Shown piece after piece: positions 1 through 33,578 of a stretch of 33,578 bases of DNA (within the stretch, counting starts at the first letter, position 1; the number at the start of each line of letters is the position of its first letter). The notes beneath the pieces are model-generated. The model was not told the origin of the DNA. It did no database searches and saw only the letters and a list, made by a program, of their open reading frames with translations. The DNA is from a virus. Both the position numbers and the translations under genes were made by a program. The stretch covers positions 1-33,578 of IMG/VR virus record IMGVR_UViG_3300048135_000126, one strand, 5' to 3'.

Positions 1-310
1 CAAGTTCGGGTAGGCTGCAATAAGGCATGAAAGCCATACCAGGACCACGACCTTGTACGGAGTCAAGCATGATCTGATACTTGAGGTTCGACGTAAAGAT
101 GTGTTTCTGTTCTGGACGTAGTTTTTGGTAGTCTGCACGATCATTTTGTAGTGAAACTTCTTCTGGTCTCCAAAAATAACCCAACTGTCGTTGAGTTAGT
201 TTATCAAATACAGGATATTTAAACTCATCATATCTCTGGACTCCCAAAGGAGCACCAAAGAACATAGTTTGCTTTGATGTATCTACCTGGTTGGTATTAA
301 AGACAGTCAT
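1..310 (-). CDS. nrdB: Ribonucleotide reductase beta subunit, N-terminal part (cut by window edge)
   Basis: This is the first ~103 codons of the class I ribonucleotide reductase small subunit, which holds the radical cofactor and works with NrdA to make dNTPs. I translated it from the sequence; it begins MTVFNTNQVDTSKQTMFFG and contains LGYFWRPEEVSL and PEQKHIFTSNLKYQ, which are typical of phage and bacterial NrdB. The start is the ATG at 310, as no upstream in-frame ATG exists before the end of nrdA. A GAAGG lies very close to the start, so the ribosome site is weak. It follows nrdA after 34 bases and is probably co-transcribed. The metal-ligand residues lie outside the window, so the cofactor type cannot be judged. 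Confidence 0.93.
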   Translation of the reverse strand, partial: MTVFNTNQVDTSKQTMFFGAPLGVQRYDEFKYPVFDKLTQRQLGYFWRPEEVSLQNDRADYQKLRPEQKHIFTSNLKYQIMLDSVQGRGPGMAFMPYCSLPEL

Positions 311-344
311 GCCTTCAATTTTTGATTGCTTGTTTTCGTTGACT

Positions 345-2651
345 CTAAATTGTGCAGCTGTCACAGGGTTCTTCCTCGGCGTTGGTGATGTTGGATAGTA
401 ATTGGTCTAGATTTTGTGGTGCATCTTCTTCTTCATCATCTTTGCTATCATATGTATTCTGATAATATGATGTCTTCCAACCAAGTTTGTATGTAGTAAG
501 AAGATCGTTTGCCATCTCAGATACAGGAACCTCATTGTTAGGATAATTTTCTGGATTATAACTCCAGTTACCTGAGATTGCCTGGTCAAAGAACTTTTGC
601 ATGATAGAAACAATATTGATGTATCCAGTATTGTTTTTCATTTCCCATAGCAATGTATAGTTGTTTTTCAAAGTTGAAAAAGACGGTACAATTTGCTTAA
701 GAGGTCCTTTCTTTGACTTTTTAGTGGACAGATAGGCACGTGGGGGTTCGATTCCATTAGTTTCGTTTGACACAATGGAACTGCTCTCGCTAGGCATCTG
801 TGCGGACAGTGTGCTGTGTCGTAACCCGTGGTTGGCGATAGATACTCTAAGACTTTCCCAATCATAGTTCAAGTCTGCGTTGTGGATTTGATCAACTTCA
901 CGCTTGTAAGTGTCGATTGGGAGTAGACCGTCTGCATACTTGGTGCGATTGAAATATCCACACTTCCCTTTTTCTTTTGCCAATTCGTTGCTGGCTCTGA
1001 GTAGATAGTATTGGAAAGATTCAGTAAGTTCATGGACAAGTCTCCATGCTCCTGGGTCATCATAGTGTTCTCCTTGTTTTGCTAGGTAGTGTGCTAGTCC
1101 GATGTAACCAACTCCAAGTGAACGTCGATTTTTTGTACTAACTTCTGCTGCTTTAATAGGATAGTTTTGATAATCAATCAATTCTTCAAGACCACGAACT
1201 GCCAAGTCACATAGTTCTTCCATCTCATCTAGTTTATTGATTTTACCTACATTAATAGCAGACAAAATACAAAGTGCAATTTCTCCATCACCATCAATAT
1301 GCTCTAGAGGATCAGTTGGTAGAGTAATTTCCTGACATAGGTTACTCATGTTCACTTTGTCTTTAAAAGACGAATGAGAATTGCAATGATCGATGTTCAT
1401 GATATAAACACGACCTGTTTCTGCTCTCTCTTTCAGTAACGAAAGAACCAGATCTTGTGCTCCGACAGTTTTTCTTGGAATAGACTGATCTGATTCATAG
1501 TCCACATAGCGAGCGTCAAATGAATCAGTACCAAAAGCGTCATACAAACCTGGTACGTCATGCGGTGAGAATAGGCTAATTTCTCCATTCTTGATGAAAC
1601 GTTCATAGAATAACTTAGATATTTGAATAGAATAATCTAGTTTACGAACTCGGTTGTCCTCTGTTCCTTTATTATTTTTAAGAACTAGGATGTCTTCGAT
1701 TTCTTGGTGCCAGATTGGGAAGTGTACTGTAGCTGATCCACCGCGAATGCCATTTTGAGTACAACATCTGACAGTGCTTTCAAATTTTTTGAGGAATGGA
1801 ATAACACCTGTGTGCTGTACTTCTCCGCCTCGGATCTTAGAATTGATCCCACGGATTCTGCCTGCGTTGATACCGATTCCTGCACGTTGAGCAACATACT
1901 TGCCAATCGCCATGTCACTAGAAAAGATGCTATCGAGGGTGTCATTAGCATCAATAAGAACACAGCTAGCAAACTGTCGAAGTGGAGTTCGCACCCCTCC
2001 CATGATAGGTGTGGGAATGTTGATTTTGTGTTTGCTGATTGCGTTGTAGTATCGTCTGACATATTCTAATCTAGTAGCAAGTGGGTAGTCCGCAAACAAG
2101 GTCATCGCAATGAACATGTACATGTACTGAGGAGTTTCGTAAATCTCATTAGTACTGCGATCTTGTACCAAATATTTATCTACAACTTGTCTTAGACCAG
2201 CATAGGTAAACAGAAAATCACGACCATGATCAATCCAGTTATTAATACTTACCCAATCTTCATCACTATACTTGTCCAGAATTTCTTCGTCATAGACTTT
2301 ATTGATAGTTACATTGTACAAAGCAACATCGTATGCACTAGGCATACCATCTTTCCATACATTCTTATTGAATACTGACTTACGAAGACTGAACAGAAGC
2401 AAACGAGCAGCAACGTATTGGTAGTTAGGAGCATCCAAACTAATCAAATCAGAAGCAGAACGAATTAGAATTTCCTGAATTTGATCTGTAGTAATTCCAT
2501 CATGGAATTGGATACCTGAACTCATTTCAACTTGGGAAGCAGAGACGCCTGAGAGACCCTCACACGCTTCCTCTACCATCTTATGCATCTTATCCAAGTC
2601 AAGATGTTCAATCGAATTGTCACGCTTGACTACGTTGATACCATTGCTCAT
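345..2651 (-). CDS. nrdA: Class Ia ribonucleoside-diphosphate reductase alpha subunit
   Basis: Reduces ribonucleoside diphosphates to deoxy forms with NrdB, supplying dNTPs for phage replication. The protein is ~768 aa from the ATG at 2651, which overlaps the primase stop as ATGA; another ATG four codons upstream lacks a ribosome site. An ATP-cone-like N-terminus spans roughly residues 2-90. Active-site residues are visible: Cys in FASCVLID (~230), N-L-C-Q-E (437-441, matching the known Asn/Cys/Glu triad), Cys in ALCILSAINVG (~461), the PSESSS/NGIEPPR loop, and the Tyr pair in YYQNT near the C-terminus. The tail ends CDSCTI, the Cys pair that regenerates the enzyme. A short acidic insert precedes this tail. 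No intron or intein is seen. Confidence 0.97.
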   Translation of the reverse strand: MSNGINVVKRDNSIEHLDLDKMHKMVEEACEGLSGVSASQVEMSSGIQFHDGITTDQIQEILIRSASDLISLDAPNYQYVAARLLLFSLRKSVFNKNVWKDGMPSAYDVALYNVTINKVYDEEILDKYSDEDWVSINNWIDHGRDFLFTYAGLRQVVDKYLVQDRSTNEIYETPQYMYMFIAMTLFADYPLATRLEYVRRYYNAISKHKINIPTPIMGGVRTPLRQFASCVLIDANDTLDSIFSSDMAIGKYVAQRAGIGINAGRIRGINSKIRGGEVQHTGVIPFLKKFESTVRCCTQNGIRGGSATVHFPIWHQEIEDILVLKNNKGTEDNRVRKLDYSIQISKLFYERFIKNGEISLFSPHDVPGLYDAFGTDSFDARYVDYESDQSIPRKTVGAQDLVLSLLKERAETGRVYIMNIDHCNSHSSFKDKVNMSNLCQEITLPTDPLEHIDGDGEIALCILSAINVGKINKLDEMEELCDLAVRGLEELIDYQNYPIKAAEVSTKNRRSLGVGYIGLAHYLAKQGEHYDDPGAWRLVHELTESFQYYLLRASNELAKEKGKCGYFNRTKYADGLLPIDTYKREVDQIHNADLNYDWESLRVSIANHGLRHSTLSAQMPSESSSIVSNETNGIEPPRAYLSTKKSKKGPLKQIVPSFSTLKNNYTLLWEMKNNTGYINIVSIMQKFFDQAISGNWSYNPENYPNNEVPVSEMANDLLTTYKLGWKTSYYQNTYDSKDDEEEDAPQNLDQLLSNITNAEEEPCDSCTI

Positions 2652-3637
2652 ACTTTTTTCCATTCGTTCAGTTTAAGGGTTGCTTTGAGTCCCTGGTAAG
2701 TGTTACATTCTACCAGGTTTTGGACATTATGTCCACTAAGAACCATATCGTTTAGGTCCTTTTCTTTAATTTCTTTAGGAAAGATGACTACCTGGTTTCC
2801 TTTGTTGATAGTTTTCTGAATTCTATCAACAATCTGTCTGTTTCTTGGTTCGTTGTCGAAGACGAATATAAATTTATAATCGAAAGTGCTAAGGTCAACA
2901 TCGCTACCACACATAGCAATAGCATTGGTAATGAAATGACTGTCGAAGGGTCCTTCTGTGACATAAACAGGTAGCGTTGGGTCAACTCTATCTAAACCAT
3001 ATACTTTAGGTTTAGAATCATCTAACATAATAGTAATATATCTGATCTTTGCTTTAGGGGCAAGAGATCTCCCTTGGAATCCAAACATGATTCCATCGGT
3101 GTCCTTTAATGGTATTATAATACGTGGACTATCTTGTCGTAAAGTGTCAAACGTTTTCTTTTTTTTATTTGTCCAATCTTTAAATTTGGGGCAGTAGTAA
3201 AAACTGCTTAAGTCTTCAATTTTTCTATTTTCTAAGTAATGCCTTGCTGGATGTTCTTTATTTAGCGTCGAGATAGGTTCAAGATCTACTGCTTTTGAGG
3301 TTTTAAATACAGGTGGTTTAAAACCAAAGTCTGGATTCTTAGTCTGACTACCTTTACCAGTAAGACCCTCACGATATCTTTCCATCACATACTGATCATG
3401 CAATAAAAGATTCTGATCTTTTAAAAAATTGGTGAACGTTCTACCGATCCCACAGTTATGACACTTGTACACAAAGTCGTTCTTTATCTTAAAGAAATAC
3501 CCACGACATTTGTTAGTATGTTTTTTTGAGTCACCACAATATGGACATCGAAAGTTATATGTTTTATCATTCTTTCGAGAAAATTTATTTAGTTGCGGTG
3601 ATACTAGTTGAATGTACTTAGTATCAAGATAACTCAC
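2648..3637 (-). CDS. 61: T4 gp61-like DNA primase
   Basis: Makes RNA primers for lagging-strand synthesis with the gp41 helicase. At 329 aa it is close to T4 gp61 (342 aa). A zinc-binding N-terminus shows CPYC at 31-34 and CHNC at 59-62, with an extra Cys at 44, matching the CHC2-type zinc ribbon of primases. A Toprim-like region follows, with the acidic VYVTEGPFDSHF and FIFVFDNE segments. The start is a GTG at 3637, as no ATG fits; it overlaps the end of the preceding gene by 14 nt, suggesting coupled translation. It sits directly upstream of nrdA, so primase and dNTP supply share a transcript. Confidence 0.93.
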   Translation of the reverse strand: MSYLDTKYIQLVSPQLNKFSRKNDKTYNFRCPYCGDSKKHTNKCRGYFFKIKNDFVYKCHNCGIGRTFTNFLKDQNLLLHDQYVMERYREGLTGKGSQTKNPDFGFKPPVFKTSKAVDLEPISTLNKEHPARHYLENRKIEDLSSFYYCPKFKDWTNKKKKTFDTLRQDSPRIIIPLKDTDGIMFGFQGRSLAPKAKIRYITIMLDDSKPKVYGLDRVDPTLPVYVTEGPFDSHFITNAIAMCGSDVDLSTFDYKFIFVFDNEPRNRQIVDRIQKTINKGNQVVIFPKEIKEKDLNDMVLSGHNVQNLVECNTYQGLKATLKLNEWKKV

Positions 3638-4058
3638 TGTGCATCGGTCTCACTGCATCCACTTTAGCAGAAGCAGACGAATCCGTCAAGACCTTTATGA
3701 TAGGTGGTGCCAGTTGTAACACTGCCACAAGCGTGGTCAGAACAGCAGTGACGCCTACAACAAATTTAGCGTTTTGATCTACCTTTTTCTGAATCTTACT
3801 GATCTTAGTCTCGATTACTTCGTCATCCTTTTCACTTTGTTCTTTTAATTCTTCAATCATTTTAATGATTAATGTATCTGCGCGAGCAGATTCATCTAAT
3901 CGATTCTCATGGCGTTCGAGAATGATAGCAATTTTATTACTATTATCAGAAATAGTTCCTACTGCTCTCTCAAGTTTGTCGAGCATTTCTTTTGACAGAT
4001 CTTCATAAATCGATAGTTTCGATTCGAGTACTGCCAATTTACCAAGACCGAATGCCAT
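3624..4058 (-). CDS. Coiled-coil protein with one membrane segment, unknown function
   Basis: I do not recognise a named family. The 144-aa protein has a long charged helical region (about residues 10-95) with heptad-like spacing, then one hydrophobic segment (about 98-123, FVVGVTAVLTTLVAVLQLAP), and a short polar tail. This helix-then-membrane plan resembles phage XhlA-type or spanin/holin-accessory proteins, but that is inference. It lies in the late-type block after the Ig-domain virion protein and overlaps the primase start, so it may belong to a late structural or lysis-linked unit. It has no strong ribosome site. The stop of the gene before it is 11 bases upstream. Confidence 0.8.
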   Translation of the reverse strand: MAFGLGKLAVLESKLSIYEDLSKEMLDKLERAVGTISDNSNKIAIILERHENRLDESARADTLIIKMIEELKEQSEKDDEVIETKISKIQKKVDQNAKFVVGVTAVLTTLVAVLQLAPPIIKVLTDSSASAKVDAVRPMHSELS

Positions 4059-4069
4059 ATACTTTATTG

Positions 4070-4774
4070 CTATACGTTTTTGATTGCGAAATCAAGTGCT
4101 GATTGGAATGAAGCTGCATCCTTATTCAGCATGTAACGATATTGTGTCTGCTTAGGTGCATCCAACTGAGCATATGCTGCAGCAATTCTTTTAGCAGAAA
4201 AATTATCTAGGTTTTGTTGTGTTCCATTAGAGAAAGTAATCTTAGCAAAGGAAGTTTCTCCCTGAGGATTTAGTTCCTGCGTTGCAACTTCAAGTGCAAC
4301 GTCTAGTGCATCACTATTTTCACGAATCATTTCAGTTTCCAATTCAGTTTGTTCTTTTTTAAGTTTCTTTGTTTGATCACTTGCTTTCTTTTTAAAATCA
4401 GAAAGACGTGCCTTCATTAAGGTATCCATTTCCTTAGTTTTGCTCTGCATTTTTTTCTTCGCTTCTTCGCGTTTCTTTTGCAGATCCTTTGAGCGATTCA
4501 GTTTCTTTCCTTGCTGAATCTGTTTCTGTGCTCTCTCAGTTTCTGAGGGGGCAGCTTCAGAAATATTTGTTTCTAGTTCTTCTTTCATTTTATTCTTATT
4601 TGTGATACGAGAGAGCATCTGTTTTGCGCCACTAGTGCGTCCGTCTATTTTATCAGTTTTCTTCTTAGTCTTTCTACTCTTTGTATTAACAAAGACAAAA
4701 GCAGGAGGCATAGAAAGACCTGAACCGTCTCCCGCCATCATTTCTTTTAGATTAGATTTAGCTGCTTCAGACAT
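4070..4774 (-). CDS. Lys/Glu-rich coiled-coil protein, unknown function
   Basis: The 234-aa product is strongly charged. Residues ~30-150 are rich in Lys, Glu and Gln and look like an extended coiled coil (for example RSKDLQKKREEAKKKMQSK). The N-terminus has a short hydrophobic turn (GLSMPPAFVFVNT). The C-terminal ~80 residues appear folded, with DKAS-type polar helices and no cysteines. The start at 4774 has AAGGA about 12 bases upstream and overlaps the preceding small gene by 28 nt. Composition suits a virion-internal or scaffold-like protein, and the gene lies downstream of a late promoter, but no function can be assigned from sequence alone. Confidence 0.8.
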   Translation of the reverse strand: MSEAAKSNLKEMMAGDGSGLSMPPAFVFVNTKSRKTKKKTDKIDGRTSGAKQMLSRITNKNKMKEELETNISEAAPSETERAQKQIQQGKKLNRSKDLQKKREEAKKKMQSKTKEMDTLMKARLSDFKKKASDQTKKLKKEQTELETEMIRENSDALDVALEVATQELNPQGETSFAKITFSNGTQQNLDNFSAKRIAAAYAQLDAPKQTQYRYMLNKDAASFQSALDFAIKNV

Positions 4775-5103
4775 TCTTGATTTACGTCCTTATTTAAAGT
4801 AAGTGGAAGTCTATCTAAAAAAAGCATGAATGCTTTTAAGTAAGACCAGTGTGTTGCTTCAGTTTTATAGAACAGCAATGGAGTTGCTGCATCACCAAAT
4901 ACATTATACATTACTATTATATGGTTGAGAATCAGGTGAGTTTTGAGCTCACCTGTTGTCTCAAATCTTTTAAGTAATCTTTTTATATATCTGATTCTAT
5001 TTAGATCTTCCTCAAAGTCAGCGTATGTAACAGACTGAGGGTTATCATAATGTTTAATAGCAAAGAACAACCAATTTTCTGGCGTCAATTCATCGAAGAT
5101 CAT
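4747..5103 (-). CDS. Conserved small protein, unknown function
   Basis: A 118-aa, mostly helical protein beginning MIFDELTPENWLFFAIKHYD. From memory it resembles a recurring hypothetical protein of T4-like cyanophages, but I cannot name a function. The middle (ETTGELKTHLILNHIIVMYNVFGD) is hydrophobic but carries charged residues, so it is probably not a membrane span. It begins 6 bases after the stop of the Ig-domain gene, with AAGGA directly against the ATG, a pattern that fits re-initiation by ribosomes finishing the upstream gene. It probably belongs to the same late transcript. Confidence 0.82.
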   Translation of the reverse strand: MIFDELTPENWLFFAIKHYDNPQSVTYADFEEDLNRIRYIKRLLKRFETTGELKTHLILNHIIVMYNVFGDAATPLLFYKTEATHWSYLKAFMLFLDRLPLTLNKDVNQECLKQLNLI

Positions 5104-5109
5104 TCCTTA

Positions 5110-5688
5110 TCAGGCAGTAGTTACAACAGCAACAGCAGAGATTTTCTCTGTAGCACCGTTAGTAGAGTTGATCTTGACACGGTAGGAACCAGCGTCAGTA
5201 GCAGCATAGGTAGCAACATCAAACGTTGTATTGGTAGCACCAGAAACGTTTGCCCATTTCTTACCAGACTTCTTCTGCCACTGATAGGTGAGCACAGAGG
5301 CATCAGCAGGAGGAGTAGCGGTAGCGGCAAGAACAAGTTGTAGAGCAGCACCAACAGCAACAGCAGTATCTGCTGGTTGTGTCTGGATGTCAATCAATAC
5401 ACTTACGTCTGCTGCTGCAGCATCATCTGCCTGAGTCTCGTTAGCATTAAGATCAGGACCAGCAATGGTTACCAGCATCTCTGCCTTATGACGGGTGTTA
5501 CCTTCACAATCAGTGAAAGTATAGTAGGACCACCAACCAGGAGCATTCAGACCACGTGCTTTGTTCTCAGCAAGTGCTGCTTCGGTGTCGTCAATAAAAA
5601 TTGTTTGCTTTGCTTGTGCGGATGCAGCAACTCCAATGCCTGCTTTGGCTTTGTTAGCGTTGCTGTCCGTTCTTCCGTAAAGGGACAT
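5110..5688 (-). CDS. Ig-like-domain virion structural protein (putative)
   Basis: A 192-aa protein with two parts. Residues 1-77 (MSLYGRTDSNANKAKAG..., FIDDTEAALAENKARG, PGWWSYYTF) resemble a cyanophage structural protein module known to me from related phages. Residues ~100-190 form a bacterial/phage Ig-like domain: alternating beta strands, the core Trp in YQWQKKSG, and the DAGSYRVKI signature. The domain has no cysteines, as is common in phage Ig domains, which are often displayed on capsids or tails and may bind carbohydrate. The start has a good GGAG ribosome site. A late promoter lies 31 bases upstream, directly after a terminator, supporting late virion expression. Exact virion location is unknown. 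Confidence 0.88.
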   Translation of the reverse strand: MSLYGRTDSNANKAKAGIGVAASAQAKQTIFIDDTEAALAENKARGLNAPGWWSYYTFTDCEGNTRHKAEMLVTIAGPDLNANETQADDAAAADVSVLIDIQTQPADTAVAVGAALQLVLAATATPPADASVLTYQWQKKSGKKWANVSGATNTTFDVATYAATDAGSYRVKINSTNGATEKISAVAVVTTA

Positions 5689-5719
5689 TGGATCTCCAGT
5701 AGATTACTTTTCTATATTG

Positions 5720-5727
5720 TATTTATA
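5720..5727 (-). promoter_or_regulatory. T4-type late promoter (TATAAATA)
   Basis: The minus strand carries a perfect TATAAATA, the sequence recognised by the gp55 sigma factor with the gp45 clamp. It lies 31 bases before the ATG of the Ig-domain protein and abuts the T-tract of the terminator just upstream. Position, orientation and perfect match make it one of the best promoters in the window. Confidence 0.88.
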
Positions 5728-5752
5728 AAAATAGGGACCGTAAAGGTCCCTA
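5722..5752 (-). terminator. Rho-independent terminator after the 68-aa gene
   Basis: On the minus strand an 8-bp stem, TAGGGACC / GGTCCCTA, closes a 5-base loop (TTTAC) and is followed by TTTTTAT. It ends the transcript of the 68-aa gene, and its T-tract runs into the late promoter of the next gene. The GGGACC/GGTCCC stem core is the same as in the terminator after gp46. Confidence 0.88.
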
Positions 5753-5761
5753 CTCAATTCA

Positions 5762-5968
5762 CTATTCGGATGCTTCTCTGGTGAGAATTGCTTTGGTTAC
5801 AACTTCGAGAAGTTGATCATCCATATCAGTTTTAGTTAACTTAACTGCCTTAGCAAGAATAGCAAGACAGATCTCAACAAGTTTCTCACCCAGTTCTTCA
5901 TTTTCTGGAATTTTATTAACAGCATCGGAAATAATTTTAGATGCAAATGGTAGTAAAAATGAAAGCAT
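5762..5968 (-). CDS. Small amphipathic protein, unknown function
   Basis: A 68-aa protein starting MLSFLLPFASKIISDAV, followed by amphipathic helices and an acidic/polar end. The hydrophobic N-terminus with small size recalls phage holin-like or membrane-associated proteins, but there is no clear full-length membrane span and I cannot assign a function. It is flanked by a GATAAATA late-type promoter 22 bases upstream and a strong terminator downstream, so it may be a single-gene late transcript. No good ribosome site is visible before the ATG. Confidence 0.75.
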   Translation of the reverse strand: MLSFLLPFASKIISDAVNKIPENEELGEKLVEICLAILAKAVKLTKTDMDDQLLEVVTKAILTREASE

Positions 5969-5989
5969 TATCTTATAGCAAGGACTATT

Positions 5990-6096
5990 TTATTTATCCT
6001 TCTTTGTTTTTTTGCCAGGTTTTGCTGGTTTGGGTTCAGGTTCGCCGTCATCAATTTCAGGCATAACTTCAACCACTGGCTTCTTTACTTTTTTTC
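5990..6096 (-). other. Candidate -1 programmed frameshift site and in-frame C-terminal extension
   Basis: The upstream gene's last codons read GAA AAA AAG TAA, giving the heptamer A_AAA_AAG (6094-6088), the same slippery site used in E. coli dnaX. A slip back by one base bypasses the stop at 6087 and opens 32 further codons (VKKPVVEVMPEIDDGEPEP... ending KKTKKDK) to a TAA at 5990. An AAGGAGGA Shine-Dalgarno-like sequence (6108-6101) lies 7 bases upstream of the heptamer, as such stimulators do in bacteria. I see only a weak 4-bp downstream stem (AGCC-AGT-GGTT). The tail is Lys/Pro/Glu-rich, like the rest of the protein. A true indel or a separate short peptide from the ATG at 6064 are alternatives. 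Confidence 0.6.
5991..5998 (-). promoter_or_regulatory. Late-type promoter (GATAAATA)
   Basis: GATAAATA fits NATAAATA, the relaxed late-promoter form I recall being described for cyanomyoviruses. It lies 22 bases before the ATG of the 68-aa gene, similar spacing to the other late promoters here. It overlaps the last codons and stop of the -1 frame tail of the upstream gene, so its sequence is also constrained by coding if that tail is translated. Confidence 0.6.
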
Positions 6097-6864
6097 AGCT
6101 TCCTCCTTCATCTTCTTTTTAGTTCCAATGATCTTAGAAACTTTTTTGCGACGTGCAAGCAGATACTTATCAGACTTATCGTGGTCACCGTCGTTATCGA
6201 TGTCCTTGTCTTCCTTACCTACTGCATCAAGTTTCTTTTTCTCAGTAATTTCAGAACCAGTGGGTTCGTAACCTGCTTTAACACAGTTGTTAACTTCCTT
6301 GCCACCCTTCTTCTTGGTGCCCTGTTTCTTATACCCTTTCCAGCATGAGGTATTACCATTATCATCTTTACCATCCATCTTGACTTCAAAGATGTATGTT
6401 TCTCCATCCAGTTCAAAAGAAACTGACTCTTTCTTCACGTATTGCTTTTCTTCTTTCTTGCACTTGGAGCAACCTTTACCACCACAGTTAGAACAATCTC
6501 CACAGGATTCTGCAGCAACTACTTTAGTAGTATCCCTGATTTGTGCTCCCAAAGAATACTTCATACCTTGACCTGTACGCACATTAGGAGCAGGATCAGG
6601 TGCGCCAGCGTTTACTTTAATATCTTTAGCACCTTCATCACCCTTTTCTTCCTTATCGGAAAGATCAGGAATTGATGTAGAGGCATCTGCGCCACCTGCA
6701 CGTGTAGGTTGTTCTTCACCTTGCTTCTGCTCAGCAGGAATACTATCTTCATGAAGATGCCACCCAAATCCAGCACCATTTACCCACTTACCGTAGGATT
6801 CGATTAGCGCCTTAGAGAAGTCATCATCATGTTGAACGCTTGTCGTTGGTTTTTGTCTTTCCAT
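6085..6864 (-). CDS. Cys-rich, EF-hand-containing late protein, unknown function
   Basis: A 259-aa, highly charged protein (291 aa if the -1 shift at its end is used). Residues ~12-40 (DDDFSKALIESYGKWVNG) look folded; ~41-110 is a low-complexity linker. A Cys cluster at 121-135 (CGDCSNCGGKGCSKC) resembles a zinc knuckle or DnaJ-type Cys repeat. A small beta domain follows, with CWKGYKKQGTKKKGGK near 174-189, a motif I have seen repeatedly in marine phage proteins. Residues 221-232 (DIDNDGDHDKSD) match an EF-hand/dockerin calcium loop. The tail is very basic. A CATAAATA late promoter lies 30 bases before the start, so a virion or prohead role is plausible but unproven. It overlaps the gene before it by 38 nt and has no clear ribosome site. 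Confidence 0.85.
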   Translation of the reverse strand: MERQKPTTSVQHDDDFSKALIESYGKWVNGAGFGWHLHEDSIPAEQKQGEEQPTRAGGADASTSIPDLSDKEEKGDEGAKDIKVNAGAPDPAPNVRTGQGMKYSLGAQIRDTTKVVAAESCGDCSNCGGKGCSKCKKEEKQYVKKESVSFELDGETYIFEVKMDGKDDNGNTSCWKGYKKQGTKKKGGKEVNNCVKAGYEPTGSEITEKKKLDAVGKEDKDIDNDGDHDKSDKYLLARRKKVSKIIGTKKKMKEEAEKK

Positions 6865-7117
6865 TATTTGTAAAGATACTACTTTTCCTTTCTTTATTTA
6901 TGGAATCAATTGCCGCAACTTCTCTCAGGTCTTTTACCCACGCACGAAACATTTCTCCAGACTCAGTTACACAGATAGCATAGTTAACACCTGCTCTGTA
7001 TATTTTGCCTTTATCACCTGTCACTGCTGACATTACAACATCACCTTCCCTAAGTGATTTTTTCTGACGAAAACTTTCTTGCGTTGCTCTCTTCTTCAGA
7101 TCTTTAAAATTTTTCAT
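6827..7117 (-). CDS. Small basic beta-domain protein, unknown function
   Basis: A 96-aa basic protein. Residues ~1-22 are a Lys/Arg-rich helix; ~23-68 (REGDVVMSAVTGDKGKIYRAGVNYAICVTESGEMFRAWVKDLREV) have the alternating pattern of a small SH3/KOW-like barrel. From memory this resembles a recurring marine myophage hypothetical protein. The C-terminal ~25 residues look unstructured and run into the next gene. The start overlaps the stop of the nucleotidyltransferase gene as ATGA, so the two are probably translated together. RNA or nucleic acid contact is possible from charge and fold pattern, but not shown. Confidence 0.82.
   Translation of the reverse strand: MKNFKDLKKRATQESFRQKKSLREGDVVMSAVTGDKGKIYRAGVNYAICVTESGEMFRAWVKDLREVAAIDSINKERKSSIFTNNGKTKTNDKRST
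6895..6902 (-). promoter_or_regulatory. Late-type promoter (CATAAATA)
   Basis: CATAAATA on the minus strand, 30 bases before the ATG of the Cys-rich/EF-hand gene, the same spacing as the perfect late promoter at 5720. It lies inside the 3' end of the preceding 96-aa gene, which would let the late gene be expressed apart from the early operon. Confidence 0.6.
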
Positions 7118-7677
7118 TTAAAGTTTGCGGGTAGATTTGATCTAATCTCATTCATCATAGTCTCACAGTCTTTATCATTTAATGCTTTAGGAATACCAGA
7201 ACGAAATGTTTTAAAGTCGTTAGCATGTGCTGCACGTCTCATTTTAGTTCCAGAAATAGCAAAGGTATCTCCATCAGCATCTCTACTACCTGAAGATTGT
7301 ATCTCAATTTTTCTAAACGAAAAATCTTTGCCATTATATTTATGGAGGAACTGCATGGCGCTTACCCTATCAGATCCCACTAGAAATATAACCTCATTAT
7401 ATCCTGCCATCATCAAGTCTTGCATGATAGCAACAGGATCTTTTGGTCCTGACATTATTTTACCACGATGTTCTGGAAACATCTTATTCATGTAATGTAG
7501 TTTACGATCAGGTGGTAGTGGGTTCTTTCCTTTAGTGTCAAATGTCTGTGAGATATAGATCCTATAGTCATGACCACCTGCGATGCGTTTCACCCCATCG
7601 AAATTTTCTTTATGACCTGTAGTAGGTGGTTGAAACCTACCAAAAGTAAAGTAGCATTTGATGCAATTTAACGCCAT
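7114..7677 (-). CDS. Cytidylyltransferase-like nucleotidyltransferase
   Basis: The 187-aa protein carries the nucleotidyltransferase alpha/beta-phosphodiesterase signature: FGRFQPPTTGH (12-22) with a TTGH version of HxGH, and ISGTKMRRA (141-149) corresponding to the ISxTxxR motif. This superfamily joins NTPs to phosphorylated small molecules (NMN, pantetheine phosphate, glycerol phosphate), releasing pyrophosphate. FQPPTTGH resembles the NadM/NadR-like branch, so NMN or nicotinamide ribose metabolism is possible, but the substrate cannot be read from the sequence. An unusual CIKC precedes strand one. It overlaps the ligase-like gene by 10 nt, which suggests a shared task. Confidence 0.85.
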   Translation of the reverse strand: MALNCIKCYFTFGRFQPPTTGHKENFDGVKRIAGGHDYRIYISQTFDTKGKNPLPPDRKLHYMNKMFPEHRGKIMSGPKDPVAIMQDLMMAGYNEVIFLVGSDRVSAMQFLHKYNGKDFSFRKIEIQSSGSRDADGDTFAISGTKMRRAAHANDFKTFRSGIPKALNDKDCETMMNEIRSNLPANFK

Positions 7678-8864
7678 TTTTTCTGGAGGGTGAAGTTGTT
7701 GTAAGCAAACTCAAGACGATTAACAAATTTGATCATACTACCATCTTTATGTAGAACATAACCTTCGGGAGTTGTGACCTTATATCCTTTGTCAGTCTCC
7801 ACAAAAGTTCTGAATGTTTCAAGGTGATCTAACTTATCTATAACCATTTGCTTGACAGTTTGTATCTCTTTATATAAGGCAAGCATTGCCTTAAACTTAT
7901 ACACATTATCAATCAAATAGTTCTCACTTTGATATACTAAGTTTGCTTTCTTCACTCTGTTGGCAGGTGTCTTTATTTTTTCCAACTCTTTCTGCATCTT
8001 AGCATCATAGAAGTTTACCAGAGCATGGATAGTCTCATCAATGTTTCCAACGTTCCGACGTTCTCTAATCTCAGCATTAAAAAACTGTTTAATATATGAT
8101 GAAATGTGAAACTTTTTATCCCCTGTGTTGCCAAAGTTTTCTACAAGGTCATCTAAGAATGGTCCACATACCTGACACATACGTTCGATCTTGGTGACGT
8201 GATTGTCAAACTTCTGCATCTCTGCTTTAGAAAATCCAACTCTATGCATTGGGGTATCATTTTTAATCACCAATGCATTTCTAGATCCTGTTATATCAGC
8301 ACCAGCTCTTGCTTGCATGGTAGGTAGATCATCTCCAGTATAGTGAGTATGAAATACTACACCAATTTTTGCAGTACCTGCTGCCTTACCAATAGGATGA
8401 TCTACTGGGATAGCATAGGTAATAGTGTTAGGTCTGAATGTATACAGTCTCTCACCGTTAACAGTCTCTGCTTTTAATGTACTGTCAGTAAACATGAGGT
8501 CACCCTGGATGACTCCCTTGATACCCAGTTCACTGAAGTATCGTAGAGCAAACTTAAGTTTCTCTGCTAGATCTCCATCATATAATTTATCAATTGCTTT
8601 TTCACTATAGCATATCTTAGGTTCTACCTTATTGAAGACAGACTTTGTGCCGACAAAGAACCTACCAGATGCAGGATGTTCGCCACAGATAACAGAAGGA
8701 GCACCATCCCACTTAGTCTGCATGAAACCACTACTTTCTTGGTGCCCCAACATGTTACGAAGTTCTTTGAGGAATGATACTGCTGCCTTGCATCCTTCGA
8801 TGCCATAGTTCAGCATCTCATCCTCTAAATGCTCCAAATGCTTTAGTTGTTTTACGTTTGACAT
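7668..8864 (-). CDS. Nucleic acid ligase-like protein, conserved phage family of unknown function
   Basis: A 398-aa protein. Residues 51-54 read K-W-D-G (TKWDGAPSVICG), resembling motif I of ATP-dependent DNA/RNA ligases (KxDG, where Lys takes AMP). Further matches are VIQGDLMF (118-125, motif III-like), LVIK (198-201), PEGYVLHK (366-373, motif IV-like) and SMIKF (376-380, motif V-like). From memory it resembles a phage family of unknown function (possibly DUF6267). The ligase assignment is inference from motif order; motif III has Asp instead of Glu, and IV-V spacing is short. Its start overlaps the preceding stop as TAATG. It sits between a nuclease-like gene and a nucleotidyltransferase, in keeping with a nucleic acid repair or modification module. 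Confidence 0.85.
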   Translation of the reverse strand: MSNVKQLKHLEHLEDEMLNYGIEGCKAAVSFLKELRNMLGHQESSGFMQTKWDGAPSVICGEHPASGRFFVGTKSVFNKVEPKICYSEKAIDKLYDGDLAEKLKFALRYFSELGIKGVIQGDLMFTDSTLKAETVNGERLYTFRPNTITYAIPVDHPIGKAAGTAKIGVVFHTHYTGDDLPTMQARAGADITGSRNALVIKNDTPMHRVGFSKAEMQKFDNHVTKIERMCQVCGPFLDDLVENFGNTGDKKFHISSYIKQFFNAEIRERRNVGNIDETIHALVNFYDAKMQKELEKIKTPANRVKKANLVYQSENYLIDNVYKFKAMLALYKEIQTVKQMVIDKLDHLETFRTFVETDKGYKVTTPEGYVLHKDGSMIKFVNRLEFAYNNFTLQKKWR

Positions 8865-10363
8865 TAGGAATACTTGAAGTAAATTGATGAATGATCTGAT
8901 GCTGATCCAGCAAAAAGATATAATTCTTTCACTGCCTTATCTGCTTCACCATTCAGGTCTTTCAAAAATTTTAAGAAGCGAAGTCCTGATAGTTTACTGT
9001 ATCTCCACGATTGACGCTTACCCTCAATCTCACCCATCATCTGATCTTTGTCTGTCTTGTCGAATCCTTTTGCGCTGAATTCTTTAAGTAAATTATATAT
9101 TTCTTTTGATATTTTATCTGATTGAGTGTGCTTTGGATCACTCTCTACCCACGTTGGTTCTTGTGGGATGTGAGAGAATCCAGTCTTCTGTAAGATAAAT
9201 CTAGCAACACTACCCTGGACTTTACCCATGGCAGCATACTCACCTTTAAGTTCTAACTTCCAGTCGCCAGTAGTATCACCACCAAAGTTTCTTAGTTGAA
9301 TTCTGTCGTGGGGTTTAGGTCCGTAGTAGATGTAAACATCCATGGGATATCTTTTATCTATTTCCGAACCTGTATAGTTTCTACCACTATCGTAAACCAA
9401 CTCACCTATTGATTTATTTTTATCAAAGGCAACTTCAAGTTGTGCTTTACGTTGTGCTGGTGTCTCACCATTAATAACTTTTACTGTGCCAGTGGCACCT
9501 GTCTTTTTCAAAGACACTCCCATCAAATCTTTAGATACAAATAGTTCTGCTAGTTTGGTATTCAATACTTCAATAGAAGTTGCTGACACCTTCTTTGTGA
9601 ATGGGGTTAGTTCAGCAATTACCGCTGCTTTGCTAGATCTTTTAACCATCCATATGTCTGATGGATTCCATTTATCTTCGTTCTGTAGATTTGATTCCAA
9701 AGATGTTTTACATTTGGCAAATGCTTTTTTAATTACACCATCATCAATTTCTTTATCACCACGAACAAATAAGTAATCACCTCCACTTACTTTCGCATGA
9801 AGTTTGTTGGCACCATCCATAAAGACCTGCTGCCAATCAGGATCAAACCCCATCATTTCTTCCATGGTAGCATCTGGAGTATCAATATACTGAGATGCTT
9901 TAGCAAGATCATCCTCAGTAATCATCATACCAGGTTCCATATCTGTATTGAAGACATGGAAACGAAGTGCATTGTATAGACAAGCAGCACTCTCTTGTAT
10001 CTTAGTCTTTGCTGCGCCACCGCCTGACCCTGCAGACTTGGATGGTTTGAATTCAACGCGAATTACTTTTACTTTATTATTTTCTGACCCTACCTGTATG
10101 TCTAGCGATGGAATCTCAGAACCTTTCTTCTTTAAGATCTCTACGATATGTCCTTCGGACTCCATTGCTGCCTTTACATTGGTAGTGGCAGTTCTTCTTT
10201 TTGCTTCAGGCACATACACTTTCATGTAGACCTGAACTTTTTTCTTCGGATCGGTTTCTGCTTTCTTGATATCAAAAACCAAGTAACTATAATCTTCTGT
10301 GGCAAGAGACTTATAAACTAGGTCTTCCCATGCGTCTCTTACTGCTGATGGTATTGTTATCAT
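8864..10363 (-). CDS. Large phage protein with possible PD-(D/E)XK nuclease signature
   Basis: A 499-aa soluble protein that I do not recognise by name. Residues 85-106 contain PSLDIQVG then VIRVEFK, the Asp...(E)xK spacing of PD-(D/E)XK nucleases (Asp88, Glu104, Lys106), followed by a Gly-rich loop and a helix with Gln (KIQESAACLYNAL, ~121-133), which also suits that fold. The remaining ~370 residues are mixed alpha/beta with many Lys and no clear motif. It has the strongest ribosome site of the block (GGAGG, 8 bases before the ATG) and starts a four-gene overlapping run with the ligase-like and nucleotidyltransferase genes. Nuclease function is inference; a structural role is not excluded. 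Confidence 0.82.
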   Translation of the reverse strand: MITIPSAVRDAWEDLVYKSLATEDYSYLVFDIKKAETDPKKKVQVYMKVYVPEAKRRTATTNVKAAMESEGHIVEILKKKGSEIPSLDIQVGSENNKVKVIRVEFKPSKSAGSGGGAAKTKIQESAACLYNALRFHVFNTDMEPGMMITEDDLAKASQYIDTPDATMEEMMGFDPDWQQVFMDGANKLHAKVSGGDYLFVRGDKEIDDGVIKKAFAKCKTSLESNLQNEDKWNPSDIWMVKRSSKAAVIAELTPFTKKVSATSIEVLNTKLAELFVSKDLMGVSLKKTGATGTVKVINGETPAQRKAQLEVAFDKNKSIGELVYDSGRNYTGSEIDKRYPMDVYIYYGPKPHDRIQLRNFGGDTTGDWKLELKGEYAAMGKVQGSVARFILQKTGFSHIPQEPTWVESDPKHTQSDKISKEIYNLLKEFSAKGFDKTDKDQMMGEIEGKRQSWRYSKLSGLRFLKFLKDLNGEADKAVKELYLFAGSASDHSSIYFKYS

Positions 10364-10382
10364 GAAAAAAACCTCCGCCTAA

Positions 10383-11033
10383 CTATTTAGTGTTCCAGTC
10401 GAGACTAATGTCTCTTTGGATTGTTTTGGGTCCAGGGAAGAAAGCGAAACTGACACTGATTCTGTCTGTGAGTGGTTGTGCATGATGAATTTGTCCTTTC
10501 GGAACTATCATAGCATCTCCTGGACTCATGACAACAGATATTGCAGGGCGTTCTGCAATGTTAGGAAACGTAGATGGCACAGGGTTCATCTGATTCCATA
10601 CGTTCCAAGCACACTGACCTTTGCACTGCACGACTAGGTTGATACTACTGTCACAGTGTGGCATGAAGGACGAACTGTTTTTCTTACCATGATATATGTG
10701 TGCATCACATGAGACATGGTTTGCTTCTTCGATTGCCTGCACCATGTCTCTAACCTTAAAATTGATATAAGGTGTTTGCAAAATAAAAGACGCTCCGATG
10801 TTCCATAGATTCTCTATGACATCTGCGTCATAGGTTCCTCTCCATGGTCCATCGTGCGTCTCATAAGGTAATTTCTGTCCAGTATCTGGATGAATTAATT
10901 CTAATTCTTTCTTGATGTACTTATGTTCATTCAGATAGTTTTCGATGTCTTCTATACTAACAAGATCAGGTTCAAATGCTCCAGCAATATATTGAGCAGG
11001 TTTACGTATCAATCCGTTATAATCAAATGCCAT
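10383..11033 (-). CDS. JmjC/cupin-like Fe(II)/2-oxoglutarate oxygenase (putative)
   Basis: A 216-aa protein whose second half matches a double-stranded beta-helix dioxygenase: H-C-D at 126-128 as the HxD metal pair, then VVMSPGDAMIVPKGQIHHAQPL (168-188), with the distal His at 183 or 184 in the P-x-G-x-x-H pattern of cupin/JmjC hydroxylases, and RISVSFAF as the final strand. Such enzymes hydroxylate proteins, nucleic acids or small molecules using Fe(II), O2 and 2-oxoglutarate. The target is unknown. It overlaps the small gene before it by 11 nt and lies just upstream of the nuclease/ligase-like block, so it might act in the same modification or repair pathway. Confidence 0.85.
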   Translation of the reverse strand: MAFDYNGLIRKPAQYIAGAFEPDLVSIEDIENYLNEHKYIKKELELIHPDTGQKLPYETHDGPWRGTYDADVIENLWNIGASFILQTPYINFKVRDMVQAIEEANHVSCDAHIYHGKKNSSSFMPHCDSSINLVVQCKGQCAWNVWNQMNPVPSTFPNIAERPAISVVMSPGDAMIVPKGQIHHAQPLTDRISVSFAFFPGPKTIQRDISLDWNTK

Positions 11034-11214
11034 CTAAAAAATCTTTCTCACGTTGATAAGGTTTTGTTTTACCTGTCCATAAATTATATCCTTCCTTGAC
11101 TTCTGGCAAGAGCCACTGGTCCACACGAACACAATGCTCCCAGTTGACAGGGTGAGCACAACTCACCACTACAACAGAAAAGAATGCTCGTAGGTGGATC
11201 CAGAGACTAAACAT
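11023..11214 (-). CDS. Small protein with hydrophobic N-terminus, unknown function
   Basis: A 63-aa protein beginning MFSLWIHLRAFFSVVVVSCAHPVNWEHCVRV. Residues ~2-20 are hydrophobic and could be a signal anchor, though the pattern is short. The rest is polar with aromatic residues. Its start overlaps the MazG stop as TAATG and its end overlaps the oxygenase start, so it is kept in a tight run of coupled genes, which supports it being real. No function can be assigned. Confidence 0.72.
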   Translation of the reverse strand: MFSLWIHLRAFFSVVVVSCAHPVNWEHCVRVDQWLLPEVKEGYNLWTGKTKPYQREKDFLDGI

Positions 11215-11621
11215 TATCTGTCGCCTGCTGCGCGATTTTCTGATTTAAATACATCAAACTCACCACCTGGATAACGCTTCTTGAGTTTGTTGACATTAGT
11301 TCCGATCAACTCATCGAAGGATATATCAAGTGCCATTGTAGCTTGAGCAACGTACCACATAATATCACCCAACTCAATGATAAGATGCTCACGATTATCT
11401 TCGTTCCACGGTTTTCCTTGGAACACCATCTTCTTAATGATTTCAAGAAACTCACCACCCTCAGCATTAATTCCAACACCAGCAGTAAGCAGTCTCTCAA
11501 TATTGGCACCTTGTCGATCCAGATCACCAATACGGTCAGCGAAATCAACAAAGTTTGTAGAACAATCTGAAGTGACTTCTGCCACAAATTCTTGATAACG
11601 TTCAAAATTAACCTTAGACAT
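11214..11621 (-). CDS. mazG: MazG-type nucleotide pyrophosphohydrolase
   Basis: A 135-aa all-alpha NTP pyrophosphatase. The metal-binding signature is clear: E-G-G-E-F-L-E at 54-60 and E-L-G-D at 83-86 (IIELGDIMWYVAQ), the ExxE...ExxD layout of MazG-like enzymes. These hydrolyse (d)NTPs to monophosphates and pyrophosphate. Cyanophages commonly carry MazG, proposed to alter host nucleotide or (p)ppGpp pools or to recycle host nucleotides. It begins 2 bases after the stop of the gp41 helicase, so it is co-expressed with replication genes, which fits a nucleotide-supply role. Confidence 0.9.
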   Translation of the reverse strand: MSKVNFERYQEFVAEVTSDCSTNFVDFADRIGDLDRQGANIERLLTAGVGINAEGGEFLEIIKKMVFQGKPWNEDNREHLIIELGDIMWYVAQATMALDISFDELIGTNVNKLKKRYPGGEFDVFKSENRAAGDR

Positions 11622-11623
11622 GT

Positions 11624-13009
11624 TTAGATAATAAATTGATTGAATTTGTCCAGACGATTCTGGCGTTTTGATACATCTTCCAATGCATCCATAGTGTCCT
11701 CAGACACTGTAACATCTTGGATGGAATCATCCTCAACATTATACAGCTTCATCTTGGATCTGTCAATACCAACGGTAAATCTGCGATTAGATGCAGCATC
11801 GTTGTATCTGTTCTTTAGTTGCTTTACCATAATGCGACCTGACTGTTCTAATTCTTCTGTAGAAATTAGAGCAAACATAAGGTCAGCAGTAGCAGGCAAA
11901 CCAAAGGATTCAGATGTATCAGTAAGTTCTACATCTGTTGATCCATAACCAGAACGAGTAGTCTGAGTAGCAGATACAATTGGAACATCATGCTCACATG
12001 CTAGACCACGGAGCTCTTCAGCAATCGATTTTACATATGTATATGAGTTTACAATATGTCCTTTATATCGTGAGGATGCACAGATATTCAAGTAATCAAT
12101 ATAGATGATGTCTGGTTTGAATGCTTTCTTCAATGAAAGTTCATTGAGCAAAGACTTGAAGTGTCCAGCATGGGCAGATGCTGTAGGGTATTCTTTAATA
12201 ATAAGTTTACCCTGTGTCTTGCGAGCAATCTCAGCAACTCTAGATGTAAAAATTTGCTCAGGGAGAGTAGCAATATCACGGATGTTAACGTTTAACAGAT
12301 TAGCATCAATTCTTTCTGCAATCTTTTCTTCTGCCATCTCAGCAGTAATGTATAAAACATTCTTTCCTTCCTGCAATGCTGCCGCAGCACAGTGACACAT
12401 AAACAATGACTTACCAACACCAGTACCTGCGAGGGCAATGTTCAGACTCTTGCGAGAGAGACCACCCTTAGTAATCATGTTGAATTTATCTAGATCGAAT
12501 GGAACTTTTTCTTCTTCACAATGATAGAATTCATATCGTTCATTTACATTTTCTAGGTAGTCGTGACCGATGTGTTCATCAAAAGAAACTGCAAGTGCTT
12601 CTTGTAGAATACCTGGAATCGCATCTGGCGATAGTTCCTTATCACCACCATCTGCAATTTTGATAGAGTGTAGTAGGGCATTATAGATTGCTCGCTGTTG
12701 ACACCATGTTTCTGATGCGTCAACGAGCCAATCAATGTCAACCCATTCGTCTGAGAATTGTTTAATCTGCTTAACAGATTCTTGATAAATTTCTTCAGTG
12801 AGATCACTACGTCCCTGCAGTTGTATAATTAAAACTTCTGCTGTAGGCATCTTATCATACTTAACAGAGAAGTCCTCAATTTCTTCATAGACTACTCTTT
12901 CAGAAATACTTTCAAAGTATTCTGGTTTGAGAAAAGGAACTACCTTGCGATAGAAATCTTCACTCGCGAGAAGATTTCGCAAAATAGTAGTTTCAATTTT
13001 CTCACTCAT
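11624..13009 (-). CDS. 41: T4 gp41-like replicative DNA helicase
   Basis: Hexameric 5'-3' helicase that unwinds the fork and works with the gp61 primase. At 461 aa it is close to T4 gp41 (475 aa). The RecA-like core has Walker A at 194-201 (GTGVGKS) and Walker B around IIYIDYLNI, followed by the [12 protein letters not shown] loop typical of DnaB-family helicases. The start overlaps the uvsX stop by 8 nt with GGAG 6 bases upstream. The order uvsX-41 in one transcript places recombination and fork-unwinding functions together. Confidence 0.96.
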
Positions 13010-14024
13010 CTTCTACTCCATATAAAAATTCTTTATTTGCTTGGGAATCTAACTTCTCCAATACTTCTTGAGTAAAGTATTCCCCTGGTTCTTTGAGAAT
13101 TGCTTTTGCATAGACTTTTTTGCCATTGATTTCGTAGCGACCAGCAACGTTTTTCCACATCCCTGCTCGCTCTCCCAACTCTAGCATACCATAGTATTTG
13201 TCTAGACCGCGTTGGTCAAAAAACAATCTGGTCTCAACCTTAGATCCTTCCTTGGTCAGACGAGACTTCTTAGCCTCGCATTTGATAATGTTTCCGATGA
13301 GAGTCGTTCCATCTTTTTCTTTTTTCTTTCCGAGATAAACGATTGTGCTAGCAGAATACTTGAGTCCACTGCCTCCCCCCATTTCTTTTGAAGGGTGATA
13401 AGCGCCGATGACTTCATAGGTGTGGTTGGTAACGATCATTGGTATATTAGCCTTGCCCATCTTCAATGTCAAGATGCGAAAACATGACTTAATCAATTGT
13501 GCTTTTGTCATGTCACGAACGTTCTTGTCGTCCGTGGCATCTTGAACTTCTTTGTTCGTGGCTAGCATACCCAAAGAGTCTAGCACAAACATGAGCGGTT
13601 TGCGTGTTTCTTTAGGTTGTTCCATGAATTTGTCGATGATGCGAACTGCTTGGGTTCGGAATTCTTCGATCGTATCCACAGGAAAAATTACCATACGATT
13701 AGAATCAATGCCACGACTCTCAATCATCTGCTTACTAATGGCAGACTCAGTTTCAAAATAAATGACTCCAGCGTCAGGATCAGTATCGAGAAAATGCTTA
13801 ACGATACTAAGACAAAAGAAAGTCTTACCCGTGCCTGATTCTCCTGCCAGGGCAGTAATCTTATTGGAAGGAATACCTCCAAAAATAGAACCGCTAACGA
13901 CGGCGTTAATAATATAACTGCCAGTATCAACGAAAGATTCAATGTCGCCAGCAGCAACCCCGTCACTAACAAGACTAGCATACTCATTCTTACTGTCCTT
14001 AATGACAGAATTTAGGAAACTCAT
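13002..14024 (-). CDS. uvsX: UvsX RecA-like recombinase
   Basis: Forms filaments on single-stranded DNA and performs strand exchange, driving recombination-dependent replication with UvsY and gp32. The 340-aa protein has Walker A GESGTGKT (61-68) and Walker [12 protein letters not shown], and the RecA-type region [10 protein letters not shown]. Length is slightly below T4 UvsX (391 aa), as usual in cyanophages. It starts 2 bases after the polymerase stop and overlaps the gp41 start, forming a gp43-uvsX-gp41 unit. Confidence 0.96.
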
Positions 14025-14026
14025 AA

Positions 14027-16516
14027 TTAGAAAAATGATAATAGGGAAATTTTCTTTTCATAGTCCCAGGAAATACATCCTAGAACTTTTTTAAGTGGTT
14101 CAAGAAAAGATTTCTCAAACTGGGTTTGATAATCAATATACTTATCTAGGTTAAATTCTTTAGGTATATCACTGAAGAAACTAATACAGTTTTCTTGTAG
14201 TGGGTTCGGAGTTTTTAAGTAAATGAATTTAATCTTTTCACCTTCTTGGATGATAGGATACTTATTAGTTATCTTATGTTTATTGATATGATAATTGTAG
14301 AGCAATGATCCACGTACATGAATAGGTGTTCCTTTCATGTAAATCTCATATGGAGATTTGTATTTTGTCATACCATTACATCCGCGAGGGAATGCTATGT
14401 TCACATAATCTTGTTTACGTGTGTCTGATTTTACATGCTCAATAAACTCAATGAGATCTTCATTAGTTTTCGTGAGAATAATTTCAAACGCATGATATAG
14501 TTTATCACGATAGTATTGAGGTGTGGAAGATCTAGCAGTTTCCATACCACAGATTTTCATCTTGGGTTCTTTGTATCTGACACCCTCACTATCCCATACA
14601 TTAAGAACATAGCGTTTCTTGGCAGTCCAAAAACCACGGTTAGCAATGTTCTCTCGCTTCATGACCATCTTCTGGTCATATGCATTCATATATGTGGCGA
14701 GCTCTTGGTAAGAACTTTCAATAAACTTTTCAAATTCCACTTCACACACCTTGTCAAGGAACCCAACAATACTCTCATCAGTTTTCTCTCGGTTGGCGAA
14801 TACAGTTTCAACCAAAGGACCCAGATTGAGATACATAGAGTCGGTATCACAAGCAATAACATAATCAACATTATTAGTTTTAAGAATTTTGTTTAGGTAT
14901 GCATTGGTCTTATTACTAATCCATCGAATAGAAAGTTGACCAGACAAAGTAATTGCTTCAGCAATCTCTAATCGAAAGTATCGAAAGTGTTCATTACCAA
15001 TGGCACCATAAGCAGAGTTGAGAGAAATCTTCTTTGCCATCTGGATGTTATTACATCTAGCAATTTCTTTCTTCAATGCTACTGTAGGATTTTTTTCGTA
15101 TGCTTTCTTTGCCTCGATCATGCGCTTCTTATATACGACACGTGAGTCATACATCTTTTGCATCATCATGGGCAGGAAACCTTGCTCAGACTTGCTATAC
15201 AAGGTCCCATTAGCAGCAAGACATTCTTCTATACCTGACGTGTCGATTGCTTTGTCAAGTAACTTGTCAACTGTTGCGGTTGGGTGTCTATTAGGCAATA
15301 ACGTCTCTGGCGAGAGGTTGTATTGCATAATGAGGTGAGGGTATAGGGAGTTGAGGTCAAAAGATACAATCCAGTCATAAAATCCTGGATTAGGTTCTTT
15401 GACATATGCCCCAGCATACTTAGCATCTTTACGTGCCTCCTTCTTAGGTGGAATTGCAATCTTTCTTTTGTTTAGTTCGATGTAGATGTAGTTATCCCAC
15501 ATACGAACCTGCGAGAATATGTCTTCGTAGTTTACCTTAGCATCATATGCCATGGTGAAGGCAAGTTCTAGCAACTTCATCTTATCGTCTAGTTGATCTA
15601 CCAGGCGAACGTCAATGATGTTGTACTCTACAAACTTCTGCCAGTCTTTAGTATAGAACTCTTTGAAGGTGTCGTACTCACTATGATCTAGTTTCTTTGT
15701 ATCTAGTTCTACACTAGCAATATGATCTAGACGATAGGATGATTGATTTGTATACGTAAACTTACGATACAACTCAAGATAGTCAAGCGTTGCGATGCCT
15801 GAGATGTCGTATGCAATTTGCTTGCGACCTTTAATATAAATCTCTCGGCATAAAGTTGACTTCCATGGAGACAACATCTTTGCTTCACGCTCACCAAGCA
15901 CACGTTCAATACGCTTACTAATGTACGTCATATCAAACAACTGGACATTCCATCCTGTAATTACATCAGGAAAGTTAGACACCCAGTAGTGTAGGAATGC
16001 CTTGAGCATACCATCTTCAGTTGAGAAATGCATGTAATCAACATCTTTATGACTGTTGTCAAATGCATAACGACCAAAGACTTGGATACGTCCAGTCTTA
16101 CTATCTTTTAATGAGATAAGAAGAATCTCTTGGTCAGCAGTTTCGATGTCTGGGAAACCATTCTCAGCAGCAGTCTCAATGTCAAGAGTGAACACTCGAA
16201 TGTGACTGGAGTCAAACTTGATTTCATCTTCAGGATATTCCTCAGAAATATACTGGTTCAGATATCTAGTTTGACCACAGATCTCAAAGTCTGGAATTTC
16301 TTTATGATCATCAACAAACTTTCTAGCATCACGAATTGTTCCCTGCTTAACAGGACGAACGTTGTCACCATCTAAGGTTTTCCAGCGTGAAGGTTGGGGT
16401 GTAGGAAGATACAGTGTAGGGTTGAAAGGAACTCTGTGACTGAATTGTATTCCGTTTTGATATCCACGAACGTGGATGTTATTACCTGCTTGTTGTACGC
16501 TGGTGTAAAACTTCAT
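14027..16516 (-). CDS. 43: Family B DNA polymerase (T4 gp43-like)
   Basis: Phage replicative polymerase with proofreading. At 829 aa it is a little shorter than T4 gp43 (898 aa). Exonuclease motifs are D-I-E at 112-114 (FTLDIETA), [12 protein letters not shown] and [10 protein letters not shown]; polymerase motifs are [10 protein letters not shown] (A), [13 protein letters not shown] (B) and [10 protein letters not shown] (C), all with catalytic acids present. The C-terminus ends KKISLLSFF, which resembles a clamp-binding peptide for gp45. The start overlaps the stop of the 84-aa gene. No intein or homing intron interrupts the gene, unlike some T4-like phages. Confidence 0.98.
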
Positions 16517-16767
16517 TCTGTTTCTTTGTCTTTCAGATCATAATAAAGGGACATGTACATAGCACTAGGTTCAGCAACAATGGTAAGGTTTTCTGAACGA
16601 ACAACTAGTTCTCTATCCTCACTGAAGGGAGGAAAGGGCACTGCCCCATCCTCATTGACTTCGCATGGATATTTTAGCACACAATCGGGGTCACCCAACT
16701 CAGTTCCAGGAATTTCTTCAATTTCTGCCACGAGCCAGTGACCATCATACTTAACAAGTTTGATCAT
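16513..16767 (-). CDS. Small beta-rich protein, unknown function
   Basis: An 84-aa acidic protein: MIKLVKYDGHWLVAEIEEI, PDCVLKYPCEV, then SEDRELVVRSENLTIVAEP. The strand pattern suggests a small Sm/SH3-like barrel, and from memory similar proteins recur next to gp43 in cyanophages. It begins as ATGA with the stop of the 151-aa gene and ends overlapping the polymerase start, so it is tied to polymerase expression. A direct role in replication is not shown. Confidence 0.82.
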   Translation of the reverse strand: MIKLVKYDGHWLVAEIEEIPGTELGDPDCVLKYPCEVNEDGAVPFPPFSEDRELVVRSENLTIVAEPSAMYMSLYYDLKDKETE

Positions 16768-17219
16768 GATCCAACGCTTACATCTTCTGGAGCACCGTTG
16801 CCTTCAAATCCATTTACGACTGCATCGATGTCTGCCTGCTGTGCTGCGATGTTAGGGTTCTCTGCACCATCTGTCCACTCAGGAAGATCAGGAACGCCTT
16901 CAGGGGCGTCTGGGTTGCCTGTGATGGCATCAACCTTCTGGCGGTATGCTTCAGCAAGACCTTGATCGGGTTCACCCAAAGCAAGCACAGTGTCATAAGG
17001 CACTCGGAATTGGAAGTCAACCGAGTAAGGACACCACTTACTGAACTTAACTTGAAGGTCGCGAAGAGCACCTTCTTCAATCTCAATGAGTTCCAAGATG
17101 TATGGGTTGTTCATCATTAAGCAAATGCCTTTACGGTCATCGCCTTCACCCTCAAATACTTCTTGCAACTCAGTGATGACACGCTCGCCATTCTTGAAAA
17201 CAATAATCTGTTCGGACAT
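16764..17219 (-). CDS. Conserved cyanophage protein, Sm-like beta domain, unknown function
   Basis: A 151-aa acidic protein. Residues ~1-75 (IIVFKNGERVITELQEVFE, GICLMMNNPYILELIEIEEG, KWCPYSVDFQFRVPYDTVLAL) have the alternating strands of an Sm-like barrel; the same opening pattern is seen in the 84-aa and 133-aa proteins of this window. The C-terminal half is Pro/Asp/Glu-rich and probably flexible. It has a good GGAG ribosome site 5 bases before the ATG, and an extended -10 promoter lies just upstream, so it is the first gene of the polymerase operon. Confidence 0.85.
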   Translation of the reverse strand: MSEQIIVFKNGERVITELQEVFEGEGDDRKGICLMMNNPYILELIEIEEGALRDLQVKFSKWCPYSVDFQFRVPYDTVLALGEPDQGLAEAYRQKVDAITGNPDAPEGVPDLPEWTDGAENPNIAAQQADIDAVVNGFEGNGAPEDVSVGS

Positions 17220-17239
17220 AATACTCCAACGTTTCTACT

Positions 17240-17268
17240 AGTATAGCATAAAATTACAAAGGGGGCAA
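17240..17268 (-). promoter_or_regulatory. Sigma70-like promoter of the gene 43 operon
   Basis: TTGCCC (17268-17263), a 17-bp spacer and TATACT (17245-17240) with TGC before it, giving an extended -10. The -35 part lies inside the terminator hairpin after hsp20, so one element ends the hsp20 transcript and starts the polymerase operon. A start about 12 bases before the ATG at 17219 is expected. Confidence 0.7.
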
Positions 17269-17277
17269 TGACCCCCT
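17251..17277 (-). terminator. Rho-independent terminator after hsp20
   Basis: Minus-strand hairpin AGGGGG / CCCCCT with a 6-base loop (TCATTG), followed by TTGTAATTTT. It begins 12 bases after the hsp20 stop. The T-tract is interrupted, so read-through into the polymerase operon is possible. Confidence 0.75.
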
Positions 17278-17288
17278 GTGACAGATAT

Positions 17289-17696
17289 TTATTTGACTTC
17301 GTAAGTGGTTCGTCTCATGTGGTCTGGAATAATTTTTTCCAAACTAACCACCAGCATACCATCCTCAAATGTTACGTCCACAACTCTAACATCGTCACCG
17401 AGTTGCCAAGTGTTCGCAAATGATCTTCGCGAGACTCCTTTGTGTAAGTATTCTGTTTCAGTATCCTGTCTTGTAGTGTTACTGGTAACCTTGAGAATGT
17501 TTGATTCAGTAGATACTTCAATCTCCTCTCTTTTAAATCCTGCGAGAGCAATTTGAATTTCGTAATTACTGGCGTCATGTTTGATTAAGTTGTACGGGGG
17601 GTAGTTTTTGTTATGATTGGTCATCGAATCTAATCGATGAAACATATCATTCAAACCTACGGCATGCGGTAAATATAAGTCCCATGTATGTGTCAT
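17289..17696 (-). CDS. hsp20: Small heat shock protein Hsp20
   Basis: A 135-aa alpha-crystallin-type chaperone that holds unfolding proteins; cyanophage versions are thought to protect phage or host proteins during infection. The alpha-crystallin domain runs about 40-130 (NYEIQIALAGFKREEIEVSTE, SRRSFANTWQLGDDVRVVDVTFEDGMLVVSLEK). The start is the ATG at 17696, preceded by an excellent AAGGAG 7 bases upstream; a longer reading frame adds 16 residues but has no such site. The gene is bracketed by hairpins on both sides, which suggests separate control from regA and gp43. Confidence 0.96.
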   Translation of the reverse strand: MTHTWDLYLPHAVGLNDMFHRLDSMTNHNKNYPPYNLIKHDASNYEIQIALAGFKREEIEVSTESNILKVTSNTTRQDTETEYLHKGVSRRSFANTWQLGDDVRVVDVTFEDGMLVVSLEKIIPDHMRRTTYEVK

Positions 17697-17765
17697 TGTT
17701 TGTCTCCTTGTATAAGCGAGAGGTGTAATGGACCCCGAAGGCATCCACTGGTATTTAATAAAGTC

Positions 17766-17800
17766 ATAAAAAAACTGCTACAGTGAATACCGTAACAGTT
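17766..17800 (-). terminator. Strong Rho-independent terminator between regA and hsp20
   Basis: A 12-bp minus-strand stem AACTGTTACGGT / ACTGTAGCAGTT (two G-U pairs) with loop ATTC, followed by seven Ts counting the end of the stem. It lies ~50 bases after regA and ~70 bases before hsp20 and is the most textbook terminator here. It closes the gp45-gp44-gp62-regA transcript. Confidence 0.88.
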
Positions 17801-17823
17801 TGTGTGGTGTTCCGACTTTTGTA

Positions 17824-17842
17824 GAGACCGCACGAAGGTCTC
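17824..17842 (-). other. Hairpin after regA
   Basis: GAGACC-TTCGTGC-GGTCTC, a perfect 6-bp stem with a 7-base loop, located 9 bases after the regA stop. It has no T-tract, so it is unlikely to be a terminator by itself. It could protect the 3' end of the regA mRNA, or form at the 5' end of a transcript from the CATAAATA just upstream (17855-17848). Confidence 0.6.
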
Positions 17843-17847
17843 AAGTC

Positions 17848-17855
17848 TATTTATG
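17848..17855 (-). promoter_or_regulatory. Possible late-type promoter (CATAAATA) for hsp20
   Basis: CATAAATA overlaps the regA stop codon. A late transcript would start about at the first base of the GAGACC hairpin. Against it: it is ~150 bases from hsp20 and a strong terminator lies between. Confidence 0.25.
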
Positions 17856-18273
17856 CCTCAGGTTTTTTACGCCCAATGTTATACTTGGACTCTAGAATCC
17901 ACTCGCCTTTATCTTTATAGGACAGAACTTTAATCTGATTTAGTGGGGCAACGTCTTCAATAAATTCTTTGTTACATACTGCAATCAGTCCCCAGTCGGA
18001 TAGAAGTTGTGCAATACGATTACGACGTTGAATGTCATTCAATGACATGTTGGTATTCTTACCATCCAAGGCAAACAGTTCCTTGAAGTGTACAATATAA
18101 TACTTTCCTTGCTTATGCAAAATATGGCAAGATTGATATAGTTTTCTATCTTTCCTAGATGCTACACCAATACGTGTTAATGTTTCGCGTACCTTTAAGA
18201 AATCGTCGGGTTCATTAAGAACAACCTCGACCATATCAGAAGGTTTCCAATCAATTATAATCTCAGTTGTCAT
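17851..18273 (-). CDS. regA: RegA translational repressor
   Basis: Binds start regions of phage early mRNAs and blocks their translation, including replication genes. The 140-aa protein aligns by eye with T4 RegA (122 aa): DFLKVRETLTRIGVAS, KLYQSCHILHKQGKYYIVHFKE and LLSDWGLI are shared almost word for word. It has about 10 extra residues at the N-terminus (TTEIIIDWKP) and a longer C-terminus. Its start overlaps the gp62 stop, the same gp62-regA order as in T4, where RegA also controls its neighbours. Hairpins follow its stop. Confidence 0.96.
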   Translation of the reverse strand: MTTEIIIDWKPSDMVEVVLNEPDDFLKVRETLTRIGVASRKDRKLYQSCHILHKQGKYYIVHFKELFALDGKNTNMSLNDIQRRNRIAQLLSDWGLIAVCNKEFIEDVAPLNQIKVLSYKDKGEWILESKYNIGRKKPEA

Positions 18274-18653
18274 CTCATACCGCCTTTATCTAATAATTTT
18301 TTGATCTGCTCAAGATCAGCATTAGTGAGGATTCTGAGAGCGGCAATAGCTTTACTATGGTTGTATCCATAATAACGTTTAACCAAATCAATATTCTCAA
18401 CTGTATCTTTACGCAACCAAGGGGAGAATCTTTTCCTTGGCTTCAAACTATTTATGTAAAAGTCATATTGCAACTTATTGTCAAGATGACTATTCATGTT
18501 CATTTCATTTGAGTACAAAATACTATCAGTAAAAGATGACAAACATTTATTCACAATAAAAGGTGGGTATCCTTTTTCTGCTGCTGCATCATCCATCACT
18601 GATTGCTTGGATTGGTTGATGCTGTACAAGTAATCTTTTAATTCGTATTTCAT
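18270..18653 (-). CDS. 62: Clamp loader small subunit (gp62-like)
   Basis: With four gp44 subunits it loads the gp45 sliding clamp. The 127-aa protein is shorter than T4 gp62 (187 aa), as is usual in cyanophages. Identification rests on position (directly before regA) and on similarity to cyanophage gp62 in MKYELKDYLYSINQSK, GYPPFIVNKCLS, RFSPWLRK and the C-terminal helical part. It starts as ATGA with the preceding stop. Unlike T4, gp62 is separated from gp44 here by six small genes and a methylase. Confidence 0.9.
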   Translation of the reverse strand: MKYELKDYLYSINQSKQSVMDDAAAEKGYPPFIVNKCLSSFTDSILYSNEMNMNSHLDNKLQYDFYINSLKPRKRFSPWLRKDTVENIDLVKRYYGYNHSKAIAALRILTNADLEQIKKLLDKGGMR

Positions 18654-19162
18654 ATCCAGTCTGGTTTGCGGTGTGGTAGTCGTAGGTAGTTGTCAGATAC
18701 CCAAGGTTTAGATGCTATGTACATTTTGTATGCTTCGATGGTAGAGATACTATCATCAAACTTATATTCATCTGGCATTGCACGAACAAAAGGAGTGTGA
18801 TCATCCAATGATACATCAGGAATGATTTTGTCAGCAGCAAGTAAAGTCAGGAAGCAGGTATGTACTTTACCATATCGTGCTGCATACTCCCCGCATAGAG
18901 CAAAACCATGAGAGAGCAACCATCTAGAATTTGATACAGTCTCATTCGCCCACTTGGTACATGGGTGATTACGAAACGCTCCTTTCTCTGTAGCGTATGG
19001 GTTGCCGTCTGCCTTAGGCAGTGTGCCATAACCATGACCCCACTTGTCTGATGCAACGATAGAAAGCATCTGACAAGTCTCCAGAGGCATCTTGACGATG
19101 TGCTTATCGGGTAGGACATAAGCAGATTTCCATGGAGACTCATCGGTGACAAAGATATTCAT
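18650..19162 (-). CDS. Conserved phage protein, unknown function
   Basis: A ~170-aa protein starting MNIFVTDESPWKSAYVLPDKHIVKMPLETCQML. The N-terminal pattern D-x-x-P...D-K-H-x-V-K-M-x-L-E-x-x-Q-M-L recurs in many marine and other phage proteins, but I know no proven activity. Conserved His, Cys and Trp (DKHIVK, HPCTKWANE, KVHTCF) could form an active or metal site. The chosen ATG at 19162 overlaps the upstream stop as ATGA. An alternative ATG at 19219 adds 19 residues and has AAGGA 8 bases before it, but would overlap the membrane protein gene by 60 nt. Confidence 0.85.
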   Translation of the reverse strand: MNIFVTDESPWKSAYVLPDKHIVKMPLETCQMLSIVASDKWGHGYGTLPKADGNPYATEKGAFRNHPCTKWANETVSNSRWLLSHGFALCGEYAARYGKVHTCFLTLLAADKIIPDVSLDDHTPFVRAMPDEYKFDDSISTIEAYKMYIASKPWVSDNYLRLPHRKPDWI

Positions 19163-19362
19163 AACAAATGCGATATAGAGATCACTAGTAGGAATGTAAT
19201 CATGATAACTACATCCCATGATTTTGTCCTTATGAAGTAAGGAATTGAAATACTATCACCCAGCATCTGCAATAAGACACCAAATGTTGTATTCATATGC
19301 AGGATAATAAAGTAAGCAATGATCACAAGACCACTGCCTAATACTCTCATAGGGACAATCAT
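19159..19362 (-). CDS. Small membrane protein, unknown function
   Basis: A 67-aa protein with two likely membrane spans: ~10-35 (SGLVIIAYFIILHMNTTFGV) and ~49-66 (WDVVIMITFLLVISISHLL), joined by a short loop with YFIRTKSWD. It starts 1 base after the stop of the 46-aa gene; a second ATG at 19350 (MRVLGS) is an equal candidate. It ends with ATGA into the next gene. From memory, related proteins occur in cyanophages near gp62. It may act in the host membrane during infection, but this is a guess. Confidence 0.75.
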   Translation of the reverse strand: MIVPMRVLGSGLVIIAYFIILHMNTTFGVLLQMLGDSISIPYFIRTKSWDVVIMITFLLVISISHLL

Positions 19363-19363
19363 A

Positions 19364-19504
19364 TTAAAACTTAGTAGTTACACTAACAATCTTAGCAGTA
19401 GGATTTCTAGCAACAGCAGTTTGCTTTGCTTCTTCGTAGTTACGAGCAATGACCTGCTCCTTGAAGACGTTGCCTGCTACGTAGAGGGTGACTTCACATT
19501 TCAT
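19364..19504 (-). CDS. 46-aa conserved small protein
   Basis: A short gene translated directly from the sequence: MKCEVTLYVAGNVFKEQVIA, then a helix NYEEAKQTAVARNPTA and a final strand KIVSVTTKF. This beta-alpha-beta pattern looks like a compact folded domain, and I recall similar short proteins in cyanophages. It overlaps the methylase stop by 11 nt and ends 1 base before the membrane protein start, so it fills the gap exactly. No function known. Confidence 0.8.
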   Translation of the reverse strand: MKCEVTLYVAGNVFKEQVIARNYEEAKQTAVARNPTAKIVSVTTKF

Positions 19505-20333
19505 AGTTAGTAAGGACCAGTTCCTTGCGAGACGCTTGATCTGTATTATAACTCCCCACGCTCCTCATGGTGTAAGTGTGTGCAAATTCAGCAGCTGTCC
19601 ACCCCTTCTTGAAACGGTCTCGGATCAGTTGCGACGAATTGTAACTAACAAGTTGATGAGAGATAAAGCGATCACAATCACCAGCAAACTGGTCATGGTC
19701 AAATCCTTTGTGCATGTCTCCACGCTTACCATATAAATTTGATCCGATTTCGTAAGGGGGATCGAGATAGACGAAGGTTGACTTGCTATCGCAAAATAAT
19801 TCTTCATATGATAAGTTAGTAATTTTCCAAGATTGAATTAGTTCTGCATATCCAGGCAAGCGTTCAATACCTGCTACAGAAAAATTAGAATCACTTGCTT
19901 GTTTTGAAAAACTAGATGATTCAGTAAGACCAGAAAAACTACACTTATTGACAATGTAGAATGCTACAGCACGGTCTAGATCTCCAGTATCTTTACCAAG
20001 ATGATCTTTAGAATCTAAGAACAAACCTCTAGCAGATTCTTGATCTGGATGCTTCTGCTTTAGTTGTAATAGAATTTGTGTAAGTTCATCTGGAGTATCT
20101 TGAACCACTCGCCAGAAGTTATACAGTGGTTCATACAAATCATTCACCCAGATATCTAAGTGTGGATATCGTTTACAAATTTCTAATGCCACAGAACCAC
20201 CACCCAAGAATGGTTCTCGATAGTGAGTATATTCGGTGAGGTTAGGAATGTACTGAAACAACTTACTCAGGGCACGACTCTTCCCCCCAGGATATCTCAA
20301 TGGTGTCTTCAGTGACTTCAAAGTTTTTGTCAT
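19494..20333 (-). CDS. dam: Dam-type DNA adenine N6-methyltransferase
   Basis: Class D12 methyltransferase transferring methyl from S-adenosylmethionine to adenine N6. Motifs: PLRYPGGKSR near the N-terminus, FLGGGSVALE (SAM-binding FxGxG) and YLDPPYEIG (DPPY catalytic site), in the alpha order typical of Dam. About 279 aa from the ATG at 20333; a GTG six codons upstream is possible and neither has a good ribosome site. Target may be GATC, which would protect phage DNA or time replication and transcription, but the specificity is inferred from the family. No cognate restriction enzyme is nearby, so it is an orphan methylase. Confidence 0.93.
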   Translation of the reverse strand: MTKTLKSLKTPLRYPGGKSRALSKLFQYIPNLTEYTHYREPFLGGGSVALEICKRYPHLDIWVNDLYEPLYNFWRVVQDTPDELTQILLQLKQKHPDQESARGLFLDSKDHLGKDTGDLDRAVAFYIVNKCSFSGLTESSSFSKQASDSNFSVAGIERLPGYAELIQSWKITNLSYEELFCDSKSTFVYLDPPYEIGSNLYGKRGDMHKGFDHDQFAGDCDRFISHQLVSYNSSQLIRDRFKKGWTAAEFAHTYTMRSVGSYNTDQASRKELVLTNYEM

Positions 20334-20475
20334 GATATTTAAGGTACTCACGAAAGATGTGTTTCATTTCACGCTGCGTCATACCACAATGAGCAGCAGC
20401 ATTAGGTAAATTCATTGTAGCATAAAAGAGAGCTTCGTTTGCTTCTTTTACGTTTTCAGGTGTCGTCTTCTTCAT
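20263..20475 (-). CDS. Small protein with helix-turn-helix-like region, unknown function
   Basis: A 70-aa acidic protein: MKKTTPENVKEANEALFYATMNLPNAA, then CGMTQREMKHIFREYLKYHD. The middle resembles a short helix-turn-helix (NAAAHCGMTQREMKHIF), so DNA contact is conceivable. It overlaps the methylase by 71 nt in another frame and the preceding 65-aa gene by 20 nt. I recall similar short proteins in cyanophages, which supports it being real despite the overlap. Confidence 0.72.
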   Translation of the reverse strand: MKKTTPENVKEANEALFYATMNLPNAAAHCGMTQREMKHIFREYLKYHDKNFEVTEDTIEISWGEESCPE

Positions 20476-20653
20476 CTATTCTATCAAAACCTTCAATTTG
20501 ATTTGCAGATACTTCATGCTCACCTGCAAGTAAATACCAGTGATGACCTGCACGTTCGCCAAGATACATCATCTCATCTTTAGGAAAGTTATGTTCACGC
20601 ATTGCTGCTTGAATCTTGAGATGAACTAGTTCTTCTGTAGTAGGTACTTTCAT
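20456..20653 (-). CDS. Small acidic protein, unknown function
   Basis: A 65-aa protein (MKVPTTEELVHLKIQAAMREHNFPKDE..., GERAGHHWYLLAGEHEVSANQI, acidic tail). Short helix followed by probable beta strands. Its ATG overlaps the gp44 stop as ATGA, and its end overlaps the next small gene, which is consistent with translation through coupling. No family recognised. Confidence 0.75.
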   Translation of the reverse strand: MKVPTTEELVHLKIQAAMREHNFPKDEMMYLGERAGHHWYLLAGEHEVSANQIEGFDRIDEEDDT

Positions 20654-21597
20654 TTAAATTCACAACTCATCATAATTTCAACAAGGCAAGCAAGTAAATT
20701 AATTTCTTGGTCAGCAACAAAAGCAATTTGATACTGGTACTTTCCTATCACCAAGACTGCTTCTGGAATGTATTTGGATTTAACATTACTATAGAGTGCG
20801 TCATAGATACGACGCATGACAATGTTAGGATCATTGTCAATGTTATCTACCACCCACTTACGAACAGTAGAGAATTCTTTATTTTTTAAAGCACTCATCA
20901 ACTGATCTAGATTGACATCAGCAATATCACATAGGATATCAGTATCAATCTTACCAGTTACAGCATGGCGTTGTGCCTCATTAATCAAACGACGCCAGTC
21001 TGGATAGTAACGTTTGATTAGTTTAGCAATAACTTTATCTTCATACTCAACTTTGTTTTCGTCGAGAATGTTTTTTAGGCGACTAAAGAATTGCATCTGT
21101 AGATGCTGTTCTTGATCCTTATTGATTCGGAAATCAATAACAGTACAACGCGAGTGCAACGGTTCAATAATTTTATTGACAAAGTTGCAAGTAAAGATGA
21201 AACGACAGTTTCCATGAAACTCCTCTACAAACGTTCGTAGAGACAGTTGAACGTCATGAGTGGTGTTGTCTGCCTCATCGATAATGACCACCTTGTGGGG
21301 CGCTCCTGAGGTCAGTGAGACTGTTGTAGCAAACGTCTTGACTCGGTTGCGAACTGTGTCAAGGAAACGTCCTTCATCGGATCCATTGATGACGATATAG
21401 GAAGCACCAATCTCATCACAGACTGCTTTAGCAACCGTGGTCTTTCCGACACCAGCAGTACCAGAAAGGAGAAGATTAGGTATCTCCCCCTTCTCAACAA
21501 AACCTTGGAATGATTTTTTAATATTAGGAGGTAGAATGCAGTCGTCAATTTTCTTAGGACGATACTGCTCTACCCAAAGAAATTTCTTATCGCTCAA
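20650..21597 (-). CDS. 44: Clamp loader large subunit (gp44-like AAA+ ATPase)
   Basis: ATPase subunit of the clamp loader, opening and placing the gp45 ring at primer ends. 315 aa, close to T4 gp44 (319 aa). It shows YRPKKIDDCILP, Walker A GTAGVGKT (46-53), Walker B VVIIDEAD, and the SRC arginine finger in LHSRCTVIDF. No ATG is available; the start is a TTG overlapping the gp45 stop as TTGA, mirroring the ATGA overlaps of its neighbours. The weak start may help keep its amount in proportion to gp45. Confidence 0.96.
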   Translation of the reverse strand: MSDKKFLWVEQYRPKKIDDCILPPNIKKSFQGFVEKGEIPNLLLSGTAGVGKTTVAKAVCDEIGASYIVINGSDEGRFLDTVRNRVKTFATTVSLTSGAPHKVVIIDEADNTTHDVQLSLRTFVEEFHGNCRFIFTCNFVNKIIEPLHSRCTVIDFRINKDQEQHLQMQFFSRLKNILDENKVEYEDKVIAKLIKRYYPDWRRLINEAQRHAVTGKIDTDILCDIADVNLDQLMSALKNKEFSTVRKWVVDNIDNDPNIVMRRIYDALYSNVKSKYIPEAVLVIGKYQYQIAFVADQEINLLACLVEIMMSCEFK

Positions 21598-22259
21598 GGT
21601 TCAAGTGCAATGTAGTAGGTGAGATCTAGACTAGTGTGCTGCCATTCAGACACTAGATGTTTGGAGACTTTGACTTGGTAGTCTCCAGGAAGAAGTCTAA
21701 TGTGATCGATCTTAACTGTCAAGTCATAGTTTCCTGTGGTCTCTCCCTTTACATCTTGCTCATAGTCATGACTGGTATCATTTTCTGAGTCAAGTAGTTT
21801 CAGACTGATCTTACCATCTTTAGAAGAAAACAGAAGATCTGTAAGACTATAGATAGCAGCTGCTTTCTGGAGACCTACTAGATCATCATAACTGATAGTA
21901 AACTCAATGTCACCACCAGGAAAATTAATATCTTTCTGAGGTGCAGACTTTAGAGTGATCTCTGGATCTGAGAAATAGTATCTAGCAGAGCGACCACGAC
22001 CACGAATATTAACATAGTCAGTGTTGTTAAACTCTAGACTAGGATTTTGAAAAAGTGAAAGTCCTAGAAGAAATTGATTGAGATCATAGATCCCAAATGT
22101 TTCTGGGAAAGTTTCTTCGCAGGTGAACTGAGCAATAGCATTTTCACCAACGCTAATTGTCTTCAGTTGATTTCCTTCTCTAAAAAGAATTGAACTATTA
22201 ATGGTTGCATAGTTCTTAAGAACTTGCATTGTATCATTGGAAAGAAATACTGTACTCAT
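21594..22259 (-). CDS. 45: Sliding clamp (gp45-like)
   Basis: Trimeric clamp that tethers gp43 polymerase and also activates late transcription through gp55 and gp33. 221 aa, near T4 gp45 (228 aa). Sequence features match cyanophage clamps: MSTVFLSNDTMQVLKNYATINSSILFREGN at the N-terminus (shown in parts), GIYDLNQFL, and the C-terminal VSEWQHTSLDLTYYIALEP. It begins as ATGA with the preceding stop and couples directly to gp44. Link to the NATAAATA promoters in this window is expected from T4. Confidence 0.95.
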   Translation of the reverse strand: MSTVFLSNDTMQVLKNYATINSSILFREGNQLKTISVGENAIAQFTCEETFPETFGIYDLNQFLLGLSLFQNPSLEFNNTDYVNIRGRGRSARYYFSDPEITLKSAPQKDINFPGGDIEFTISYDDLVGLQKAAAIYSLTDLLFSSKDGKISLKLLDSENDTSHDYEQDVKGETTGNYDLTVKIDHIRLLPGDYQVKVSKHLVSEWQHTSLDLTYYIALEP

Positions 22260-22540
22260 TGAGGATAGGGTTCAGTGTTAGCAGATTTATCGGAGAAGTG
22301 GAGAAGCAGCAATGCATAATGAAGGATCTTGATGATGTCGCGTCGGGCAGTACCTTTACGATCATATCGTGATGCATACTTCAAAATGTTACTGCGACAG
22401 AATGCTTCAGCATCTCCACATGCTTCGATCAAGTCTAACGTTTGAATGCTGTCATTACCAGCAGAATAGTGTTGTCCATAAGTTCCAGAAATGTAGTCAC
22501 GTAGCTCCTTTAATAGAGCGTCTTCATTATATTTGGTCAT
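22256..22540 (-). CDS. DUF3310-like small protein
   Basis: A 94-aa protein with CRSNILKYASRYDRKGT followed by DIIKILHYALLLL, matching the CRxNxIKY...K-G...DLxKxxxYL pattern of the DUF3310 family, which is common in phages and whose function is unknown (sometimes annotated as nucleotide-kinase-like). The start is the ATG at 22540, overlapping the upstream stop as ATGA with GGAA before it; a TTG three codons earlier is less likely. It sits directly before the clamp gene. Confidence 0.85.
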   Translation of the reverse strand: MTKYNEDALLKELRDYISGTYGQHYSAGNDSIQTLDLIEACGDAEAFCRSNILKYASRYDRKGTARRDIIKILHYALLLLHFSDKSANTEPYPQ

Positions 22541-22707
22541 GAGTTCCAAATGTACTTTATATTGTCATGATAGCACTCAAAGATGTTTCCGTCAATAGAT
22601 TGCATCTTAAGTTTTAAACCACTGCCGCCAAGAATCTTAGCAGATTTAGATTCTCCATTCAAATGGAGAATAGCAATGTGTCCGATGTATCCATGGAATT
22701 TAGGCAT
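22537..22707 (-). CDS. Small beta-rich protein, unknown function
   Basis: A 56-aa protein (MPKFHGYIGHIAILHLNGESKSAKILGG..., KMQSIDGNIFECYHDNIKYIWNS) with strands typical of a small SH3/KOW-like barrel. The ATG at 22707 has GAGGAG 7 bases upstream and overlaps the CobS-like stop. An upstream in-frame ATG would extend it by 10 residues into CobS but lacks such a site. No function known. Confidence 0.75.
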   Translation of the reverse strand: MPKFHGYIGHIAILHLNGESKSAKILGGSGLKLKMQSIDGNIFECYHDNIKYIWNS

Positions 22708-23776
22708 CTTCGGACTCCTCGGTGTTGACATCAGCATCTAGTTTACCATAGAGATCAATGAATAAAGTTTTAGTTTCATCGTCAAAACGATTGGTACAAA
22801 CTTTGAGTGCTTTCACACGATCGCCCCAAATAGAATAGGCACGAACGATATGGGATAGGCGACGGGTAGAAATTACCTCATCAATGCCACCGTCATTAAA
22901 TGTTTTACGAATGACATCTGCCCAGTCTGCTAGTTTAGCACAGAATTCTGGATCTGTCACGCCAAGTGTAGCAGAAAGTTTCTCCAGAATTTTTGTTTCT
23001 ACTTTGACAGTAGGGTAATCTTGTTCAAAGGTGAGAGCGAAGCGTTCCAGGAATGCCTCATTGAGAACGTTAGTTCCAATAAAACGACCGTCATCGCTGC
23101 CTTTACCTTTAGTATTTGCAGTTGCAATAACATTGAATCCATCCGTAGGTTCTACATACTTACCAATTTTCTTCAGGAACACACCCTTACCTTCAAGGAT
23201 GGACTGGAGACAGAGGATTTTATTGCTAGCAAGGTCAACTTCATCGAGTAGCAAGATTGCTCCGCGTTCGAGTGCTTCAACGACAGGTCCGTTATGCCAA
23301 ACAGTTGCCCCATCGACAAGACGGAAACCACCAATAAGATCGTCTTCATCAGTTTCAATAGTAATGTTTACTCGAATCAATTCTCTATTTAGAACGGCGC
23401 ATGCTTGTTCAACAGACAAGGTTTTGCCGTTACCAGAAAGACCAGTAACGAATGTTGGGTAAAAGATTTTAGAAGCAATAATCTTTTTTACATCAGTAAA
23501 GTTACCGAACGGAACAAAGTTAAGATCTTTTTTTGGAATGAGGGAGAATTTTTCTTCAGGTGCTGAAGGAGCCTCATAAGTTTTTTCAAGTTTTTCTTGA
23601 ACAGTCAGACTCCAAGTGCCATACCCAGACTTGTACTGCAACATGCGCTTGACTGCAGTGGGGTAAGAAACATTGAAATGTGTTGCGGCAGAACGAATTT
23701 GATCTGCCGTGATGTCACTACCATAAGTTTCAGAAAGATAAGAAACGATTTGGTCTGTAGTAAGTTCGGACTTCAT
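22700..23776 (-). CDS. cobS: CobS/MoxR-like AAA+ ATPase
   Basis: A 358-aa AAA+ ATPase. An N-terminal domain (1-90) with a repeated helix pattern (ITADQIRSAATHFNVSYPTAVKRML) precedes the ATPase core: Walker A GLSGNGKT (112-119), Walker B AILLLDEVD (~173-181), sensor region FNVIATANTKGKG and arginine-finger helix. It is of the MoxR/CbbQ/CobS type; cyanophages are known to carry such a gene annotated cobS (cobaltochelatase subunit). Cobaltochelatase also needs CobN and CobT; no CobN is here, but a VWA protein that could act like CobT is encoded nearby. A remodelling ATPase role is equally plausible. Ribosome site AAGG 6 bases upstream. Confidence 0.9.
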   Translation of the reverse strand: MKSELTTDQIVSYLSETYGSDITADQIRSAATHFNVSYPTAVKRMLQYKSGYGTWSLTVQEKLEKTYEAPSAPEEKFSLIPKKDLNFVPFGNFTDVKKIIASKIFYPTFVTGLSGNGKTLSVEQACAVLNRELIRVNITIETDEDDLIGGFRLVDGATVWHNGPVVEALERGAILLLDEVDLASNKILCLQSILEGKGVFLKKIGKYVEPTDGFNVIATANTKGKGSDDGRFIGTNVLNEAFLERFALTFEQDYPTVKVETKILEKLSATLGVTDPEFCAKLADWADVIRKTFNDGGIDEVISTRRLSHIVRAYSIWGDRVKALKVCTNRFDDETKTLFIDLYGKLDADVNTEESEDA

Positions 23777-23799
23777 CGGTGCCTTGTGTTGATGTAGTT

Positions 23800-23805
23800 A
23801 TTATA
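23800..23805 (-). promoter_or_regulatory. Candidate -10 element before the CobS-like gene
   Basis: A perfect TATAAT directly after the T-tract of the terminator, 24 bases before the ATG at 23776. No good -35 is present at 16-18 bp, so it would need an activator or an extended contact. Its place matches the other terminator-promoter junctions here. Confidence 0.45.
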
Positions 23806-23809
23806 TACT

Positions 23810-23832
23810 AAAAAACCCCCCGTGAGGGAGGT
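23810..23832 (-). terminator. Rho-independent terminator after the 171-aa gene
   Basis: Minus strand ACCTCCC-TCAC-GGGGGGT: a 7-bp stem with one T-G pair and a 4-base loop, followed by TTTTT. It lies 12 bases after the stop of the orphan gene and separates it from the CobS-like operon. Confidence 0.88.
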
Positions 23833-23844
23833 CAGTGTGCAGTT

Positions 23845-24360
23845 CTAGAACTGGATCTCTAGTTTGTTTGACGATGGATCTGACTTGTAAGAAGTGACAC
23901 CCATTGCTTTTAGTTCAGCAACAAAATTAATATCAGCAGCATACGGAGAAACAGTTGCTTGCTCCACTACTGGTTCCACAACTTGCTCCACTACTGGTTC
24001 TACTTCTGGCACATCACCTACAGAAGATTCTGTTTTAAAAAGCATGGGAAGTTTTGCTCTGTACTTGTTAAATACTTTGTCATCTTTATGGGAACAGAAC
24101 CAATCAGAAATGTTATCCTGAATGCGCTTTTTAACTACACCTTGTTCTAGAGAATACATTTTGGTAATGCTCAAAAGGTAACCACCGTAGTCTCTCTGGA
24201 CTAAATCAGTAACACCCATCAGTTTTACTGACTCATCATTTCTTCTCACTTGAGAATCCAAAGCTTCGGTAACAATTCTCATGTAGGTCTGCTTTTTTTT
24301 CTTTGTAGTTGAAAAGTCTTTGTTTGTTTCTTTGAGGATGTTAGAGATTGTGTTGCTCAT
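23845..24360 (-). CDS. Orphan protein in its own transcription unit
   Basis: A 171-aa protein I do not recognise. Residues 1-105 are helical and basic (SNTISNILKETNKDFSTTK..., SITKMYSLEQGVVKKRIQ, DWFCSHKDDKVFNKYRAK). Then comes a Glu/Val/Pro repeat (PEVEPVVEQVVEPVVEQATV, ~117-136), and a small C-terminal domain (FVAELKAMGVTSYKSDPSSNKLEIQF). The start is the ATG at 24360, 26 bases after a near-consensus early promoter; a longer frame begins only with TTG. A strong terminator follows. A single-gene early unit with this architecture suggests a host-takeover or accessory protein, but this is inference. Confidence 0.85.
   Translation of the reverse strand: MSNTISNILKETNKDFSTTKKKKQTYMRIVTEALDSQVRRNDESVKLMGVTDLVQRDYGGYLLSITKMYSLEQGVVKKRIQDNISDWFCSHKDDKVFNKYRAKLPMLFKTESSVGDVPEVEPVVEQVVEPVVEQATVSPYAADINFVAELKAMGVTSYKSDPSSNKLEIQF
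23958..24000 (-). repeat. 24-bp tandem repeat inside the orphan gene
   Basis: The 19-base unit CTTGCTCCACTACTGGTTC occurs at 23958-23976 and again at 23982-24000, a 24-bp period with near-repeats on each side. It encodes the EPVVEQ repeats of an acidic linker. In-frame period means copy number could vary between strains without breaking the gene. Confidence 0.85.
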
Positions 24361-24385
24361 TTTGAGGATGTCCGTGATTGGTATA

Positions 24386-24414
24386 ATTATACAGTATATA
24401 GTCCGTAAAGTCAA
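24386..24414 (-). promoter_or_regulatory. Strong sigma70-like early promoter of the orphan gene
   Basis: TTGACT (24414-24409), 17-bp spacer, TATAAT (24391-24386), nearly the bacterial consensus. It overlaps the last codons of the VWA gene and gives a leader of about 20 bases to the ATG at 24360. The -10 lies in the palindrome GTATAATTATAC (24381-24392). Confidence 0.85.
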
Positions 24415-26495
24415 GAAACGTGTTTAATGAACGAACTAAGGATTTTTTTGCTGGATTTTTTCTTGTTCAGCATCTTGTTCAATGCTGACTTAACTGCGAC
24501 TTTAGATGCTCCAGGCGTGACATCCATTACGTTTTCATCGATCTCAATAGTTTTACATGAAATTACATAGAGGGAACTGAAGGCAATGGGGTCTGGGAGT
24601 ATAGCGGATTTTTCTTTCTTCCATTGTTTTTGAACAAGATCAAACTTACCACCGCTACAGTAACTGTTATAGAAATTAGAAAGTCCACCAGATCCTATGT
24701 AACGAAACCCAAGGACATTGCAACCAGGGTTACGATCTTTGAGATTCTGAATAAGAACATTAGTATACTCCTGGTTCTTTTTGTAAACCATACCTGTAGT
24801 GGTGTCACGTAAGATCACATTATAACTATCGATACGTTTTGAACGAATCGTCTCAGTATCGTATGCCGTTTGATACATGCGAGCACCATAGGATGACATA
24901 CATGCTTCACCATCAGTAAGGACGCAAAGATTTACCTTTTGGCATCCAGTCTGTTTTTTGAATTTAGAAACAACTGATGACATCACTACAATAGCTTCAT
25001 TCAAAGGTGTTCCTGATAGTCCCATTCCAGGTGTGGGATTGTACGCACAGTAATAAAGCATGCCATACACTTCTCTAAAAATATTCTTACATTGAATATC
25101 ATATTGTTTAGTGGAAGAACGAGACGAAATAATATTCATCAGTCTGAAGTAATCTTTGCTGACCGTCATAGTTCCTTCAGTAGGTTTCTCGTAGTCCACT
25201 GAATAGTTAACACAATTTATAGCACGTTCTGCTACGATCCATTCATTAGTAAAAGCATATACCTCAAATGGAATGCCAACTTTTTTACAGAAATTAGTAA
25301 GAAGAATTAGTTGCTTGATAGTAGCCAGCATTTCATGTGCCATAGACCCTGACCAATCAAGCAAGAAAAGCATACCATGATTCTTTCCCTCAGGTATGAT
25401 AGTTACTTTCTTGAATAGATCTTCATTGTACATGTATGTGTGAAGGCGATCTGTTGCTAACACACCAGTGCGTGAGGTTTGTGCTCTGGCGTAAGAGTCT
25501 GCTGCTTTTTTACATTCAAATTCCTTTACCAAATAACTTACTTCTTTGGTAATAGAATTTTTAAATTCACGATACAAATTGTCTACATGGTCATAGTAGG
25601 TATCTGAATCTTCATCTTTATCAGCATTGGAAGCAATCCAATCGTGAATTACATTCCAATCAACAATATAGTTGGAAGGATCAACACGTGGAATATTAAC
25701 ATATACACTGGAACTAGAATAACCTTCGCTATTCAAGTCTGCAGTTGAGTCATCAAAGTTTTGTTGAGTATCTGAAGTATTGATGTCACCACCAGATGGG
25801 GAAGCATCATTCTCACTTTCTCTACGCTCTGCTTCTTCCAACATTTCTTCATGAGTCATCTTATCAGAACCTGTTTCATCACTCTTCATTTCTGATGTTG
25901 TTCCACCACCATCTCCACCAGACTGAGGAACATTTGCAAGACTCTCAAGTTCTTTCTGCTGTTCTTTAGCAAGTGCCCAAAGTTTTTCTGCTACAGCAAC
26001 TGCTTGCTCAAACGTTTCAGTATCTTCAGTTTCGTCTACTAATACTTTTTCTTCTGGAGTAAATTCAATATCAATTGAATTGAAACCAATTTTAAAGTAG
26101 AGGTTAACACGATCAATTAATTTAAATGTATTGAGGTCTTCTCCATCAATTCCAAAGAAGTCGCTGTCATGTAGTTCGGCATATCCATTGTAAAAAGATT
26201 TACGTAATCCAGGATATCTACGCTTCATAAGTTTTTCAATACGTGCATCCTCAGTTACGTTTACATAATCTTTAGGGCAATCAAAACCTTTCCATACAGG
26301 AGTGTACAGAGCATGTCCAACTTCATGACCAACTAACAAGTCATACACTGTGCTGGATGCTTTGTCCCATTTAGGTAGTGTAAGGACACGACCATCAACA
26401 TCAAAACTAGCAGTACTGACCTTGCGATGCTCTACAAGCAGGTTCTCAGTAGCAAGCAGTTTAGCAAGGTTGCCTTTGATTTCTTGATTTTGCAT
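24411..26495 (-). CDS. CobT/VWA-like protein with zinc-protease motif
   Basis: A ~694-aa protein. Near the N-terminus LLVGHEVGHALYTP holds H-E-x-x-H (57-61), the zinc-protease motif, with further acidic residues nearby. A long acidic low-complexity linker follows (~185-265). The C-terminal half is a von Willebrand A domain: FLLDWSGSMA (Asp380-x-Ser382-x-Ser384), SGTPLNEA and LTDGEA complete a metal-ion site. This plan matches CobT-like VWA proteins that work with MoxR/CobS ATPases; cyanophage versions are often labelled peptidase. The ATG at 26495 has AGGA 8 bases before it. Its likely partner, CobS, is two genes downstream. Confidence 0.88.
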   Translation of the reverse strand: MQNQEIKGNLAKLLATENLLVEHRKVSTASFDVDGRVLTLPKWDKASSTVYDLLVGHEVGHALYTPVWKGFDCPKDYVNVTEDARIEKLMKRRYPGLRKSFYNGYAELHDSDFFGIDGEDLNTFKLIDRVNLYFKIGFNSIDIEFTPEEKVLVDETEDTETFEQAVAVAEKLWALAKEQQKELESLANVPQSGGDGGGTTSEMKSDETGSDKMTHEEMLEEAERRESENDASPSGGDINTSDTQQNFDDSTADLNSEGYSSSSVYVNIPRVDPSNYIVDWNVIHDWIASNADKDEDSDTYYDHVDNLYREFKNSITKEVSYLVKEFECKKAADSYARAQTSRTGVLATDRLHTYMYNEDLFKKVTIIPEGKNHGMLFLLDWSGSMAHEMLATIKQLILLTNFCKKVGIPFEVYAFTNEWIVAERAINCVNYSVDYEKPTEGTMTVSKDYFRLMNIISSRSSTKQYDIQCKNIFREVYGMLYYCAYNPTPGMGLSGTPLNEAIVVMSSVVSKFKKQTGCQKVNLCVLTDGEACMSSYGARMYQTAYDTETIRSKRIDSYNVILRDTTTGMVYKKNQEYTNVLIQNLKDRNPGCNVLGFRYIGSGGLSNFYNSYCSGGKFDLVQKQWKKEKSAILPDPIAFSSLYVISCKTIEIDENVMDVTPGASKVAVKSALNKMLNKKKSSKKILSSFIKHVS

Positions 26496-26518
26496 GGTGG
26501 CGTCCTGTCGATGAACAT

Positions 26519-26524
26519 AGTATA
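26519..26524 (-). promoter_or_regulatory. Candidate -10 element before the VWA gene
   Basis: TATACT, the same -10 as in the gene 55 and gene 43 promoters, lies just after the gp46 terminator T-tract and 24 bases before the ATG at 26495. No recognisable -35 is present. Confidence 0.4.
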
Positions 26525-26529
26525 CACAC

Positions 26530-26554
26530 AAAAAAAGGGACCGTTAGGTCCCTT
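26530..26554 (-). terminator. Rho-independent terminator after gp46
   Basis: Minus strand AAGGGACC-TAAC-GGTCCCTT followed by TTTTT: an 8-bp stem, 4-base loop and seven Ts in all. The gp46 stop codon TAA is part of the stem. The GGGACC/GGTCCC core is identical to the terminator at 5722-5752. Confidence 0.93.
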
Positions 26555-28283
26555 AGTCCAGTTCCGAAACTGTCTCTCGGATCACAGAGAAGTTCTTGAC
26601 TTTCTCTACGTTGAGTGTTCTTTCGTACTTGTCGTTCATACTTTCTTTATGGGAAATAACAAAGACTCTATTTGTATCATCAAAGTTTCGCAAGATCCAT
26701 CCAAGATCAGATGATCCTGTTTGGTCAAGTGATCCATCAAAAATTTCATCCAGTATTAAAAGATTAGTATCAACACTGTTCTTCAATTTTGCAACTGATC
26801 TCCAAGTCAATAGAAGTGCGATATCAATTCTTGCTTTCTCACCTTCGCTAAATGATGCATAACAAAATTGATCTCTAAATCTAGACTTGATAGTTTCCTC
26901 AAAGTTTTCATCGAGAGTAAAGTTTACATAAAAGTCCATGCCTTGAAGATACTGATTAATCAGTTTATTCATTACAGGCAAATACTTTTTAATGATTCTA
27001 CTCTTGATGCCATTATCTTTTAGGAGTTGAGAAGCAACACTAAGTGTGTCTTTATCTTTTTTAGATTCAGATAAGTTAGATGAAAGTTCTTTCTTCTCAT
27101 TTACCTGCGACTGCAACTTAGAGTATGCTTCTTTCTTGTCCCCGCCACCAGACTCTAGTTCTTTGATCTCTCGCTCAACTTCACTAATTGATTTGTGAAT
27201 TTGATTAATTGAAAAATTAAATTGAGAGATCTTATTATTGTTATTGGTAATTTGTGTAGAAGATTCATTCCATTTATTGAAACGAACTTCCTCCTCACCA
27301 ATAGCAGCAAGGATTTCATTATATCCTAGAGTCAACTCATCTAGTTTATTCTTTCCAGATGAGATCTTATCTTCACGAAATTGCTCAGAAAGTTCTTGAG
27401 TACATGTAGGACATACATGATTGTCTTCAAAAAATTTATGTTCTTTTTTACATGTACTTAATTTAGAACTCAACTTAATAAGATAAGTGTTAAGTTGTTT
27501 AAGTTTTCCTGAAGATTTTGAAAACTTTTCTATATCTTTGTTAAGTTCTTCATTTAAAAGATTAAACTGTTCAATTGAAAGATGACTTTTATTTTCATCT
27601 TCCAAAAGATCTTGAATCTTTTCTTGTTTCTTTACAATGTCTGCCTTGTTTTTATTATCAAGGTCAAGAAGATAAGACTTTTGGATCTCAATCTTTTCTT
27701 TTAGAATGTCTAATTGGTAATCAAATTCTCTAAGTTCATTATTGTTCTCACGAATTTTATCCTTTAGTAGGACATTCATTGTAGAGAAGATTTGGATATC
27801 CAAAATATCTTCAATAATTTCACGGCGTTGAACAACAGGTAAACGCATGAATGGAACGAACGTTGATGAACCTAATACAACAATTTGAGTGAATGATTTA
27901 TAGTTCATCTTAAGCACGTTCTGCTCAAGGTTTTTTTGTTGATCTACTACTGTGCTCTCTTGATTCCATACTTGATCATTGCAATAGATTTCAAAGATGT
28001 TTGGTTTGATACCTCGCACTACTTTAAAATTATTTCTACCGATACTAAATTCAATCTCAGTTAAACAATCTTTTTCGTTAATGCTATTGACTAGCATCGG
28101 TTTATTAATCTTTCGGAATGGTTTTCCAAACAAAGAAAATGTTAGGGCATCCAAGATAGTAGACTTTCCTGCTCCATTTTCACCTACAATTAAATTTGTC
28201 TTGTTAGAGGCAATATCAACTTCGGTGAAATTGTTCCCCGTAGAGAGGAAATTCTTCCATCGAATCTTTTTAAAGATGATCAT
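26553..28283 (-). CDS. 46: Recombination nuclease subunit gp46 (Rad50/SbcC-like)
   Basis: ATPase of the gp46/gp47 complex that resects DNA ends to start recombination-dependent replication and degrades host DNA. 576 aa, similar to T4 gp46 (560 aa). Walker A VGENGAGKST (33-42), long coiled coils flanking the zinc hook CPTC (in HVCPTCTQEL), the signature FSEGEKARIDIAL, and Walker B NLLILDEIFDG are all present. It starts as ATGA with the DUF3110-like gene and ends the gene 55 operon at a strong terminator. Confidence 0.97.
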   Translation of the reverse strand: MIIFKKIRWKNFLSTGNNFTEVDIASNKTNLIVGENGAGKSTILDALTFSLFGKPFRKINKPMLVNSINEKDCLTEIEFSIGRNNFKVVRGIKPNIFEIYCNDQVWNQESTVVDQQKNLEQNVLKMNYKSFTQIVVLGSSTFVPFMRLPVVQRREIIEDILDIQIFSTMNVLLKDKIRENNNELREFDYQLDILKEKIEIQKSYLLDLDNKNKADIVKKQEKIQDLLEDENKSHLSIEQFNLLNEELNKDIEKFSKSSGKLKQLNTYLIKLSSKLSTCKKEHKFFEDNHVCPTCTQELSEQFREDKISSGKNKLDELTLGYNEILAAIGEEEVRFNKWNESSTQITNNNNKISQFNFSINQIHKSISEVEREIKELESGGGDKKEAYSKLQSQVNEKKELSSNLSESKKDKDTLSVASQLLKDNGIKSRIIKKYLPVMNKLINQYLQGMDFYVNFTLDENFEETIKSRFRDQFCYASFSEGEKARIDIALLLTWRSVAKLKNSVDTNLLILDEIFDGSLDQTGSSDLGWILRNFDDTNRVFVISHKESMNDKYERTLNVEKVKNFSVIRETVSELD

Positions 28284-28549
28284 AGAACTACATTATCTGG
28301 CGGTATGAGCAGGTCGTCTGGGGTTATTATAGCATACTTTTGCTCTCTGTCAGTGCATGCATCAACAAATATATTTTTTTCTATCTCCACAATGTTGAGA
28401 GGAACATCAGATTCAGTTTGATCTGCGAGCATATAGAAATATCTTCTTGCGTCATCTTCTTGCTCGAAGACAGGAATGATTTGCTCACCTGCTTCATCAA
28501 GCAATGAGAATACTCCTGTCGAATCTACCTGAAGTGTCAGAATATACAT
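28280..28549 (-). CDS. DUF3110-like protein
   Basis: An 89-aa acidic protein: YILTLQVDSTGVFSLLDEAG, then VFEQEDDARRYFYMLADQ, then NIVEIEKNIFVDACTD. The V-F-E-Q-E-D-D-A-x-R-x-x-x-x-L core matches DUF3110, a family I know mainly from cyanobacteria and plastid lineages; function unknown. It sits between gp47 and gp46 with overlaps on both sides (ATGA and a shared base). The family link supports a cyanobacterial host and possible gene capture. Confidence 0.8.
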   Translation of the reverse strand: MYILTLQVDSTGVFSLLDEAGEQIIPVFEQEDDARRYFYMLADQTESDVPLNIVEIEKNIFVDACTDREQKYAIITPDDLLIPPDNVVL

Positions 28550-29598
28550 TAGGAAACTTCGCAGCTTTCAATATATAGAGATTTCATAAGGTTCTTCAAG
28601 TCTGATTTGTTTACGGTCATTTCCACCTCATCAATATATTCCGCAAGCAAAGTCATAGTATCTTTGACTTCTAAGTTGTCATCAATTTCAGAAAGATCAT
28701 CTTCAATTAATGTTTCCACAATTTTTAAATCATGAATACCAGAATCTTGTAGGCGATCAATTACCGTATCAAACATATGGTAATCTGTTTTTTCTTCGAC
28801 AACTAATTTGATATATTTGTTTGAGTATTGACTGGTGTCAAATTTAGTGTAATCGTTTTTGATGTCGTTATAAAATATCTTATCAAATATTTCATATGGA
28901 TTTTTAACCATACGACATTTGTTTGAACTAGGTTCGTATAGATGAAACCCACGAACATCTTTATAATCATTCCAGAACATCTGGTAGGGGTTACCTAGGT
29001 ATGTGATATTACCCTTAGTTGATTTGTGATGAAAGTGTCCTGAAAATACTTGCTTAAACTTTTTAAAAATTTGAGGATCCATACCATGATCCATTTTCAT
29101 TCCAGGGGTTACTTCAAACCCTGTGAGTTCAAGATGTCCCATGACGATCTTGGCATTTGTATTTTGTAGGTGGGATAAAGTTTCTGTTTGGTTTTCTCTA
29201 TTGATCCAAGGGACAAAACATACTGGCGTACCCTCAATAGTAACAGTATCAATCTCAGAATAGATTTGTATATTATCATACTCATTCAACAAAAGTTCAG
29301 GTGAGTTAATCTTATTGGTATTCTTGTAGTATACACAATGATTACCAAGAATCATATGCACCTTAATGCCCATGTCTTGTAGACGATCAAAGTAATTTGA
29401 CTTAACTCTACCCCAAGTATTGTAATCAATTGATTTGCGATTATCAAATGTATCGCCTAGATCAATAATTTCTTTAATTTTTTTCTTTTCTAGCGTGGGA
29501 AAGAATACATCATCATAAAATTTTTGAAAGTATTCCCAGAATGCTAGTGATCCTTTACGTCCATCTAGATGTTGATCAGTAATTAAAGCAACCGTCAC
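28549..29598 (-). CDS. 47: Recombination nuclease subunit gp47 (Mre11/SbcD-like)
   Basis: Metallophosphoesterase partner of gp46. 349 aa, close to T4 gp47 (339 aa). Metal-binding motifs appear in order: ITDQHLDG (D-x-H), DLGDTFDNR (GD), LGNHCVYY (GNH), VMGHLEL (GH) and FSGHFHHKS (GHxH). The start overlaps the stop of the preceding small gene as ATGA. Together with gp46 it trims ends to give 3' single strands for UvsX. Confidence 0.96.
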   Translation of the reverse strand: MTVALITDQHLDGRKGSLAFWEYFQKFYDDVFFPTLEKKKIKEIIDLGDTFDNRKSIDYNTWGRVKSNYFDRLQDMGIKVHMILGNHCVYYKNTNKINSPELLLNEYDNIQIYSEIDTVTIEGTPVCFVPWINRENQTETLSHLQNTNAKIVMGHLELTGFEVTPGMKMDHGMDPQIFKKFKQVFSGHFHHKSTKGNITYLGNPYQMFWNDYKDVRGFHLYEPSSNKCRMVKNPYEIFDKIFYNDIKNDYTKFDTSQYSNKYIKLVVEEKTDYHMFDTVIDRLQDSGIHDLKIVETLIEDDLSEIDDNLEVKDTMTLLAEYIDEVEMTVNKSDLKNLMKSLYIESCEVS

Positions 29599-29882
29599 AG
29601 TTTAACACCCATAGCAGCAGAGGTAACGAAGGTGTAATCATCAAGCGTACCGTCTTGCAAACACTTGAGATGCCATCTAGTCATGGTAATGATTCCTTCC
29701 TCGGTAGCTCCAGTAAGAAAGTTAGCACCAAGAGGTTCTTTCAATACACTGGTATAGAGACCGAACATAGTTTTCTTGACATAGAAAGCATCGTCGATCC
29801 AAACTACATCTTCAGGAATATTTTTTTCGATAGTAAAATTAGATCCTAGACTAGTCGCTAGCGTTGTCTTTTTCTTTTCCAT
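29595..29882 (-). CDS. Small conserved phage protein, unknown function
   Basis: A 95-aa protein (MEKKKTTLATSLGSNFTIEKNIPEDVVWIDDAFYV...FGLYTSVLKEP...MTRWHLKCLQDGTLDDYTFVTS). Mixed strands and helices, no motif I recognise. The ATG at 29882 is preferred over a TTG five codons upstream. It overlaps the end of the 74-aa gene by 32 nt and the gp47 start by 4 nt, forming a compact set with gp55 and gp47. Confidence 0.8.
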   Translation of the reverse strand: MEKKKTTLATSLGSNFTIEKNIPEDVVWIDDAFYVKKTMFGLYTSVLKEPLGANFLTGATEEGIITMTRWHLKCLQDGTLDDYTFVTSAAMGVKL

Positions 29883-30075
29883 TTTTATAAAATCCAAAAG
29901 GTCCCACTTTGTTGGTTGCTCGTTCTTTCATTACGGAACCTGATAGTGCTTCCATAACTTTCAATACATCTTCTGCCTTAGGTGCTGGACCCAAACGATC
30001 TACCACGTAATTATACTTGGCAAAGAATTCATCCGAGACTAGTTTGTAGTCTTCGACTGTAATTGGTTCTTTCAT
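29851..30075 (-). CDS. Small conserved cyanophage protein, unknown function
   Basis: A 74-aa protein: MKEPITVEDYKLVSDEFFAK, YNYVVDRLGPAPKAEDVLKVMEALSG, then GPFGFYKNGKEKDNASD. Two helices and a polar tail. I recall close relatives beside gp55 in cyanophages. It starts as ATGA with the gp55 stop, so it is translated with the late sigma factor; a role in late transcription is possible but unsupported. Confidence 0.8.
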   Translation of the reverse strand: MKEPITVEDYKLVSDEFFAKYNYVVDRLGPAPKAEDVLKVMEALSGSVMKERATNKVGPFGFYKNGKEKDNASD

Positions 30076-30566
30076 CGGTTCATTCTTGTCTCAATGTTTT
30101 CTTTGATACTACCCATGTCTGAGTAAGACATATTCATTCCTGCCATGTCACCATCATATTTTTCTGTATACATGACTTCTTGGTGACCAGATCTTTCTAG
30201 AATCTTACCTTTGATTTCTAGTTGCTTCTTCTCTTTCTGGATGCGTCTCAGGAAAGCATAGTAAATGATCTGAGTGAAGTAAGCAAATGGATTGGAACTT
30301 TTTTCTGGATCAAAATTATCAATATACTGCAGACAGTTTTCAATACCATCACAGATCATGTCCTCACGGAACATGTAGTTGACAAAATTTGGTTTATATG
30401 ACAAGTGTGTAGCGATCTTCAGAAAACATTCGCCAATATAATTTGGTACTCTAGGTTTAGCAGTACCTTTTTCTTTGGCAATAAAAACTTTCTGACGATA
30501 ATCTACAATCGCAGCAAGAAACTCTTTGTTGTTTACATAGTATTCTTTATTTTTGGTTCTTGTCAT
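30072..30566 (-). CDS. 55: Late-transcription sigma factor gp55
   Basis: Directs host RNA polymerase to NATAAATA late promoters with the gp45 clamp as activator. 164 aa, near T4 gp55 (185 aa). Region 2-like segment: DGIENCLQYIDNFDPEKSSNPFAYFTQIIYYAFLRRIQKEKKQ, a pattern shared with sigma factors (FDP...NPFAYFT...RR). It is the first gene after a near-consensus early promoter, and AAGGA lies 13 bases before the ATG, a rather long spacing. Late promoters it would use are found at 5720, 5991, 6895 and 33549. Confidence 0.95.
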   Translation of the reverse strand: MTRTKNKEYYVNNKEFLAAIVDYRQKVFIAKEKGTAKPRVPNYIGECFLKIATHLSYKPNFVNYMFREDMICDGIENCLQYIDNFDPEKSSNPFAYFTQIIYYAFLRRIQKEKKQLEIKGKILERSGHQEVMYTEKYDGDMAGMNMSYSDMGSIKENIETRMNR

Positions 30567-30588
30567 ATTGATTGTATGTCCTTTGATT

Positions 30589-30617
30589 AGTATACACTAT
30601 ACGACTCTGTTTGTCAA
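30589..30617 (-). promoter_or_regulatory. Strong sigma70-like promoter of the gene 55 operon
   Basis: TTGACA (30617-30612), 17-bp spacer, TATACT (30594-30589): perfect -35 and 5/6 -10. It drives gp55, gp47 and gp46. Its -35 is one arm of a perfect inverted repeat. Confidence 0.88.
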
Positions 30618-30627
30618 GGCTTGACAA
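30611..30627. repeat. Inverted repeat TTGTCAA-GGC-TTGACAA
   Basis: Perfect 7-bp arms with a 3-base centre. Each arm supplies a TTGACA box, one on each strand. It could be an operator that controls both directions, or simply the result of two promoters placed back to back. No T-tract follows, so it is not a terminator. Confidence 0.85.
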
Positions 30628-30649
30628 AACCTCAGAAACCCAGTACAAT
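30621..30649 (+). promoter_or_regulatory. Possible plus-strand promoter divergent from gene 55
   Basis: On the plus strand TTGACA (30621-30626), 17-bp spacer, TACAAT (30644-30649; 5/6). It would start an RNA near 30656 running into the 3' end of the 133-aa gene and uvsW in antisense. No plus-strand gene follows, so the product would be an antisense or small RNA. Confidence 0.5.
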
Positions 30650-30682
30650 AACTCTGTAAGGGTTCAAAGGTTATAGTATCTA

Positions 30683-31084
30683 TTAGCTTCTTTTAAATAA
30701 AGACTCTAGAGACTTCTTCATATCTTCTACTGAACCAACGTATCCGTTGTTCTTGAGTTTCCTTGGTTTGACTGAGATGTCATCTGATCCTAGATAGTCA
30801 CCAGACTCAGTGTTACTAACATAAAAATCTTTAATACGTTCATCTACTTCAGTAAGTGTGATGATCTGCTCCATACGAATAATAAAGATATCTTCATATG
30901 TTGCTTTCATCCATTCTTTTAAAATGAACCCATCAACTTTCTTACCATATTTTTTAGAGATGTGACTTTCAACTAGTAAAGGTTTCTCGATCAGTAAAGA
31001 ATCTTCTTCTCTAAGGTAACAAACCTTAGCGATAATTTCTTCACCTGACTTTAACTTTATTGTTGAGTAAAATTCTTCTTCCAT
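30683..31084 (-). CDS. Sm-like beta-domain protein, unknown function
   Basis: A 133-aa protein with an N-terminal barrel-like pattern (FYSTIKLKSGEEIIAKVCYLREEDSLLIEKPLLV in parts), similar in type to the 151-aa and 84-aa proteins beside gp43: K-x-G-E-x-I-I opening, then strands with charged turns. The C-terminus is basic and helical (SVEDMKKSLESLFKRS). It starts as TAATG with the uvsW stop. RNA binding is possible from the fold resemblance only. Confidence 0.82.
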   Translation of the reverse strand: MEEEFYSTIKLKSGEEIIAKVCYLREEDSLLIEKPLLVESHISKKYGKKVDGFILKEWMKATYEDIFIIRMEQIITLTEVDERIKDFYVSNTESGDYLGSDDISVKPRKLKNNGYVGSVEDMKKSLESLFKRS

Positions 31085-32547
31085 TAGCGCAAATTAATTT
31101 TAATTTTTTCATATTTAAAGTTTTCTTCCTGATAGATCTTAACTCTCTCTGCGAGATGTCTTAATGTATAGTTAGATCTTGTATTGGATGAGATATCATC
31201 AGCGATATCATAAAGCGTAGCAATGTCTTTATCATCACCCTTTCTCAGTACACGTCCAATTGATTGGAGGTTACGAACACGTGATTTACTAGGTGAGGCA
31301 AAGATAATGTTGTGTAATCGTTTAATATTAATACCTGTACTAAACGTACCATATGAAGCAATAATTACAGCGTTGTGTTCTTGTTCTGCAATTCTCCTGA
31401 CTTCCTCACGGTCATCTACATCAACTGAACCGTGAACGAAAAAGACCTTTCGGTTTTCTTCTACTGTATTATTTATCATTTCATACAATGGTTCCCCATG
31501 CTTTTCCACATAGTTAAAAAGAACTAGAGTATTACCATCAATATCACTAACTAGATTTTTGATGAGGTTGTTTCTTTTTTTACATGTAACAAGGTACTCC
31601 ATTTCAGAATGGTAGTCTTCAAAATATTGATACTCATGTTTACAGATTAGAATTTTAATTCTAAAATTAGAAAGGTATCCTTTCTTGATTAGGTCATCTG
31701 TCTTGGTGACTTTCTCACACGCCCCGAAGAGACCTTCTAACACCCACTTGTGAGTCTTGCTACCATCTAATGTACCTGTGAACCCAAAGCGATACTTAGC
31801 GTTGTGTAACTTGGTCATGATGCCTGTCAGACTCTTTGACTTAAATAGATGTGCTTCATCACCGATAACACAGTCAATGTCATCGAAGTATCTTTTGGGA
31901 AATTTATAGATTGATTGCCAGGTAGAAATGACAACTGGTTTATCAGTATTCTTATCTTTGCCTGAATAAATGGTGTGACAATAATCTTCAGCGTTCCATC
32001 CATAGTCTTTAAAATCTTTTACCATCTGTTCTACTAGAGATGTAGTAGGAACAATCAATAGTATTTTTTTACCTGTCGCGACATAGTATCTAACAATACT
32101 ATAGATCATTAATGATTTGCCTGAACCAGTAGGTGATAAGAATAAACCCCTATTGTCCTTCAGTGCCTTGTAGACCGTCATGTACTGGTAGTCTCTGGGT
32201 TTGTACTTACATATGGTCTTCATGTACGCTGCAACGCCTGCAGGGGACACTAGAGCATTTGATTCTTCTACATCACCATACCATTCATTTTTTTCAAATA
32301 AAATAGAGTACTTCCTTTCTGCTGCCCAAACTTTTAAATGCTTTATAAGACCGACATATAATTCTCCAGTGCCAGGAGAATACAAATGAATCATTCCATC
32401 CCAATATCTAAACCTCGGTTGACTTTTTAAAAACTTTGCTTCTGGTAATTCAAATGAGAAGTAATCCGACAACTCATGATGAACATGAGGTTCCGCAACG
32501 ATAATGGCGTAAACCTCATTCTTCTTTTTAATAACAATGTCTGACAT
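31084..32547 (-). CDS. uvsW: UvsW RNA-DNA and DNA helicase
   Basis: Superfamily 2 helicase that unwinds R-loops and branched DNA, moving T4-type replication from origin use to recombination-dependent mode. 487 aa versus 503 aa in T4. Motifs: SPTGSGKS (138-145), VIGDEAH (DEAH box), GFTGT (motif III) and QSIGRVLRKG (motif VI). An N-terminal ~110-residue domain precedes them, as in T4. It is coupled to uvsY by a TAATG overlap, the same uvsW-uvsY pairing as in T4. Confidence 0.96.
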   Translation of the reverse strand: MSDIVIKKKNEVYAIIVAEPHVHHELSDYFSFELPEAKFLKSQPRFRYWDGMIHLYSPGTGELYVGLIKHLKVWAAERKYSILFEKNEWYGDVEESNALVSPAGVAAYMKTICKYKPRDYQYMTVYKALKDNRGLFLSPTGSGKSLMIYSIVRYYVATGKKILLIVPTTSLVEQMVKDFKDYGWNAEDYCHTIYSGKDKNTDKPVVISTWQSIYKFPKRYFDDIDCVIGDEAHLFKSKSLTGIMTKLHNAKYRFGFTGTLDGSKTHKWVLEGLFGACEKVTKTDDLIKKGYLSNFRIKILICKHEYQYFEDYHSEMEYLVTCKKRNNLIKNLVSDIDGNTLVLFNYVEKHGEPLYEMINNTVEENRKVFFVHGSVDVDDREEVRRIAEQEHNAVIIASYGTFSTGINIKRLHNIIFASPSKSRVRNLQSIGRVLRKGDDKDIATLYDIADDISSNTRSNYTLRHLAERVKIYQEENFKYEKIKINLR

Positions 32548-33020
32548 TAGTTTCCATTAATAAACTTTTCCCATTCAATTGCATTCTTTACATGAAAATT
32601 TCTTTGAGAAATCATCTTAAGAACATGTTCGAGGAAAAATAAGATTTGATCTATGTATCTAATTTTTGCTTCTACGTTAATGAGGTCATCATCTGATTCA
32701 ATGTACACTCTCATTTTATCAGCAGTTTTTATATGACTCCCGAAAGGTTTCTCTGCATATGTTTTAGCATCTGCTTCACCACCATAGTACTCACGTTTCT
32801 CTCGGAGTAATTTGCGTGACTCAAATTCTAATGAAGTTTTGATTTGCGAAAGATCGCTGTAGTAATTTAAATATTTGTTATGTTGAAAAGGAATCTCCAT
32901 AGAGATTTTTCCTAGATCAGTTACATACTGTTTGTTTTTAAACTCATGTTCTACGTAACTATCTTCTGCCCATTGTTCTTTAATTTTTTCAAATTTATGA
33001 TGTAGTTTTTCAAAATTCAT
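32547..33020 (-). CDS. uvsY: UvsY recombination mediator
   Basis: Loads UvsX onto gp32-coated single-stranded DNA. 157 aa (T4: 137 aa). Helical and charged, with LLREKREYYGGEADAKTYAEKPFG matching the T4 region LKARLDYYSGRGDGDEF in its Y-Y-x-G-x-A/G-D pattern, and an N-terminal extension. It starts as ATGA with the stop of the tail protein gene and precedes uvsW. Identification rests on these matches and on synteny. Confidence 0.92.
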   Translation of the reverse strand: MNFEKLHHKFEKIKEQWAEDSYVEHEFKNKQYVTDLGKISMEIPFQHNKYLNYYSDLSQIKTSLEFESRKLLREKREYYGGEADAKTYAEKPFGSHIKTADKMRVYIESDDDLINVEAKIRYIDQILFFLEHVLKMISQRNFHVKNAIEWEKFINGN

Positions 33021-33523
33021 TTAAAGTTTTTGTCTCGGATAGTAAAGTTAGTATACTTAAAAATTACTTGTGCTGTGAAATAATCTTGATCAGTTTGCGT
33101 AGCATCAAATGTCATCCCAGTTAAGTTGACAGGCATCAATCTTTCAAAATCAATAATGTGATTGATGTTGAAGTTAGAAGTAGTGACATGAAGTTGTCCT
33201 GCCGAAAATTCTACTTCATCGCTAGAGTGACCTTCTGCTCCACCATTTTTTCTAATCCAATTATGAATGGATTTGTAATTAACCATCTCCTCATCAATAA
33301 TAAATTGAAGGTTAAAATCTCCATAGGTTACTCCACCACCAGGTGTTACAGGAAAAGATCTAAACCTTGTAGGTACTTCTGTAACAGGCATATTAATCTC
33401 TGGGAGATTTATCGACTGACAGAAAAAATCCACCCCCTCAAACAATTCCAATTTAAGTTGGAATCCTAGAGGAGATAGATAGTTGCGGTTTACAGGTTGT
33501 TCTTTATACCAATTAGCAGGCAT
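33017..33523 (-). CDS. Tail-tube-fold baseplate or tail protein (putative)
   Basis: A 168-aa protein: NYLSPLGFQLKLELFEGVDFFCQSINLPEINMP, a Gly-rich turn PVTPGGGVTYGDFNLQFIIDEE, YKSIHNWI, and a final beta part ending KYTNFTIRDKNF (shown in parts). This pattern is the tail-tube/baseplate fold shared by T4 gp19, gp48 and gp54, and similar proteins follow the baseplate genes in cyanophages next to uvsY. Which T4 protein it replaces cannot be told by eye; baseplate hub or tube initiator are options. A perfect late promoter lies 25 bases upstream. Confidence 0.82.
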   Translation of the reverse strand: MPANWYKEQPVNRNYLSPLGFQLKLELFEGVDFFCQSINLPEINMPVTEVPTRFRSFPVTPGGGVTYGDFNLQFIIDEEMVNYKSIHNWIRKNGGAEGHSSDEVEFSAGQLHVTTSNFNINHIIDFERLMPVNLTGMTFDATQTDQDYFTAQVIFKYTNFTIRDKNFK

Positions 33524-33548
33524 AGTATGTCAGCATCCCAAGCAATAC

Positions 33549-33556
33549 TATTTATA
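33549..33556 (-). promoter_or_regulatory. T4-type late promoter (TATAAATA)
   Basis: Perfect TATAAATA, 25 bases before the ATG of the tail-tube-fold gene. Transcription would continue into uvsY and uvsW, giving them late as well as any earlier expression. Confidence 0.85.
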
Positions 33557-33578
33557 GTACGTGGTCAGTCCATTCTTT

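Follow-up and report, generated by a model that had tools for sequence, protein, structure and literature searches.

Sequence evidence for programmed −1 frameshifting at an A_AAA_AAG heptamer that ends an EF-hand-like protein gene of cyanophages

The window analysed here, the whole of a 33,578-nt stretch (positions 1 to 33,578 of IMG/VR virus record IMGVR_UViG_3300048135_000126), holds a gene for a 259-residue protein whose 3' end reads GCT GAA AAA AAG TAA. The stop codon directly follows the in-frame heptamer A_AAA_AAG, which has the X_XXY_YYZ form of a programmed −1 slippery site, and the −1 frame is open past the stop (GTA AAG AAG CCA GTG GTT ... GAT AAA TAA). Do ribosomes change frame here, or is the second frame reached in another way? 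The first-pass annotation of this DNA proposed a programmed −1 frameshift, and its positions for the heptamer, the stop and an upstream Shine-Dalgarno (SD)-like site, along with the predicted −1 extension and the predicted product lengths of 259 and 291 residues, proved correct (Table 1).

Table 1. Positions in the window of the genes, the proposed frameshift signals and the neighbouring reading frames
Feature	Position	Strand	Remarks
Gene labelled 'ribonucleotide reductase alpha subunit' (PHROG 4808)	6827-7117	minus	96 aa; 38-bp overlap with the 259-aa gene
0-frame gene	6864-6085	minus	259 aa; MERQKP... family, PHROG 4359
SD-like AAGGAGG, proposed frameshift stimulator	6108-6102	minus	7 nt 5' of the heptamer (6 nt counting the next A)
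Slippery heptamer A_AAA_AAG	6094-6088	minus	in frame
0-frame stop TAA	6087-6085	minus	directly after the heptamer
−1 frame tail VKKPVVEVMPEIDDGEPEPKPAKPGKKTKKDK	6088-5990	minus	32 sense codons, 6088-5993; stop, 5992-5990
GCCAG, 5' arm of downstream pairing	6080-6076	minus	7 nt past the heptamer; identical in 22/22 of the subgroup
AACC, predicted pairing with GGTT (6074-6071)	6033-6036	minus	inside the outer helix; prediction only
CTGGC, 3' arm of downstream pairing	6018-6014	minus	22/22 of the subgroup; codons NCT GGC, N varies
Small protein ORF	5762-5968	minus	68 aa; PHROG 402, no function assigned; directly after the tail
Head protein with Hoc-like matches	5110-5688		beyond the 68-aa ORF

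The 259-residue protein combines a Cys-rich CxxC stretch, a CWKGYK stretch, an EF-hand-like motif (DxDNDGDxDKSD) and a Lys-rich C terminus. PHROG 4359, a family without assigned function, fits the whole protein, and DUF7201 matches residues 137-212 (29.7 bits; Pfam cut-off 27); Defensin_big, OAF_N, DUF7367 and Pico_P2B were dropped because their scores fell under the Pfam cut-offs. None of the protein's eight PHROG matches is to a tail or coat family. An AlphaFold2 model built on a 34-row alignment is predicted to be mostly unstructured (mean pLDDT 49.6, pTM 0.17), and for this reason a fold search was omitted. Neighbouring genes include a cytidyltransferase and the Hoc-like head protein. The label carried by the overlapping 96-residue gene also appears in several phage records; positions 345-2663 encode a 772-residue protein that, judged by eye, resembles a real ribonucleotide reductase, and the label on the small gene may have been mistransferred. 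The small ORF that follows the tail occupies the same place in annotated records of named phages. At 5991-5998 on the minus strand, GATAAATA overlaps the last codons and the stop of the tail and resembles the T4-type late promoter. Of the 72 closed tails, 55 have ATAAATA at their end, so that the final Asp-Lys-stop may be set by the promoter of the next gene.

Homologues were gathered in five IMG/VR scans (L001-L080 and L091-L366), of which four supplied the best 80 of 232, 336, 364 and 229 matches and the fifth all 52. One scan used an alignment (A1) whose frameshift-type rows end before the site, a precaution against the site selecting itself. Phage-collection records supplied L081-L090 and L526-L533, only the former entering the junction and structure counts. 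Junctions were located through the EF-hand-like motif, well upstream, and read to the stop; the heptamer was not used in the search. A looser form of the motif was absent from 107 of the 367 sequences, a total made up of 366 loci plus the window, and four further occurrences ran off the contig; this form gave 170 distinct junctions, including 20 with neither heptamer, coupled ATG nor tail, which are other proteins, and one (L170) with the heptamer at the stop and no recognisable tail on a short contig. A stricter form gave 217 occurrences that reach a stop, or 134 unique junctions, among the matches listed, after removal of duplicates and of those with fewer than 45 nt past the stop. At seven loci in other phage contexts (L139, L141, L142, L145, L148, L149 and L155) the EF-hand-like stretch ends in His-Lys-His or similar, with another possible ORF close behind; by sequence, the motif is reused across several phage proteins. 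A tblastn search of phages with the 48-residue EF-hand stretch found no match, for which the low-complexity filter is perhaps responsible.

The 134 unique junctions fall into two main architectures. In 74 the heptamer adjoins the stop or is separated from it by one codon, and 73 of these have a −1 tail bearing a VE(V/I)MP motif; in the other (L026) the contig ends before the tail. In 70 the heptamer directly precedes the stop and a −1 tail follows. Three more (L050, L285 and L348) keep heptamer and tail with the stop one codon later, indicating that the stop itself is not the determinant; among the 73 it is TAA in 40 and TGA in 33. A second class, of 51 plus 5 junctions, has no heptamer, and there an ATG overlaps the stop (ATGA) or, in four, touches it (TAATG). 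In all, an ATG overlapping or touching the stop begins a homologous downstream ORF at 58 of the 134 junctions, 57 of them in a sister clade. Two junctions (L124 and L129) combine an overlapping ATG with a heptamer that ends one codon short of the stop, and two (L155 and L158) are unrelated contexts.

These junctions bear first on the alternative that the first-pass annotation considered foremost, an indel in the seven-A run; such an indel might be an error of sequencing or assembly, or a mutation that shifted the frame recently. The frame is indeed broken exactly at a homopolymer. However, the identical junction recurs in 73 unique homologues, which are kin and do not count as independent events, with GAA AAA AAG in 66 of them, and again in 13 records of named phages, which come from several sources. 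GAA AAA AAG is also present in L001 and L002, whose protein is 100% identical and one of which may be the window's own source. In none of the 217 occurrences does an uninterrupted frame or in-frame fusion lead into VE(V/I)(M/L)P, and no tail among the 134 unique junctions lacks both heptamer and coupled start; the homologue comparison that had been recommended as a check thus came out in favour of a frameshift. Because the junction is the same across homologues, we regard the indel as refuted, its probability being practically nil.

Is the heptamer itself under constraint? A_AAA_AAG is invariant across 45 clusters (<90% identity in the flanks), a set picked for having heptamer and tail. The codon 5' of AAA AAG in the 73 unique members is GAA in 66, GGA in 4, GCA in 2 and TCA in 1; the residue varies (Glu, Gly, Ala, Ser) and the final A of the codon is constant. 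Elsewhere in the 45 cluster genes there are 441 other Lys-Lys pairs, of which 48 are encoded AAA AAG and just one is also preceded by A. It follows that the window's heptamer is not a product of chance. Apart from the terminal site, a single in-frame heptamer occurs in the 74 genes. The heptamer is thus kept beyond what the protein or codon usage needs: it recurs at 1 of 441 other pairs, and, in a count free of the bias in how the clusters were picked, none of the 134 junctions combines a tail with the lack of both heptamer and coupled start. A run of seven A, present in 67 of 74 members, would also suit transcriptional slippage, in which the −1 product arises from slipped transcripts and not from slipping ribosomes. 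But seven of the 74 members have only six A, and the SD-like site and downstream stem described below act on ribosomes. The final G of the heptamer, moreover, is never A, though A would be tolerable; this is a weak argument, since the set is defined by that G. We consider transcriptional slippage very improbable.

Past the 0-frame stop, it is the −1 frame that is conserved as coding sequence, as at a programmed −1 site. Over 33 aligned columns, diversity in the −1 frame is.417,.321 and.594 at the first, second and third codon positions, and pN/pS is 0.53 (0.49 for the columns preceding the conserved Met). In two gap-free groups, of 10 and 19 sequences, the first 13 codons contain a stop in none of 29 in the −1 frame, in 24 of 29 in frame 0 (7/10 and 17/19) and in 29 of 29 in the +1 frame (10/10 and 19/19). 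The tail varies in length and content. In the window it is a short Lys/Pro/Glu tail; others have KKNKKYILKA-type ends, the S-PM2 tail matches DUF3008 (6.8e-6; 26.6 bits against a curated cut-off of 24), and the Sf-CH11 tail includes a stretch annotated DUF6321. In the passages returned by a full-text search of the open-licence literature, we found no paper with DUF3008 or DUF6321.

Eighteen of 50 listed records of named phages were read. Thirteen are of the frameshift type (Sf-CH3, Syn1, S-PM2, S-CAM1, S-RIM32, S-CAM3, S-H9-2, Sf-FR1, Sf-CH11, two S-RIM44 isolates, Sf-FP1 and Sf-CH1a) and four are coupled (S-CAM4 and ACG-2014i, -j and -e); in AG-345-P14 the EF-hand-like motif was not found. 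By comparison of coordinates, 11 of the 13 frameshift-type records annotate the tail as a gene of its own starting at an internal GTG or ATG, two (Sf-CH3 and Sf-FP1) leave it unannotated, and none joins the frames. Virion proteomes of cyanophages S-PM2, Syn9 and S-SM1 are mentioned in an excerpt of PMC3037559.

The annotated internal starts raise the question of whether reinitiation after the stop produces the tail as a small protein of its own, beginning at the GTG of a GTGA overlap, at the GTG within KKPVV or at the VEVMP Met. The sister clade indeed starts its homologous ORF at an ATG that overlaps the stop (ATGA), 32 of the 73 unique members have GTGA there, and L124, inside the frameshift clade, has the ATGA overlap together with the heptamer. 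But the 73 junctions have, as their −1 codon, GTA in 39 cases, GTG in 31 and a non-start, GCA or GAA, in the remaining 3; the GTG within KKPVV is GTA in S-RIM32; and no in-frame ATG precedes VE(V/I)(M/L)P in any of the 45 clusters. The residues preceding the conserved Met are under protein-level constraint, an S-CAM1-type tail aligns with a coupled ORF right up to the junction, and reinitiation leaves the invariant heptamer unexplained. We therefore judge reinitiation unlikely, with a slim chance remaining to it, and a frameshift is the preferred explanation of the tail.

That alignment also ties the two clades together. The tail of L096, of S-CAM1 type, aligns from its first codon with coupled ORFs (VNEACGCDDK with LREECGCKDK), scoring 99 and 99 against two of them (maxima of 200 shuffles, 52 and 53) and 68 and 63 against two others (shuffle maxima, 46 and 46), so that all four tested lie above the shuffles; hence one downstream sequence appears to be expressed in two modes. 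A FastTree phylogeny of 132 upstream proteins, built without the junction, needs 2 changes of architecture, versus a mean of 43 with shuffled labels. The exceptions are L124, noted above, and L134, a frameshift-type long branch beside the coupled clade. Within the coupled clade, L310, L311, L325 and L326 have TAATG in place of ATGA and retain the downstream ORF, and L129 reads ACA AAA AAG AAA TGA, combining heptamer and overlap; its heptamer probably arose by chance, being part of a Lys run.

Upstream of the heptamer, the window's AAGGAGG has a predicted pairing energy with the anti-SD of −10.6 kcal/mol. Sites were scored by energy alone because matches to substrings of the consensus include trivial ones, and at a cut-off of −5 kcal/mol or lower, 38 of the 45 clusters, the window included, carry an SD-like site of the kind that stimulates the dnaX frameshift. 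The commonest forms are AAGGAGG 7 nt or (T)AAGGAG 11 nt 5' of the heptamer. The seven clusters that fall short have downstream stems whose z, relative to dinucleotide shuffles, runs from −2.2 to −5.2; the window's subgroup has the strongest SD-like site and a weak local stem. A trade-off between the two elements is only a suggestion, as many clusters possess both.

For the family as a whole, a stimulatory structure downstream of the heptamer is predicted; in the window alone it is weak. Compared with synonymous recoding, the 45 clusters have a mean z of −2.4 for up to 96 nt and −2.5 for 48 nt. In one group of 20, a stable stem is predicted about 7 nt past the heptamer, with 89.7% of cells paired; sliding lowers the pairing from 90% to 31-61%. 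Sixteen cells in this group changed on both sides, versus 5.9 ± 2.7 in shuffles (0 of 500 as high); two of five covariation measures lay within the shuffles (double-change pairs, 86/500; further pair types, 199/500). The window alone is not exceptional, either over 110 nt (z −1.62; 10 of 200 shuffles as low) or when compared with synonymously recoded versions of up to 96 nt (z −0.63, a value at least as low being reached by 56 of 200). In ten sequences of its subgroup the local stem shows no double changes.

The downstream stem had been described at first as weak, and locally this holds: the 48-nt stem in the window is no better than recoding (z −0.07), and was rejected as the stimulator of this subgroup. 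What the description lacked is a longer-range pairing that the window's group keeps, and GCCAG...CTGGC replaced the local stem as the candidate. All 22 unique members of the subgroup have GCCAG 7 nt past the heptamer and, further along, one CTGGC; the two ten-base stretches compared are 41-56 nt apart. CTGGC always lies within codons NCT GGC, the first residue being Pro in 13, Thr in 4, Ser in 3 and Ala in 2. The Gly there is always GGC, although the 0 frame of these genes uses GGC at 131 of its 639 Gly codons. In L037 (S-RIM32) and L083 (S-PM2), whose sequences differ, the predicted pairing reaches ten and nine base pairs.

On the host side, the genome of Cyanobium sp. FACHB-13342, which is related to Synechococcus and is not an established host, gave 41 matches to the Rfam tRNA model, and among the 40 that were read (the other being 82 nt long) there is one tRNA-Lys, with anticodon UUU. 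Two DNA patterns for tRNA-Lys had found no match where the Rfam model succeeded. E. coli likewise has a sole tRNA-Lys for AAA and AAG, and A_AAA_AAG slips well there, as an excerpt of PMC5009743 states.

Taken together, the conserved heptamer, the −1 coding, the SD-like site and a stem kept in most members support the original proposal, and we consider it highly probable that this gene undergoes programmed −1 ribosomal frameshifting of the dnaX/IS type that adds an interchangeable C-terminal module. On AAA AAG, both tRNA-Lys molecules would re-pair one base back on AAA AAA, the slip being promoted by the upstream SD-like sequence and the downstream RNA stem. Ribosomes that do not slip would stop at once and yield the 259-residue protein, and those that slip would add the −1 tail to give 291 residues; both proteins would be made, a fraction of the molecules bearing the tail as an extra C-terminal module. 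The module would differ by phage (the Lys/Pro/Glu tail in the window, DUF3008 in S-PM2, the DUF6321-annotated stretch in Sf-CH11), and in the sister clade, where the homologous sequence is a separate ORF starting at the ATGA overlap, it would be supplied unfused. On balance, though with much less assurance than for the frameshift itself, we favour the view that the same module is fused by programmed frameshifting in one clade and left unfused by coupling in its sister. The signal would then be a fixed socket for swapped domains (short tail, DUF3008, DUF6321-type, KKNKKYILKA type), the heptamer being kept and the stem re-formed from each new sequence. By analogy with other C-terminal extensions in phages, we lean to a longer form of set dose, whose additional module would serve in docking or in contact with DNA.

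Judging from their genomes, many viruses that infect ocean cyanobacteria appear to produce one protein in two versions through a built-in ribosomal slip at the end of its gene, and the signal for it is widely conserved. The annotations are to be corrected accordingly, as 11 of the 13 frameshift-type records split the product, two omit the tail and none joins the frames. Across the homologues, SD strength and stem strength form a natural series, and a single gene family includes a switch between frameshifting and coupling. A full-text search of the open-licence literature returned, in the passages it covers, no recognised report of frameshifting in this EF-hand gene.

One of the closest known systems is E. 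coli dnaX, which has the same A_AAA_AAG heptamer, an SD-like site upstream and a stem downstream, and the single tRNA-Lys UUU found likewise in the one cyanobacterium tested. The dnaX slip yields the shorter product, whereas in the phage gene it is the unshifted frame that terminates immediately, and slipping would give the longer one. The genes are unrelated, and the window's subgroup has a long-range pairing whose arms, GCCAG and CTGGC, lie 57 nt apart in the window. In IS elements with A_AAA_AAG the −1 slip extends the protein, as proposed here, but the present case involves no transposase, the module being added to a small phage protein. An excerpt of PMC5009743 gives A_AAA_AAG as the dnaX site, treats the 5' SD as a major feature and estimates that 56% of IS elements have one; it also remarks, of Ig-like modules, that how they are attached appears indifferent. 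A likeness to the frameshift pairs of phage tail and scaffold genes had been suggested for this locus, and it stands as a likeness of mechanism. In lambda gpG/gpGT, T7/T3 gene 10 and the Ig-like extensions, a longer form of a phage protein likewise carries an exchangeable C-terminal module; the likeness described is one of architecture, and the EF-hand gene is a different gene, belonging to T4-like cyanophages.
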